Positions 1 to 64,000 of a stretch of DNA of 64,000 nucleotides are shown here, piece by piece. The DNA is from Actinomycetota bacterium. GTDB lineage: Bacteria > Actinomycetota > Actinomycetes > Mycobacteriales > HKI-0501. The stretch spans positions 1 through 64,000 of the forward strand of contig JAVEDU010000033.1 in NCBI GenBank assembly GCA_030840805.1. Reading direction: 5' to 3'. Every line of letters begins with the position of its first letter. Position 1 is the stretch's first letter. Under the pieces are notes generated by a model. The model did no database searches. It saw nothing but the letters and a program-made list of their open reading frames with translations, and was not told the origin of the DNA. The position numbers were made by a program, and so were the translations under genes.

Positions 1-46
1 CCAGCCGTGCGAGGTGGGCGACCTCCTCGCGCGTGATGCCAGGCAT
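1..46 (-). CDS. gatC: Aspartyl/glutamyl-tRNA amidotransferase subunit C, N-terminal fragment
   Basis: Only the first 15 codons lie in the window; the rest runs off the left edge. Reading minus from an ATG at 46 gives MPGITREEVAHLARL, the typical GatC opening (T/S-R-E-E-V-x-H-L-A-x-L). GatC is the small subunit of the GatCAB amidotransferase, which converts misacylated Glu-tRNA(Gln) or Asp-tRNA(Asn) to the correct aminoacyl-tRNA. gatA and gatB normally follow and would lie outside the window. The match is short but characteristic. Confidence 0.75.
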   Translation of the reverse strand, partial: MPGITREEVAHLARL

Positions 47-153
47 GCAGCGATCCTCTGGGGTGAGTGTGTGTGGTTTGGGCCCAATCCTATGGCGCCG
101 GTACGGATGCCCGCGCACGGGTTTCCCTCCGCCCCGCTCAGCGGACTCCTGAC

Positions 154-208
154 ACCCGCCGACGGCGCGAAATCCCCACAGGAGAGGGCACCCCACCAAT
201 GAACGGTC
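154..208. repeat. Imperfect direct repeat, copy 1 (gatC upstream region)
   Basis: About 55 bp beginning ACCCGCCGACGGCG and ending GAACGGTC. A second diverged copy lies at 250-302, with the same two ends and a more variable middle. Both copies sit in the roughly 300-bp gap between the gatC start and the stop of the GGDEF/EAL gene. No convincing gene is seen in that gap. Function unknown; a promoter duplication or regulatory repeat is possible. Confidence 0.55.
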
Positions 209-249
209 CCGGGCGATGCGGGCGGGGAAACAAATCCCCCCAAATCGCC

Positions 250-302
250 ACCCGCCGACGGCGGGATCCCCTCCGGGCAGGGAGCGTCACCAACGAACGG
301 TC
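250..302. repeat. Imperfect direct repeat, copy 2
   Basis: Second copy of the element at 154-208. It opens ACCCGCCGACGGCG and closes ACGAACGGTC, with substitutions and small gaps in the centre. The copies start 96 bp apart. Confidence 0.55.
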
Positions 303-344
303 ACTTGCGGTGCGGCTGCGCAACCCCCGGCCGGAGCCACCGGC

Positions 345-2900
345 TCACTCGTCGGTGGCAACCGCAGGCAACGCCGCGGCGGGCCGCTGCCACCCCCGCG
401 CCCCTCGGGCCCGAAGCCACGCCGTCGCCTCGTCCGCCGGCATCGCCGCGGCCACCAGCCACCCCTGTACGGCGTCACAGCCCAGATCCCGCAGGCGCTC
501 CCACGTCTCGTCGTCCTCGACGCCCTCCGCGACGACGAGCAGCCCGAGCGAGTGCGCGAGGTCGACGGTGCACCGCACGATCTCCGCGTCCTCGTTGTCC
601 ACGGCGAGCCGCGCGACGAAGGACCGGTCGATCTTCAGCTCACTGACGGGCAGTCGCCGCAGATGCACGAGCGACGAGTACCCCGTGCCGAAGTCGTCGA
701 GGGACAGCCGGACGCCGAGCTGGTGGAGCCGGTGCAGCGCGGGCAGCGGCCGCTCGGTGTCCCCGACCAGGCCGCTCTCGGTGATCTCCAGGGTCAGCCG
801 CTCGGCGGGCACCTTGTACTCGGCGAGCATCGCCTCGACCTCGGCCGGGAACTCCACGTCCGAGAGGCACCGGGAGGACAGGTTCACCGCGACCTGGAGC
901 GGGCGACCGGACTCCGCCCAGGCGGCGGCCTGGTCGAGCGCCGCGCGCAGCACCGTACGGGTCACCGGCACGATCAGCCCGGTGTGCTCGGCCACCGGGA
1001 CGAAGTCCCCGGGCGAGACCAGGCCGTGCTCCGGGTGACGCCACCGGACCAGGGCCTCGACGCCGAGCAGCTCGTTGTCCCGCAGGGCGACCTTGGGCTG
1101 GTAATGGACGGTCAGCGCGCCGGTGTCGATCGCGCGGCGCAGCTCGGACACCAGCCCGAGCCGGTGGACGGTGCGGGACTCCATCGACGCGGTGTAGACC
1201 TGCAGCGCGCGGGGGTTGTTCTTCGCCGCCTCGGTCGCCACGTCGGCCCGCTGGAGCAGCGGCTCGGTGCCGGCGGCGTGGTCCGGATACAGCGCGATGC
1301 CGACCGCGGCGGACACGTCGAGCGTGAACGCGTCGAGGACAAACGGCTCGCTCAGTCCATATTGGAGCGCGACGCCGACGGCCACCGCGCCCTCGACCCC
1401 CTCCGCCCGGACCAGCACGACGAACTCGTCCCCGCCGATCCGGGCCACCAGCGCGCCGTCCGGGGCGTACGCCGTGAGGCGCCGGCCGACCTCGGCGAGC
1501 AGCCGGTCACCCGCACCGTGACCGAGGGTGTCGTTGACGTCCCGGAGGTTCGCGACGTCGAACTGGATCACCGCGACGACCTCGCCCGGCGCCGGGTCGA
1601 CCTTGATGGCCTCCTCGACGGCGGCGGTGAAGCGCCTGCGGTTCGCGAGACCGGTGAGGCCGTCGTGGTACGCGTCGTGCCGCAGCCGGTCGATCAGCCG
1701 GTTGTTCTCCACGGCGACCGCGGCGTGGGCGGCGAGCGTCTCCAGCAGCCGGACGTCCGCGGCGCCGAAGAACGTCACGTCGCCCAGCCGATTGGTGACC
1801 TCCAGGCAGCCGACGACGGCGGTACCGGACCGCAGCGGGACGGCGATGACCTCCTCGACCCGCCGGGTCCGCAGCGCGCTGCGCAGCGTCGGGTCGTCCA
1901 CGCCGGCCTTCGGTCCGAAGTGGAGGGTCACGCCGTGCTGCAGGACGGCCTGCCGGATCGGGTCGTCCGGGACGACCGGCGAGTCGGCGATCTCGTCGAC
2001 CACGCCCGGTGAGTCGATGCGCGCCGTCAGCCGAACCTCCGGGTACCGGCCCTGCGACGGCAGCCACAGCGTCGCGGACTCGGCGTTGAGAAGGTCCCGG
2101 GTCCGGCTCAGCAGCGCGTCGGCGAGCGCACCGTCCTGCCGCGCGGCCCCGACCGCGCGGGTGAACTCGTACAGCTCGGTCAGGCTCTTGTGCTGCTGGA
2201 GGAACTGGGAGTACGCGCGGTATCCCGCGACGAGCACCCCGGCGAGGACGATCAGCAGGACAGCCGAGGCGGAGTTCTGCTCGAGCAGCATGACCACGAC
2301 GAGGCCGACGGTCACGTTCAGCACACCGGCGAGGGCGGCCGGCACGACGAGGTGCAGGAACCCGGTACGCCCCGGCCAGCCCTGGGCAGCGGTGATCGCG
2401 ACCAGGACCGCGCCGTTGCTGACCAGCAGCGCGGTGCCCATCGCGGCGTAGGCGGCGAGCCAGGACCGGACGTCGGTGGGGTTCTCGGGGTGGAGCGCCT
2501 CGAACACCGCGAGGGCGACGGAGACCTCCGCGACGGCGATCGTGATGTTCACGAACAGCTTGCCGAGCCGCCAGCGCTGGGTCCCGAGCGAGATCGCCTG
2601 GGACAGCACCCGGACCAGCACCAGCCCGAGCGGCGACATGAGGAACAGGCCGACGACCAGGGCCACCTCGGACAGCGTGACCGCGTACCCGTGACGGCGG
2701 ACCTGGATCTCCAGCCGGACGGTGTCGCAGACGAGGAACAGCAGGCCGAACGCGGCGAGCTTCCAGGGCGGCCCGAGGACGAGGCCGACCGAGGTCTGCG
2801 CGAGGCTGATCGCGGAGATCACGAGGAGGGCGGCGACGAGCGCGGAGATCGACAGCCGGTACTGCAGGGGGGCGGCTGTGTGGGACCTCGCGGCGGTCAC
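345..2900 (-). CDS. Membrane GAF-GGDEF-EAL cyclic-di-GMP signalling protein
   Basis: An 851-residue protein likely to make and/or break down cyclic di-GMP. Residues about 15-230 form several hydrophobic segments (a membrane sensor region). A GAF-like region follows at about 245-400, then a GGDEF domain with intact GGDEF at 489-493, and an EAL domain with GVEALVRWRHP near 613 and DDFGTGYSSL at 735-744. Other EAL signatures are also present (ITES, KIDRSFV, EGVE), so both active sites look complete. No RxxD inhibitory site is seen just before GGDEF. The GTG start at 2900 follows a purine-rich GGAGGGGAGGGG ribosome site. A YajQ-family gene, a family that includes reported c-di-GMP binders, lies 3 kb away; a link is only inferred. 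Confidence 0.93.
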   Translation of the reverse strand: MTAARSHTAAPLQYRLSISALVAALLVISAISLAQTSVGLVLGPPWKLAAFGLLFLVCDTVRLEIQVRRHGYAVTLSEVALVVGLFLMSPLGLVLVRVLSQAISLGTQRWRLGKLFVNITIAVAEVSVALAVFEALHPENPTDVRSWLAAYAAMGTALLVSNGAVLVAITAAQGWPGRTGFLHLVVPAALAGVLNVTVGLVVVMLLEQNSASAVLLIVLAGVLVAGYRAYSQFLQQHKSLTELYEFTRAVGAARQDGALADALLSRTRDLLNAESATLWLPSQGRYPEVRLTARIDSPGVVDEIADSPVVPDDPIRQAVLQHGVTLHFGPKAGVDDPTLRSALRTRRVEEVIAVPLRSGTAVVGCLEVTNRLGDVTFFGAADVRLLETLAAHAAVAVENNRLIDRLRHDAYHDGLTGLANRRRFTAAVEEAIKVDPAPGEVVAVIQFDVANLRDVNDTLGHGAGDRLLAEVGRRLTAYAPDGALVARIGGDEFVVLVRAEGVEGAVAVGVALQYGLSEPFVLDAFTLDVSAAVGIALYPDHAAGTEPLLQRADVATEAAKNNPRALQVYTASMESRTVHRLGLVSELRRAIDTGALTVHYQPKVALRDNELLGVEALVRWRHPEHGLVSPGDFVPVAEHTGLIVPVTRTVLRAALDQAAAWAESGRPLQVAVNLSSRCLSDVEFPAEVEAMLAEYKVPAERLTLEITESGLVGDTERPLPALHRLHQLGVRLSLDDFGTGYSSLVHLRRLPVSELKIDRSFVARLAVDNEDAEIVRCTVDLAHSLGLLVVAEGVEDDETWERLRDLGCDAVQGWLVAAAMPADEATAWLRARGARGWQRPAAALPAVATDE

Positions 2901-2966
2901 CTACCCCTCCCCTCCGCTCCTCGTCGAGGCCGGTTCAGCGTGATTGCGGATGGGGCACCCGATGAC

Positions 2967-3143
2967 TCAGAGCCAGACGACGCCGAGGGTCTGGACGCTG
3001 CCGGCGGAATCCTGGTCGGCGTACGCGGGCGCCTTGGCCGACGTCTCGGCGGAGGCCGGTGTCATCGAACCGAACAGGGCCAGCCCGAAGGCCGCCGCGA
3101 ATGCGACGCGCAGCGCGAGTCGTCCCGTCCTGCGTGTCTCCAT
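2967..3143 (-). CDS. Small secreted protein, 58 residues
   Basis: The reading frame from an ATG at 3143 encodes 58 residues. It has a basic start (METRRTGR), a hydrophobic stretch and an Ala-x-Ala-like cleavage area (TPASAET). A short mature part follows (about 30 residues, ending TLGVVWL). A GGGAGAG ribosome site stands about 7 bases upstream, which favours this start over upstream in-frame ATGs. I do not recognise a family. The 3144-3446 stretch upstream holds no convincing gene; it has a 6-bp inverted repeat TTGGCA/TGCCAA at 3255-3278 and probably carries this gene's promoter. Confidence 0.6.
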   Translation of the reverse strand: METRRTGRLALRVAFAAAFGLALFGSMTPASAETSAKAPAYADQDSAGSVQTLGVVWL

Positions 3144-3446
3144 CTGACCGCTCTCCCTCATGTTCATGCGATGCGGCCGCACGGTTCCGTCGTGACGGCG
3201 CCCCCTTGTCGGCCGGGTGGGCGGTCGGGGGCATGCGGCGCGCCGGTGCACATCTTGGCACGTCACGCGCCCTGCCAACAGACACCGATCAGGGGACGAC
3301 CTGGTGTCAAGGTCGCCATATCGTGCGCAGATGGGGCGTTTCGACGTGACTCTGCGCGATCTGCTGACCATATTTCCGTCCAACCACCGGTCGAACCACC
3401 GGAGACGGCACCGGGAATACGATCTTGGCTCCGCCGGCCGCCGGAA

Positions 3447-3776
3447 TCAAGCCTCGGGGACGTCCCCGCCGAGACCGCCCGGGCGCTCCCGGCCGGTCTC
3501 CTGCTCCCACGCGGCGAGCTGGGTGTTGAGCGCCCGCATGATCTCGAAGACCTGCGACGGCGGGACCTTGACCCGGCTGACGATCCGGGTCGGCACCTGG
3601 GTGTACTCCTCGCCCGTCTCGGCGTCCTCGACCGGAAACGGCGGACGCGTCACGGCGGCGAAGTCGAGGGTGAACGTCTCGGCGTCGTGCCAGATGCTGA
3701 CGAAGTTGGCGTACACGCCGACCTCGACGTCGGGGCCGATCTCGACCTGGAACCGGGTCTCGGGCTGCTCGGTCAC
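3447..3776 (-). CDS. DUF3467 domain protein
   Basis: A 109-residue cytoplasmic protein without signal peptide or membrane segments. The N-terminal half has the family pattern VYANFVSIWHDAETFTLDF, and the second half has SRVKVPPSQVFEIMRALNTQ then a W-E-x-E-T-G stretch, as in DUF3467 proteins. The function of the family is not established to my knowledge. The start is a GTG at 3776 with only a weak ribosome site. It seems to be a single-gene unit between two small exported-protein genes. Confidence 0.8.
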   Translation of the reverse strand: MTEQPETRFQVEIGPDVEVGVYANFVSIWHDAETFTLDFAAVTRPPFPVEDAETGEEYTQVPTRIVSRVKVPPSQVFEIMRALNTQLAAWEQETGRERPGGLGGDVPEA

Positions 3777-3863
3777 GCGGGCAGCCTAGCCGGGCCGTCC
3801 GGAAACGACGACGTCCTCCGCTCGGCGCAGGGATCACCGGCGCGGGTCCCGCGCGCGGTGGGC

Positions 3864-4093
3864 TCAGATGCCCAGCACCGAGCTCACCACGGCCAGCGCT
3901 GCACCGGCGGCGCCGTGGACGGTGCCGGTCGCGATGCCGACCAGCGAGTCGACGAGGCCGCCGATCACGGGGAGCCCCGTGGACGGGACGACCGGGAACG
4001 GGGGCAGGGTGACCGCCCGGCGGTCGACTGGGTGGCCACGACGAACGCGGTGGCCAGGGCCGCCACGAGTCCGAGCCGAACGGTCTTGATCAT
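3864..4093 (-). pseudogene. Small exported protein gene with an apparent frameshift
   Basis: An ATG at 4093, with a GGAGGAG ribosome site, begins a clear signal peptide (MIKTVRLGLVAALATAFVVA). In the same frame the peptide stops after 42 residues at 3965-3967, following an Arg/Ser/Pro-rich tail unlike a mature exported protein. Another frame picks up at about 4030 and runs to 3864 as a hydrophobic, Gly/Ala/Val-rich sequence ending ALAVVSSVLGI. Joining the frames would give about 75 residues. The pattern fits loss of one base (or gain of two) at about 4005-4040, within a GC-rich run. It could be a pseudogene or a sequencing error; the 42-residue product cannot be excluded. Confidence 0.55.
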
Positions 4094-4221
4094 GTCGGGC
4101 TCTCCTCCACCGGGGCGGGTGCCCCGCTCCGGCGGGATTCACGCGGTGTCGGAGCCTGAGGGTGGGGCGGGGTGTGCGCGGCGGGCGGCCGATGACGCCG
4201 GGGGCCGCCCGCCGGTGGCGG

Positions 4222-5064
4222 TCAGCCGGTGCAGTTCGGCACCGCCGGTGCGCTGCCGACACAGTTGTTCAGCAGGTTCGCGGTGATCGGTGAGGCCGTG
4301 GTGGTCATCACGCCGCCCACGCGGTAGACGCCGCCGCCGAGGACCCCGACGTTCGTGGTCACCGTGGTACCGGTGAGGGTCGTCGCCGTGGAGTTGATCG
4401 CGGCGATGCCGCCGCCGTTCACGACGGCGGTGTTGCCGCTGATGAGCGTCGGCAGGCCGGTGGCGGTCAACGACCCCATCGGACCGTTCCAGATGCCGCC
4501 GCCGCTCAGCGTCCCGGTGTTGCCGCTCACCGTGCTCCCGGTGAACGTCGCGGCGGTCGCGGGCCCGGTGGGCAGGTCGCCGACGTTGGCCAGGCCACCG
4601 CCGTTGCCGGTGGCGAGGTTGCCGGTCAGGCTGCTCACGGTGAGGGTGACCGCGCCGTGGTTGAGGATGGCGCCACCGTCACCGACGGCGCTGCCGTTGG
4701 TGAACGCGACCGACGTGGTGAGGGTGAGGCCGCCGCTGCTGCCGACCTCGGCGATGCGGAAGAGCAGCAGCGAGGACCGCGTGACGGTCGCGGGGCCGAG
4801 CAACTCGATCGGCGTGGTGATGACCGGTAGCCCGTTGGTCGGCCCGCCGTGGGGCGAGGTCAGGGCGTAGGTGCAACCGGACGCCAGCGTGAGGGTGTCC
4901 GGCGCCGCGGTGCTGTTCGCGAGGTTGACCGCGTTGACGAGTGCGGTCTCGCTGCACGCCACGGGGATGACGGCGGCCTGCGCGGCCGGCATGAAGAGGG
5001 TCATGCCCCCGGTCACGACGGTGACCCCGAGCAGGACCTGGATGATGGTGCGGATGCGTCGCAT
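4222..5064 (-). CDS. Secreted right-handed beta-helix repeat protein
   Basis: A 280-residue exported protein. MRRIRTIIQVLLG leads into a hydrophobic signal peptide ending near PAAQAA. The mature part starts with a CSETALVNAVNLAN segment, typical of actinobacterial CSLREAI-type beta-helix proteins. Repeats rich in G/T/S/N follow (GNGGGLANVG, SGNTGTLSGGGIWNG, NGGGIAAIN), matching the rungs of a parallel beta-helix. The C-terminus has two cysteines (NNCVGS and NCTG). The ATG at 5064 is preferred over an upstream in-frame start because it has GAAGG in front and begins a signal peptide. The role is unknown; adhesion or carbohydrate binding are common guesses. Confidence 0.75.
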   Translation of the reverse strand: MRRIRTIIQVLLGVTVVTGGMTLFMPAAQAAVIPVACSETALVNAVNLANSTAAPDTLTLASGCTYALTSPHGGPTNGLPVITTPIELLGPATVTRSSLLLFRIAEVGSSGGLTLTTSVAFTNGSAVGDGGAILNHGAVTLTVSSLTGNLATGNGGGLANVGDLPTGPATAATFTGSTVSGNTGTLSGGGIWNGPMGSLTATGLPTLISGNTAVVNGGGIAAINSTATTLTGTTVTTNVGVLGGGVYRVGGVMTTTASPITANLLNNCVGSAPAVPNCTG

Positions 5065-5380
5065 GACGCCTTCATTTCCCGAACACAGATGGGAGTGCTC
5101 GCCCGGGCGTGGCACGCCGGGGCGGGAGGAGACGGCGCACACGCGCATCGCTGCGGAGTGCCTGCGCCCGGTTTCCGTCCACGAAAAAGACCCACAGCTC
5201 GTCGGTCGCGGATTCCTTCACGCCACCGAGGTCTGGGGCAACACCACGAACGTACTCCGATCGCGCCGTCGGGAGTGCCGGAGCCGTGAACTTCGCGAGA
5301 TCTGTGGACGTCGGCCCGGGCGACGGCTACGCGGGGCTCGACGCACCGAGGCCACCCACGAGAGGGCCGGACACACAGAC

Positions 5381-5419
5381 GAGGCCCCCGACCAGCGCGC
5401 GCGCTGGCCGGGGGCCTCG
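5381..5419 (-). terminator. Hairpin downstream of tRNA-Tyr
   Basis: GAGGCCCCCG and CGGGGGCCTC form a long GC stem with a further CCAGCGC/GCGCTGG inner stem. It lies just past the tRNA 3' end in the direction of transcription. The 5065-5380 stretch beyond it, up to the beta-helix gene, shows no gene I can support. Confidence 0.75.
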
Positions 5420-5427
5420 TTCCCAGG

Positions 5428-5512
5428 TGGTGGCGGGTGTTGGGTTCGAACCAACGTAGGCTGAGCCGGCGGATTTACAGTCCGCTCCCTTTGGCCACTC
5501 GGGCAACCCGCC
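5428..5512 (-). tRNA. tRNA-Tyr (anticodon GTA)
   Basis: The minus strand folds as a cloverleaf. The acceptor stem pairs GGCGGGT with ACCCGCC, the anticodon loop contains CTGTAAATC with anticodon GTA, and there is a long class II variable arm. The T-arm GTTGGTTCGAACCCAAC is canonical. The discriminator A at 5431 is followed by an encoded CCA (5428-5430). A strong hairpin downstream fits its terminator. Confidence 0.95.
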
Positions 5513-5631
5513 CTGGGGTGCCGCCGCGCCGAAGCACGACCGCGGAAGGCAGGATATCGAACACCCACGGGGTGCCCGCAAACGGGTACCCCCGCACGCT
5601 CACCGCACACCCGCAAGGAAGGAGCGCCCCC

Positions 5632-6123
5632 GTGGCGGACCCGTCGTTCGACGTCGTCAGCAAGGTGGACCGGCAGGAGGTCGACAACGCCCTCAACCAG
5701 ACCACCAAGGAGCTGTCCCAGCGGTTCGACTTCCGGGGCTCGAACGCCTCGGTCGCCTGGTCCGGCGAGGAGGGCATCGCGCTCCAGGCCGACACCGAGG
5801 ACCGCGTGAAGGCGGCGCTGGAGGTGTTCCGCGAGAAGCTCGTCAAGCGCGGGATCAGCCTGAAGGCGTTCGAGCCCGGCGATCCGCAGCTGTCCGGCCG
5901 GACGTACAAGATCACCGGCTCGATCGTGCAGGGCATCACCTCGGAGAACGCCAAGAAGATCGCGAAGAGGGTCCGCGACGAGGGCCTCAAGGGCGTGCAG
6001 GCGCAGATCCAGGGTGACCAGCTCCGGGTCACCGGGAAGAAGAAGGACGACCTCCAGGCGGTCATCGCGCTGCTGAAGGACTCCGACTTCGGCATCGCCC
6101 TGCAGTTCACGAACTACCGGTAG
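5632..6123 (+). CDS. YajQ-family nucleotide-binding protein
   Basis: A 163-residue protein that is YajQ-like along its full length. It opens (V)[19 protein letters not shown], and later has [35 protein letters not shown] and a final [11 protein letters not shown]. The family has a double RRM-like fold that binds nucleotides or RNA; some members are reported cyclic-di-GMP effectors. The GTG start at 5632 follows AAGGAAGGAG. It is monocistronic and followed by a 61-bp palindrome. The nearby GGDEF/EAL gene makes a shared cyclic-di-GMP role conceivable but unproven. Confidence 0.93.
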
Positions 6124-6133
6124 CAACCTCCGA

Positions 6134-6194
6134 GTTGATCATGGACCTTGCAACACGACACGCCGGCGTGTCTGTTGCAAGGTCCATGATCAAC
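6134..6194. repeat. 61-bp palindrome, copy 1 (bidirectional terminator-like)
   Basis: Perfectly paired 22-base arms (GTTGATCATGGACCTTGCAA CA and its complement) flank a second palindrome, GACACGCCGGCGTGTC. A copy of exactly the same length lies at 45886-45946. It separates the convergent yajQ-like and MFS genes and provides the TGA stop of the MFS gene. It probably ends transcription in both directions, or is a dispersed REP-like element. Confidence 0.9.
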
Positions 6195-7446
6195 GCCGGG
6201 TAGGCAGCGGTGCGGCGTCCGTGACCGCGTCGTGCCGGCGCAGGGCACTGCCCGGGAGCGCCGCCGCCGTCGCCGCCAGCACGGTGGCCGCGGCGCTCAG
6301 CAGGAACGCCGCCGTCGTCCCGCCCCGGCTGTCCAGCACCACACCGGCGAGCGCCGCTCCCCCGGCCGCTCCGGCGGAGGAGATCGTCGCGACCCAGGTG
6401 TACGCCTCGTTCACGGTGCCGCGGGGCGCGATGCGGGCGACGAGCGCGTTCTCCACGGTGAGCGCAGGGGCCAGCGTGAGCCCGCCGATCAGCAGCGTCA
6501 CGGCCATCACCGGGACCGTGGGCGCGAGGACCAGCGCGGTCATGTTCACCGCCACCGCGCCCATCGTCCAGGCCCACTGGGTCGGCAGCGGGGCCGCGAA
6601 GTGCCGGGTGCCGAACCAGATCCCGCCGACCACGCTCCCCACCGCCCACAGCCCGAGCAGCACCCCCGCGACGGTCTCACCGTCGGCACCGGACCGCGCC
6701 ATCGCGAACGCCGGCACGGTGACCCCGACGACGCCGAACGACATCGCCAGGCCGAACACCACCGACAGCAGCAGCGGCATCCCGGGCGCGACGGCGGGGC
6801 CCAGCCCCCGGATGCGCGGCCGGTCGGGGTGCGGTCGCCACGCCTGGGTCGCCCGGCCCAGCGCCACGCACAGCGTTCCGGCGAGCGTCAGCACCGCCGC
6901 GGCCGCGAGTGCGACGCCGGGCGACGCGATCGCCACGAGGCCGCCGACGAGCATGGGCCCGACCACGAACACGACCTCGAACACGGTCGTCTCCAGCGCG
7001 AGCGCCGGGCCCCGCAGCGCCAGGTGCGCGCCGGCCGGGTCGGTGAGGTCGGTCCAGACACTCCGCACCGCCGCGGTGAGCGGCGGCAGCACGGCGCCGA
7101 GCAGGGCCGCGGCGACGGCGATCACCCAGGCCGGCCGGTGACCCCAGACGGCGGCGAGTACCCCCGCCACCGCGACCGGGTACGCGCTCGCCGTCACGAG
7201 GAGCACCCGCGCCGGGCCGACCCGGTCGCTGAGCCGGCCGAGCAGGGGACCCGCCAGCGCGGTGGCGATGCCATACAGGGCGCTCACCGCACCTGCCGCC
7301 GCGTAGGAACCGGTCGCGTCGCGGACCAGCAGCACGAGGGCGAGCGGGGTCATCCCGATCGGCAGTCGCCCGAGGACGCCCGCCACCACCAGCGTCGGCG
7401 CCCCGGGCAGCCGCCACACGGCGGCGTACCGGCGCAGCGCGATCAC
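6190..7446 (-). CDS. MFS transporter
   Basis: A 418-residue, highly hydrophobic protein with about 12 membrane segments in two halves. The loop between segments 2 and 3 has the major-facilitator signature GPLLGRLSDRVGPARVLLV. It resembles drug- or metabolite-efflux MFS proteins, but the substrate cannot be read from sequence. The start is a GTG at 7446. The last codons run into the 61-bp palindrome, which supplies the stop codon (R-R-stop). It is a single-gene unit on the minus strand. Confidence 0.88.
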   Translation of the reverse strand: MIALRRYAAVWRLPGAPTLVVAGVLGRLPIGMTPLALVLLVRDATGSYAAAGAVSALYGIATALAGPLLGRLSDRVGPARVLLVTASAYPVAVAGVLAAVWGHRPAWVIAVAAALLGAVLPPLTAAVRSVWTDLTDPAGAHLALRGPALALETTVFEVVFVVGPMLVGGLVAIASPGVALAAAAVLTLAGTLCVALGRATQAWRPHPDRPRIRGLGPAVAPGMPLLLSVVFGLAMSFGVVGVTVPAFAMARSGADGETVAGVLLGLWAVGSVVGGIWFGTRHFAAPLPTQWAWTMGAVAVNMTALVLAPTVPVMAVTLLIGGLTLAPALTVENALVARIAPRGTVNEAYTWVATISSAGAAGGAALAGVVLDSRGGTTAAFLLSAAATVLAATAAALPGSALRRHDAVTDAAPLPTRR

Positions 7447-7497
7447 CCAGGGCCTTCCGGTAGCGGGGTTGTCACCCCACGCTACCGGCGGGGCGGG

Positions 7498-8388
7498 TCA
7501 GCCGAAGCGGGGGTCGGTCGACGCGCCGACGCCCGCCATCAGCTCCAGCCGGCGCACCCGCTCCTCCATCGGGGGGTGGGTGGCGAACAGCTTCGCCACC
7601 CCGCCACCGCGGAACGGGTTGTCGATCATCAGGTGGCTGGTGGTGGCGAGCCGGGGGTCCTCCGGGAGCGGGAGCGCGGACGTTCCCATGTGGATCTTCT
7701 TCAGCGCACTGGCGAGCCCCAGCGGATCCCCGGTGAGCCGGGCGCCGCTGGCATCCGCCTCGTACTCCCGCGAGCGGCTGATCGCCAGCTGGACGATGCT
7801 CGCCGCGATCGGACCGAGGAACAGCATCAGCATGGCCGCGAACGGGTTTCCGCCGCCGCCCTCCTCGTCGTCCGACGACCCCATCGGGAACAGGAACCCG
7901 AGGTACGCGAGGTAGGTGATGATGCTCGCCAGGGCACCGGCCACCGACGAGATCAGGATGTCGCGGTTGTACACGTGGGACAGTTCGTGGCCCAGCACCG
8001 CGCGCAGCTCCCGCGGGTTCAGCACGCCGAGGATGCCCTCGGTGCAGCAGACCGCGGCATTGCGGGGGTTCCGGCCGGTGGCGAACGCGTTCGGCTGGTT
8101 GGTCGGGCTGATGTACAGGCGCGGCATCGGCTGCCCGGCGGCGGTCGCCAGCTCCCGGACCATCTGGTACAGCCCCGGCTGCTGGGCCTCGCTGATCGGG
8201 TAGGCGCGCATCGACTTCAGCGCGAGCTTGTCCGAGAAGAAGTAGCTGAACCCGTTGACCCCGAGCGCGATCAGGAAGGCGAACGTGAGGCCGATGCTGC
8301 CGCCGAACGCGTAGCCGGCGACCAGGATGAGGGCCGACAGCAGGCCGAGCAGGGCGGCGGTCTTCAGGCCGTTGTGGTGGCGGTGCAC
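7498..8388 (-). CDS. htpX: HtpX-like M48 membrane zinc metalloprotease
   Basis: A 296-residue membrane protease of the HtpX family, which degrades damaged membrane proteins. Hydrophobic segments lie near residues 10-55. The zinc motif HELSH is at 134-138 ([11 protein letters not shown]), further membrane segments follow, and [10 protein letters not shown] supplies the third ligand Glu. I chose the GTG at 8388 over one seven codons upstream because GGAGGGAAG stands just before it. It lies 76 bases downstream of the short nuo set; htpX next to nuo or menaquinone genes recurs in actinomycetes as far as I recall. Confidence 0.93.
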
Positions 8389-8464
8389 GGTACTTCCCTC
8401 CGGGGACACGAACTCGCGGGTCGTCAGTTCAACGGCCGGTGAGGTCCGCGGGTTCCCGGAGTGG

Positions 8465-10147
8465 TCAGCGCAACAGCAGCTGCGCGGCCGAGTCGGCCGC
8501 CCACAGCACGACCTGGGGCAGGAAGCCCAGCACGACCACGCCGAGGGTCGCCAGCGCGAGGGTGGCGGTCACGGCCCAGGACCGGTCGCTGCCGGGCTCG
8601 ACCGCGGGCGCCGGCCGGGGCCGTTCCTCGGTGAGCAGTGCCCCGCGCTCGGGCTCGTGGGCCGGGTCGGCCGGGATCGCGCGTTCGAGGCCACCGGCCG
8701 GGCGGGCCACCGCGGGGGCGGCGGCCGGCGCGGCAGTGTCCGGCCCGGCCACCTCGGGAGCGCGCTCGTACAGCATCGCGGCGACGCGGACGTAGTACGC
8801 GAGCCCCAGCACCGCGTTGGCCGCGACCACGAGGGCCAGCCACAACACGTCGCTGTCCACCAGGGACCGCACGACGACGACCTTCGCGAACAGCCCGGCG
8901 AGGCCCGGCGGCAGCCCGGCCAGCCCGACGAGCGCGAGCGCGAGCGCGGCGCCCACCCACGGCCGCCGGCGCGCGAGACCGCGCAGCTCCGCCAGGGTCC
9001 CGCCGTCGGCCGCACCGCGCACGGAGATCACCGCGGCGAACGCGCCGATCTCGATGAACACGTAGAACCCGGCGTACGCCAGCGTCGCCGCGAGCGGTCC
9101 GGCGATGTCGGACACGTCCCCGCCGCCCGAGCCGACCGCGGCGAACCCGGCCAGCGGCGCGATCACGTACCCCGCCTGCGCGACCGAGGACCACGCCAGC
9201 AGGCGGACCGTCCGGGTCTGCCGCAGCGCGAGGAGATTGCCGATCGTCATCGTGAGCGCGGCGAGCACCGCGAGCACGGAGGCCCAGACCGCGGAGCCCT
9301 CCATCAGGCCGTTGACCGCCACGAGCGCGAGGGCGACGACGCCGCCGAGCTTGGACACGGTGGACAGGTACGCGGCCACCGGCAGCGGGGACCCGTCGTA
9401 CACGCCGCCCGCCCACGCGTGGAACGGCACCGCGGCCACCTTGAACACCAGGCCGACGAGCACCAGCCCGACACCCGCGGAGGCCAGCGGCGCGGCCGGC
9501 CCCAGGTCCACGGTGGAGAGCACGGCCGCCAGGCGGCGCAGGTGCACCTCGCCGGTCACGGCGTACAGCAGGGCCGCGCCGAGGAGCGTGATGGAGGTGG
9601 AGACCACGGAGGTCAGCAGGTAGGTGACCGCGGCGCTCGCGCCCTGGGCCGTGCGCCGGAGGCCGACGAGGATGTACAGCGGCAGGCTCAGCGTCTCCAG
9701 TGAGACCAGGAGCGTGATGAGGTCGCGGGAGCCCGCGAGCGCCAGACCCCCGAGGAGCGAGCACAGCAACAGGAAGGTGTACTCCCCCGCCGGCACCGCC
9801 CGCGTCCGGACCACCGGCGCGGACAGGGCCAGGACGGCGAGGGTCAGCACGCAGAAGCCGACGCCGAGCACGGCCGTCGACCGGTCCGCGACGAGGGAGC
9901 ACCCGGCGACGAGGTCACCGCCCGGCCCGATCGAGGTCGGCGGCACGCAAAATGTGGCGTGTCCGGCGCCGCTGCCAGCCCACCAGGCCACCCCGCCGGT
10001 CGCGGCCACGCCGAGGCCGGCGAGCCCGAGCAGCCACTCCCGCCGGCCGGGCGGGGCGAGCAGGTCCGCGAGCAGCACGAGGACCGCCGTGGCGACCGCG
10101 GCGTACAGCGGTGCCAGCACGGCGTGGTCGACCGTCTGGGCGTTCAT
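8465..10147 (-). CDS. nuoN: Complex I subunit N, short nuo set
   Basis: A 560-residue antiporter-like proton-pumping subunit of NADH dehydrogenase type I, with about 14 membrane segments. The conserved Glu is in [13 protein letters not shown], the central Lys in [11 protein letters not shown] and the distal Lys in [12 protein letters not shown]. The usual W-T-P-D-V-Y stretch reads WAGGVYDG here, a divergence from the NuoN of the full operon. A C-terminal loop with Ala/Pro-rich insertions makes it longer than the 487-residue paralogue. Its ATG overlaps the nuoM stop (ATGA). Last gene of the short nuo set. Confidence 0.92.
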
Positions 10148-11661
10148 GAGCTCACCACCGCGACGAGGGCCCGGACCGGGCCGAGCCCGAGATCGAGGAC
10201 GAGGGCGGGGACCAGCCCGAGGACCAGCGTGAGCGCCGCCAGCGGCCCCCAGGACAGCCACTCACCGGGCCGCACCGGCAGCGGACCGGCACGCTCGACG
10301 ACCGGTCCCGGCTCGCCGTTGACGACAATCCGGAGCAGCCGCAGGAAGTACGCCGCCGCGAGCGCGCCACCGATCGCCGCGAGCACCGCGCAGGCTGTCC
10401 ACAGTGGATCGGTACCGCCCTCGCTGCGCTCCCACGCGGCCACGATGGCGAACAGCTCGCCCCAGAACCCGGCGAGACCGGGCAGGCCCAGGCTGGCCAC
10501 CGCGATGAAGCCGAGGATCCCGGCGAGCACCGGCGCCCGCTGCCCGAGGCCGGACAGCTCGGTGAGCAGCCCGGTGCCGTACCGGTCCTTGATCGCGCCG
10601 GCGAGGAAGAACAGCAGGCCGGTGACGATGCCGTGGGCCACGTTCCCGATCAGGGCCGCTTGGATGCCGGTCGTCGTCAGCGTCGCGACGCCGAGCAGCA
10701 CGAAGCCCATGTGGCCGACCGACGAGTACGCGACGAGCCGCTTGATCTCCCGCTGGGTCAGGCAGCAGAACGCCCCGACGAGGATCGCCGCGACGGCCAG
10801 CACGGCGACCGCCGGCGCGACCGCCCGCGCGCCCTCGGGCAGCAGCGGGATGGCGACCCGGACGAACCCGTACGTGCCCATCTTCAGCAGGACGCCCGCG
10901 AGCAGCACCGAGCCCACCGTCGGCGCCTCGGTGTGGGCGTCCGGCAGCCACGTGTGCAGCGGCCACAGCGGGCTCTTCACCGCGAACGCCAGCGCCAGGA
11001 TGATGAAGGCGGTGATCTGCGCGGTACGGCTCAGCCCCGCGCCCTGCTGCGACAGCGCCACGATGTCGGTGCCGCCGGGGATGGCGACCAGCAGCACGCC
11101 GACGAGGAGGAGCACGCTGCCGGCGAGGGTGTAGAGCACGAACTTCATGGCCGCGTGCCGCCGCCCGGCGCCGCCCCAGCCGGCGATCAGCGCGTACATC
11201 GGCAGCAGCGTGATCTCGAATGCCACGAAGAACACGACGAGATCCAGCGCCAGGAACGTGCCGACGATGCCGACCTCGATCACCAGCATCAGCGCGTACA
11301 GGGCGCGGACGCTGCCACCGGCCGGGCGCGTCCACAGCGTGTACACGGCGCAGAGCAGCACGAGCAGCGTGGTGAGCACGACCAGCGGGGCCGAGATGCC
11401 GTCCACCCCGAGGTGCAGGCGCACCCCCAGCGACGGCACCCACGGCAGGTCGACCGCGTGCCAGGGGTCCACCACCCGGTCGCCGCGCGGGCCGTGCCGC
11501 CCGCTGAGCAGGCCGAGGCTCGCGACGAACGTCAGGGCCGCGACGGCCGTGCCCAGCGCGGGAGCGGCGCGGCGCGCGGCCTCCGGCAGGACGGCGAGCA
11601 GCAGCGCCCCGGCCGCCGGCAGGACGAGTACGGCGAGTATCAGCCACCAGGCCCCGGTCAC
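10144..11661 (-). CDS. nuoM: Complex I subunit M, short nuo set
   Basis: A 505-residue antiporter-like membrane subunit. The proton-pathway Glu is in FEITLLPMYALI, the Lys in FAVKSPLWPLHTWLPDAH, and a further conserved Glu in GFWGELFAI. The family motif TEAPTVGSVLLAG is present. The GTG start at 11661 overlaps the nuoL stop (GTGA) and its own stop overlaps nuoN, so translation is probably coupled. Pairwise it is clearly distinct from the other NuoM at 30401-31933. Confidence 0.93.
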   Translation of the reverse strand: MTGAWWLILAVLVLPAAGALLLAVLPEAARRAAPALGTAVAALTFVASLGLLSGRHGPRGDRVVDPWHAVDLPWVPSLGVRLHLGVDGISAPLVVLTTLLVLLCAVYTLWTRPAGGSVRALYALMLVIEVGIVGTFLALDLVVFFVAFEITLLPMYALIAGWGGAGRRHAAMKFVLYTLAGSVLLLVGVLLVAIPGGTDIVALSQQGAGLSRTAQITAFIILALAFAVKSPLWPLHTWLPDAHTEAPTVGSVLLAGVLLKMGTYGFVRVAIPLLPEGARAVAPAVAVLAVAAILVGAFCCLTQREIKRLVAYSSVGHMGFVLLGVATLTTTGIQAALIGNVAHGIVTGLLFFLAGAIKDRYGTGLLTELSGLGQRAPVLAGILGFIAVASLGLPGLAGFWGELFAIVAAWERSEGGTDPLWTACAVLAAIGGALAAAYFLRLLRIVVNGEPGPVVERAGPLPVRPGEWLSWGPLAALTLVLGLVPALVLDLGLGPVRALVAVVSS

Positions 11662-13556
11662 GTGAGCACCCCCGACAACACGACGGCGGCGGCGCCGATC
11701 AGCAGCGCGCCGGTGAGGACGAAGGTGAGCTGCCGGGCCAGCCCGCGGGCCTGGATCTCCATCACGGTGCGCCCGGCCCGCAGGGCCGCCCGGGCGGTGG
11801 CCTCCACGAACCCGTCGATCACCCGGACGTCCACGGTGGACACCGCCCGCGCGAGCGCGAGCGCCGGCCGGACGACCAGGGCGTCCTGGACGTTGTCGAG
11901 GTAGAACGCGTTCTCGAAGACCGGCCGGACCGGGCCCAGCACGGCGGCCGGGTCGCGAGCCGGGTCACGGCGCCAGATCTGCCACGCGCCGAGCACCCCG
12001 GCCAGCGTGACCAGCAGGACGATCGTGGTGGTGAGCGGGTCGAGCGAGAGGTGTTCCTCCACCGCGGTCCCCGGTTGCTCCACCGCGTCCACGACCGGCC
12101 GCCACAGCGCGACGAGCCCGAGCAGCACGGTGGGCACCGCCAGCACGACGAGCGGCGCGCGCATCGACCACGGCGGGTCACCCGCGGCGGCGGTTGCCAC
12201 GTGCTGCGGGCCGAAGAACGTCCGCAGCCACAGGCGCGTCGCGTACGCGCCGGTGAGCGCCGCGGTGACGATGCCGGCGACCAGCACGGTCCAGCCGACC
12301 CAGCTGGGCGAGACCGAATGCCCCTCGGCGGCGACGTGCGCGGCGCCGATCACGGACTCCTTGGAGAAGAAGCCGGAGAACGGCGGGATCCCGGCCAGCG
12401 CGCCGAGCCCGGCGGTCATCGTCCAGAACGTCACCGGCATCCCGTGCCGCAGGCCGCCCATCGCCGACATCAGGTTGCTGCCGACGGCGACGATCACGGC
12501 GCCCGCGGCGAGGAACAGCAGCGCCTTGAAGGCGGCATGCGAGAGCAGGTGGAACAGTCCCGCGTTCACGCCGCCGACCGCCAGGCCGCCGGCCATGTAC
12601 GCGATCTGGCTGACCGTCGACCACGCGAGGACCCGCTTCAGGTCCTCCTGCACGAGCGCGGCACAGGCGCCGAGCACCATCGTGATCGCCGCGGAGATGC
12701 CGAGCGTGGCCAGTGCGGCCGGCGACAGGGCGTACAGCGGGAACAGCCGCGCCACGACGTACACGCCCGCGGCGACCATCGTCGCCGCGTGGATGAGCGC
12801 GCTCACCGGCGTCGGGCCGGCCATCGCGTCGGGGAGCCAGGTGTGCAGGGGGAACTGGGCGCTCTTGCCGGCCACCCCGGCGAGCAGCAGCAGGCAGGCG
12901 AGGGTCAGCGCGCCGGGGCCGATCCGGCCGCTGGTCGCCGCGTCGATCACCCCGCCGATCCGGAAGGTGCCCGCCGCCACGCCGAGCACCGCGACGCCGA
13001 GCGCGAAGCCGACGTCGCCGACCCGGGTGACCAGGAACGCCTTCACCGCGGCGCCGGGGGCCTCCGGCAGCGAGCGGTCGTGTCCGATCAGCAGGTACGA
13101 GCAGAGGCCCATCACCTCCCAGCCGATCAGGAGCGTGACGAGGTCGTTGCTCACGACCACGGTCATCATCGCCGCGGTGAACAGCGAGACCTGGGCGGCG
13201 TACGGGGCGTACCGGTCGTCGGGGTGCGGCCCGTTCAGCAGGTAGCCGGTGGAGTACAGCTGGACGAGGAACGCGACGACGGCCACGGCGATCGACACCG
13301 CCGCGACGGTGGAGTCGACGCGGACGCCGGCCGTGGCGCTCAGCTCGCCGAACCGCGCCAGGGTCACCCACCGCTCGACACCGTCGCCCGGGAGGATCAC
13401 GAACAGCGCGATGGCCAGGACCGGCAACAGGGCCGACGAGGCGACCGCCACCACGGCCGCGACGCGACGCGAGGACTGCGGCAGCAGGAACCCGACGAGG
13501 GCAGCGAGGGCGGGTACCGCGGCGAGTGCGACGGCGAGCGTCACCGGGCCGGTCAC
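11658..13556 (-). CDS. nuoL: Complex I subunit L, short nuo set
   Basis: A 632-residue antiporter-like subunit with the long lateral helix region at its C-terminus. Key residues are present: Glu in LIGWEVMGLCSYLLIGH, Lys in AGKSAQFPLHTWLPDAM, the His-containing [15 protein letters not shown], and Lys in FFSKESVIGA. It is the distal proton channel of complex I. Its GTG start at 13556 overlaps the nuoK stop (GTGA). Length is normal for NuoL. Confidence 0.94.
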   Translation of the reverse strand: MTGPVTLAVALAAVPALAALVGFLLPQSSRRVAAVVAVASSALLPVLAIALFVILPGDGVERWVTLARFGELSATAGVRVDSTVAAVSIAVAVVAFLVQLYSTGYLLNGPHPDDRYAPYAAQVSLFTAAMMTVVVSNDLVTLLIGWEVMGLCSYLLIGHDRSLPEAPGAAVKAFLVTRVGDVGFALGVAVLGVAAGTFRIGGVIDAATSGRIGPGALTLACLLLLAGVAGKSAQFPLHTWLPDAMAGPTPVSALIHAATMVAAGVYVVARLFPLYALSPAALATLGISAAITMVLGACAALVQEDLKRVLAWSTVSQIAYMAGGLAVGGVNAGLFHLLSHAAFKALLFLAAGAVIVAVGSNLMSAMGGLRHGMPVTFWTMTAGLGALAGIPPFSGFFSKESVIGAAHVAAEGHSVSPSWVGWTVLVAGIVTAALTGAYATRLWLRTFFGPQHVATAAAGDPPWSMRAPLVVLAVPTVLLGLVALWRPVVDAVEQPGTAVEEHLSLDPLTTTIVLLVTLAGVLGAWQIWRRDPARDPAAVLGPVRPVFENAFYLDNVQDALVVRPALALARAVSTVDVRVIDGFVEATARAALRAGRTVMEIQARGLARQLTFVLTGALLIGAAAVVLSGVLT

Positions 13557-13867
13557 CGGTCGGCCCGGTCGAGGACGTCGATCTCGTCCACGGAGACGGT
13601 CTGGCGCGTCCGGTACAGCTGGAGGATCACGGCGAGCGCGACGCCGATCTCGGCGGCGGCCAGCACGATGACGAACAGCGCGAACGACCCGCCGGTACGC
13701 CGGAGCGGGTCGACCGACAGGTCCGCGGTGATCAGGAGGACGTTGACCGAGTTCAGCATGAGCTCGACGGCCATCAGCACGAGGACGGCGTTACGCCGGG
13801 CGATCACGCCGTACGCGCCGATCCCGAACAGCACCGCGGCGATCACGTACGGGACGACGAGGTGCAT
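13553..13867 (-). CDS. nuoK: Complex I subunit K, short nuo set
   Basis: A 104-residue protein with three membrane segments. The two buried Glu residues of the proton path are conserved, in VLMAVELMLNSVN and LAAAEIGVALAV. The start is the ATG at 13867, which forms TGATG with the nuoJ stop. In-frame sequence further upstream is Pro/Arg-rich shadow and is not part of the gene. Confidence 0.93.
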   Translation of the reverse strand: MHLVVPYVIAAVLFGIGAYGVIARRNAVLVLMAVELMLNSVNVLLITADLSVDPLRRTGGSFALFVIVLAAAEIGVALAVILQLYRTRQTVSVDEIDVLDRADR

Positions 13868-14376
13868 CAGGACTCCCCTTCCGGCGTGCGGCGCGACATC
13901 ACGATCGCGCCCACCAGCGCGGCGAGCAGGAGCACGGACAGCACCTCGAACGGCAGTACCCAGCGGGAGAACAGGACCTGTCCCATCAGCTCGGGCCCGG
14001 CCGTCTCGACGCGGGCCGGGTCCACGTACACGTCGCGGAACGCCCGGACCAGCAGCACGGCCAGGCTTCCGCCGCTGCCGAGGCCGACGAGGACGGCGGG
14101 CCAGCGGGTCCGGTCGAGGTCGTCCGACGCGCCGACCGGCGCCCGCGTGAGCATCACGGCGAACAGCAGGAGCACCACGACGGCGCCCACGTAGATCAGG
14201 ACCTGCACCCAGGCGACCAGCTCGGCGGCCAGGACCAGGTACAGACCGGCGACCGCGCCGAGGGAGACGACCAGCCAGAGCCCGGCACGGACCACGTGCC
14301 GGGTGGTGACCACCATCAGGCCCGCGCCGATCGCGACCAGGCCGATCGCCCCGACCAGGGCGTCGACGGCCGTCAC
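13867..14376 (-). CDS. nuoJ: Complex I subunit J, short nuo set
   Basis: A 169-residue membrane subunit with about five helices. The NuoJ hallmark [19 protein letters not shown] is present (third helix, with the Y-x-G-A-V/I pattern). It lacks the roughly 80-residue C-terminal extension of the NuoJ in the full operon. GTG start at 14376, overlapping the nuoI stop. Confidence 0.92.
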
Positions 14377-15299
14377 TCCGCGGTCCCGTCGGGCGTGGTG
14401 GACGCGCTGGGGGCGGGGTCGGCGGGCTGGTCGGGGGTTCCGTTGCCGGCCGCCCTGGCGCGGGCGGCGGCCTCGGCGTCCGTGGCGTCACCGGCGGGCT
14501 TCGGCTCGGCAGCGGCGTCCTCGGCCTTCGCACCCGCGTCGCTCGGGGCCTTGGCGTCCGTGGCGGCACCGGCCGCCGTGGTCTCGGCGCCCGCGTCGGG
14601 GGCGACGCCGTTCCCGGCCTTCCCGCCCGGGACGCGGCCGGGTCGCGACTCTCGGGGGGCACCGGGCTCGCGCGGCTCGCGGGCCGTGGGCTCCGGACGG
14701 GCCTCCCGCCCACCGGCGTCACCGCGGGTGGCACGGGCGGGCCGCGACTCCGGCGCCTCTCGCGGGGTGCGGGTCTCCCCGACCGGGGTCACCGCCTCGA
14801 CGCGGGCCTTCTCCACCGCGGCGACCTCCTTGGCCGGCTCGGCGAGCGGGTCGAGCGGCGGGGGCGGTGGCACCGTCCACATCCACTCGCGGAGGCGTTC
14901 CTTCTCGTGGGTCATGTCGCGGATGTCGTACTCGGCGTACTCGAACTCGGGCGCCCAGAACAGCGCGTCGAACGGGCACACCTCGATGCAGATCCCGCAG
15001 TACATGCAGAGGGAGAAGTCGATCGCGAACCGGTCCAGCACATTCCGCTGCCGGGCCCGCGCGGCACCCTCGGCCTGGACGCTCTCCTTGTGCGAGTCGA
15101 TGTAGATGCACCAGTCCGGGCATTCGCGGGCGCACAGCATGCAGACCGTGCAGTTCTCCTCGAACAGCGCGATCACACCCCGCGAGCGCGGTGGCAGCTC
15201 CGGCGGGTGATCCGGGTACTGACGCGTGTGGGCGCGACGCGTCATGGCGCGGAACGTGATCGCCAGACCGCGCGCGAGGCCAGACCCCGGTGTACCCAT
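14373..15299 (-). CDS. nuoI: Complex I subunit I (two [4Fe-4S]) with long charged tail, short nuo set
   Basis: A ferredoxin-like subunit carrying clusters N6a and N6b between the peripheral arm and quinone. Both ligand sets are intact: [12 protein letters not shown] (Cys 50, 53, 56, 60) and [12 protein letters not shown] (98, 101, 104, 108). From about residue 150 an unusual tail of roughly 150 residues, rich in Ala, Pro, Glu, Arg and Gly, takes the protein to 308 residues. NuoI proteins are usually about 160-210. The ATG at 15299 is preferred; GGGAAGG lies 9 bases upstream, and another ATG at 15308 sits too close to it. Confidence 0.9.
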
Positions 15300-15340
15300 T
15301 CCTCGCATCCTTCCCGGTCGCTGGTCCTGCGGTCGAGCCG

Positions 15341-16297
15341 TCACCAGATGACCCTCACCACGGCCGTGATCACGAGCTGGACCAGAGCGAGCGGCACGAG
15401 CACCAGCCAGCACAGGCGCTGGAGCTGATCTTCACGCAAACGCGGGTACGAGACGCGCAACCAGATGATGACGAACGACACAGCAAAGATCTTGACGAGC
15501 GTCCACAGCCAGCCGAGCTGGTCGGAGAACGGCCCGTGCCAGCCGCCGAGGAACAGCACGGTCGTCAGTGCCGAGATGACGACGATGCCGGCGTACTCGG
15601 CGAGCAGGAACAGCGCGAACCGCAGCCCGGTGTACTCGGTGAGATACCCGAAGACCAGCTCGGAATCCGCGATCGGCATGTCGAACGGCGGCCGCCGGAT
15701 CTCGGCCAGCCCGGAGACGAAGAAGACCACCAGGGCCGGGGCCTGCCAGAGCAGCCACCACGGTCTCCAGGCCTCGACGATGCCGGACAGCGACAGCGTG
15801 CCGGCGGCCATCGCCACCGAGGCCGCGGAGAGCACGAACGGCAGCTCGTAACCGAGCAGCTGCGCCGCGCCGCGGAGGCCACCGAGCAGGGAGTACTTGT
15901 TCGCGCTCGACCACGCGGCCATCAGCATGCCGACCACGCCCACGCCGACCACGGCGAGCACCATGAACAGCCCGACGTCGAGCGGGAGCGCCACCACGCC
16001 CGGCTGGAGCGGGATGACCAGCAGGACGAACAGGTACGGCAACAGGCCCACCGCGGGCGCCAGCCGGAACACGGTCTTGTCCGCCGCGGCCGGGACGATC
16101 TCTTCCTTCTGGACGAACTTGACGCCGTCGGCGACGAGCTGGGCCCACCCGTGGAAGCCACCGGCGTACATCGGGCCGAGCCGGCCCTGCATGTGCGCCA
16201 TCGCCTTGTGTTCCATCTGCCCCACGATGAGCGGCAACGTCAGGAACGCGCCCAGCACGAGGACGACGCGAACGATGAGGTCAAGCCACGGTGGCAT
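15341..16297 (-). CDS. nuoH: Complex I subunit H, short nuo set
   Basis: A 318-residue membrane subunit that contacts the peripheral arm and forms part of the quinone chamber. It shows [15 protein letters not shown] and the [16 protein letters not shown] segment. The acidic loop reads [16 protein letters not shown] where the other NuoH has [15 protein letters not shown], so one conserved Glu is Ile and one is Asp. ATG at 16297, with an in-frame GTG directly before it; the ribosome site is weak. Follows nuoC after 12 bases; 41 bases to nuoI. Confidence 0.92.
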
Positions 16298-16309
16298 CAC
16301 GCCGTGATC

Positions 16310-16915
16310 TTAGGACTGCACCGCGTCGGGGCCCCATTCCTCGGGCGAGGGAACGCCCGGGGGACGGATCCGGCGGCGGCTGGGTGCGCCGCCCTCGCTC
16401 TCGCCGGGCTCCTTGGCGCCGGGCCACGGCTTGACCACCCGGGACGCCAGGACGAAGTCCTTCCGCATGGGGTGCCCCTCGAAGCCGTCGGGCAGGAGGA
16501 GGGGCAGCAGGTCGCCCGGGTGGCCGTCGAAGTGGACGCCGTACATCTCGTGTGCCTCACGCTCGTGCCAGGCCGCGCCCGGGTACACGTCGACGACCGA
16601 CTCGACATGCGGGGCGTCCCGCGGCACGCGCGTCCGGATGACGACGCCGTGGCGGTGCTCGGTCGACCACAGGTGGGCGACGAGCGCGAAGTCCTCGCCC
16701 TCGGCGGAGCCGGTCTCGTCGACGGCGCAGAGGAAGTCGAAGAAGTTGCAGGACAGCCTCGCGTCGTCGCGGGCCGACATGATCGCGCCGGCCCAACGGT
16801 CGGCGGGGACATCGACGACGCCACGGCTCCAGGCGCCCCCGACGGAGACGGACTCGGCGGTCCGCTCGTCGGCGACCAGGTGGGCGAGCCGGTGGGCGAC
16901 TTCCTCGGGGGTCAC
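16310..16915 (-). CDS. nuoC: Complex I subunit C, short nuo set
   Basis: A 201-residue peripheral-arm subunit (30-kDa family). The family signature is present as AWHEREAHEMYGVHFDGHP, then PDGFEGHPMRKDF. The C-terminus has a short Arg/Pro-rich tail. The GTG at 16915 with AGGA upstream is the likely start; longer in-frame reading upstream is Arg/Pro-rich and unconvincing. No nuoD follows: the next gene is nuoH. The 260-base gap upstream is shared with the divergent WXG100 gene. Confidence 0.88.
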   Translation of the reverse strand: MTPEEVAHRLAHLVADERTAESVSVGGAWSRGVVDVPADRWAGAIMSARDDARLSCNFFDFLCAVDETGSAEGEDFALVAHLWSTEHRHGVVIRTRVPRDAPHVESVVDVYPGAAWHEREAHEMYGVHFDGHPGDLLPLLLPDGFEGHPMRKDFVLASRVVKPWPGAKEPGESEGGAPSRRRIRPPGVPSPEEWGPDAVQS

Positions 16916-16960
16916 GTCGGCGATCCTAGGGCCCCGGGCCACGAGACTGAACGGGCTGGT

Positions 16961-16974
16961 CGGTACCGGTACCG
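16961..16974. promoter_or_regulatory. Perfect 14-bp palindrome in the nuoC / WXG100 divergent region
   Basis: CGGTACCGGTACCG is a perfect inverted repeat midway between the divergent nuoC start (16915) and the WXG100 start (17176). A second hairpin with CCCGGCC/GGCCGGG arms lies at 17004-17024. Either could be an operator; no protein is assigned. Confidence 0.35.
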
Positions 16975-17175
16975 ATCGGGCCCGTACCGGAGGTGGGCGG
17001 TGACCCGGCCGGAATCGGGCCGGGCCAGTCCGGAGCGGGCGTGCCGTACGTCGGGACCGTGCCGCCCCGCCGTCCGCCGACCTCCGGTGTCCTTTCACCG
17101 CAGCGCGTACGACCGCGGGATATCGTCACAAATGGCGCCGCGCCACGGGGGTGTGGCCCGGAGAAGGGTGACTGC

Positions 17176-17451
17176 ATGAGCGACGTCGGCGCCGATCTGT
17201 CCACGCTGAAGACCCTCCACAGGACCTTCGTCGAGAAGGCCCAGTCCGCGCTGGACACCCGCGCGGCCATCAACAGCGCCGTCGACTCGGCGCAGTGGAA
17301 GGGCAACTACGCGAACCAGTTCAAGGGCTCCTGGCAGCAGTACTCCCAGAACCTCGCCAACCTGAGCAACGCCCTCACCGAAGCCGCGCACGACGTCAAG
17401 GCGAACCACAACAACATCGCGGCGGCCACCGGCATGCCGGACCGCATCTGA
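17176..17451 (+). CDS. WXG100 (ESAT-6-like) family protein
   Basis: A 91-residue helical protein without signal peptide. The middle has AQWKGNYANQFKGSW, with the W-x-G turn between two predicted helices that defines WXG100 proteins; residues are mostly Ala, Asn, Gln and Lys. Members are usually exported by type VII (ESX) secretion, but no ESX component is seen in the window. It reads opposite to the flanking nuo genes and splits nuoAB from nuoC-N. The ATG at 17176 has AGAAGGGTGAC upstream. A strong hairpin follows. Confidence 0.82.
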   Translation: MSDVGADLSTLKTLHRTFVEKAQSALDTRAAINSAVDSAQWKGNYANQFKGSWQQYSQNLANLSNALTEAAHDVKANHNNIAAATGMPDRI

Positions 17452-17464
17452 CGTAGCCGGTACC

Positions 17465-17495
17465 GGAGGGGGAGGGCCACCGGCCCTCCCCCTCC
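17465..17495 (+). terminator. Hairpin after the WXG100 gene
   Basis: GGAGGGGGAGGGCC pairs perfectly with GGCCCTCCCCCTCC across a 3-base loop, 13 bases past the stop codon. There is no T-run, as is common in GC-rich actinomycetes. Confidence 0.8.
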
Positions 17496-17614
17496 CGCCG
17501 TTCTCGACACGGCATTCCCGCCAGTCGTGGCCACTGGCCCCGCCCGCACTGCCCCGTGGACGGGTCGCCGAGGCGAGCCCGGACGCACCCTGGCAACCGG
17601 GGTGCGCGGGCGGC

Positions 17615-18196
17615 TCAGGCCTCGGGACGCACCAGCGGTGCGGTGAGCGAGGCGGCCTCCCGCGGCACGACCCCCGAGCCCGGCCGGGAGCCGCCGCGGA
17701 GCGAGACGGCCTCGCGGGCGATCTTGTCCTGCAGGCGCAGGATGCCCTGCAGCAACGCCTCCGGCCGCGGCGGGCACCCCGGGACGTACACGTCGACGGG
17801 GATGATCTGGTCGACGCCCTTCGTCACGGAGTAGGAGTCCCAGTACGGGCCCCCCGAGTTCGAGCAGGCGCCGAACGAGATGACGTACTTCGGCTCGGGC
17901 ATCTGGTCGTACAGCCGCTTGATCGCCGGCGCCATCTTGTCGGTGACCGTGCCGGAGACGACCATCAGGTCCGCCTGCCGGGGGCCGTGCGCGAACGGGA
18001 TGACCCCGAGCCGGATGAAGTCGTGGCGCGACATCGAGGCCGCGATGAACTCGATCGCGCAGCAGGCGAGGCCGAAGTTGAAGACCCAGAGGGAGTAGCG
18101 GCGGCCCCAGTTGAGGACGAACCGGATCGGCTCCCCCAGGACTCCGCCGACGCCGCCGGTCGGCGTCCGAGCCGGTACGGGCAGGTTCACGGCCAC
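17615..18196 (-). CDS. nuoB: Complex I subunit B, short nuo set
   Basis: A 193-residue subunit carrying cluster N2, which passes electrons to quinone. All four Cys ligands are present: the tandem pair in [10 protein letters not shown], one in [14 protein letters not shown], and one in [12 protein letters not shown]. The GTG at 18196 has GAGAGGGA upstream. It follows nuoA after 14 bases. In complex I the N2 site is shaped together with NuoD, which this gene set lacks. Confidence 0.92.
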
Positions 18197-18210
18197 GTTG
18201 TCAGTCCCTC

Positions 18211-18582
18211 TCAGGTCCAGCGCAAGACGCCACGGCGCCACGCGTACAGCAGGCCGAGGGCGAGCAGGCCGACGAAGACGCCCATCTCCACCAGTGTCGC
18301 GACCCCGAAGCCCGGCGCGTCGTACACGACCGCCCAGGGGAAGAGGAACACCGCCTCGACCGCGAACAGCACGTACAGGTAGGCGAAGACGTAGTACCGG
18401 ATGTTGCTCTGCGCCCAGCCGTCGCCCACCGGGTCGACCCCGCACTCGTAGGTCGACTGCTTCGCGACCGAGGGCCGGTGCGGCCGGAGCATCCGGTTGG
18501 CCGCCATCGCGGCGGCGATGAAGCCCACCCCGAGGACGAGCATCAGCCCGAACGGCGCATAGGAACCCAGGTAGCCCGACAC
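18211..18582 (-). CDS. nuoA: Complex I subunit A, short nuo set
   Basis: A 123-residue protein with three membrane segments. YECGVDP in the first loop and FLFPWAV are NuoA signatures. The usual F-D-x-E motif in helix 2 reads [12 protein letters not shown], so the conserved Asp is Ala while the Glu remains; the other NuoA in the window has [12 protein letters not shown]. First gene of the short nuo set, GTG at 18582. It is divergent from the ABC transporter lipoprotein with about 100 bases between starts. Confidence 0.9.
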
Positions 18583-18683
18583 GAGTGGCAGTCTAGAACC
18601 CTCGCGACCGGGGGCGGTACGTCGCGGGACTCACAGTGAACGTACTGTCGCTGCTCGTCGAACCCGTGTACTGGAGCGCCCAC

Positions 18684-19535
18684 ATGAACCGTCGTCTCGC
18701 CGCCCTCTCGGCCGCCGTCCTGCTGAGCCTCCCCGCGCTCGCCGCATGCGCCCCGCAGGCGGACCCGGAGCCGCGCGCCGGCTCCGGCTGCGGGAAGGAC
18801 TCGCTGAGCCTCGTGACGAGCGGCACGCTCACGATCGGCACCGACAAGCCCGCGTACGAGCCGTGGTTCTCCGGCGACGACCCGGCGAACGGCAAGGGCT
18901 TCGAGAGCGCCGTCGCGTACGCGGTCGCCGAGCGCCTCGGCTTCGCGAAGGACGACGTGACCTGGGCCACCGTGCCGTTCAACAGCGCGATCGCGCCGGG
19001 CCCGAAGAAGTTCGACTTCGACGTCAACCAGGTGTCGATCAGCGACGAGCGACGCGGCGCGGTGGACTTCTCCAGCGGGTACTACGACGTCCGGCAGGCC
19101 GTCATCGCGCTGAAGTCGTCGAAGGCCGCGCTCGCCACCAGCCTCGCCGAGCTCAAGGGCGCCAAGCTCGGCGCCCAGGTCGGCACCACCAGCCTCGACG
19201 TGGTGCAGAACGTCATCGCGCCCACGACGAAGCCGGCGATCTTCCAGAAGAACGACCTCGCCAAGACCGCGCTGAAGAACGGCCAGGTCGACGCGATCGT
19301 CGTGGACCTGCCGACGGCGTTCTACATCACCGCGGCCGAGGTCCCGGAGGCGAAGATCGTCGGGCAGTTCGCGGGCGGCGCGGCGCCGGAGAAGTTCGGC
19401 CTCGTGCTGGACAAGGGCAGCGCGCTCACGTCCTGCGTGAACGCGGCGGTCGACGCGCTCCGCGCCGACGGCACGCTGGCGAAGCTGGAGCAGAAGTGGC
19501 TGGCCGACGTGGCCGGCGCGCCCGTCCTGAAGTGA
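18684..19535 (+). CDS. Amino-acid ABC transporter substrate-binding lipoprotein
   Basis: A 283-residue solute-binding protein of the polar amino-acid uptake type. The signal peptide ends in a lipobox with Cys at residue 22 (LPALAACAP), so it is membrane-anchored outside the cell. The mature part has TLTIGTDKPAYEPWFSG, FDVNQVSISDERR and VGTTSLDVVQNV, typical of family 3 binding proteins. The ATG at 18684 follows GGAG. Its stop overlaps the permease start (GTGA). The ligand is unknown. Confidence 0.9.
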   Translation: MNRRLAALSAAVLLSLPALAACAPQADPEPRAGSGCGKDSLSLVTSGTLTIGTDKPAYEPWFSGDDPANGKGFESAVAYAVAERLGFAKDDVTWATVPFNSAIAPGPKKFDFDVNQVSISDERRGAVDFSSGYYDVRQAVIALKSSKAALATSLAELKGAKLGAQVGTTSLDVVQNVIAPTTKPAIFQKNDLAKTALKNGQVDAIVVDLPTAFYITAAEVPEAKIVGQFAGGAAPEKFGLVLDKGSALTSCVNAAVDALRADGTLAKLEQKWLADVAGAPVLK

Positions 19536-20371
19536 CCTACACCCCGTCCGGGACGCAGCTGGCGCGGCTGCGTTACCGCCGCCGCGCCACCGTCCGTTCG
19601 GCCGTCCTCGCGACGGTGAGCACGCTCGTCGTCGTCGTCGTGCTGTACGTCGTCGTCACGGGCGCGCCGGGGTGGCCGCGGACGCGGGAGACGTTCTTCT
19701 CGTGGCGGTACGCCCGGGAGTCGTTCCCGCTCGTGCTCGAGGGCCTGTGGCTCAACATCCGGCTCATGCTCGGCTGCGGGGTGGTGATCCTCGCCCTCGG
19801 ACTGCTCCTGGCGATCCTGCGCACCCTCAAGGGGCCGGTGTTCTTCCCGCTGCGGGCCCTCGCCGCCGCGTACACCGACTTCTTCCGCGGGCTGCCGCTG
19901 GTGATCTGCCTGCTCGTCGTCGGCTTCGGGGTACCGGCGCTACGGCTGTCCGGGATCCCGGGCGACCCGGTGCTCCTCGGCGGCGCGGCGCTGGTGCTGA
20001 CGTACTCGGCGTACGTGGCGGAGGTGTTCCGCGCGGGCATCGAGTCGATCCATCCCTCCCAGCGGGCCGCGTCCCGGTCGCTCGGGCTCGGGGCGGCGCA
20101 GACCATGCGGTACGTCGTGCTGCCGCAGGCGGTACGCCGGGTCGTCCCGCCGCTGCTCAACGACCTCGTGTCGCTGCAGAAGGACACCGGCCTGGTCTCG
20201 CTGCTCGGCGTCGTGGATGCGGTGTACGCGGCGCAGATCGTCACCGGGCGGACGTTCAACTACACACCGTTCGTGGTGGCGGGCCTGGTGTTCGTCGCGC
20301 TGACGATCCCGATGACGCGGCTCACCGACTGGGCTACCGGACGGCTCGCGCGACGGCAGGGGAACGCATGA
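19532..20371 (+). CDS. Amino-acid ABC transporter permease
   Basis: A 279-residue integral membrane protein of the HisM/GlnP permease family. It has an N-terminal membrane segment, then TDFFRGLPLVICLL and the EAA loop region EVFRAGIESIHPSQRAASRS, where it meets the ATPase. A late segment reads NDLVSLQKDTGLVSLLGV. The GTG at 19532 overlaps the stop of the binding protein, and its own stop overlaps the ATPase ATG. Confidence 0.92.
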   Translation: MTYTPSGTQLARLRYRRRATVRSAVLATVSTLVVVVVLYVVVTGAPGWPRTRETFFSWRYARESFPLVLEGLWLNIRLMLGCGVVILALGLLLAILRTLKGPVFFPLRALAAAYTDFFRGLPLVICLLVVGFGVPALRLSGIPGDPVLLGGAALVLTYSAYVAEVFRAGIESIHPSQRAASRSLGLGAAQTMRYVVLPQAVRRVVPPLLNDLVSLQKDTGLVSLLGVVDAVYAAQIVTGRTFNYTPFVVAGLVFVALTIPMTRLTDWATGRLARRQGNA

Positions 20372-21114
20372 CCGACGTCCTGTCCGTCGCGGGGGTACGC
20401 AAGGTCTTCGGGTCCACGGTGGTCCTCGACGACGTGTCGCTCGACGTGCCCGCGCACTCGGTCACCGCGCTGATCGGCGCGTCCGGGTCCGGTAAGTCGA
20501 CGCTGCTGCGCTGCGTCAACCTGCTGGAGACCGTGGACGACGGCGTGATCCGGCTCGACGGCGAGGACATCACCGGCCCGCGGGTGCGCGTGGACGACGT
20601 GCGCAAGCGGCTCGGGATCGTGTTCCAGGCGTACAACCTGTTCCCGCACATGACCGTGCTCCAGAACGTCACGCTGGCGCCGCGGCGGGTCCACCGCATC
20701 GCCCGCCGCGAGGCCGAGGACCGGGCCCGCACGCTGCTCGACCGGTTCGGGCTGGCCGCCAAGGCCGGCGAATACCCGGATCGGCTCTCCGGCGGGCAGC
20801 AGCAGCGGGTGGCCATCGTCCGGGCGGTGGTGAACTCCCCGCGCCTGCTGCTGTTGGACGAGGTCACCGCGGCACTCGACCCCGAGCTGGTGGGTGAGGT
20901 CCTCTCGGTCGTACGGGAGCTCGCCGACCAGGGCATGACGATGGTGATCGCCACGCACGAGATGGGGTTCGCGCGGCAGGTGGCCGACCAGGTGTGCTTC
21001 CTCGACGGCGGCGCGGTGCTCGAACGCGGCACGCCGGCGGAGGTCTTCGGCGCGCCGCGGGAGGAGCGGACCCGGCGGTTCCTGCGGCGGGTCGTGGAGG
21101 CCGGTCGGCTCTAG
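20368..21114 (+). CDS. Amino-acid ABC transporter ATP-binding protein
   Basis: A 248-residue ABC ATPase that powers the adjacent permease. Walker A is GASGSGKST, the signature is LSGGQQQRV, Walker B is LLLLDEVTAALD, and the switch His is in IATHEMGFA. This is the GlnQ/HisP type. It is the last gene of the three-gene transporter operon, with an ATGA overlap with the permease. The following 21115-21445 stretch holds no gene I can support; a 70-codon frame at 21229 looks spurious. It must carry the korA promoter. Confidence 0.93.
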   Translation: MTDVLSVAGVRKVFGSTVVLDDVSLDVPAHSVTALIGASGSGKSTLLRCVNLLETVDDGVIRLDGEDITGPRVRVDDVRKRLGIVFQAYNLFPHMTVLQNVTLAPRRVHRIARREAEDRARTLLDRFGLAAKAGEYPDRLSGGQQQRVAIVRAVVNSPRLLLLDEVTAALDPELVGEVLSVVRELADQGMTMVIATHEMGFARQVADQVCFLDGGAVLERGTPAEVFGAPREERTRRFLRRVVEAGRL

Positions 21115-21445
21115 CGGCCACGCCGCCGAATCGCCGCACCGAGGTCTGTGGACAACCGGATTCCGGTCGCCCCGGAGCGTTACGGTTCTCCCGCTGCCGA
21201 CGCCGACCCGGGACGGGGGTGAGGTCGATGAGCATGGTTCCCGGCCTCGCTCCGCTCACCGCTCGTAGCCATCCGATGACATTGCGGTTTTGCCGGTCAG
21301 ATGCTCGACCCGGCAGTCGCGTCCGGCCCCCCAGACGTAGGATCAGAAGCGCAGTGGCGGTTCCCGCGGCGAGACGTAGGACGCAGCGCCCAGCGGCCCT
21401 GGCGGCCGGTAGACGCACCTCCGCGTCGAGGAGGTTGTAGCCAGA

Positions 21446-23362
21446 GTGAGCAAGCAGGTCCGACAACTCGAACGCGTCGTGATCCGATTCGCCGGTGACT
21501 CCGGTGACGGGATGCAGCTCACCGGAGACCGCTTCACCTCCGAGACCGCCGCGCTCGGGAACGACCTCTCCACCCTCCCGAACTTCCCCGCCGAGATCCG
21601 CGCGCCCCAGGGCACGCTGCCGGGCGTCTCCAGCTTCCAGCTGCACTTCGCCGATCACGACATCATGACGCCGGGCGACCGGCCGGACGTGCTGGTGGCG
21701 ATGAACCCGGCCGCGCTCAAGGCGAACCTGGGCGACCTCCGGGCCGGCGCGACGGTCATCGTCGACACCGCCGACTTCACCGCCCGCAATCTGGGCAAGG
21801 TCGGGTACGCCGCGAACCCGCTCACCGACGGGTCGCTGGAGGCGTTCCAGGTCCACGACGTCGACCTGACCGGGATGACCGTCGAGGCCGTCAAGGAGTT
21901 CGGGCTGGGCCGCAAGGAGGCCGGGCGGGCGAAGAACATGTTCGCCCTGGGCCTGCTGTCGTGGATGTACCACCGGCCCACCGAGGGCACGGTGCGGTTC
22001 CTGGAGCGGAAGTTCGCCACCAAGCCGAACATCGCGGGCGCGAACGTGGCCGCGTTCCGCGCGGGCTGGAACTTCGGCGAGACCACCGAGGCGTTCTCCG
22101 TCTCGTACGAGATCAAGCCGGCCGTGATGCCGGCCGGGACGTACCGGAACATCTCCGGCAACCTCGCGCTGTCGTACGGGCTCCTCGCGGCGGCGCAGCG
22201 CTCCGGGCTGCCGCTGTTCCTCGGCGCGTACCCGATCACGCCGGCGTCGGACATCCTGCACGAGCTGAGCAAGCACAAGAGGTTCGGCGTGCGCACGTTC
22301 CAGGCCGAGGACGAGATCGCCGGTATCGGCGCGGCGCTGGGGGCGAGCTTCGGCGGCGCGCTCGGCGTCACGACCACGTCCGGGCCGGGCGTGGCGCTCA
22401 AGTCCGAGACGCTCGGCCTCGCGGTGTCACTGGAGCTGCCGCTGGTGATCGTGGACGTCCAGCGCGGCGGCCCGTCCACCGGCCTGCCCACCAAGACCGA
22501 GCAGTCGGACCTGCTGCTGGCCATGTTCGGCCGCAACGGCGAGGCGCCGATCCCGATCGTCGCGCCGCGCTCCCCCGCCGACTGCTTCGACGCCGCGATC
22601 GAGGCGGCCCGGATCGCGCTCACCTACCGGACGCCGGTGTTCCTGCTGTCCGACGGGTACCTCGCCAACGGGTCGGAGCCGTGGCGCGTCCCGGCGCCCG
22701 GCGACCTCCCGGACCTGCGGGTCGACTTCGCCACCGAGACCAACCACACCGACGACGACGGCAACGACGAGTTCTGGCCGTACCTGCGCGACCCCGAGAC
22801 CCTCGCCCGCCCGTGGGCGGTCCCCGGCACGCCAGGGCTGGAGCACCGCGTCGGCGGCATCGAGAAGGCCGACGGGTCCGGCAACATCTCCTACGACCCC
22901 GCCAACCACGACCTGATGGTCCGCACCCGGCAGGCGAAGGTCGACGGCGTCGCCCGTTCGCTGCCGCCGCTGGAGGTCGACGACCCCACCGGGGACGCCC
23001 GCGTGCTGGTGCTCGGCTGGGGTTCCACCTACGGCCCGATCGGTGCCGCCGTCCGTCGCGTGCGGAAGGCCGGGCGGACGATCGCCCAGGCACACCTGCG
23101 CCACCTCAACCCGTTCCCGGCCGACCTCGGGGACGTCCTGCGCCGGTACGACAAGGTCGTCGTGCCGGAGATGAACCTCGGCCAGCTCGCCCTGCTGGTC
23201 CGGGCGAAGTACCTCGTCGACGCGTTCGGCTACAACCAGGTCCGCGGACTGCCGTTCCGCGCCGAGGAGCTGGCCGACGTGCTGGAGCACTTCATCAGCG
23301 AAGTGAGTGCCACCGACGACGGCAACGACGCCGTCGACACCCTGGGAGTGGATTCTCCGTGA
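21446..23362 (+). CDS. korA: 2-oxoacid:ferredoxin oxidoreductase, gamma-alpha fusion subunit
   Basis: A 638-residue subunit of an enzyme that oxidises a 2-oxoacid (probably 2-oxoglutarate) to acyl-CoA and reduces ferredoxin. The N-terminal gamma-type domain has RFAGDSGDGMQLTG; the alpha domain starts near residue 230 with YPITPASDILHELS, TFQAEDEIAGIGAALGAS and TTTSGPGVALKSE. This fused arrangement is that of actinobacterial KorA. The GTG at 21446 has GAGGAGG upstream. The stop overlaps korB (GTGA), so the subunits are translationally coupled. Exact 2-oxoacid preference is inferred. Confidence 0.94.
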   Translation: MSKQVRQLERVVIRFAGDSGDGMQLTGDRFTSETAALGNDLSTLPNFPAEIRAPQGTLPGVSSFQLHFADHDIMTPGDRPDVLVAMNPAALKANLGDLRAGATVIVDTADFTARNLGKVGYAANPLTDGSLEAFQVHDVDLTGMTVEAVKEFGLGRKEAGRAKNMFALGLLSWMYHRPTEGTVRFLERKFATKPNIAGANVAAFRAGWNFGETTEAFSVSYEIKPAVMPAGTYRNISGNLALSYGLLAAAQRSGLPLFLGAYPITPASDILHELSKHKRFGVRTFQAEDEIAGIGAALGASFGGALGVTTTSGPGVALKSETLGLAVSLELPLVIVDVQRGGPSTGLPTKTEQSDLLLAMFGRNGEAPIPIVAPRSPADCFDAAIEAARIALTYRTPVFLLSDGYLANGSEPWRVPAPGDLPDLRVDFATETNHTDDDGNDEFWPYLRDPETLARPWAVPGTPGLEHRVGGIEKADGSGNISYDPANHDLMVRTRQAKVDGVARSLPPLEVDDPTGDARVLVLGWGSTYGPIGAAVRRVRKAGRTIAQAHLRHLNPFPADLGDVLRRYDKVVVPEMNLGQLALLVRAKYLVDAFGYNQVRGLPFRAEELADVLEHFISEVSATDDGNDAVDTLGVDSP

Positions 23363-24420
23363 CCGACACCGCGCACCGCGTGAACATTGGCCTCCCGTCC
23401 CTGCGAGACGTCCCCAAGACCGACGTCCCGCAGCGGGCCGCCGACTTCAAGACCGACCAGGAGGTGCGCTGGTGCCCCGGGTGCGGGGACTACGCGATCC
23501 TCGCGGCCGTGCAGGGCTTCCTTCCCGAGCTGGGTCTCAAGCGCGAGAACATCGTGTTCGTGTCGGGCATCGGCTGCTCGTCCCGGTTCCCATACTACAT
23601 GAACACCTACGGCATGCACTCCATCCACGGCCGCGCGCCGGCGATCGCGACCGGCCTCGCCGCGTCCCGCCCCGACCTGTCCGTGTGGGTCGTCACGGGC
23701 GACGGTGATGCGCTGTCGATCGGCGGCAACCACCTCATCCACGCGCTGCGCCGGAACGTGAACCTGAAGATCCTGCTGTTCAACAACCGGATCTACGGGC
23801 TCACCAAGGGGCAGTACTCGCCGACCTCGGAGGTCGGGAAGGTCACGAAGTCGACCCCGATGGGGTCGCTGGACTTCCCGTTCAACCCGGTGTCGCTGGC
23901 GCTCGGCGCGGAGGCCTCGTTCGTGGCCCGCACACTCGACTCCGACCGCAAGCACCTGACCTCGGTGCTGCGGGCCGCCGCCGAGCACGAGGGCACCGCG
24001 CTGGTGGAGATCTACCAGAACTGCAACATCTTCAACGACGGCGCGTTCGAGCTCCTCAAGAACCGCGACACCGCCGACGACTGGACGATCCGGATGACGC
24101 ACGGCCAGCCGCTGACCTTCGGCTCCGAGGGCGAGAAGGCGGTCGTCCGGGACACCGTCACCGGCGCCCTGACCATCGGCGAGGCCGGCGCGGACAACGT
24201 CGTGGTCCACGACGCGCACGCCGAGGACCCCGCGTACGCGTTCGCCCTGTCCCGGCTGTCCACCCAGGACCTCCGGTACACCCCGATGGGCGTCTTCCGC
24301 TCGGCCACCCGCCCGACCTACGACGCCCAGATGAAGGCCCAGCTGGAGACCGCCGCGGCCGCCGACACCGCCGACCTCGGCGGGCTGCTGCGCGGCAACG
24401 ACACCTGGTCGGTCGGCTGA
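23359..24420 (+). CDS. korB: 2-oxoacid:ferredoxin oxidoreductase, beta subunit
   Basis: A 353-residue subunit that binds thiamine diphosphate and a [4Fe-4S] cluster. Cys ligands appear in RWCPGCGDYAIL and SGIGCSSRFP, with another in YQNCNIF. The ThDP motif is GDGDALSIGGNH, followed by LLFNNRIYGLTKGQYSPTS. GTG start at 23359. Together with KorA it supplies low-potential electrons on ferredoxin. The short nuo set, which has no NADH module, lies 5 kb away on the other strand. Confidence 0.95.
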   Translation: MTDTAHRVNIGLPSLRDVPKTDVPQRAADFKTDQEVRWCPGCGDYAILAAVQGFLPELGLKRENIVFVSGIGCSSRFPYYMNTYGMHSIHGRAPAIATGLAASRPDLSVWVVTGDGDALSIGGNHLIHALRRNVNLKILLFNNRIYGLTKGQYSPTSEVGKVTKSTPMGSLDFPFNPVSLALGAEASFVARTLDSDRKHLTSVLRAAAEHEGTALVEIYQNCNIFNDGAFELLKNRDTADDWTIRMTHGQPLTFGSEGEKAVVRDTVTGALTIGEAGADNVVVHDAHAEDPAYAFALSRLSTQDLRYTPMGVFRSATRPTYDAQMKAQLETAAAADTADLGGLLRGNDTWSVG

Positions 24421-24488
24421 GGGATTCGCGCTCACTCCCCGGCGTCCGCTATCTTCCGTCCCCCACCTCCGGGACGAAGGAGCGACGG

Positions 24489-24674
24489 ATGTTGCGTAAG
24501 AGCGGCACCTCCCTGCTGGTGCTGATCTACCTCGGCGTCGGGCTCGTGGTGGCCCTCAACCACGGCTACAACACGATCAAGGACGTGTCGGACCTGCTGT
24601 CCCTGGTGCTCGGCGTGGTGCTGTGGCCCGCCGTGCTGCTCGGTAACGACCTGCACGTCCACCTGGTGGGCTGA
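24489..24674 (+). CDS. Small membrane protein downstream of korAB
   Basis: A 61-residue protein with two hydrophobic segments, LLVLIYLGVGLVVAL and LLSLVLGVVLWPAVLLG, joined by a short polar loop (NHGYNTIKD). ATG at 24489 with ACGAAGGAGCGACGG before it. Located 68 bases after korB, it could share its transcript or have its own promoter. I do not recognise a function. Confidence 0.75.
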   Translation: MLRKSGTSLLVLIYLGVGLVVALNHGYNTIKDVSDLLSLVLGVVLWPAVLLGNDLHVHLVG

Positions 24675-24712
24675 CGATCTTCCGCGCACCGGCGTGACGT
24701 AGCGTCCGGGGC

Positions 24713-25618
24713 GTGTCGGAGCAGCGTCGCGGGTTGGTCATGGGTGTCGTGGCCTACGCGATCTGGGGGCTGTTCCCGCTCTACTGGCCGCTGCTCAAGC
24801 CCTCGTCGGCCGAGGAGATCCTCGCCCACCGCATCGTGTGGTCGCTCGCCGTCTGCCTCGTCCTGCTGGCGATGGTCCGGGGCGGCGCCCGGATCCGGGC
24901 CCTGTTCCGGGAGCCGCGGCGCGCCCTCGCGCTGGTCGCGGCGGCCGTGCTCATCGCGGTGAACTGGTACGTCTACATCTGGGCGGTCAACCACGGTCAC
25001 GTGGTGGAGAGCTCCCTCGGCTACTTCATGAACCCGCTCGTCGCCGTCCTGCTGGGCACCGTGGTGCTGGGCGAGCGACTCCGGCCGGTGCAGTGGGGCG
25101 CCGTCGGCGTCAGCCTGCTCGCCGTACTGGTTCTCACCCTCGACCATGGACGTCCACCGTGGATCGCGCTGGTGCTGGCGTGCACGTTCGGGACGTACGG
25201 CCTGCTGAAGAAGCTCGCCGGGATGCCCGCGGTGGAGGGCCTGACCGTCGAGACGCTGGTGCTGGTCCTCCCCGCGGCCGGGTACCTGGTGTGGCTGCAG
25301 GCCGACGGCAGGGCCACCTTCGGCTCCGCGGGGGTCGTCCACGCGCTGCTCCTCGCCAGCACCGGCGTCATCACGGCGATCCCGCTGCTGTCCTTCGCCG
25401 GGGCCGCGAACCGCCTGCCGCTCACCACGGTCGGACTGCTCCAGTACCTGACCCCGGTGCTGCAGTTCATCTGCGGCATCACGGTCTTCCACGAGACGAT
25501 GCCGGCCGCGCGCTGGGCCGGGTTCGCGCTGGTGTGGGTGGCGCTGACGGTGTTCACGGTGGACGCCGTCCGGAACCACCGGCGCTCGCTCCAGGTGGCG
25601 GTCGACGCTCTCACCTGA
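24713..25618 (+). CDS. rarD: RarD/EamA family transporter
   Basis: A 301-residue membrane protein with about ten helices of the drug/metabolite transporter superfamily. The RarD opening is clear: G-V-x-A-Y-x-I-W-G-L-F-P-L-Y-W (here AYAIWGLFPLYWPLLKP), then EILAHRIVWS and a conserved NWYVYIWAVN. It also has SLGYFMNPLVAVLLG. RarD is named for chloramphenicol sensitivity, but its real substrate is unsettled. GTG start at 24713. Confidence 0.92.
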   Translation: MSEQRRGLVMGVVAYAIWGLFPLYWPLLKPSSAEEILAHRIVWSLAVCLVLLAMVRGGARIRALFREPRRALALVAAAVLIAVNWYVYIWAVNHGHVVESSLGYFMNPLVAVLLGTVVLGERLRPVQWGAVGVSLLAVLVLTLDHGRPPWIALVLACTFGTYGLLKKLAGMPAVEGLTVETLVLVLPAAGYLVWLQADGRATFGSAGVVHALLLASTGVITAIPLLSFAGAANRLPLTTVGLLQYLTPVLQFICGITVFHETMPAARWAGFALVWVALTVFTVDAVRNHRRSLQVAVDALT

Positions 25619-25766
25619 CTTGGCTCGCGGTGTGACCCAGGGCACACTGTCGGTGCAAAGTGGACCCCGCGGTCCCCCCGCCGTTCACCCGGGCGTGGGG
25701 TGTCCGCCATCACCGGTGCCTATGTTCGCGGGGTCACCGCACCAGAGCACCGGCGAGGAGCCCCCC

Positions 25767-27878
25767 GTGACCGTTCCCCCCGAGACCCGTCGGCTACTCC
25801 CCCTCGCGGACGGCCACCTCGGTCGCAGCGCGATGACGTGCACGTACCGCTGCGGCAACGCGTGCGCGCACCCGGCGCCGAACACGAGCGACAACTCGTA
25901 CTTCGGTGACCTCGTCGACGCCCACCTCTCCCGCCGCGGACTGCTGCGGCTCGGCGCCGCGGGCGCGATCGTGGCCGGCTTCACCGCCGCCGGTGGCCTG
26001 CCCGCCGCGGCCACCCCGTCCCGCCCGGCCGGGGCCGCCGCGCCGCCCGGTCGCGGCCCGCGCCCGGGCGGCGGTGCGCTGACGTTCAGCCCGATCCCGC
26101 CGAACACCCTCGACGCGGTCATCGTCCCGAACGGGTACGACCACGCCGTGGTGATCCGTTGGGGCGAGCCGGTCGTGGCCGGCGCCCCGGCGTTCGACGT
26201 CCACCGGCAGTCGCCGGCCGCGCAGGCCCGCCAGTTCGGCTACAACAACGACTTCCTCGGCGTCGTGCCGATCGGCTCGGACGGCCGGCGCGCGCTGCTG
26301 TTCGCCAACCACGAGTACACCAACGAGGAGCTCATGTTCCCGGGGTGGACCGGGCACGAGACCGCGACGGCCGCGCAGAGGCGCATCGCGATGCTCGCGC
26401 ACGGGCTGTCCGTCCTGGAGCTGGAGCGGGTGGGCCGCACCGGCGAGTGGCGGCCCGTGCCGGTGGACCGCGCCCGGCGGTACAACCGGCGGATCACGGT
26501 CGAGACGGCGTTCCGCCTCACCGGTCCGGCCGCGGGGTCCCCGCTGCTGCGCACGAAGGCCGACCCGACCGGCACCGTGGCGTACGGGACGCTGAACAAC
26601 TGCTCCGGCGGCGTCACCCCGTGGGGCACCATGCTGAGCGGGGAGGAGAACTTCAACCAGTACTTCGTCGGCGGGGACGGGGTTGCGGAGGCCGACAAGC
26701 CCGCGCTGAGGCGGTACGGCATCGAGACCGGCGCACGGTACCCGTCCGGCAGCCGCCGCTGGGACTCGGTCGACCCGCGGTTCGACCTGACCGCGAACCC
26801 GAACGAGGCCAACCGCTTCGGCTGGATCGTCGAGGTCGACCCGTACGACCGGAAGTCGACACCACGCAAGCACACCGCGCTCGGCCGGTTCAAGCACGAG
26901 GGCGCGAACATCCGGCTCACCGCCGACGACCGCGCCGTGGCCTACATGGGCGACGACGAGCGGTTCGACTACCTGTACAAGTTCGTGTCCGACAAGCGCA
27001 TGCGGCACGGGTCGTCCGCCGCCGCGCGGGCGCACAACCTGACGCTGCTGGACTCGGGAACGCTGTACGTGGCGAGGTTCGGGTTCACCTCTGCGGCCGA
27101 GATCGACGGTTCCGGGAAGCTGCCGTCCGACGGGGCGTTCGACGGCTCCGGTGAGTGGATCCCGCTCGTGCGGGGTGACAAGTCGCTGGTGCCGGGGATG
27201 AGTGTGGACGAGGTGCTCGTCCACACCCGACTCGCCGCGGACAAGGTCGGGGCGACCAAGATGGACCGCCCCGAGGACGTCCAGCCGCACCCGATCACCG
27301 GCAGGGTGTACGCCGCGCTGACGAACAACACCGACCGCGGCAAGGCCGGCAAGGAGGGGGCCACCGAGGTCGCGCCCCGCAACGGCAACCGGCACGGCCA
27401 CATCCTCGAGCTCACCGAGACGCGGGACGACGCGGCGGCCGAGACGTTCCGCTGGGACCTGCCGCTGGTCTGCGGGGACCCGAACGATGCGTCGACCTAC
27501 TTCGCCGGGTACGACAAGGCGAAGGTGTCGCCGATCTCCTGCCCGGACAACGTGGCGTTCGACCCGGCGGGCAACCTCTGGATCGCGACCGACGGCAATG
27601 CGCTCGGCTCGAACGACGGGCTGTTCGCGATGCCGCTGGAGGGGGCCGAGCGGGGCCACGTGAAGCAGTTCCTGACCGTGCCGCGCGGCGCCGAGACCTG
27701 CGGGCCGTTCCTCACCCCGGACGGACGGTCGGTGTTCGTGGCCGTGCAGCACCCCGGCGAGGTCGACGGGGCGTCGGTGGAGAAGCCGGCGAGCACCTGG
27801 CCGGACGGGGAGTACGCGCGGCCGTCGGTGGTGGTGACCTGGCGGGTCGCGCCGGGAGAGACGCGCATCGGCGCCTGA
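25767..27878 (+). CDS. PhoX-like phosphatase (DUF839), Tat-exported
   Basis: A 703-residue exported protein. A cytosolic-looking leader containing CTYRCGNACAHPAPN precedes a twin-arginine signal (SRRGLLRLGAAGAIVAG), as in many PhoX-family proteins. The core has LLFANHEYTNEE, NNCSGGVTPWGTMLSGEEN, KHTALGRFKHEGAN and AALTNNTDRG, matching DUF839/PhoX, a calcium-iron alkaline phosphatase family with a beta-propeller fold. The GTG at 25767 has GGCGAGGAG upstream; longer in-frame sequence before it is not supported. A role in phosphate scavenging is likely but inferred. Confidence 0.9.
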   Translation: MTVPPETRRLLPLADGHLGRSAMTCTYRCGNACAHPAPNTSDNSYFGDLVDAHLSRRGLLRLGAAGAIVAGFTAAGGLPAAATPSRPAGAAAPPGRGPRPGGGALTFSPIPPNTLDAVIVPNGYDHAVVIRWGEPVVAGAPAFDVHRQSPAAQARQFGYNNDFLGVVPIGSDGRRALLFANHEYTNEELMFPGWTGHETATAAQRRIAMLAHGLSVLELERVGRTGEWRPVPVDRARRYNRRITVETAFRLTGPAAGSPLLRTKADPTGTVAYGTLNNCSGGVTPWGTMLSGEENFNQYFVGGDGVAEADKPALRRYGIETGARYPSGSRRWDSVDPRFDLTANPNEANRFGWIVEVDPYDRKSTPRKHTALGRFKHEGANIRLTADDRAVAYMGDDERFDYLYKFVSDKRMRHGSSAAARAHNLTLLDSGTLYVARFGFTSAAEIDGSGKLPSDGAFDGSGEWIPLVRGDKSLVPGMSVDEVLVHTRLAADKVGATKMDRPEDVQPHPITGRVYAALTNNTDRGKAGKEGATEVAPRNGNRHGHILELTETRDDAAAETFRWDLPLVCGDPNDASTYFAGYDKAKVSPISCPDNVAFDPAGNLWIATDGNALGSNDGLFAMPLEGAERGHVKQFLTVPRGAETCGPFLTPDGRSVFVAVQHPGEVDGASVEKPASTWPDGEYARPSVVVTWRVAPGETRIGA

Positions 27879-27927
27879 GGGGTGGTGCGGGCGGCGCCCC
27901 GCAGGCCCGGCGAGCCCCGCTGGCCCG

Positions 27928-28929
27928 TCAGCCGGTGCGCGCCACCACGAAGTCCGCCAGCGACTGCAGCGCCGAGCGGGCCGGGATGTCCGGCAGCTGG
28001 GCGAGCAGCGCCCGTGCCTCGTCCGCGTACAGCGCCAGCGTCTCCTGTGCGGACACCATCGCCGGCGACGAGCGCAGCAGCCCCAGCGCCTCCGCGTGCA
28101 GGTCGTCGTCCACCAGCGGCTCGCCGACGAGCGTCCGGAGCCGCTCCTCCGCCGGGTCCGTGGACCGCAGCGCGTACAGCACCGGCAGCGTCGGCACGCC
28201 CTCGCGGAGGTCGGTGCCGGGCGTCTTCCCGGACTGCCCCGACGAGGACGCGATGTCCAGCAGGTCGTCGGAGAGTTGGAACGCGACCCCGATCACCTCG
28301 CCGTACCGGGTCAGGATCTCCACCACGGCGGGCGTGGCCCCGGCGAACAGCGCGCCGAAGTGCCCGGAGGTGGCGATCAGCGACCCGGTCTTCTCGGCCA
28401 CCACGTGCAGGTAGTGCTCCACCGGGTCGGCCCCCGCGAACGGTCCCGCCGTCTCGCGGATCTGCCCGGTCACCAGCCGCGAGAACGTCCGCGCCTGGAT
28501 CCGGACCGCGTCGGGCCCGAGATCGGCGACGAGGTCCGACGCCCGGGCGAACAGGTAGTCCCCGGTGAGGATCGCGACCGTGTTCGTCCAGCGGGAGTTC
28601 GCGCTCTCGGCGCCGCGACGCACGGGCGCCTCGTCCATCACGTCGTCGTGGTACAGCGTCGCGAGATGCGTCAGCTCGACGACCGCGGCGGCATCCACCA
28701 CCTCGGGCCGGGACGGCTCGCCGAACTGCGCGGCGAGCAGCGCCAGCAGCGGCCGGAACCGCTTGCCCCCGGCCATCACGAGATGCTGGGCCGCCTCGGT
28801 CACGAACGGGTCGGCGTTGGCGACGGTCTCCCGCAGCCGCGTCTCGACCCGTTCGAGGCCGTCGCGGACGGCCTCCTCCAGCGCCGGGTCGTCGAAATCG
28901 ATCCCGGTCAGGCTTCTCGCACGTGTCAC
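27928..28929 (-). CDS. Polyprenyl diphosphate synthase (menaquinone side chain)
   Basis: A 333-residue trans-prenyltransferase that extends isoprenoid diphosphates, most likely to the menaquinone side chain. The first aspartate-rich motif is in LYHDDVMDEA and the second in FQLSDDLLDIA. GGKRFRPLL and GDYLFARAS are also typical. The GTG at 28929 lies 11 bases after the nuoN stop, so it is probably the fifteenth gene of the full nuo operon. Chain length is not predicted. Confidence 0.93.
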   Translation of the reverse strand: MTRARSLTGIDFDDPALEEAVRDGLERVETRLRETVANADPFVTEAAQHLVMAGGKRFRPLLALLAAQFGEPSRPEVVDAAAVVELTHLATLYHDDVMDEAPVRRGAESANSRWTNTVAILTGDYLFARASDLVADLGPDAVRIQARTFSRLVTGQIRETAGPFAGADPVEHYLHVVAEKTGSLIATSGHFGALFAGATPAVVEILTRYGEVIGVAFQLSDDLLDIASSSGQSGKTPGTDLREGVPTLPVLYALRSTDPAEERLRTLVGEPLVDDDLHAEALGLLRSSPAMVSAQETLALYADEARALLAQLPDIPARSALQSLADFVVARTG

Positions 28930-28940
28930 GACGGCTGAAT

Positions 28941-30404
28941 CTAGCGGACGAACTCGGAGGCGCGGTTCGCGAGGTCCAGCAACGGCCCCGGTACCACCCC
29001 GAGCAGCAGCGTGGCGGCCACCCCGAGAGCCAGCGACGCGGCGGTGAACGCGCCCGGCACGGTGACCGTCGGGCCGTCCGGCACGGGCTCGGAGAGGTAC
29101 ATGAGCACGATCAGGCGCAGGTACGGGAACGCGATCACCATGCTGGCGATCACGCCGACCACGACCAGCGCCACGGCGCCTCCGTCGAGGGCCGCGGCGA
29201 ACACCCCGAACTTGCTGATGAACCCGCTGGTGAGCGGGATGCCGGCGAAGGCGAGCAGGAAGAACGTGAACACCGCGGCGAGCAGCGGCGACCGGCGCCC
29301 GAGCCCGGCCCAGCGGGAGAGGTGGGTGGCCTCCCCGTCGGCGTCCCGGACCAGCATCACGACCGCGAAGGCGCCGACCGTGGTGAACCCGTACGAGGCC
29401 AGATAGAACAGCGTGCTCGCCGTCCCGGCCGGCCCGAGCCCGGCGACGCCGCAGAGGATGAAGCCGGCGTTCGCGATCGAGGAGTACGCCAGCAGCCGCT
29501 TGAGGTCGGTCTGGGTGACCGCGAGCACGGCGCCGACCACCATCGTCACCATCGCGACCGCGATCAGCACGGGCCGCCAGTCCCAGCGCGTGTTGAGGAA
29601 CGCCACCTGCAGCACCCGGAGGATGGCCCCGAACGCGGCCACCTTGGTGCACGCCGCCATCAGCGCCGTGATCGGGGTCGGCGCGCCCTGGTAGACGTCC
29701 GGCGTCCACATGTGGAACGGCACGGCGCCGGCCTTGAACAGCAGCCCGATGAGCAGCATCGCGAGCCCGGCCAGCAGGAGCGCGTCGCTCCGCCCGCTCG
29801 ACCCCACGGCGCGGTACAGGTCGGCCAGTCGCACGCTGTCCGCGTAGCCGTAGAGCAGCGCCACGCCGTACAGGAAGAACGCCGAGGCGAACGCCCCGAG
29901 CAGGAAGTACTTCACCGCGGCCTCCTGCGACAGCAGGCGGCGGCGGCGCGCGAGGCCGCAGAGGAGGTACAGCGGGAGCGAGAGCACCTCGAGCGCGACG
30001 AACATGATCAGCAGGTCGTTCGCGGCGACGAACAGCATCATCCCGCCGAGCGAGAAGAGCACGAGCGGGAACGCCTCGGTCGGCTGCTCGTCGGAGGTCC
30101 GGTCGGCGAGCAGCAGCAGCGCCGCGATGCCGAGGACCGCGATGCTGCCCTGGAGGAACAGCGCCGGGCCGTCGACCGCCACCGCGCGCCCCGCCGTGAT
30201 CGTCTGGGTGCCGGCGGCGAGCACGACGGTGCCGAACGAGACGACGAGCGCGAGCAGCGCGAGGCCGGCCTGGACCGGGCGGCGCAGCGGCCGCGGCACG
30301 AACGCCTCCACCAGCACGCCGAGGCACGCGGCACCGAACAGCACCAGCATCGGCAGCAGCGCCGCATAGTCGAGCTGCGGCACGGTGAAACCGGTCGTGT
30401 TCAC
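28941..30404 (-). CDS. nuoN: NADH dehydrogenase I subunit N
   Basis: A 487-residue antiporter-like membrane subunit, last of the 14-gene operon. Canonical residues: Glu in VALEVLSLPLYLLCG, Lys in FKAGAVPFHMWTPDVYQGAP, Lys in SKVAAFGAI (written CTKVAAFG here) and Lys in SGFISKFGVF. The GTG at 30404 overlaps the nuoM stop. Confidence 0.95.
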   Translation of the reverse strand: MNTTGFTVPQLDYAALLPMLVLFGAACLGVLVEAFVPRPLRRPVQAGLALLALVVSFGTVVLAAGTQTITAGRAVAVDGPALFLQGSIAVLGIAALLLLADRTSDEQPTEAFPLVLFSLGGMMLFVAANDLLIMFVALEVLSLPLYLLCGLARRRRLLSQEAAVKYFLLGAFASAFFLYGVALLYGYADSVRLADLYRAVGSSGRSDALLLAGLAMLLIGLLFKAGAVPFHMWTPDVYQGAPTPITALMAACTKVAAFGAILRVLQVAFLNTRWDWRPVLIAVAMVTMVVGAVLAVTQTDLKRLLAYSSIANAGFILCGVAGLGPAGTASTLFYLASYGFTTVGAFAVVMLVRDADGEATHLSRWAGLGRRSPLLAAVFTFFLLAFAGIPLTSGFISKFGVFAAALDGGAVALVVVGVIASMVIAFPYLRLIVLMYLSEPVPDGPTVTVPGAFTAASLALGVAATLLLGVVPGPLLDLANRASEFVR

Positions 30405-31933
30405 TTGCCCCCTCCGGAGATCGCGGTCGGCGTCGGGTCACTCGCGCCGGCGTCCTGCATGGTCGCCTGTACGGCCGGCGTGATGATGTCGAGGACCGGC
30501 TTCGGGTAGACCCCGAGCGCGAGGACGAGCGCGAGCACGGGCCCGATCACCCACGCCTCCCGGCGGGTCAGGTCGGGCAGTGTCGTCGGGATCGCGGGGT
30601 TCAGCGGCCCCTGCATCGTGCGCTGGTACATCCAGAGCACGTACAGCGCCGCGAGGACGATGCCGACCGTCGCGATGATCGCCACCACCGAGTTCACCGT
30701 GTACGTGCCGATCAGCACCAGGAACTCGGAGACGAACGAGTTCGTGCCGGGCAGCGCGAGCGAGGACAGGCCGGCGATGAAGAACGCACCGGCGATCAGC
30801 GGCATGAGCTTGGCGGCGCCGCCGAAGTCCTGCACCAGCACCGAGCCCCGCCGCGCGGCGAGGAACCCGACGACGAGGAACAGGGCGCCGGTGGAGAGCC
30901 CGTGGTTCACCATGTACAGCACCGCGCCGGTCCCCGCCTGCGTGGTCAGCGCGAAGCAGCCGATCGCGATGAAGCCGAAGTGGGCGATCGACGTGTACGC
31001 GACGAGCCGCTTCAGGTCGCTCTGGCCCATCGCCAGGAACGCGCCGTAGAAGATGCCGATCAGCGCCAGGGCGAACACCAGCGGCGCGAACGAGCGGGTC
31101 GCGTCCGGGAACAGCGGCAGGCAGTACCGCAGGAACCCGAACGTGCCGACCTTGTCCAGCACGCCGACCAGCAGCACGGCGGCCCCGATCGGCGCCTGGC
31201 CACCGGCGTCCGGCAGCCAGGTGTGGAACGGGAACAGCGGCGCCTTGATCGCGAACGCAATGAAGAAGCCGGCGAACAGCCACTTCTGGAGATCCGGGTC
31301 CATGTTGAGCTCGACGAGGTTCTGGAACGCGAACGTCCCGGCGCCGAGCTCGCCCTTGCTGGCCACGTACAGCCCGATCACCGCGGCCAGCATGAGCAGG
31401 CCGCCGACGAGGGAGTACAGGAAGAACTTCACCGCCGCGTACTGCCGGCGCGGGCCGCCGTACGACCCGATCAGGAAGTACATCGGGACGAGCATCGCCT
31501 CGAAGAACACGTAGAACAGGAACACGTCGGTGGCCGCGAAGACACCGACCATCGTGGACTCCAGCGCGAGCAGGAGGGCGAAGAACGTCTTCACGCTGCG
31601 ACGCCCCGGCTCCGCGTCGTGCCAGGACGCGAGCACGACCACCGGGACCAGGACGCCGATCAGCGCCAGCATCACCAGCGCGATGCCGTCCACCCCGAAG
31701 TCGAACCGCGCGCCGAACTGCGGGATCCACGCGTAGCTGTCGACGAACTGGAAGCGGTCGCCGTTCGCCTCGAAGCCGAGGCACATCACGATCGTGATCA
31801 CCAGGACCAGCAGCGACCAGCCGAGCGCGACCCGCTTGGCCAGCAGGTCGGCGCCCACCGGCAGGAGCGCGACGACCAGCGCGCCCACCAGCGGGAGGAC
31901 GGTCAGCACGGTGAGGAACGGGAAGTCGCTCAT
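30401..31933 (-). CDS. nuoM: NADH dehydrogenase I subunit M
   Basis: A 510-residue antiporter-like subunit. Glu lies in [15 protein letters not shown] and Lys in [19 protein letters not shown]; the distal region has [25 protein letters not shown] is the conserved helix region. The ATG at 31933 overlaps the nuoL stop (ATGA). Normal length. Confidence 0.95.
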
Positions 31934-33840
31934 CCCACCCTCACCACCAGCAGGGCCGCCACCACGAGCACCGCACCTCCGAGCATCGTCAGGGCATACG
32001 AGCGGACGAAACCGGTCTGCGTCCGGCGGAGCCGCGAGGACGTCCCGCCCACCATCGCGGCCAGGCCGTTGACCAGGCCGTCGACGCCGCGGGAGTCGAC
32101 GTAGACCAGCGCCCGGGCGAGGTACTGGCCAGGCCGGGCGAAGAGCGCCTCGTTGACCGTGTTGGCGTACAGGTCGTTGCGCGCCGCCCGGACGATCGGG
32201 TTCGTGACCGCGGGCGCCACCACCGGCACCGGCCGGCGCAGGAACATCGCGTACGCGATGCCGATACCGGCCGCCACGACCACCAGCGTCATCGCGGTGA
32301 CCGCCGCCGCGGACAGCCGCTCGGCGTGGAGGTGCTCGTCCGGCGCGAGGCCGAAGACCGGGTTGAGCCACTCGAACAGGCCCAGCGCCTTCAGCACGTA
32401 CCCGCCGGCCACCGAGCCGATCGCCAGGACGATCATCGGCACGGTCATGGACCGCGGCGACTCGTGTGGATGGACGTCGTCCGTCCACCGTGGCTTGCCG
32501 AGGAACGTCAGGAAGTACAGCCGGCTCATGTAGAACGCGGTGAGCCCGGCACCGAACAGCGCGATCCCGCCGAACAGCCAGCCCGTCCACCCGGGACGGT
32601 CGAAGGCCGCCTCGATGATGAGGTCCTTGGAGAAGTAGCCGGCGAAGCCCGGGAACCCGATGATCGCCAGGTACCCGAGGCCGAACGTGATCGCGGTGAC
32701 CGGCATGTACCTGATCAGGCCGCCGAAGCGGCGGATGTTCACCTGGTCGTTCATGCCGTGCATCACCGACCCGGCGCCGAGGAACATCCCGGCCTTGAAG
32801 AACCCGTGGGTCAGCAGGTGGAAGATGCCGATGGCGTACGCGGGGCCACCGAGACCGACCGCGAGGAACATGTAGCCGATCTGGCTCACCGTCGAGTAGG
32901 CCAGGACGCGCTTGATGTCGTCCTTCGCGCAGCCGACGATGCACCCGATCAGCAGCGTGATCGCACCGACCGCGCACACCACCGTCTGCCCGGTGTGGGT
33001 GAGGTCGAAGATCGGGTTCGTCCGGGCGATCAGGTACACGCCGGCGGTGACCATCGTCGCCGCGTGGATCAGCGCGGAGACCGGCGTCGGGCCCTCCATC
33101 GCGTCCGGCAACCACGCCTGCAGCGGGAACTGGCCGGACTTGCCGCACGCGCCCAGCAGCAGGAGCAGCGCGACGGTGGTGAGCGTCGCGGTGTTCAGCT
33201 TGTCCACGCCGGCGAAGACGCCCTCGTAGGAGACCGTGCCGAGCTGGGCGAACAGCAGGAAGATCGCGATCGCCAGCCCCACGTCACCGACGCGGTTCAT
33301 CAGGAACGCCTTCTTCGCCGCGGTCGCCGCCGACGGCCGGTCGTACCAGAACGCGATCAGCAGGTACGACGCGAGACCGACGCCCTCCCAGCCGACGTAC
33401 AGCGCCACGAAGTTGTTGCCGAGCACCAGCAGCAGCATCGCCGCGACGAACAGGTTCAGGTACGCGAAGAACCGGCGACGGCCCGGGTCGTGCTCCATGT
33501 ACCCGATCGAGTACACGTGGATGAGCGTGCCGACGCCGGTGATCAGCAACACGAACACCGCGCTGAGCGGGTCGAACAGCAGTCCCAGGTCGACCTTCAG
33601 GTCCCCGACCGGGATGAAGTCGAACAGGTGCAGCGTGACCGACCGGTGCTCGGTGGCCCGCAGCGCGAAGAACTGCACCAGGCCGAGCACGAACGCGGTG
33701 CCCGACGTGAGGCAGCCGAGCACGTGTCCCCACCGGTCCGCTCGACGGCCGGCGAGCAGCAGCACGGCGGCGCCGGCGAGCGGCAGGGCGATCAGCACCC
33801 ACAGGGCGCTGAGCACGCCGGTGGCAGCTTCGGTGCGCAC
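31930..33840 (-). CDS. nuoL: NADH dehydrogenase I subunit L
   Basis: A 636-residue antiporter-like subunit with the lateral helix. Key segments: [53 protein letters not shown] and [11 protein letters not shown]. It carries a longer C-terminal part ending in several hydrophobic stretches. The GTG at 33840 has AGGGGGA upstream, an independent ribosome site after the 13-base gap from nuoK. Confidence 0.95.
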
Positions 33841-33853
33841 GGAGTCCGTCCCC

Positions 33854-34153
33854 CTAGTACTTCAGCAGGTTCGCGTCGTCGACCGAGGCCGAGCGGCGCG
33901 TACGGAAGATGGACATGATGATCGCGAGGCCGATGACGACCTCGGCCGCGGCGACGACCATCACGAAGAACGCCATGATCTGGCCGTCGAGCGAACCGTT
34001 CATCCGCGAGAACGTCACGAGCGTCAGGTTGGCCGCGTTCAGCATCAGCTCGACGCACATGAACACGACGATCGCGTTGCGGCGGATCAGCACGCCGACC
34101 GCGCCGATCGTGAACAGCGCCGCGGCGAGCATCAGGTAGTACGTGGGGGTCAC
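33854..34153 (-). CDS. nuoK: NADH dehydrogenase I subunit K
   Basis: A 99-residue protein with three membrane segments. Both conserved Glu residues are present, in [14 protein letters not shown] and [12 protein letters not shown]. The GTG at 34153 overlaps the nuoJ stop; longer in-frame reading upstream is shadow of nuoJ. Confidence 0.95.
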
Positions 34154-34896
34154 CGTCCACTCCGTTCCGCGTCGGTGCCGACGATCGGGGAGATGCTCGC
34201 CTCGGCGGGCCGGCCGTCCGGCAGCAGGGCCGGGGTGGCCACCGAGTCGTGCCGGGCGAACACGCCGGGGCCCGGCTTCGGCGCGGGATAGCCGCCGTCG
34301 CGGAACCGGGCCTTGGACAGCTCGCGCTGGGTGCGCCGGGCCCCCCCGGGCCGTTCGACGTGGGCGAGGACCATGGCGCCGACCGCGGCGGTGATCAGCA
34401 GCGCGGAGGTCACCTCGAACGCGAAGACGTAGTCGCTGAACAGCTTGGTGGCGATCGCGGGGACGTTGCCGCCGGCGTTCGCCTCGTCCAGCCCGATCGA
34501 CTCGGCCTTGCCGACGCCCCGGACGATCGCCGCCGCGACGAGCGCCGCGAAGCCGATGCCGAGGATCGTGGCCGCGACCCGTTGCCCCCGCAGCGTCTCC
34601 ACCACCGAGTCCGACGAGTCCCGGCCCACCAGCATCAGGACGAACAGGAACAGGATCATGATGGCGCCGGTGTAGACGATGATCTGCACCATGCCGATGA
34701 ACGGCCCGCCCTGGAGGACGTAGAACACGCCCAGCGAGAACATCGTGAGCACCAGGAACAGCGCGGAGTGGATCGCGTTGCGCGCCAGCACCATGCCGAT
34801 GGCCCCGCCGAGCGCGACCGGGCCGAGGATCCAGAACGTGATCTCCTCGCCGGTCCCGACCTCTCCCCCGGCCGCCAGGAGCTGCTGGGCGATCAC
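34150..34896 (-). CDS. nuoJ: NADH dehydrogenase I subunit J with C-terminal extension
   Basis: A 248-residue membrane subunit. The signature [20 protein letters not shown] is in helix 3. After the last membrane helix about 70 polar residues follow ([20 protein letters not shown] onward), which the NuoJ of the short set lacks. GTG start at 34896 overlaps the nuoI stop. Confidence 0.94.
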
Positions 34897-35501
34897 TGCG
34901 GCACCCCTTCCTGCGCTGGTGGCGAATCGACCGCACCCGCTTGTGCCGACTGTGGTCGCTGCGCGCCCGCGGAAGCGCCCGGGTTCGTCACCGCGCCGAC
35001 GTAGTAGTCCTTCTCGTCCCCGCCGAGCCGCATCGGGTGCGGCGGCTGCTCCATCCCGGGCAGCAGCGGCGCGAGCAGTTGCTCCTTGGTGAAGATCAGG
35101 TCCTGGCGGGAGTCGCTGGCGAGCTCGAACTCGTTCGACATGGTCAGCGACCGGGTCGGGCACGCCTCGATGCACAGCCCGCAGAAGATGCAGCGCGCGT
35201 AGTTGATCTGGTACACGGCGCCGTACCGCTCACCGGGCGAGAACCGCTGCTCGTCGGTGTTGTCGCCGCCCTCGACGTAGATCGCGTCCGCCGGGCAGGC
35301 CCACGCGCACAGCTCGCAGCCGACGCACTTCTCCAGCCCGTCCGGGTGCCGGTTGAGCACGTGACGGCCGTGGAACCGCGGCGCGGTCTTCTTCTTGACC
35401 TCCGGGTACTCCTCGGTCACGACCTTCTTGAACATGTAGCCGAAGGTCACCCCGAACCCCTTGACGGGGTCGAGGAGGCCGGGAGCCGTCTCGTCTGCCA
35501 T
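34893..35501 (-). CDS. nuoI: NADH dehydrogenase I subunit I, two [4Fe-4S] clusters
   Basis: A 202-residue ferredoxin-like subunit. Ligand motifs are [12 protein letters not shown] and [12 protein letters not shown], both complete. [13 protein letters not shown] precedes the first. The C-terminal tail is short, unlike the NuoI of the short set. ATG at 35501 has GAGAGGGC upstream, one base past the nuoH stop. Confidence 0.96.
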
Positions 35502-35502
35502 C

Positions 35503-36792
35503 TCAGCCCTCTCGGTCACTCTGGTCGGCTCGATCGCTCGAGTCGGGGGCGCCCACCGCGGTCTTGAGGCGCGGCGACGGCGGTACGACGAGATCCATCG
35601 GTGGGATCGGGAAGCCGCCCGGCTCATGCGTCTCCGGGAGCGCGGACTCCGGCGGGGCCGCGGCGGCCCTGCGGCGTTCGAGGATCTCCGCGCCGATGAA
35701 CAGCACCGCGAGGACCGCGAACAGCACCACACCGGCGATCGTCAGCGTCCGGGTGCGGTCCATGGCGTACTCGGCGGACAGCGTGCGGATCCCGGACAGC
35801 ACGACGATCCACGCGAGGCTGGCCGGGACGAGCACCTTCCAGCCGAACTGCATGAACTGGTCGTACCGCAGCCGGGGCAGCGTGCCGCGCAGCCAGATGA
35901 AGACGAACAGGCAGGCGAACACCTTGATCGTGAACCACAGGACCGGGATCCAGCCCTCGTTCGCCCCCGGCCACAGCGTGCCGATGCCGAACGGGGCGCG
36001 CCAGCCGCCGAGGAACAGCGTGGTGCACAGCGCCGAGACCGTGACCATGTTGATGTACTCGGCGAGGAAGAACAGCGCGAACTTCAGCGACGAGTACTCG
36101 GTGTGGAAGCCACCCACCAGTTCGGACTCGGCCTCGGGCAGGTCGAACGGGGCCCGGTTCGTCTCTCCGACCGCGGAGATCGCGTAGATGACGAAGCTCG
36201 GCGCCAGCGTGACGACGAACCACCACTGCTTCTGCGCGTCGACGATGTCCGAGGTGGACAGCGAGCCGGCGGACAGGAACACGGCGACGATCGAGAGCCC
36301 CATGCTGATCTCGTACGAGATCATCTGGGCCGCCGACCGCAGCGCACCGAGGAGCGGGTACGTGGAGCCGGACGCCCAGCCGGCGAGCACGATGCCGTAG
36401 ACACCGAGCGACGAGCAGGCCAGGACGTACAGCACCGAGACCGAGAAGTCGGTCAGCTGCAGCGCCGTCCGGTGCCCGAAGATGCTGACCTCGGGGCCGA
36501 GCGGGATCACCGCGAACGCCATGAACGCGGGGATGCACGCGATGACCGGGGCGATGAAGTACACCGCCTTGTCGGCCATCTTCGGCATGATGTCTTCCTT
36601 GAACGCCAGCTTCAGGCCGTCCGCGAGGCTCTGCAGCGAGCCGAGCGGGCCGACCCGGTTCGGGCCGGGCCGGTGCTGCATGCGGCCGACGACCTTGCGC
36701 TCCAGGACGATCGTCACCAGCGTCATCACGACGAGGAAGACGAAGACGCCGAGCACCTTGGCGATGATCAGCCAGAGCGGCTCGTTGTTCAC
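35503..36792 (-). CDS. nuoH: NADH dehydrogenase I subunit H
   Basis: A 429-residue membrane subunit at the quinone chamber. It has [19 protein letters not shown], the canonical acidic loop [19 protein letters not shown] and [18 protein letters not shown]. After the last helix about 60 polar, Pro-rich residues extend the C-terminus, a feature often seen in actinobacterial NuoH. GTG at 36792 overlaps the nuoG stop. Confidence 0.96.
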
Positions 36793-39218
36793 CGCGTACT
36801 CCTCACGGTCACCACGACGCCGGCGTCGGCGGCCAGTGTGCGGCGGACGGTGGACCCGACCGAGTTCGTCGGCACCCACACGACCCGGTCCGGCATCTCG
36901 GTGATCGTCAGCGGGAGCGTGAGGCTGCCACGGTCGGTGCCGACGACGACATGCTCGCCGTCCGCCACGCCGATCTCGGCGGCGGTGGCGGCGGACAGCC
37001 GGGCGACGGCGGGCCTGGCGGTGCCGGCCAGGTGCGGTTCCCCGTCCTGCATCCGGCCGAGGTCGAGCAGGTGGTGCCAGGTCGCGAGCACCGCCTGCCC
37101 CGACTCGGGGGCGGGCGGTTCGACGGCGTCGCGCCTGGTGAACTCCGGCCGGGCCAGCTCGGCGCCCGGCATCGCCTCGCGCTCGTACCGGACCGTGACG
37201 TCCACCTCGGACAGCTCTTCGGCGAGGTGACCGAGCACCCGCGCGTCGCTGAGGGCACCGGTGCCCTCGAGGGTGACCTCGAACGACCGCGGCCGGCCCT
37301 CCCAGTCCAGGTAGGTGCCCGCCTTCTCGGCGGCCGGGGCGATCGGCAGCACGACGTCGGCCCGCTCGGTGACCGCGGACGCCCGCAACTCCAGGCTCAC
37401 GACGAAGCCGACCCGGTCGAGCGCGGCGGCGGCGAGCGCCGGGTCGGGCAGGTCGCCCGGGTCCACGCCGGCCACCACGAGCGCGGAGAGCCGGCGCTCG
37501 GCGGCGGCCGCGAGGATGCCCGCGGTGTCCCGGCCCGCGGCGGCGGGCAGGCTGCCCGCGGCGAGGCCCCAGAGTCGTTCCAGCCCGGCGCGCGCCCCGG
37601 CGTCGGCGACCGGGCGCCCGCCCGGGAGCAGGCCCGGGAGCAGGCCGGCGTCGACCGCGCCCCGCTCCCCCGCCCGGCGCGGCACCCAGGCGAGCCGGGC
37701 ACCGGTGGCCTCGGCGAGCCGGACCACGGCGGACAGCGCGCCGGGCACGGTGGCGAGGCGCTCGCCGACCAGCACGACGGCGCCCTCGGTCCGCAGCGCC
37801 GCGGCGGCGACCTCGACATCCCGATGCTGGTTCGCGAGCGCGTCCAGGACCTCGGGCTCGGTGCCGGGCGCGGCGGCGAGCAGCGTGCCGCCGAGCTTCG
37901 TCAGCCCACGGGTCGCGAACGGCGCGACCGCGTACACGCCCCGGCCGCCCCCGCGGACGGCCTTGCGGAGCCGGGTGAAGACGATCGGCGACTCCTCCTC
38001 CGGCTCGAAGCCGGCGAGCAGGACCGCGGGGGCGTTCTCCAGGTCGGCGTACGTGACGCCGCCCGTCTCCGGGGTCACGCCGACCACGTACGACGCGAGG
38101 AAGTCCGCCTCCTCCGCCGAGTGCGGCCGGGCGCGGAAGTCGATGTCGTTGGTGCCGAGGACGACGCGGGCGAACTTGCCGTACGCGTACGCGTCCTCCA
38201 GCGTCAGGCGACCGCCCGCGAGCACGCCGACACCGTCGGCGGACCGGGCCTCGCGCAGTCCCTCGGCCGCGCGCTCCAGCGCCTCCGGCCAGGAGACCGG
38301 GACCAGGGTGCCCTCGGAGTCCCGGACCAGCGGGGTCTTCAGCCGGTCGGCCGCGGTGGCGTACGTGAACGCCCAGCGGCCCTTGTCGCAGTTCCACTCC
38401 TCGTTGACCGCCGGGTCGTCCCCGGCGAGGCGGCGGAGCACCTTGCCGCGGCGCCAGTCCGTCCGCATCGAGCAGCCGGACGCGCAGTGCTCGCACGCGC
38501 TCGGCGTGCTCACCAGGTCGAACGGGCGGGCGCGGAAGCGGTACGCCGCGCCGGTCAGCGCGCCGACCGGGCAGATCTGGACGGTGTTGCCGGAGAAGTA
38601 GGACTGGAACGGCTCGCTCTCGTCGATGCCGATCTGCTGCATCGCACCGCGTTCCAGCAGCGCGATGAACGGGTCACCGGCGACCTGCTCGGAGAACCGC
38701 GTGCAGCGCTGGCACTGCACGCACCGCTCACGGTCGAGCAGCACCTGCGTGGAGACGGCGATCGGCTTCGGGAACGTGCGCTTCTGCTCCAGGAACCGGG
38801 ACTCCGCGTCGCCGTTGGACAGTGCCTGGTTCTGCAGTGGACACTCGCCGCCCTTGTCGCAGACGGGGCAGTCCAGCGGGTGGTTGATGAGCAGGAACTC
38901 CAGCTGCGCGCGCTGGGCCTTCGCCGCCACGGGAGAGCTGACCTGTGTCCGCACGACCATGCCGTCCGCGGCCGCGAGCGTGCACGAGGCCTGCGGCTTC
39001 GGCATCGGCCGGCCGCCCATCTCGACCTCGACCATGCACTGCCGGCAGGCGCCCACCGGGTCGAGCAGCGGGTGGTCGCAGAACCGCGGGATCTGGATCC
39101 CGATCATCTCGGCGGCCCGGATCACCAGCGTCCCCTTGGGGACGGTGAGCTCGATACCGTCGATCGTGAACGTCACCGTGGGTACCACGGCGGTCGTGGA
39201 CTCGGGAGCAAGAGTCAT
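36789..39218 (-). CDS. nuoG: NADH dehydrogenase I subunit G
   Basis: An 809-residue peripheral subunit holding several Fe-S clusters. The N-terminal [2Fe-2S] ligands appear in [18 protein letters not shown]. Then come [33 protein letters not shown] and [13 protein letters not shown], the last followed by NCDKGRWAF, which matches the N7 set. The molybdopterin-like C-terminal domain follows from about residue 300. The ATG at 39218 forms TGATG with nuoF. Confidence 0.95.
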
Positions 39219-40519
39219 CAGTGCGCTCCGACCAGCTCGTGGGCCTCGGGCGAGAACACCGGCGGCGTCCGGCCCTCGATGTAGTCCAGGTAGTCCTGCT
39301 TGAAGTACTTGACGCTGGAGACGATCGAGCTGGTCGCCCCGTCGCCGAGCGCGCAGAACGACCGGCCGAAGATGTTGTCGCAGGTGTCCAGCAGGGTGGT
39401 CAGGTCCGCCGGCGTCCCGGCGCCGGAGAGGATCCGGCGCAGCGTGCGGACCATCCAGTAGTTGCCCTCGCGGCACGGGGTGCACTTGCCGCACGACTCG
39501 TGCGCGTAGAACTCGGTGAAGCGGTACGCCGCGTACACCGGGTCGTCCTGGTGGCTGAACACCATGACCGCGGTGGTGCCGAGCATCGAGCCGGCCGCGG
39601 CGGCGCCCTCGAAGTCGAGCGGGATGTCGAGGTGGTCGGCGGTGAGCATCGGCGTGGAGGACCCGCCGGGGGTCCAGAACTTCAGCTCGTGCCCGTCCGT
39701 CATCCCGCCGGCGAGGTCCAGCAACTGGCGGAGCGTGGTGCCCAGCGAGCACTCGTACTGACCGGGGTTGTTCACGCGGCCGGAGATCGAGTACAGCTTC
39801 GGACCGGGGGACTTCTCGGTGCCCATCGACTTCCACCAGTCGGCGCCGCCGAGCACGATGTACGGCACGCTGGCGATCGTCTCGACGTTGTTCACGACGG
39901 TCGGCGACGAGTACAGCCCGTGCGTCGCCGGGAACGGCGGCTTGAGCCGTGGCTGTCCGCGGTAGCCCTCCAGCGAGTCGAGCAGCGCGGTCTCCTCGCC
40001 ACAGATGTAAGCGCCCGCGCCGGCGTGGACCACGATGTCGAGGTCGAAGCCGGAGCCGAGGATGTCCTTGCCGAGATAGCCCGCCGCGTACGCCTCGCGC
40101 ACCGCGTGCTGCACCCGGCGGATCGCGTGGACGACCTCGCCGCGGATGTAGATGGCGGCGAAGTTCGCCCGGATCGCGTACGAGGCGATGATGATGCCCT
40201 CGATCAGCGAGTGCGGGTCCGCCATCATCAGCGGTACGTCCTTGCAGGTTCCCGGCTCGCCCTCGTCGGCGTTGACCACGAGGTAGTGCGGCTTGCCGTC
40301 GCCCTGCGGGATGAACGACCACTTGAGACCGGTCGGGAAGCCCGCGCCGCCACGACCGCGCAGCCCGGAGTCCTTGACGAGCTGGATCAGCTCGTCCGGC
40401 TCGGCGGCGAGCGCCTTCCGGAGCGCGGTGTAGCCGTCGAGGCGCTCGTAGGTGTCGAGCTGCCAGGCGTCCGGCGAGAGCCAGCGCTTGGTGAGGACCG
40501 GGGTGAGTGCGTTGCTCAT
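39218..40519 (-). CDS. nuoF: NADH dehydrogenase I subunit F, NADH and FMN binding
   Basis: A 433-residue subunit that oxidises NADH. The nucleotide motif is [16 protein letters not shown], the FMN region [14 protein letters not shown], and cluster N3 ligands lie in [13 protein letters not shown] with a later Cys in [26 protein letters not shown] is also conserved. The ATG at 40519 forms TGATG with nuoE. Confidence 0.97.
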
Positions 40520-41301
40520 CAGGCCTCCTTCTTCGGCACGTCGACGGCGGGCGGAGGCGTGAGGGTGCGGGTCCCGGCCTCGGGCTCGGTGCTTCCCGCC
40601 TTCAGCGGGCCGGCGGGCGCCGAGGCCTTCGCGGGGTTGATCGGGGTCGACGGGTCGAAGCCCGGTACCGACACGCCCCGGTCCTCCGCCAGCCGTGCGC
40701 CGGCGAGCGTGGGCGCACCGGCGGGACCGTCGGCGAGCACGTCCGCGTTCGCCTCGGGGAACCCGGCCAGCAGCATCTCGATCTCGCGGAACGTCGACAG
40801 CCGCGCGCCGCGGCTCGGCTGCGGACGGCCGCCGTCCTGCAGCTGCTTGACCACGTCGAGCGCCGCGTCCGGGTCCATCTGGTCGAAGAACTCGTAGTTC
40901 ACCGTCAGGACCGGCGCGTAGTCGCAGGCCGCCAGGCACTCGGCGTGCTCCAGCGTGATCCGGCCGTCCTCGGTGGTCTGGTCGTGCCCGACCCCGAGGC
41001 GCTCGCTCAGCGCCTCGAACGTCCGGTTGCCGCCGAGCACCCCGCACATCGTGTTCGTGCAGACGCTCACCAGGTAGTCGCCGACCGGGCGGCGCTTGTA
41101 CATCGTGTAGAACGTCGCCACCGCGGCGACCTGCGCCTTGGTGAGCTCCAGTTCCTCGGCGCAGAACGCGATCCCGGCGGGGCTGACGTACCCCTCCTCG
41201 GCCTGCACGAGATGCAGCATCGGCAGCAGCGCGGAACGCGGCACCGGGTAGCGCGCGATGATCTCGCGCGCCTGGGTACGGGTCTGGTCGGTCAGCGCCA
41301 T
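40519..41301 (-). CDS. nuoE: NADH dehydrogenase I subunit E with C-terminal extension
   Basis: A 260-residue thioredoxin-like [2Fe-2S] subunit. Cluster ligands are in [13 protein letters not shown] and [26 protein letters not shown] is conserved. The core ends near residue 165, followed by about 90 Pro/Ala-rich residues finishing [15 protein letters not shown] at 41301 forms TGATG with nuoD. Confidence 0.95.
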
Positions 41302-42623
41302 CAGCGGTCCACTCCACCCATCACGGGGTCCAGCGAGGCTCCGGACGCGATGGCGTCCGCGATCGGTCCGCCCTCCACCATGGCCGGGAAGGCCTGGAGG
41401 TTCACGAAACTGGGTTCCCGCACGTGCACGCGGAACGGCCGGGTGCCGCCGTCGGACACCACGTGGAACCCGAGCTCCCCCCGTGGCGACTCGATCGGCA
41501 CGTACACCTGGCCGGCCGGGACCCGGAAGCCCTCGGTCACCAGCTTGAAGTGGTGGATCAGGGCCTCCATCGACTGGCCCATGATCTTCTTGACGTGGTC
41601 GAGGGAGTTGCCGAGTCCGTCCGCCCCGAGCGCGAGCTGCGCGGGCCAGGCGATCTTCTTGTCCTGCACCATCACCGGGCCGGGCGCGAGGCGGTCCAGC
41701 GCCTGCTCGACGATCCGCAGCGACTGCCGGATCTCCTCCAGCCGCACCAGGTAGCGGGACCACACGTCGCCGCCGTCCTGGGTGACCACGTCGAACTCGT
41801 AGGTCTCGTAGCCGCAGTACGGCTCGACCCGGCGCAGGTCCCACGGCAGGCCGGCCGAGCGCAGGACCGGGCCGGTCACGCCGAGCGCGATGCAGCCGGT
41901 GACGTCGAGGTAGCCGACGCCCTGGGTCCGCTTGCGCCAGATCGTGTTGCCGGACAGCAGGTCCTCGTACTCCTTCAGGTGCTCGGGCATCTCGGCGAGG
42001 AACGCCCGGATCTTCGTCTCGGTGTCCGGCGGGAGGTCCGCGACGACGCCGCCGGGGCGCACGTACGCGTGGTTCATCCGCAGGCCGGTGACGTGCTCGA
42101 AGATGTCGAGGATCTGTTCCCGCTCACGGAAGCCGTAGATCATCATCGACAGCGCGCCGAGCTCCATCCCGGTGGTGGCGAGCCACACCAGGTGGGAGGC
42201 GATCCGGTTGAGCTCCATCATGAGCACCCGGATCGTGGTCGCGCGCTCCGGGACCTCGATCCCGAGCAGCTTCTCCACGCCGAGGCAGTAGCCGGTCTCG
42301 TTGAAGATCGGCGCCAGGTAGTCCATCCGCGTGACGAACGTGGTGCCCTGGGTCCAGTTCCGGTACTCGAGGTTCTTCTCGATGCCGGTGTGCAGGTACC
42401 CGATCACGGTGCGGGCGTTCGTGACCGTCTCGCCCTCCAGCTCCAGGACGAGCCGGAGCACGCCGTGCGTGGACGGGTGCTGAGGGCCCATGTTGACGAC
42501 GAGCCGCTCCTCGTTGAGCGGGTCCGCACCGCCGAGGACGGTGTCCCAGTCACCGCCGGTGACCGTGTAGACCTTGCCCTCGGTCGTCTCGCGCTCGCCG
42601 GCATACGGGTCGGTGGTGCTCAT
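41301..42623 (-). CDS. nuoD: NADH dehydrogenase I subunit D
   Basis: A 440-residue subunit of the quinone-reduction site, the only NuoD in the window. [19 protein letters not shown] carries the conserved His of the quinone pocket. [30 protein letters not shown] and [15 protein letters not shown] are also typical. ATG at 42623 overlaps the nuoC stop. Confidence 0.97.
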
Positions 42624-43345
42624 CGGTACGCCCTCCGGGTGTCCGGCGGTGGGATCTCGGCGCCCTTGTACTCCACCGGGACCCCACCGAGCGGGTAGTC
42701 CTTGCGCTGCGGGTGACCATCCCAGTCGTCCGGCATGAGGATCCGGGTCAGCCCGGGGTGACCGTCGAAGACGACCCCGAACATGTCCCAGGTCTCCCGC
42801 TCCTGCCAGTCCGCCGTCGGGTAGGTCGCCGTCACGCTGGCGACGTGCGGGTCCTCGGCGGTGACCGACACCTCGAGCCGGATCCGGCGGCGGTAGGTCA
42901 TCGAGGTCAGGTGGTACGCGACGTGCAGCCGTTCCGCCTGCTCGGGGTAGTCCACCCCCGAGACGCTGGACAGCAGCTCGAACCGCAGCGCCGGGTCGTC
43001 GCGGAGGAGCGCGCAGACGTCGGCGATCCGCTCGCGTTCGATGTGGAGCGTCAGCTCGTCGCGGTCGACGACGGCACCGCGTACCGCGCCGTCGTAGCCC
43101 TCGGCGCCGCCGAGCGCGTCGGTGAGCGCGTCCACGACCTCGTCGAAGTAGCCGCCGTACGGACGGCCGCTCGCGCCGGGCACGACCTTGGGCCGCACCA
43201 GCCCGCCGAAGCCGGACGTGTCACCGCTGCCGGAGACGCCGAACATGCCGCGCTGGGTGCTCTGCTGGCTGCCGCCGGTCGTGGTGCCGACAGCGCCGGA
43301 GGCGCCGGGCAGATCGATGCCGGACTTCCTGCTCGGTTCGCTCAT
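42620..43345 (-). CDS. nuoC: NADH dehydrogenase I subunit C
   Basis: A 241-residue peripheral subunit. The family motif is [18 protein letters not shown] then [17 protein letters not shown]. About 60 N-terminal residues rich in Gly, Ser and Thr precede the conserved domain, common in actinobacterial NuoC. ATG at 43345 overlaps the nuoB stop (ATGA). Confidence 0.95.
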
Positions 43346-43977
43346 CGGCGGTACCCCGTCTCGATCCGGAACTGCTCCTCGCGACCCTCGGCCGCCGCGG
43401 CGTCCCAGCCCGCCCGCAGGCCCTTGTCGAACCGGTACGAGGACGGCGTCGCGCCGTACCGCGGGGTCGTCCCCTGCCCCGAGGCCTCGAGCGCGAGCGA
43501 CCGCTTGGCGCCGAGCGGCTCGTGCTGGATCTTCTCGTGCAGCTTGAGGATCGCGTCGATCAGCATCTCCGGACGCGGCGGGCAGCCCGGGAGGTACATG
43601 TCCACCGGCACGATGTGGTCGACGCCCTGGACGATCGCGTAGTTGTTGAACATCCCGCCGGAGCTGGCACAGACGCCCATCGACAGCACCCACTTGGGCT
43701 CGGGCATCTGGTCGTAGATCTGCCGCAGGACCGGGGCCATCTTCTGGCTCACGCGGCCGGCCACGATCATCAGGTCGGCCTGCCGCGGCGACGCGCGGAA
43801 CACCTCCATGCCGAACCGCGCCAGGTCGTACCGCGCGCTGCCGGACGCCATCATCTCGATCGCGCAGCAGGCGAGCCCGAACGTGGCCGGCCACAGCGAC
43901 GACTTCCGGCTCCAGTTCACCAGCTTCTCGACGCTCGTCAGCAGGATGCCGTTGGGGAGCTTCTCTTCCAGACCCAT
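43342..43977 (-). CDS. nuoB: NADH dehydrogenase I subunit B
   Basis: A 211-residue cluster N2 subunit. Cys ligands: [27 protein letters not shown] and [15 protein letters not shown] at 43977 has GAGGGCGCAC upstream, just after the nuoA stop. C-terminal tail of about 40 polar residues. It differs from the short-set NuoB across the N-terminus and the middle. Confidence 0.97.
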
Positions 43978-43985
43978 GTGCGCCC

Positions 43986-44351
43986 TCAGTCCCAGTCGAG
44001 GCCGCCGCGACGCCAGACATAGGCGTACGCGACGAACACCGTGAGGATGAACAGGACCATCTCGACGAACCCGAAGACGCCGAGCGCTGCGTTCGCCGCG
44101 GCCCACGGGTAGAGGAAGATGATCTCGATGTCGAAGACGATGAAGAGCATCGCCGTCAGGAAGTACTTGACCGGGAACCGGCCGCCGCCGAGCGGCTGCG
44201 GGGTGGGTTCGATCCCGCACTCGTACGCGTCGAGCTTCGCCCGGTTGTAGCGCTTCGGGCCGATGAAACCGGACGCCGCCACGGAGAAGACGCTGAAGCC
44301 CGCGGCGAGCACGAACAGCACCACGATCGGGGTGTAGGCGGCGTTGCTCAT
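43986..44351 (-). CDS. nuoA: NADH dehydrogenase I subunit A
   Basis: A 121-residue protein with three membrane segments. AYECGIEP and [12 protein letters not shown] are the NuoA signatures, with both acidic residues present. The ATG at 44351 is preferred over an upstream frame; GGGAGGGA lies about 10 bases before it. First gene of the full operon; the promoter must lie in 44352-44470, which also has a direct repeat TCACCCT at 44430 and 44442. Confidence 0.95.
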
Positions 44352-44470
44352 CCTCGATGTCCCTCCCTGCCGGTCGTGTCGGACCATGGGGCGCGGGGCA
44401 TCTACGACCCTCCCCCTCTGTGGCGGGCATCACCCTACGGGTCACCCTGTCGGCGGGCGCCCAGGGGGGG

Positions 44471-45769
44471 TCATGCCGCGGGAGCGAGCTTCGTGAGGGC
44501 CGTGATGACCCGGTCCATCGAGTCGCCGCCGCGGGGGTCGGTGAGGTTCGCGAGCAGCTTCAGGACGAACTTCATCAGCAGCGGGTGCGGCAGCCCGTGC
44601 CGCGTGGCGGCCTTCATGACATGCGGGTTGCCGATCATCTTCACGAACACCCCGCCGAGCCGGTAGTACCCGCCGTAGGTCTCCTTGAGGACCTGCGGGT
44701 ACGCGTGGAGCGCCCGCTCCCGGCCCGGACCGGCCGGGCGGGCCAGCGCCTGCACGGCGACCTCGGCGGCCAGCTCACCCGACTCCATGGCGTACGCGAT
44801 GCCCTCGCCGTTGAACGGGTTGACCATGCCGCCGGAGTCGCCCACGAGCAGCAGCCCACGGGTGTAGTGCGGTGTGCGGTTGAAGCCCATCGGGAGGGCC
44901 GCGCCGCGGGTGGGGCCGGTCGCGTTCTCCTCGACGTACCCCCACTCCCCCGGCAGGCCGTCGAGCCACCGGGTGAGGAGCTGGCGATAGTTGGCGTCCT
45001 GGAAGGACTTCGAGGTGTTCAGCACGCCGAGGCCCACGTTCGACCGTCCGTCGCCGACGCCGAAGATCCAGCCGTAGCCGGGGAGCAGGTTCTGGCGCTC
45101 CTCGTCCCACAGCTCCAGCCACGACTCCAGGTAGTCGTCCTCGTGGCGGGGACTGGTGTAGTACCGGCGGACCGCGACACCCATCGGCCGGTCCTCGCGG
45201 CGGCGCAGGCCGAGGGCGAGGCCCAGCCGGCCGCTGACGCCGTCGGCGGAGATCACCAGCGGCGCGCGGTAGGTGGTGGGCCGCTTCTCCGGGCCCACGG
45301 TGGCCGTGACGCCCGCGACGCGACCGGCGGTGTCGAGGACCGGGCCGGTGACGTTCGTGAGCGTCTGCAGCCGGGCGCCCGCCTTGACCGCGGCCTGGGC
45401 GAGGATGTCGTCGAAGTCCCGCCGCGGGCGCACCAGGCCGTAGTCCGGGAAGCTCGCGAGCTCGGGCCACGGCAGCTCCAGCCGGAGGCCCCCGCCGATG
45501 ACGCGGAGACCCTTGTTGCGGATCCAGCCGTTCTCCGGGGTGGTGTCGATCCCCATCCGGATCAGCGACCGCACGGCACGGGGCGTCAGGCCGTCACCGC
45601 AGACCTTCTCGCGGGGGAACTCGGTCTTCTCCAGCAGGAGGACGTCGAGACCCGCCTGCGCGAGGTGATAGGCGGCGGCGGAGCCCCCGGGCCCGGCCCC
45701 GACGACGATCACGTCGGCGGCGGCATCGAGCAGGCCGGACTCGGCGGCGGGCGTCTCTACGGTGCTCAC
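44471..45769 (-). CDS. Geranylgeranyl reductase family flavoprotein (MenJ-like)
   Basis: A 432-residue FAD-dependent oxidoreductase. The dinucleotide site is [19 protein letters not shown], followed by [16 protein letters not shown] (the geranylgeranyl reductase pattern) and [20 protein letters not shown]. Related mycobacterial MenJ saturates an isoprene unit of menaquinone; the local context of nuo, menG and a polyprenyl synthase supports the same job. The GTG at 45769 follows GAGGGG. A CRP-like palindrome lies about 30 bases upstream. It reads toward the nuo operon. Confidence 0.9.
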
Positions 45770-45796
45770 GGCATCCCCTCGCGAGGTGGCGGACAG

Positions 45797-45816
45797 CTTG
45801 TGAAGATCTTCACGAG
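45797..45816. promoter_or_regulatory. CRP/GlxR-like operator upstream of the menJ-like gene
   Basis: CTTGTGAAGATCTTCACGAG contains the perfect palindrome GTGAAGATCTTCAC (45800-45813) and reads TGTGA-6-TCACG, one base from the CRP consensus TGTGA-6-TCACA. It begins about 30 bases upstream of the GTG start. Actinobacterial CRP/GlxR proteins are cAMP-sensing and use this motif; the regulator itself is inferred. Confidence 0.55.
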
Positions 45817-45885
45817 CTGGTCCGGGGAGTCTATTCCACGGGCCCCACGGGTCGGCGGCGGTCGCGCCGGTCGCCCCCTTTCCCT

Positions 45886-45946
45886 GTTGATCATGGGCCT
45901 TGCAACAGGACACGCCGGCGTGTCTGTTGCAAGGCCCATGATCAAC
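45886..45946. repeat. 61-bp palindrome, copy 2
   Basis: Same length and structure as the element at 6134-6194. Inside the arms GGACC/GGTCC is replaced by GGGCC/GGCCC, a matched change on both sides that keeps pairing perfect. The inner GACACGCCGGCGTGTC is identical. It lies just downstream of the proline-rich mini-ORF. Confidence 0.9.
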
Positions 45947-45953
45947 GCGAGAG

Positions 45954-46106
45954 TCAGAGGACCGGGGGCGGCGGGACGTCGGGCGTCGGCGGCCCCGGCA
46001 CGGGACCGGGCTCGGGCGTCGGCGGCGGCGTGGGTGGCGGCCCCGGCGGCGGTACCGGTGGAGCGGGCGGGGGCGGTACGGGGGGCTCGGTCAGAACGGT
46101 GCGCAC
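45954..46106 (-). CDS. Proline-rich mini-protein, 50 residues
   Basis: A short frame from GTG at 46106 to a TGA at 45954. It opens VRTVLTEPPVPPPPAPPV and stays rich in Pro (about half of residues), with Gly, Thr and Val, ending VPPPPVL. A good GCAGGAGG ribosome site stands 6 bases before the start. The 61-bp palindrome follows at once and can terminate it. It could be a real small protein or low-complexity sequence that happens to be open; the position between a clear ribosome site and a terminator favours a gene. Confidence 0.45.
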   Translation of the reverse strand: MRTVLTEPPVPPPPAPPVPPPGPPPTPPPTPEPGPVPGPPTPDVPPPPVL

Positions 46107-46176
46107 GGCGGCCTCCTGCGGACGGGGTGCTCCCGTCCTACCGCGTCGTACCGGCGAGGTCCACCGGCTCCGTCGG

Positions 46177-46866
46177 TCAGGCCGCGCGGACGCCCCGGTG
46201 CAGCGCCACGACGCCGCCGGTGAGGTTCCGCCAGGCGACGTCCGCCCACCCCGCGTCCTGCAGCAGGGTCGCGAGCCCCGCCTGGTCCGGCCACTCCCGG
46301 ATCGACTCCGCCAGGTACACGTACGCGTCGGGGTTGCTGCTGACCCGGCGGGCGACCTCGGGCAGTGCCCGCATCAGGTACTCGGTATAGACGGTGCGGA
46401 ACGGCGCCCACACCGGCTGGCTGAACTCGCACACCACCAGCCGTCCGCCGGGCCGGGTCACCCGCGCCAGCTCACGGAGCGCCGCGCCGGTGTCCGCCAC
46501 GTTGCGCAGGCCGAACGAGATCGTCACCGCGTCGAACACCCCGTCCGCGAACGGCAGGTGCAGCGCGTCGCCCGCCACCAGCGGCACCGGCCGGTTCCGG
46601 CCCGCCCGCAGCATTCCGAGGGAGAAGTCGCAGCCGACCACCTCGGCACCCGACCGGGACAGCTCCTCGGTGGACACCGCGGTACCGGCGGCGAGGTCCA
46701 GGCACCGGTCCCGCTCGGTCAGACCCAGCGCCCGCCGGGTGGCCTGCCGCCAGATCCGGTCCTGGCCGAACGAGAGCACGGTGTTCGTCGTGTCGTACCG
46801 CTCCGCGACGCCGTCGAACATGGCCGCGACCTCGTGCGGCTGCTTCTCCAGGCTCGCGCGCGTCAT
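46177..46866 (-). CDS. menG: Demethylmenaquinone methyltransferase
   Basis: A 229-residue UbiE/MenG-family SAM-dependent methyltransferase, the last step to menaquinone. [16 protein letters not shown] and FGQDRIWRQ open the protein. The SAM site [15 protein letters not shown] and [13 protein letters not shown] follow, then [17 protein letters not shown]. The ATG at 46866 is 5 bases after the amidohydrolase stop, so the two are co-transcribed. Confidence 0.94.
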
Positions 46867-46871
46867 GAGGG

Positions 46872-48104
46872 TCAGCCTAGATGGACGATCTGGCCCGCGA
46901 CGACGGTGCCCACGCAGCTGCCCTCGCCCTCGTGCACCAGCGCGGCGTACGGCTCCCCGGTCACCGCGAAGACCGCGAGGTCCGCCCGCGCCCCCGGCCG
47001 GAGCACCCCGACGTCGTCCCGCCCCAGGGCCCGCGCGCCGCCCACGGTGGCCGCCTCGACCAGCCACCGGTCCAGCCCCTCCGCCGGGGAGCCCTGTCGG
47101 ACCGCCAGGGCCCACAGCGCCGCCACGTCGGCGAGCAGGTCCAGCGACGGCGACGAGGCGAGCGAGTCGGTGCCCACCGCGACGACATTGCCCTCGGCGC
47201 GGTACGCCGCGACCGGCGCCTCGCCCGACTCCAACCGCTCGTTCGACCGGGGGCACAGGGCGACGACGGTGCCCCGGTCGCGCAGCAGCGCCCGGTCGGC
47301 GGCCGAGACGTGGACCCCGTGCGCGACGTGGCTGTCCGGGCCGAGCAGCCCGGCCGCGTCCAGCTCGGCGACCGGTGTGCGCCCCGACCCGCAGCCGAGC
47401 AGGGAGAAGTCGAGCCCGGTCGCGCGCATCCAGTCCGCGAACGCCCCCGACCCGGTCACCGTGAACGCCACCTCGTGCACGGTCTCGGCGGCGTGCGGGT
47501 GCAGGCGCAGCCCGCGGTCGCGCGCCGCGGCCCCGAGCTCGGCCAGCACGGGGGTGTCCAGCGTGTACGGCGTGTGCGGGCTGATGCCGACGACGCCCGC
47601 CGCGGCGTCGAGCGAGGCGTACCAGCCGTCGCGGACCCCGGCCCAGGTCCGGGTGTCCTGCAGCACCGCCTCCAGATACGAGATCCCGGCGAGCCCGGCG
47701 TCCCGCTGCGCGCCGAGCGCGCCCGCGCCGGTCACGACGTCGGCGGCGGCGGTCGTCCCGGTGGTGAGCATCCGGCGCACGCCCTCGGCGGCCGACGCCC
47801 GCCACCCCTCGGGCGTGGTGGCCGCGATGACCGGCGGGAAGTCCTGGATCCACGTCGCGAACGGCTTGCCGTTGTCGTGGAAGCCGGCGCAGTGCGTGTA
47901 GTTCAGGTGGGTGTGGGCGTTGATCAGCCCCGGCGTCAGGACACCGGGCCAGCGCTGTTCCGCCGCCTCCGGGTAGGCCGACCGCAGCTCGGTGCGCGGT
48001 CCGACGGCCACGATGCGACCCGCCTCGACGGCAACCGCGCCGTCCGGCACCGGAGGCGTGCAGATCGGCAGGACGTGCGGGGCGGAGTGCAGGGTGACCG
48101 TCAC
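46872..48104 (-). CDS. Metal-dependent amidohydrolase, menG operon
   Basis: A 410-residue hydrolase of the TrzA/AtzA-type deaminase group. Metal ligands: HTH in [12 protein letters not shown], His in [11 protein letters not shown], His in [10 protein letters not shown] and Asp in [11 protein letters not shown]. Related enzymes deaminate aminodeoxyfutalosine or methylthioadenosine-like substrates, but this locus encodes the classical Men route, so the substrate is unknown. The GTG at 48104 begins the operon with menG. A housekeeping or repair role tied to menaquinone is possible but only inferred from position. Confidence 0.82.
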
Positions 48105-48135
48105 CCGGGCAGCCTACGAAAGACCCGGGGGAAAG

Positions 48136-48170
48136 CCGCGGGCCCCGGCCGAGAACGGCGGGGCCCGCGG
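48136..48170 (-). terminator. Hairpin downstream of the first surface protein gene
   Basis: CCGCGGGCCCCG pairs with CGGGGCCCGCGG across a short loop. It lies 17 bases past the stop of the 550-residue surface protein at 48187-49839. Confidence 0.8.
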
Positions 48171-48186
48171 AACCGCGGTACGGAGG

Positions 48187-49839
48187 TCAGTCCCGCTGGA
48201 CCGCCACGGCGCGACGCCGGCGGGCGAGCAGCACCAGGGCACCGCCGAGGAGCAGCATCGCCGCACCGGTGCCGGCCGTCAGCGCCAGCTTGGTGCCGGT
48301 GACGGCGAGCCCGCCCTGGTTGAGCGAGCCCGGTGAGGCGATCCGGAGCGCGACGGTGTTGTCCACCGCGGTCGGGTCGTACCCGTCGAACCCGGCCGCG
48401 ATCGAGCCGTCGCGGCCGACCGTGGTGCCGGTGATCCGCAGCGTGACGGCGCCCGCGACCGAGGCACCGACGGCGAGGCTGCCGGCGACGTCGCAGCGCA
48501 GGGTCCGGCCCGAGCGGGTGCAGTTCGCCGGGACGCCGTCGAACGTCGTACCGGTCGGCGCGGTGGTCTTGACGTACACGCCGGTCGCCACGGCGGGGCC
48601 GGCGCTGCGGACGGTGTACGGCACGGTCGCGCGGTCGCCGTCGATCCGGACGGGCCCGGTGGTCAGGGCGAGGTTCGCGACCGCGGCGACGGTGGCGACG
48701 AAGGTGTCGTTGTTGTCGGTCCGGTCGGCGTCGTCGGTCAGGGCGGCGAGCCGCGCGGCACCGACCGGGTTGCGCAGCGCCGCGGTGCGGACCGGGCCCG
48801 TCGCGAAGGTCTGCGGCCCGCTCGGGTCGTCCACCACCGTCGCGGTGCCGCCGGTGAGCGTGCGCGGCCCGACGAGCGTCGCGTCGACCTTCACCGGCAG
48901 GACGAGGAAGTCACCGGCCTGGTCCGGGTCGCCTTCGAGAGAGGTGAGACTGTCGTACCTGCACGTGAGCGACCGGCGGTCGGCCGCGGTCACACAACCC
49001 GGGAGGTTCCGGACGATGGTGGTCTGGGCGGGCATCGCGACGGTCAGCTCGGCCGGGCCGGTGGGCCGCCCGCCGAAGTTGAGGACGAGGACACCGGCCT
49101 CGGTGATCTCGCCCGGCACGGCGTCGGCGATGTCGTCGGCCACGACGAGGACGTCCGAGGCCGGCGGCACGATCGCGATCGTGCCGTTCACGGTGTCGTT
49201 CGTGGCGTCGGCATCGGGCGAGGACGAGGACACGGTCGCCGAGACGTTCGCGGCGGCCGGGTTCGCGGCCGCGCCGGCGGCGGCCCGGTAGGGCACGCCC
49301 ACGGTGACCTTCAGGCCCGCCGGGATGTCACCGAGCACGCACCGCATGCTGTCCGCGCCGGTCTCGACACAGTCGAGGTCCGCCGCGGTCGCGTCGAGCT
49401 CGATCGTGTTCGGAGCCGTGGGCGCGATCGCGATGTCGAGGACGACGCGCTTCGCGGTCTTCGGCCCCTTGTTGGTGGCGATCACCTGGAGGAACTTGAG
49501 CGCGGAGCCGGTGGACACCGTGGTGCCCCGCAGCGACACGGCGAGGTCCTCCCCGGTGGCGGCAGCGGCAGCGGCCCGCGGCGCGGCCGGCTCCTGGTTC
49601 GACACGGGGAACGACGGCACCGGCGTGGCCGCGGGGGCCGGGGTGGCCGACGGGGCCGGTGACTCGACGGGCGGCGCCGGGGACCCGGCGGGCGGCGCCG
49701 TCGCCTCGGCGGCGATCGGCGCCGGGGCAGTCTCGTCGGCGTACGCGGGGGCCGCGAGCCCGGCGAGCGTGGCCGCGGTGGCGACGGCCAGGGCCGCGCC
49801 GCCGAACCGGCGCAGGCCGGTACGGGTGGTGACGTGCAT
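48187..49839 (-). CDS. Sortase-type surface protein A, 550 residues
   Basis: An exported wall-anchored protein. The signal peptide ends near PAYADET, then a Pro/Ala-rich linker, then several beta-sandwich-like domains with repeated cysteine pairs (for example GCVTAADRRSLTC). The C-terminus is a sorting signal: LAVTG, a hydrophobic stretch and RRRRAVAVQRD. LAVTG departs from LPxTG at the second position. A paralogue of identical length follows at 50010-51662. ATG at 49839 has GGGGGAAC upstream. Function unknown; the domains look like DUF11-type adhesive modules. Confidence 0.75.
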   Translation of the reverse strand: MHVTTRTGLRRFGGAALAVATAATLAGLAAPAYADETAPAPIAAEATAPPAGSPAPPVESPAPSATPAPAATPVPSFPVSNQEPAAPRAAAAAATGEDLAVSLRGTTVSTGSALKFLQVIATNKGPKTAKRVVLDIAIAPTAPNTIELDATAADLDCVETGADSMRCVLGDIPAGLKVTVGVPYRAAAGAAANPAAANVSATVSSSSPDADATNDTVNGTIAIVPPASDVLVVADDIADAVPGEITEAGVLVLNFGGRPTGPAELTVAMPAQTTIVRNLPGCVTAADRRSLTCRYDSLTSLEGDPDQAGDFLVLPVKVDATLVGPRTLTGGTATVVDDPSGPQTFATGPVRTAALRNPVGAARLAALTDDADRTDNNDTFVATVAAVANLALTTGPVRIDGDRATVPYTVRSAGPAVATGVYVKTTAPTGTTFDGVPANCTRSGRTLRCDVAGSLAVGASVAGAVTLRITGTTVGRDGSIAAGFDGYDPTAVDNTVALRIASPGSLNQGGLAVTGTKLALTAGTGAAMLLLGGALVLLARRRRAVAVQRD

Positions 49840-49960
49840 GAATGTTCCCCCGTGGGATGTGAAAAGGGTCCGCCGATCGGCAGGCGACCGGACTCTAGCG
49901 AAAACCACTACAGCCCGTGAACGTTTGTCCACACCGGATCCGTCTGGGTACGGACGCGCA

Positions 49961-49991
49961 CGGGCCCCGGCCGCTACCCGGCCGGGGCCCG
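49961..49991 (-). terminator. Hairpin downstream of the second surface protein gene
   Basis: CGGGCCCCGGCCG pairs with CGGCCGGGGCCCG over a 5-base loop, just past the stop at 50010. The rest of the 49840-50009 gap probably holds the promoter of the first surface protein. Confidence 0.8.
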
Positions 49992-50009
49992 CGTGGGACG
50001 AGCGGTGGC

Positions 50010-51662
50010 TCAGGCGGTACGCCGCCGCCGCGCCCCGAGCACCAGGGCGGCGCCACCGGCGAGCATCAGCAGCCCGCCGGTGAGGATCACGCCGAGCGCC
50101 GTGCCGGTCACCGGCAGGCGGCCCTGGGTCAGGTCATCGGCGTCCGGGATCACGATCCGCGCGGTGCTGTTGCCCAGCCGGGGGTCCCACTGGTTGTAGG
50201 CGCTGGCCGTGATGCGGCCGTCGTCCCCGACCGTCGAGCCGGCGATCCGGAGGTGCAGGTTGAACTCCTTCGCGGCACCGACGGCCAGGTACATCCTGCA
50301 CTCGATCTCTCCGGTCTCCAGCAGGTCGCACCACTCGTTGTCGATCAACGCGGGCTGCGGCCAGACGACCTTCGTACCGGTCGGCGGGGTGATCAGGACG
50401 GTGGCGGACCCCACCTTGTCCGGGCCGTCGTTGCGGACCCGGAACGGCACGAGGACGGTCCGCCCCGTCGCCGCCCGCGCCGGCGACGCCTCCACCACGA
50501 GGTCGGCCACCTCGTCGGTCGTCCGCACGGCGAACGCGTCACGGTTGTCGCTCGCGTCCACGTCGGCCGCCGGGGCGGACGCGGCGGTACGGAAGATGCG
50601 CGCGGGCTTGCCGGCCGCGAAGCTCCGCGACGCACCGCCGGCCGCGGCCTCCGACAGGACGGCAGTGCCGCCGGTGAAGGTGCGGGCGAGCCCGGCGTCC
50701 CGGGGCAGCGTGATCGGCACCTCGAAGTAGAGCGCGTGCTCCTCATCCCGATACGGCTCGACCGCCGGCCCGGCGCACCGCAGCGAGCGGCGGTCCGCCG
50801 CCACGTCACAGCCCAGCTCCGCCACGGCCTCCGCCGGCACGGTGACCCGCCGGGGCAGCGTGATGTCGAGCACGAACGGCCCCGACGGGGTGTCGCCGCG
50901 GTTGACGATGCCGCCGGCCAACAGGTTGACCTGGCCCGGCACGACGTAGGTCTCGTCGCGCATGTTGAGCGCGAGGTCCGGCCCGGAGCCGGCGATGGCG
51001 AACGTCGCGGTGGCGGTGTTGTCGGCCGGGTCGGACTCGGTCACCGGCGAGGAGGCCACCGCCCGGAGCGACCCGGCATCGGTCGTCGGGGCCGCGCCGG
51101 GCAAGGGCTGGTACCACACCCGGACCCGCCCGGTCTGGCCGCTGGCGAGGATCGCGCCGACCCCGCAGCGGTACACGTTGGGTGCCGGCTTGTTGCAGGG
51201 CGCCTCGCCGAGCTCGACGGCGTTGGGCGCGGTGCCGGGCGTGAACGTCAGCTCGACGACCCCGTGCCGGACCGTCGCGGGTCCGTCGTTGCGCACCCGG
51301 ACCTCGACATGCTTCCCCGTGCTACCGGCGGCCACGGTCGTCCCGCGGATCGTCACGGACAGGTCCGCGGTGGCCGCCGCGGCGTCGGGCGCCGCCGCCG
51401 GGCTCGACTCCGACGCCGCCGCCGCCGTCGGCGTCGGCGTCGGCGTCGGTTCCGCGGTCGGCGTCGGTTCCGCGGTCGGCGTCGGGCTCGCCGTGCTCGC
51501 CGTGCTGGGCTCGGCCGGGGTGGGCGACGCGGTCGCGGTCACCGAGGGCGCCGATGCGGGCTCGTCCGCGTACGCCGGGCCGGCGACGCCCGCGAGGGCA
51601 ATCGCGGTGGCCACGGCCGCGGCACCGAGGCGGCGCAGTCGGGAACGAGTCGTGACGCGCAT
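50010..51662 (-). CDS. Sortase-type surface protein B, 550 residues
   Basis: Exported wall-anchored protein, paralogue of the product at 48187-49839. The signal peptide ends PAYADE. A linker repeats Pro-Thr-Ala-Glu units (TPTAEPTPTAEPTPTPTPT), written in the DNA as near-identical repeats at about 51420-51500. Domains follow with pairs such as GCDVAADRRSLRC. The sorting signal is LPVTG, hydrophobic stretch, RRRRTA. The upstream leader (CACATACCCACGGGGGA) closely resembles that of paralogue A, so the ribosome site was duplicated with the gene. Confidence 0.78.
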   Translation of the reverse strand: MRVTTRSRLRRLGAAAVATAIALAGVAGPAYADEPASAPSVTATASPTPAEPSTASTASPTPTAEPTPTAEPTPTPTPTAAAASESSPAAAPDAAAATADLSVTIRGTTVAAGSTGKHVEVRVRNDGPATVRHGVVELTFTPGTAPNAVELGEAPCNKPAPNVYRCGVGAILASGQTGRVRVWYQPLPGAAPTTDAGSLRAVASSPVTESDPADNTATATFAIAGSGPDLALNMRDETYVVPGQVNLLAGGIVNRGDTPSGPFVLDITLPRRVTVPAEAVAELGCDVAADRRSLRCAGPAVEPYRDEEHALYFEVPITLPRDAGLARTFTGGTAVLSEAAAGGASRSFAAGKPARIFRTAASAPAADVDASDNRDAFAVRTTDEVADLVVEASPARAATGRTVLVPFRVRNDGPDKVGSATVLITPPTGTKVVWPQPALIDNEWCDLLETGEIECRMYLAVGAAKEFNLHLRIAGSTVGDDGRITASAYNQWDPRLGNSTARIVIPDADDLTQGRLPVTGTALGVILTGGLLMLAGGAALVLGARRRRTA

Positions 51663-51805
51663 GGAGGGTCCCCCGTGGGTATGTGAGTTGCTTTCAGCAG
51701 GCGGACTGTACCGGCATGATCTACACGCTGTCAGGCATTGCTCACGGATCGCTCCGTCCACGGTGCCGTAGCGGCACCCCGGCCGCGTCGCCGTACCCTG
51801 TCTCG

Positions 51806-53035
51806 GTGAGCTCGGTCCCCCTCGTCCCTCCCGCCGTCGTCCGTACGGTGGCGTTGCCGGACACCGGCCCACTGGCCGCCGACCTCGCCCGGCTCCCCCG
51901 CGACGGCGCCCTCGCCTGGCTGCACGGCGGCGAGGGCCTGCTCGGCTGGGGCGAGGTGGCGCGGCTGGAGATCTCGGGTCGCGACCGGTTCGCCCGGGCG
52001 GCGGCGTGGTGGGAGTCGGTGTGCGCCGCGCTCGACCGGCAGCCCTCCGACGTGCCCGGCGCGGGCCCGGTGGCATTCGGCAGCTTCGGCTTCGACCCCG
52101 ACGCGGTGTCGGTGCTCGTCGTGCCGCAGGTCGTCCTCGGCCGCCGCGACGGCCGCGCCTGGCTCACCACGATCGGCGACGGCAGCCCGGCCGTGCCGAC
52201 CCAGCCGATCGTCGCCCCGGGCGAGGTGGCCTGGTCGGACGGCGCGGTGTCGGCCGCGGCGTACACGGCCGCGGTCGCCGAGGCCGTCCGGCTGATCCGG
52301 GCCGGCGAGGCGCAGAAGATCGTCCTGGCCCGCGACCTCGTCGCCCGGGCCGACGCGCCGATCGACCCGCGGTACCTCCTCTCCCGGCTGAGCGGCGCCT
52401 TCCCGAACACCTGGACGTTCGCGGTGGACGGTCTCGTGGGGGCGACCCCGGAGATGCTGCTCCAGCGCGAGGGGGACACCGTCCGGTCGCGGGTCCTCGC
52501 CGGGACCGCGTGGCGACGGCCGGACCACGCGGGCGAGGCCGAGGTCGCCGCCGGGCTGCTGGTGTCCGGTAAGGACCGTGAAGAACACGCCTACGCCGCC
52601 CGGTCCGCCGCCGAGGCACTGGGCCCGTACTGCGCCGAGCTGGACGTACCGGCCGAGCCGTCCGTGCTCGGGCTGTCCAATGTGTCCCACCTCTGCACCG
52701 ACCTGGTGGGGCGGCTCGCGGCCCCGGTGTCCGCCCTGGAGCTGGCCGGTGCGCTGCATCCCACCGCCGCCGTCTGCGGCACGCCCACCCGGACCGCCGG
52801 CGAGCTGATCCGCCGGATCGAGGGCCTGGACCGGGGCCGGTACGCCGGGCCGGTCGGCTACGTCGACGCGAACGGCGACGGCGAGTGGGGCATCGCGCTC
52901 CGCTGCGCCCAGCTCGGCGGCGCGACGGCGCGGTTGTTCGCCGGCTGCGGGATCGTCGCCGACTCCGACCCGGAGACCGAGCTGGCCGAGGCGCACGCCA
53001 AGTTCGTCGCGGTACGCGACGCGCTGGAGCCCTAG
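51806..53035 (+). CDS. menF: Isochorismate synthase
   Basis: A 409-residue chorismate-binding enzyme that converts chorismate to isochorismate, the first menaquinone step. Signatures: AQKIVLARDL, FAVDGLVGATPEMLLQ, SRVLAGTAWR, SGKDREEHAYAAR, ALHPTAAVCGTPT and GWG-like GEWGIALRCAQL; GCGIVADSDPETE closes the active site. The GTG at 51806 is the best start. It converges on menD; its TAG stop sits in the inverted repeat at 53032-53164. Confidence 0.93.
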   Translation: MSSVPLVPPAVVRTVALPDTGPLAADLARLPRDGALAWLHGGEGLLGWGEVARLEISGRDRFARAAAWWESVCAALDRQPSDVPGAGPVAFGSFGFDPDAVSVLVVPQVVLGRRDGRAWLTTIGDGSPAVPTQPIVAPGEVAWSDGAVSAAAYTAAVAEAVRLIRAGEAQKIVLARDLVARADAPIDPRYLLSRLSGAFPNTWTFAVDGLVGATPEMLLQREGDTVRSRVLAGTAWRRPDHAGEAEVAAGLLVSGKDREEHAYAARSAAEALGPYCAELDVPAEPSVLGLSNVSHLCTDLVGRLAAPVSALELAGALHPTAAVCGTPTRTAGELIRRIEGLDRGRYAGPVGYVDANGDGEWGIALRCAQLGGATARLFAGCGIVADSDPETELAEAHAKFVAVRDALEP

Positions 53036-53164
53036 GAGCCTGCCGACCGACGTGCGGAGCCGCGTGCAGCTCCCGGTCCCCGGCGCGGTCGGTCCGGACC
53101 TCGACCACCCGGAGCCCCGGCACCGGGGATCAGGGCCTTCGACGGCTCGCCGACAGGCTCCTAG
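53032..53164. repeat. Inverted repeat enclosing a copy of the menD 3' end
   Basis: CTAGGAGCCTGCCG at 53032 and its near-complement at 53151-53164 form a stem whose arms carry the TAG stops of menF and menD. Inside lies a degenerate copy of the menD 3' end: 38 bases at 53084-53121 are identical to 53223-53260 within menD, and similarity extends for about 90 bases. Likely a bidirectional terminator built on a partial duplication. Confidence 0.8.
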
Positions 53165-54930
53165 CCGGTGACCGCTGCCGCGACCGCCGCCCGGAGCCGG
53201 GCGTGCAGGTCCCGGTCCCCGCCGCGGTCGGTCCGGACCTCGACCACCCGGAGCCCCGGCGCCGGGACGAGGGCCTTCGACAGCTCGGCGAGGGTCTCCG
53301 CCCGCAGGTACACCGTCCGGGTCGCCGCGCACAGGGCGGCGAGGTCCACGCCGTGCGGGGTCGCGAACACCCGCTCGAAGGAGGCGGCGTGCTCTGGGCC
53401 ACCCTGTTCGAGCAGGCCGAAGATGCCGCCGCCGTCGTTGTTCACCACCACGATCGTGAGATCGGGGCGGGGCTCCCCCGGCCCGATCACCAGCCCGGTG
53501 GTGTCGTGCAGGAAGGTGAGGTCGCCCATCAGCGCGTACGCCGGGCCTCCGCCGACCTCCTGGTGTGCCAGCGCGGCGCCCACGGCGGTCGACACGGTGC
53601 CGTCGATGCCGGCGAGCCCGCGACTGGCGAGCACGGTCACGTCGTCGCGCGGTACCGCGGCGAGGTCCGCGTCCCGGATCGGCTGCGACGAGCCGAGCAC
53701 CAGCAGGCTGTCGTCGGGCAGCGCCGCGACCACGTCCCGGGCCACGGTGGGACCGGTGAGCGCGCCGCCGAGAGCGTCGTCGAGCGCGACGGACGCGAGG
53801 GCGTCGGCGCGCCGCCAGGCCCGGCTCCACGCCTCGTCCGCCGGTTCGACCGGGATGTCGTCCTCGCCGATCACCCAGTCCGCGGCACCCGGGTCCCACT
53901 CCGTGCGGAACGCCGCGGCCAGCCAGCTCTCGCTGCGCACCGACCGGACCACGTGGCCGGGGTCGGCCCACCGCGGGATGTCGGCGACCACGTCCACCGC
54001 CACGCCCGGCCGCCGCAGCAGCGCTCCGACCGCCCGGGACAACGTCGGGCGGCCGACCACCAGCACGCGGTCGGGGGCGTACCGGTCCAGGAACTCCGGT
54101 ACGCCGAGCAGCAGCGTGCCGGTCCGCAGCGCACCGGGGGTACGGGCGCTGGACGACGGCTCGGCGACGACCGGCCAGCCGCGCCGCGCCGCCACGGCCG
54201 CCGCCAGGTACCCGAGGCTCCCCGAGCTGTCCCCGGCGACGACCACCGTCCGGGCCTCCGTCCCCGCGGCGGCCGGCCCGTCGGCGGGGCTCTCGATGCC
54301 CACGACGTCGGCGTGGACGACGGTCCAGGGCGCGCCGTCGTCCCGGCCCGCGAGGCTCTCCACCCAGTCGGGGTCGCCATCCGGCACCAGCGGCTCGCGC
54401 AGCGGCACGTTGAGGTGGACGGGCCCGCGGTCGCCGCTCAGCGTGCCGAACGCTGCCGCGGCCACCCGGCACACCGTCGTACGCCACATCGCGACCTGCC
54501 CGGCACGCGCCTCGGGGGCACCGAGGTCGATCGCGTACCGCACCGCCTGGCCGTACAGCCCGGGCTGCTCGGTGGTCTGGTTCGCGCCGGTGCGCCGCAG
54601 CTCGGGCGGCCGGTCGGCGGTGATCACCAGCAGCTGGACGCCGCCGTGGTGGGCCTCCAGCACGGCGGGGTGCAGGTTCGCGGCGGCGGTCCCGCTCGTG
54701 CAGACGACCGGGACGATGCTCTTCGACGCCTTGGCGAGACCGAGGGCGAGGAAGCCGGCGGTGCGTTCGTCGATGCGGACGTGCAGTCGCAGGCGTCCCG
54801 CCGCATCGGCCTCGTGCAGCGCGAACGCGAGCGGCGCATTGCGGGAGCCCGGAGCCAGCACGGCCTCGCGGACCCCGTTGCGGATCAGCTCGTCGACGAG
54901 GACGCGGGCAAGAGCGGTGGACGGGTTCAC
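53161..54930 (-). CDS. menD: SEPHCHC synthase
   Basis: A 589-residue thiamine-diphosphate enzyme that joins 2-oxoglutarate-derived succinic semialdehyde to isochorismate. The conserved opening has VLAPGSRNAPLAFAL and DERTAGFLALGLAKAS; GTAAANLHPAVLEA follows. The ThDP motif is GDLTFLHDTTGL and then VVVNNDGGGIF. GTG at 54930 overlaps the menC stop, so menC and menD are coupled. The last residues are duplicated in the non-coding gap downstream. Confidence 0.95.
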   Translation of the reverse strand: MNPSTALARVLVDELIRNGVREAVLAPGSRNAPLAFALHEADAAGRLRLHVRIDERTAGFLALGLAKASKSIVPVVCTSGTAAANLHPAVLEAHHGGVQLLVITADRPPELRRTGANQTTEQPGLYGQAVRYAIDLGAPEARAGQVAMWRTTVCRVAAAAFGTLSGDRGPVHLNVPLREPLVPDGDPDWVESLAGRDDGAPWTVVHADVVGIESPADGPAAAGTEARTVVVAGDSSGSLGYLAAAVAARRGWPVVAEPSSSARTPGALRTGTLLLGVPEFLDRYAPDRVLVVGRPTLSRAVGALLRRPGVAVDVVADIPRWADPGHVVRSVRSESWLAAAFRTEWDPGAADWVIGEDDIPVEPADEAWSRAWRRADALASVALDDALGGALTGPTVARDVVAALPDDSLLVLGSSQPIRDADLAAVPRDDVTVLASRGLAGIDGTVSTAVGAALAHQEVGGGPAYALMGDLTFLHDTTGLVIGPGEPRPDLTIVVVNNDGGGIFGLLEQGGPEHAASFERVFATPHGVDLAALCAATRTVYLRAETLAELSKALVPAPGLRVVEVRTDRGGDRDLHARLRAAVAAAVTG

Positions 54931-55853
54931 GTGACCAGACCTTCCACGGTGGACATTCTCACGCGCCAGCGGGCGGCGGTCTCCGGATCGGCGTCCGGCG
55001 GGGTGACCGGCTCCGGGCGGCGGACGGGGAGCATCCCGTTCACCGGCAGCAGAGGCTCGTCGACCACATCGGACTGCAGCAGTTGGACGGTGGCGAGGCC
55101 GCACGCGTAGGGCAGCTCCGGCAGGGCCGCGGCGAGCGCGAGCCCGGCCGCGATGCCGACGCTGGTCTCCAGGGCGCTCGACACGACGATCGGCAGGCCG
55201 ATGTCCTCGGCGATGCGCAGGCAGGCCCGGACCCCGCCGAGCGGCTGCACCTTCAGCACCGCGATGTCGGCGGCGTTCAGGCGGGCCACCCGCAGCGGGT
55301 CCTCGGCGCGCCGGATCGACTCGTCGGCCGCGACGAGGACGTGCTGACGGCGGCGGACCTCGGCCAGCTCCTCCACCGTCCGGCAGGGCTGCTCGGCGTA
55401 CTCCAGCTCGTACCGGTCGAGGAGCTTCAGCATCCGGACGGCGGTGTCGACGTCCCAGCCACCGTTCGCGTCGATGCGGAGGCGGCCGCCGGGGCCGAGC
55501 GCGTCGCGTACCGCCTCGATCCGGGCCAGGTCCTCCGCCTCGGCCTGGCCGGGCTCGGCCACCTTCACCTTGGCGGTGCCGCAGCCCCCGGCCCGGACGA
55601 TCTCGGCGGCGCGGTCGGGTCCCACGGCGGGGACGGTGACGTTCACCGGGATCTCGGTGCGCACCGGCGCGGGCCAGCCCTCGTCCGCCGCCTCGCGGGC
55701 GGCGCGGAGCCACGGCACGCAGGTCGCCGCGTCGTAGTCCCAGAAGGGGGAGAACTCGCCCCAGCCCGCCTCGCCCCGGAGCAGCACGCCCTCCCGGACC
55801 GTGATGCCCCGGAACCGCGTGCGCAGCGGGATGGCGTACACGGTCGGGGTCAC
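54927..55853 (-). CDS. menC: o-Succinylbenzoate synthase
   Basis: A 308-residue enolase-superfamily enzyme that dehydrates SHCHC to o-succinylbenzoate. The catalytic Lys pair is in CGTAKVKVAEP; metal ligands appear in LRIDANGGWD, EYAEQP and VAADESIR, with the second catalytic Lys in IAVLKVQPLGG. GTG at 55853. First gene of the menC-menD pair; divergent from menB across 38 bases. Confidence 0.94.
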   Translation of the reverse strand: MTPTVYAIPLRTRFRGITVREGVLLRGEAGWGEFSPFWDYDAATCVPWLRAAREAADEGWPAPVRTEIPVNVTVPAVGPDRAAEIVRAGGCGTAKVKVAEPGQAEAEDLARIEAVRDALGPGGRLRIDANGGWDVDTAVRMLKLLDRYELEYAEQPCRTVEELAEVRRRQHVLVAADESIRRAEDPLRVARLNAADIAVLKVQPLGGVRACLRIAEDIGLPIVVSSALETSVGIAAGLALAAALPELPYACGLATVQLLQSDVVDEPLLPVNGMLPVRRPEPVTPPDADPETAARWRVRMSTVEGLVT

Positions 55854-55891
55854 CGGGCCAGCCTAGGTTGCCCGGTCCTAAGCTCGCCGAC

Positions 55892-56788
55892 GTGGCCAAC
55901 CCTTTCGATCCGTCGGTGTGGCGCCCCGTCGCGGGCTTCGACCTCACGGACATCACCTACCACCGGCACGTCTCGCAGGGCACGGTGCGGATCGCGTTCG
56001 ACCGGCCCGAGGTGCGGAACGCGTTCCGCCCGCAGACCGTCGACGAGCTGTACCGCGCGCTCGACCACGCCCGGATGACCCCGGACGTCGGCTGCGTGCT
56101 GCTGACCGGCAACGGCCCCTCCCCGCGGGACGGCGGCTGGGCGTTCTGCTCCGGTGGCGACCAGCGCATCCGCGGCCGGGACGGGTACCGGTACGCGGCG
56201 GGCGAGGGCGCCGAGACGATCGACCCGGCCCGCGCGGGACGGCTGCACATCCTGGAGGTGCAGCGGCTGATCCGGTTCATGCCGAAGGTCGTCATCGCCG
56301 TCGTCCCCGGCTGGGCGGCCGGCGGCGGGCACAGCCTGCACGTCGTCTGCGACCTGACGCTCGCCAGCGAGGAGCACGGCCGGTTCAAGCAGACCGACGC
56401 CGACGTGGGCAGCTTCGACGGCGGGTTCGGCTCGGCGTACCTGGCGCGGCAGACCGGCCAGAAGTTCGCCCGGGAGATCTTCTTCCTCGGCCGCGAGTAC
56501 AGCTCCGCCGACGCGCACCGGATGGGCATGGTCAACGCCGTCGTACCGCACGCCGACCTCGAGCGGGTCGCACTGGAGTGGTCCGCCCAGATCAACGGCA
56601 AGAGCCCGACCGCGAACCGGATGCTGAAGTACGCCTTCAACGCGATCGACGACGGGCTGATCGGGCAGCAGGTGTTCGCCGGGGAGGCGACCCGGCTCGC
56701 GTACATGACGGACGAGGCGGTCGAGGGCCGGGACGCGTTCCTGGAGAAGCGGGATCCGGACTGGACCCGCTTCCCGTACTACTTCTGA
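55892..56788 (+). CDS. menB: 1,4-Dihydroxy-2-naphthoyl-CoA synthase
   Basis: A 298-residue crotonase-fold enzyme that closes the naphthoquinone ring. NPFDPSVWRPV opens it; GWAFCSGGDQRIRG and WAAGGGHSLHVVCDLTLAS hold the oxyanion hole, and QTDADVGSFDGGFGSAYLAR is typical of MenB. I chose the GTG at 55892; a TTG at 55868 is a weaker alternative, and the ribosome site is poor, so the message may be leaderless. TGATG overlap with menE. Confidence 0.94.
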   Translation: MANPFDPSVWRPVAGFDLTDITYHRHVSQGTVRIAFDRPEVRNAFRPQTVDELYRALDHARMTPDVGCVLLTGNGPSPRDGGWAFCSGGDQRIRGRDGYRYAAGEGAETIDPARAGRLHILEVQRLIRFMPKVVIAVVPGWAAGGGHSLHVVCDLTLASEEHGRFKQTDADVGSFDGGFGSAYLARQTGQKFAREIFFLGREYSSADAHRMGMVNAVVPHADLERVALEWSAQINGKSPTANRMLKYAFNAIDDGLIGQQVFAGEATRLAYMTDEAVEGRDAFLEKRDPDWTRFPYYF

Positions 56789-57924
56789 TGCTCGTTCCCG
56801 TCGCCGGTCCGGGACTGGTGGACGCGCTGGCGACGGCGCTGGACGGCGGGCCGGCGGTGCTGCCGGTGCCGCCGGGCGCTGCCTCGCGCCGGCGGCTCGA
56901 GGCCGTGATGCGCCCCGACGTGCCGCTGGAGGTCCCGGCCGCCCTGGTGATCCCGACCTCCGGGTCGACCGGCGAGCCGAAGGGCGCGATGCTGCCGGCC
57001 GCCGCACTGCTCGCGTCCGCGCGGTCCACCCTGGACCGGCTCGGCGGTCCGGGCGCGTGGCTGCTGGCGCTGCCCACCACGCACATCGCCGGGATCCAGG
57101 TGCTGGTGCGCTCGCTGGTCGCCGGAGTGGCGCCGGTGTCGCTGGACCTGTCTGCCGGGTTCTCCTGTGCGGCGTTCGCGGCTTCCGCTGCCACTGTGGA
57201 CGGTGCGCGTCGGTACACCGCGCTCGTGCCGACCCAGCTGGTCCGGCTCCTGGACGACGGCGGGGCCGGGCTCGCCGCACTGTGCTCCTTCGACGCGGTG
57301 CTGGTGGGGGGCGCAGCCACGCCGCCGTCGCTGCTGGACCGCGCGCTGGACGCCGGGGTACGGGTCGTGACGACGTACGGGAGCAGCGAGACGAGCGGCG
57401 GGTGCGTGTACGACGGCGTTCCGCTGTCCGGTGTCTCGGTGACTCCGGACGCGACCGGGCGGCTGACCGTGGGCGGCCCCGTGGTCTTCTCCGGGTACCG
57501 GCTGCGGCCCGACCTCACCGCGGTGTCCCTGGTGGACGGCCGGTACGTGACGAACGACCTCGGCTCCGTGGTGGACGGCCTGGTCTCGGTGCAGGGCCGG
57601 GCCGACGACGTGATCGTCACCGGCGGCGAGAAGGTCGCGCCGGCCGCCGTCGAGGCGGTGCTCGCCGGGCACCCCGGCGTGCGGGAGGTCGCGGTCACCG
57701 GCGTACCGGATCCCGAGTGGGGCGCCCGGGTCGTGGCCGTCGTCGTCCCCGCGGACCCGGCGTCCCCGCCGACGCTGGAGTCGCTGCGCGCCCAGGTTTC
57801 CCGTGAGCTGGGGCGCCGGGCTGCCCCCTCGGGCCTGGTCGTGGTGGACGACCTGCCCCGGCTCGCACTCGGCAAGATCGACCGCACGGCCCTGCGCCGG
57901 CTCACGTCTCGACAGGAGGACTAG
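56788..57924 (+). CDS. menE: o-Succinylbenzoate-CoA ligase
   Basis: A 378-residue AMP-forming ligase that activates o-succinylbenzoate with CoA. The nucleotide motif is [25 protein letters not shown] and [16 protein letters not shown] follow, and the catalytic Lys is in [13 protein letters not shown]. The short length is normal for actinobacterial MenE. The ATG at 56788 overlaps the menB stop, and its own stop overlaps the menA start. Confidence 0.93.
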
Positions 57925-58793
57925 TGGCAACCGCTGGACAGTGGGTAGAGGGCGCCCGCCCTCGGACGCTCCCGGCGGCGCTGTCGCCGGTCGCGGCGGG
58001 CACCGGCGCGGCGGTGGCGCTGGGCGGGTTCTCCTGGTGGCGGGCGCTGTTGGCGCTCGTCGTCGCGCTCGCCCTGCAGATCGCGGTGAACTACGCCAAC
58101 GACTACTCCGACGGCATCCGCGGCACCGACACCGACCGGGTGGGGCCGCTGCGGCTCACCGGCTCCGGGGTGGCGACGCCCGGCGCCGTCAAGGCGGCCG
58201 CGTTCGCGTCGTTCGGGGTCGGCGCGGTGGCCGGCCTGGTGCTCGTCGTGAGCATCGGGGCGTGGTGGCTGCTGGCCGTGGGAGCGCTCTGCATCCTGGC
58301 GGCCTGGTACTACACCGGCGGGTCGCGCCCGTACGGATACCAGGGCCTCGGCGAGATCAGCGTGTTCGTGTTCTTCGGGCTCGTGGCGGTGCTGGGCACC
58401 GTGTACGTGCAGGCGGGCCGGGTCTCGTGGGCGGCGGTGGCCGCGGCGGTCGGCGTCGGGGCGTACGCGTGCGCGCTCCTCGTCGCGAACAACCTGCGGG
58501 ACATCCCGACCGATGTGCTCGCCGGGAAGCGCACCCTCGCGGTGCTGCTGGGCGACCGGCGCACCCGGGCGCTGTGGTTCGTGCTCGTGGGTGGCGCCCA
58601 GCTGCTGGGGCTGGTTGCGGCGCTGGACCGGCCGTGGGCGCTGCTGTCGCTGGCCGGGATGCCGATCGCGGTCCGGGCGGGGGCCCGGCTGGTCCGCGGG
58701 GCGCGGGGCCGGGACCTGGTGCCGGTACTGCGCGACACCGGGCTGGCCGAGCTGCTGTTCGCCGTGGGCCTCGGAATGGGCCTGGCGCTGTAA
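57924..58793 (+). CDS. menA: 1,4-Dihydroxy-2-naphthoate polyprenyltransferase
   Basis: A 289-residue membrane prenyltransferase of the UbiA family that attaches the side chain to DHNA. Aspartate motifs: [14 protein letters not shown] and NNLRDIPTD. About eight or nine hydrophobic segments. GTG at 57924 with ACAGGAGGACTA before it. Last gene of menB-E-A; followed by a palindrome shared with the converging paa operon. Confidence 0.95.
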
Positions 58794-58799
58794 TTCCTG

Positions 58800-58852
58800 G
58801 TGATCACCACCGCTTTTTCGTCGCTATGACGCGAATATCCGGTGGTGATCAC
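58800..58852. terminator. Bidirectional terminator between menA and paaE
   Basis: GTGATCACCACCG at 58800 pairs with CGGTGGTGATCAC at 58840-58852. The 27-base centre includes a T-run and an A-containing stretch. It lies between the two convergent stop codons. Confidence 0.8.
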
Positions 58853-58858
58853 GGGGAC

Positions 58859-59899
58859 TCAGCTGTCGTAGTCCAGCGTCACCGTGTCCGTGACGGGGTG
58901 CGACTGGCAGGTGAGCACGTACCCGTTCGCCAGCTCCTCCGGTTCGAGCGCATAGTTCCGCGCCATCCGCACCTCCCCCGCGACCACCCGCGCCCGGCAG
59001 GTGGAGCAGACCCCGCCCTTGCACGCGAACGGCAGCTCCCCGCGCACCCGCAGCGCCGCGTCCAGCACGGTCTCGTCCGGCGCCGTCGTCACGGTGCTCG
59101 CCCGGCCGTCCAGCAGGACCGTCACCTCGTGCGCGCCCACACCACCGACAGCGGCGGCGGCCACCGGGGCGAGCTCGGCGACGTGGAACAGTTCGGTGTG
59201 GACGGCCGCCGCCGGTACGCCGAGTGACACCAGTACCTCCGCTGCCGCCGTGACCACCCCATACGGTCCACAGAGGAACCATTCGTCCACCTCGGACGCC
59301 GGCACGAGGGCCGACACGATCCGTCCCAGCCGGTCTGCGTCGAGGCGCCCGCTCAGCAGCTCCGACTCGCCGGCCTCCCGGGACAGCACGTGGACCAGGT
59401 GCACGCGCTCCGGCCACCGGTCCTTCAGGTCCGCCAGCTCGTCGAGGAACATCACCGACCCGCTGCTCCGGTTGCCGTACACCAGTGTCACGCGGCTGCC
59501 GGGCTCCACCTCCAGCGCGGTCACCAGCAGCGAGAGCACCGGCGTGATGCCCGAACCGGCCGCCACGAACCCGTAGTGCCGGGCCCGCCCCGGCGCGAAG
59601 GCCGTGGTGAACCGCCCCGTCGGCGTGAGCACCTCGACCACCTCGCCGGGCCGCCACTGCCGGCACGAGAAAGTCCCGGCCGGGATGCGCTTGATCGCCA
59701 CTCGCAGCACGCCGGACCCGGCCGGCGCGCAGATCGAGTACGACCGGCGCTCCGCCCCCACCCGGAGCGTCACGTGCTGCCCGGCGGCGAAGTCGTACGC
59801 CGGGCGCAGCGACACCGGCACGTCGAAGGTCACCGCCACCGCCTCGTCGGTGAGCCGTTCCACCGCGGCCACCGTCAGCGGGTGGAACGCGAGCGTCAC
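58859..59899 (-). CDS. paaE: Phenylacetyl-CoA epoxidase reductase subunit
   Basis: A 346-residue FAD and [2Fe-2S] reductase that supplies electrons to the PaaAC oxygenase. The flavin site is RRSYSICAP, the NAD(P)H site includes GSGITPVLSLL and FLCGPYGVV. The plant-type ferredoxin motif at the C-terminus is CKGGVCSTCRARV with a final Cys in LTCQSHP. GTG at 59899 overlaps the paaD stop. Last gene of the paa operon here. Confidence 0.94.
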   Translation of the reverse strand: MTLAFHPLTVAAVERLTDEAVAVTFDVPVSLRPAYDFAAGQHVTLRVGAERRSYSICAPAGSGVLRVAIKRIPAGTFSCRQWRPGEVVEVLTPTGRFTTAFAPGRARHYGFVAAGSGITPVLSLLVTALEVEPGSRVTLVYGNRSSGSVMFLDELADLKDRWPERVHLVHVLSREAGESELLSGRLDADRLGRIVSALVPASEVDEWFLCGPYGVVTAAAEVLVSLGVPAAAVHTELFHVAELAPVAAAAVGGVGAHEVTVLLDGRASTVTTAPDETVLDAALRVRGELPFACKGGVCSTCRARVVAGEVRMARNYALEPEELANGYVLTCQSHPVTDTVTLDYDS

Positions 59900-60366
59900 A
59901 GCGCCTTCATGTGCTCGAACGGTTCCCGGCACGCCCGGCAGACCCACAGCGCCCGGCAGGGCGTACCGGAGAACCGGCTGCTCTCCCGGGTGTCCGGTGA
60001 GCCGCACTGCGGACACCGGACGCTCAGCGGCAACGACACCGAAGGCGCCGGGGAGACCGCCCCCGGCGGGGCGATGCCGTACTCCGCCAGCTTCCGGCGG
60101 CCGGCCTCGGTGATCCAGTCCGTCGTCCACGCGGGGGCGAGGACGGTATGCACCTCGGCGTCGGCGTACCCCGCGTCGGTCAGTGCGCGGCGGACGTCCG
60201 CCGTGATCTCGGCGAGGGCCGGGCAGCCGGAGTACGTCGGCGTGACCGTCACGACCACCCGGCCGTCCACGATGGACACCGAACGCAGGATGCCGAGGTC
60301 GGCGATCGTCACCGCCGGCAGCTCGGGATCGGGCACGGTGGCGACCACGTCCCAGGGCGCACTCAC
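59896..60366 (-). CDS. paaD: Phenylacetate degradation protein PaaD
   Basis: A 156-residue protein of the PaaD/SufT-like (DUF59) family, thought to help Fe-S or metal assembly of the epoxidase. VPDPELPAVTIADLGI and TPTYSGCPALAEI are typical; the C-terminal zinc ribbon has CPQCGSPDTRESS and VCRACREPFEH. GTG at 60366 overlaps the paaC stop. Confidence 0.93.
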   Translation of the reverse strand: MSAPWDVVATVPDPELPAVTIADLGILRSVSIVDGRVVVTVTPTYSGCPALAEITADVRRALTDAGYADAEVHTVLAPAWTTDWITEAGRRKLAEYGIAPPGAVSPAPSVSLPLSVRCPQCGSPDTRESSRFSGTPCRALWVCRACREPFEHMKAL

Positions 60367-61103
60367 CACACGGCCCCGGGATGGGCCCGGTGGAGGGACT
60401 GCAGCTCGTCGAGCAGCGGACCCATCGCGTCGGTGTGGACGCCCCGACGGCCCCCGCCCGGCGCGGCCGCCACGTCGGGCACGACCAGTCCGGCGGAGGT
60501 CAGCACGCCGGACACGAACGCCAGCCACGGTTCGGAGAGCGAGACCGGGTCGACCGCGACTCCCGCGGCCACGAGCGCGGCGGACTCCTCGGTGAACAGC
60601 TCCGGTGTGTACGGCCACACGTCCGCGAGCCCAGCCCCCATCCGCCGGCGGCTCTCCGTGGTCCCGGCGCCGAGCCGCACGGTCCACTGCGCCGCGTGGT
60701 CGCGGTGGTAGGCGACCTCCTTGACGCCCTTGGCGGCCACCGCGGCGAGCGTCGGGTCGGCGGAGTCCGCGAGCCGGGTGAGCAGCTCGTACCGGTACGC
60801 CGAGAAGACCAGCAGTCGCGCGATCGTCCGGCCGAAGTCGCCGTTCGGCAGCTCCACCAGGTGCACGTTGCGGAACTCCGACGACGGCCGCCGGTAGGCC
60901 AGTGCGTCCTCGTCCCGCCCCGCGCCCTCCTCGGCGCCCGCGTAGGTGAGCAGGTACCGCGCCTGGCCGAGCAGATCGAGCGCGATGTTGGCGAGCGCCA
61001 CGTCCTCCTCCAGCGTCGGGGCGCGGGCCGTCCACTCCGACGTCCGCTGCGCCAGCACGAGCGCGTCGTCGGCGAGCCCGAGGACGTACCCGGCGAGGCT
61101 CAC
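60363..61103 (-). CDS. paaC: Phenylacetyl-CoA epoxidase subunit PaaC
   Basis: A 246-residue structural partner of PaaA, with the ferritin-like fold. LADDALVLAQRTSEW, DLLGQARYLLTYAG and VKEVAYHRDHAAQWTVRLG are family features. GTG at 61103 overlaps the paaB stop. Length is normal. Confidence 0.93.
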   Translation of the reverse strand: MSLAGYVLGLADDALVLAQRTSEWTARAPTLEEDVALANIALDLLGQARYLLTYAGAEEGAGRDEDALAYRRPSSEFRNVHLVELPNGDFGRTIARLLVFSAYRYELLTRLADSADPTLAAVAAKGVKEVAYHRDHAAQWTVRLGAGTTESRRRMGAGLADVWPYTPELFTEESAALVAAGVAVDPVSLSEPWLAFVSGVLTSAGLVVPDVAAAPGGGRRGVHTDAMGPLLDELQSLHRAHPGAVW

Positions 61104-61369
61104 AGGTGCCGGACCTCGGCCGGCAGCTCGTAGAACGTCGGGTGCCGGTACACCTTGTCGCCGGCCGGGTCGAAGAACTGCTCCTTCTCGTCCGGCGACG
61201 ACGCCGTGATCTCCGCGGCGGGGACGACCCAGATGCTGACGCCCTCGTTCCGTCGCGTGTAGACATCGCGGGCGTTGCGCAACGCCATCGCGGCGTCCGA
61301 GGCGTGCAACGAACCGGCGTGCACATGGGACAGTCCCCGCCGGCTCCGGACGAACACCTCCCAGAGCAT
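61100..61369 (-). CDS. paaB: Phenylacetyl-CoA epoxidase subunit PaaB
   Basis: An 89-residue small subunit. LWEVFVRSRRGLSHVHAGSL and DVYTRRNEGVSIWVVP match PaaB closely. The ATG at 61369 forms TGATG with paaA; a GTG three bases earlier is also possible. Confidence 0.93.
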   Translation of the reverse strand: MLWEVFVRSRRGLSHVHAGSLHASDAAMALRNARDVYTRRNEGVSIWVVPAAEITASSPDEKEQFFDPAGDKVYRHPTFYELPAEVRHL

Positions 61370-62268
61370 CACGCCACCCCCTTGGCCGCGTACGCGTCGG
61401 CGGCCTCCCGGACCCAGGCACCGTCGTCATGGGCGGCGCGGCGCCGCGCGATCCGCTCGGCGTTGCAGGGTCCGTCGCCGCGCAGCACGGCCCGGAACTC
61501 GGCCCAGTCGATCTCGCCGTACCGCCAGTGCTCGCCGTCGAAGCTCAGGTCCCGGTCCGGCAGCGTGAGCCCGAGGACCTCCGCCTGCGGGACGGTCATG
61601 TCGACGAAGCGCTGCCGTAGCTCGTCGTTGCTGTGCCGCTTGATGCCCCAGGCCATCGACTGCGCCGTGTTCGGGGACTCCTCGTCCGGCGGGCCGAACA
61701 TCATCAGCGACGGCCACCACCACCGGTCCACGGCGTCCTGCGCCATCGCGCGCTGGCCCGCGGTGCCGTGGGCGAGCGTCAGCAGCAGCTCGAACCCCTG
61801 CCGCTGGTGGAAGGACTCCTCCTTGCAGATCCGCACCATCGCCCGCGCGTAGGGGCCGTACGAGCAGCGGCAGATCGGCACCTGGTTGACGATCGCGGCA
61901 CCGTCCACCAGCCAGCCGATCGTGCCCACGTCGGCCCAGCCGAGCGCCGGGTAGTTGAAGATGGACGAGTACCGCTGGCGTCCACTGTGGAGCAGGTCGA
62001 GCAGGTCGGCACGGTCCACGCCGAGCGTCTCCGCGGCCGAGTAGAGGTACAGCCCGTGGCCCGCCTCGTCCTGCACCTTGGCGAGCAGGATCGCCTTGCG
62101 GCGCAGCGAGGGCGCCCGGGTGATCCAGTCGCCCTCGGGCTGCATGCCGATGATCTCCGAGTGCGCGTGCTGGGCGATCTGGCGGATCAGCGTCCGGCGG
62201 TAGCCGTCGGGCATCCGGTCCCGCGGTTCGATGCGCGCGTCGGCCGCGAGGAGAGCGTCGAAGTCCAC
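61369..62268 (-). CDS. paaA: Phenylacetyl-CoA epoxidase catalytic subunit PaaA
   Basis: A 299-residue diiron oxygenase subunit that forms the ring epoxide of phenylacetyl-CoA. [33 protein letters not shown] and [17 protein letters not shown] carry the E-x-x-H iron ligands. The GTG at 62268 has AGGGAGGT upstream. First gene of paaA-B-C-D-E; no paaZ, paaK or paaG lies in the window. Confidence 0.96.
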
Positions 62269-62295
62269 CGGGACCTCCCTGTCGGGTCACCCCTA

Positions 62296-62336
62296 GTGTT
62301 ACATGTCACAGCACATCTGCTCAACGGGTGTAACAC
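62296..62336. promoter_or_regulatory. Candidate operator upstream of paaA
   Basis: GTGTTACA at 62296-62303 and TGTAACAC at 62329-62336 form an inverted repeat. The left arm also sits in a near-palindrome TGTTACATGTCACA (62297-62310). It is about 30 bases upstream of paaA, a good position for repressor control such as a TetR-family PaaR. No regulator is in the window. Confidence 0.4.
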
Positions 62337-62398
62337 CGCGGCGGGTGGGCCGCTCGGGAGTGAGCGTCGGCGTCGCCCGCTTCCGCGCGGGATTCCGA

Positions 62399-62444
62399 GG
62401 GGGCGCGGGAGGGCCGCGGGATGGGACGCGGGACGGGGCGCGGG
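62399..62444 (+). other. Regular run of G-tracts (G-quadruplex candidate)
   Basis: Eight runs of three or more G lie within 46 bases, spaced by 1 to 4 bases, directly next to the stop codon of the acyl-CoA synthetase and upstream of the paa operon. It could fold as a G-quadruplex on the plus strand. It may equally be low-complexity GC-rich spacer. Confidence 0.5.
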
Positions 62445-64000
62445 CTACTCCCGGGCGGTCAGCAGCTCCGCCGACCGCTCCCGCATCTCGACCTTGCGCA
62501 CCTTCCCCGTCACGGTCATCGGGAACTCCTCGACGACGTGGACGTACCGCGGGATCTTGTAGTGCGCCAACTTCCCGTCGCAGAACTCCCGCAGCGCCGC
62601 CACGGTCAGCTCCGCCACCCCGGGGCGCAGGATGACCCAGGCCATCAGCTCCTCGCCGTACCGCGGGTCCGGCACGCCCACGACCTGCGCGTCCACGATG
62701 TCCGGGTGCGTGTAGAGGAACTCCTCGATCTCCCGCGGGTACACGTTCTCGCCACCGCGGATGACCATGTCCTTGATCCGGCCGACGATCTGCACGTACC
62801 CGTCGGCGTCCATCGTGGCCAGGTCACCGGTGTGCATCCACCGCGCCTGGTCGACCACCTCGGCGGTCTTCGCGGGCTCGCCCCAGTACCCGAGCATCAC
62901 CGAGTACCCCCGGGTGCACAGCTCCCCCGGCGTCCCGCGCGGCACGGTGAGCCCGTCCACCGGGTCGACCACCTTCACCTCGACGTGCGGGTGCACGGTG
63001 CCCACTGTGGACACCCGTCGGTCCAGATCGTCGTCGGCCCGGGTCTGGGTGGAGACCGGGGACGTCTCGGTCATGCCGTAACAGATCGTCACCTCGGTCA
63101 TGCCCATGTCGGCGACCACGCGCTTCATGACCTCGATGGGGCACGGCGACCCGGCCATGATGCCGGTGCGCAGCGTCGACAGGTTGTACGAGCCGAAGTC
63201 CGGCAGGGCCAGCTCCGCGATGAACATGGTCGGCACGCCGTACAGCGAGGTGCACCGCTCCTGCTCGACGGCCCGCAGCGTCGCGGCCGGGTCGAACCCC
63301 GCCGCCGGGATCACCATGCAGGCACCGTGTGAGGTGGCGCCGAGGTTGCCCATCACCATGCCGAAGCAGTGGTAGAAGGGCACCGGGATGCACACCCGGT
63401 CCTCCTCGGTGTACCGGCACAGCTCGCCGACGAAGTACCCGTTGTTGAGGATGTTGTGGTGCGACAGCGTCGCGCCCTTCGGGAACCCCGTGGTGCCGGA
63501 CGTGTACTGGATGTTGATCGGGTCGTCCGCCGACAGCGCCGCCATCCGCTCGTCCAATCGCGCCGCCGGGACGTCCGCGCCGCCGGCGACCAGCACGTCC
63601 CAGTCGGGCGTGCCGAGGAAGACGACCTCCCGCAGGTCCGGGCAGTCGTGCCGCACCTCACCGACCATCGCGCGGTAGTCGGAGCTCTTGAACGACTCCG
63701 CGCTGATCAGCGTCCGCGCGCCGGCCTGCCGCAGCACATAGGCGAGCTCGTGCGTGCGGTACGCGGGGTTGATGTTGACCAGCACCGCGCCGATCCGGGC
63801 GGTGGCGTACTGGACGAGGACCCACTCGGCGACGTTCGGGGCCCAGATGCCGACACGGTCCCCCTTCGCCACCCCGAGGCTCAGCAGTCCACGCGCGACG
63901 GCGTCGACGTCGGCCGCGAGCTCGCCGTACGTCCACCGCCGGCCGGTGGCCACCTCGACGAGGGCGTCACGGTCCGGGTGGCGGCGCGCCGTCCGCAGCA
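62445..64000 (-). CDS. AMP-dependent acyl-CoA synthetase, C-terminal part
   Basis: The last 518 residues of a FadD-like ligase; the start lies beyond the right edge. In-frame sequence continues upstream of a possible GTG at 63953 (ending [12 protein letters not shown]), so that start is not the real one. Motifs: [46 protein letters not shown] and the catalytic Lys in MTVTGKVRK. It activates a carboxylic acid to its CoA ester. Placement next to paaA suggests an aromatic or fatty acid, but PaaK-type features are not evident. Confidence 0.92.

Follow-up and report, generated by a model that had tools for sequence, protein, structure and literature searches.

Term-seq in Streptomyces revealed long, stable hairpins with few U residues after genes (PMC12207403). 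The 61-bp repeat described here, F1, resembles these intrinsic terminators of GC-rich actinomycetes in being a very stable, long hairpin with a weak U-tract located after genes. The Streptomyces terminators are individual sites, whereas F1 is one sequence repeated about 76 times, and no U run follows its hairpin (mean of 1.26 T in the 10 nt past the base, consensus GGGGTGGGG, versus 3–4 reported for Streptomyces). In Bacillus cereus terminators, as in F1, double changes preserve stem pairing (PMC5381666); G-U is the commonest intermediate there but is not preferred in F1, and that comparison was made between strains whereas the one for F1 was made between copies. REP/REPIN elements with RAYT (PMC3733652) resemble F1 in being numerous extragenic palindromes scattered downstream of genes, in their possible mobility and in their division into subfamilies, but measure 20–40 bp, and F1 and its genome are without the GTAG/CGTC end tag and the Y1 transposase, respectively. 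Stem-loop sequence (SLS) families (PMC1590033) are stable hairpins near gene 3′ ends that, like F1, are concentrated downstream of stop codons and between convergent genes, and some of them are repeated (Ype, Efa, Bor); those families are from Yersinia, Enterococcus and Bordetella, while F1 is actinobacterial. A literature search found no description of the F1 sequence or of such an actinobacterial family.

The window is the whole analysed stretch of 64,000 nucleotides and contains two copies of F1, listed with their neighbouring genes in Table 1. Both sites, each 61 bp long, had been reported in an earlier note on this DNA and were confirmed, as was the difference between their arms, where A6145/T6183 of copy 1 corresponds to G45897/C45935 of copy 2. 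The same note described the pairing as perfect. The arms of 22–23 nt are indeed 100% complementary, but one base per copy is unpaired: each copy consists of a 30 + 30 palindrome and a single extra base, and is not quite a perfect palindrome because of this base and the resulting odd length. The extra base, left of the GACACGCC|GGCGTGTC core, is C in copy 1 and G in copy 2, which constitutes a second difference between the copies. The F1 arm was found in copies 1 and 2 alone within the window, against a chance expectation of 0.00. The two 61-mers had folding energies of −48.5 and −50.6 kcal/mol, and the extended F1 consensus one of −80.5 kcal/mol; copy 1, folded as RNA, gave z = −9.6 relative to shuffles. 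An Rfam search of the window returned tRNA alone, with no Rfam family matching the palindromes above its gathering score.

Table 1 Positions of the repeat copies and of adjacent genes in the window.
Feature	Position	Strand	Description
F1 copy 1	6134..6194	+	61-bp palindrome; arms 6134-6155 / 6173-6194, unpaired C6156, core GACACGCCGGCGTGTC 6157-6172
F1 copy 2	45886..45946	+	arms 45886-45907 / 45925-45946, extra base G45908, core 45909-45924
YajQ/DUF520-family gene	5632..6123	+	ends 10 bp before copy 1; start from home-made gene caller
MFS transporter gene	6190..7446	-	TGA stop within copy 1; convergent with the yajQ gene
Probable 50-aa proline-rich ORF	45954..46106	-	GTG start after GGAGG; ends 7 bp from copy 2
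FAD-binding oxidoreductase gene	44471..45769	-	next gene downstream of copy 2, same strand
F2 copy	58800..58852	.	palindrome GTGATCACCACCG...CGGTGGTGATCAC; between convergent gene ends 58793 and 58859

Copy 1 supplies the stop codon of the MFS transporter gene, as had been noted earlier: the TGA is the complement of 6190–6192, inside the palindrome. On its other side, an ORF starting at 5437 likewise matches DUF520 and represents an alternative start of the YajQ/DUF520-family gene. Copy 2 initially appeared to lie 230 bp from a called gene; the end of the probable 50-aa ORF, which has a good ribosome-binding site, is below the length of the automatic gene caller and was taken from its translation, is only 7 bp away. 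The neighbour of yajQ is an M48 peptidase gene and not an MFS gene in five relatives (G001, G002, G029, G023 and G010), which represent three families. In the window (6124–8388), an MFS gene intervenes, with copy 1 at the junction, and F1 was absent from the yajQ 3′ region in every relative whose region was read. A joint arrival of the MFS gene and the repeat was considered but is weakened by G016, a member of another family, in which an MFS homologue (50% identity) also converges with yajQ. An unrelated strong hairpin is located immediately after yajQ in G016, and the occurrence of different hairpins there by lineage suggests that the junction is a terminator niche, variously filled.

Counting of F1 over the 4.46 Mb genome, as the earlier note had proposed, gave about 76 copies. 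The arm pattern produced 77 forward and 74 reverse matches (151) versus 0 for a control pattern, and the core pattern identified 22 sites in the genome. A covariance model, R1, returned 146 strand-wise matches, a candidate-limited figure; R1 has its bulge one column off and was used as a search model only, with its scores excluded from the structural evidence. Since many contigs start or end within F1 copies (C8, C24, C35, C36, C58, C62, C86, C88, C91, C106 and C110), the repeat probably breaks the assembly, so that its copies are undercounted and the true number is probably higher.

Both arms were recovered for 68 copies, with a length of exactly 61 bp in 68/68 and the unpaired single base retained in nearly all. 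The resulting consensus is cccCGCGTTGATCATGG(G/A)(G/C)TTTGCAACA-C-GACACGCCGGCGTGTC-TGTTGCAAA(C/G)(C/T)CCATGATCAACGCGggg; its outer ends, GATCATGG and the complementary sequence, hardly vary, with 66 to 68 of 68 copies agreeing at each position. Beyond the 61 bp, the flanks are C-rich on the left and G-rich on the right with no covariation, and they are unrelated between copies. DUS-like single-arm words were rejected as a description of the family, as by inspection the arms are nearly always paired and lone arms occur mostly at contig ends.

A second family, F2, has 23 or more copies with exact arms in this genome and none in 100 relatives. Its placement is the same as that of F1 (7 convergent, 6 co-directional, 1 divergent). 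Another palindrome of this genome, at L274:699-764 (ATGATCATGAGCGGATTTTCGTCGC...), has an inner part like that of F2 between outer arms of a different sequence, as though the two parts could be exchanged.

The paired arm change between the window copies had been taken as a sign of selection on the folded form, and this reading was not supported across the family. Only 58 of 188 departures from the F1 consensus were changed on both arms while 130 were one-sided, and the stem was free of mismatches in only 11 of 63 oriented copies. Unpaired arm changes are thus common elsewhere in the genome, the outcome that the earlier note had named as refuting its reading, and strict structural selection is not seen. 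Arms paired with their own partners more often than with shuffled ones (1234/1364 cells versus 1162.6, s.d. 7.8), an excess for the most part explained by a small set of subfamily haplotypes that copies have in common. Paired changes were observed at several positions. Pairs 9/47 and 10/46 covary, being Watson–Crick in 54 and 49 of 63 copies, respectively, versus 34.5 and 31.3 expected. The A-T/G-C change of the window copies is one of several arm haplotypes in the family, and several copies mix the arms of two haplotypes. As most arm changes are one-sided and haplotypes are mixed, the compensatory difference in the window is best read as a subfamily difference. Strand-specific RNA selection was also rejected, since G-U mismatches were not favoured over A-C ones when F1 copies were read on the transcribed strand (15 vs 26); the direction in which the bulge is transcribed showed no significant bias (15 vs 8).

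The earlier note had suggested a check for convergent gene ends, and 36 of the 63 classifiable copies are convergent, as expected of a terminator; 23 are co-directional and 4 are divergent, and a further 5 copies are situated at contig edges. Nearly all copies are extragenic, and most of the co-directional ones directly follow the stop of the upstream gene. Flanking stop codons were located within 30 bp of F1 in 88 of 100 cases (median 13 bp), compared to 3 of 31 for starts. These stops mostly cluster 6–25 bp from the repeat, and for 20 of the 100 the repeat provides the TGA. Relative to the remaining gaps at these loci, convergent gaps were significantly enriched (p = 1e-14), with genes called by a home-made caller and most context loci selected for carrying the repeat. 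In a small, unbiased sample of 464 kb, enrichment was observed for F1 and F2 jointly (p = 0.001), which together occupied 5/25 convergent, 4/139 co-directional and 0/47 divergent gaps of at least 50 bp. Strong hairpins of whatever sequence filled 13/19 convergent, 16/123 co-directional and 0/39 divergent gaps in this sample, with F1/F2 present in 5 of the 13, and the same positional rule was observed in a relative from another family. Because hairpins of any sequence obey this rule, F1 and F2 appear to share the niche of ordinary bidirectional terminators.

On balance, F1 appears to be a dispersed bidirectional terminator or 3′-end determinant that has no U-tract and has spread by the copying of a few master haplotypes. 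Copy number, fixed length, structure, position and the absence of a U-tract and of a RAYT gene are established; we infer termination itself from position and structure, and we also infer transcription through F1 and spread by copying. Located right after stop codons, F1 would fold into a very stable hairpin whichever strand is transcribed, and this hairpin would end transcription both ways or set the 3′ end without a U-tract. The repeat would thereby fill the niche held by single-copy hairpins at other convergent gene pairs, and copies situated on a gene end often provide the stop codon of that gene; copying of the master haplotypes would account for its dispersal. A stable hairpin shortly after the stop codon is a property of intrinsic terminators that F1 possesses, while the missing U-tract means that it fails as a canonical one. 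The long, stable, U-poor hairpins of Streptomyces make U-less termination at F1 plausible. The alternative of the earlier note, a terminator or a mobile REP-like element, was borne out as regards a dispersed palindrome at gene 3′ ends with convergent enrichment, but not as regards the GTAG and RAYT features of REP sequences.

Matches to model R1 were obtained in 21 of the 61 genomes searched, this genome included. The palindromes of the relatives have lineage-specific arms and common GATC ends, and the CGACACGCCG apex is present in several families of the order, a likeness to F1 that is partly ascertained because these palindromes were picked by the model. In an independent 400 kb of G046, the apex was found in 2 of 8 GATC-ended palindromes versus 0.014 expected. 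With genes called by a model trained on the window, the context of the relatives' copies was less clear: 37 are co-directional, 17 are convergent and 6 are divergent. Neither F1 nor F2 was matched in G001, the nearest available genome, which carries its own repeated palindrome, CGCATGGCCACCATGCGTGC, between convergent genes (L278:5686-5738 and L295:16518-16566). Exact TGATCATG-ended palindromes were essentially confined to this genome in a phylum-wide search, and nearly all other matches looked like coding DNA. The shared GATC ends and CGACACGCCG apex hint at a possible undescribed superfamily. It may tentatively be proposed, as a minority possibility, that F1 is one lineage of a mobile-hairpin superfamily across several families, in which TGATC ends and the CGACACGCCGGCGTGTCG apex would be kept by a putative recognising enzyme, arms would drift as paired haplotypes in each lineage, and copies would be retained as two-way terminators.

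A mobile hairpin element, REPIN- or MITE-like and mobilised in trans, that inserts, or survives insertion, only at gene ends and has an incidental terminator role would also explain the many similar copies of a single length with unrelated flanks, the subfamily haplotypes, the 20 repeat-derived stops, which look like landings on gene ends, and the core and GATC ends common to lineages with different arms. We nevertheless consider this explanation unlikely. The many dispersed extragenic copies are shared with REP/REPIN sequences, but assignment of F1 to that class was rejected, since the column profile contains neither a GTAG nor a CGTC tag and the conserved ends are CGCGTTGATC...GATCAACGCG. 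In this genome, which is 95% complete, a search for the RAYT/Y1 transposase (PF01797) gave 0 matches; the same search responded in 6 of 14 control genomes. Flanking direct repeats, the target-site duplication of a MITE/TIR element, were not in excess at four boundary choices. Phages, plasmids and viral contigs contained no match to the repeat, and a pair of occupied and empty sites was not found. Additionally, the clustering of stops at a short distance outside the repeat is better explained by selection for 3′ ends than by random insertion.

A role at the DNA level, in which F1 would be a site for gyrase, a nucleoid protein or cruciform formation and would take up supercoils between convergent genes while the RNA hairpin is incidental, is more doubtful still. 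The near invariance of the outer GATCATGG and its complement goes beyond structural need, G-U tolerance is not apparent and most copies lie between convergent genes, all of which would suit such a site, but most of the 23 co-directional copies lie just after upstream stops, as terminators do, and F2 shares the outer sequence only in TGATC. Mechanical upkeep of the palindrome by hairpin-templated repair or template switching, instead of selection, is very improbable, as efficient templated correction would remove the 130 unpaired changes and the unpaired base that persists in nearly all copies, even though it would fit the paired changes at several positions and the lack of preference for wobble intermediates.

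The manner in which convergent transcripts end in GC-rich actinomycetes is unsettled, and U-tract terminators are few there. As a putative bidirectional terminator, a single 61-bp sequence present some 76 times at gene ends offers naturally replicated sites for testing hairpin termination that lacks a U-tract, and it also invites the question of how terminators become dispersed.
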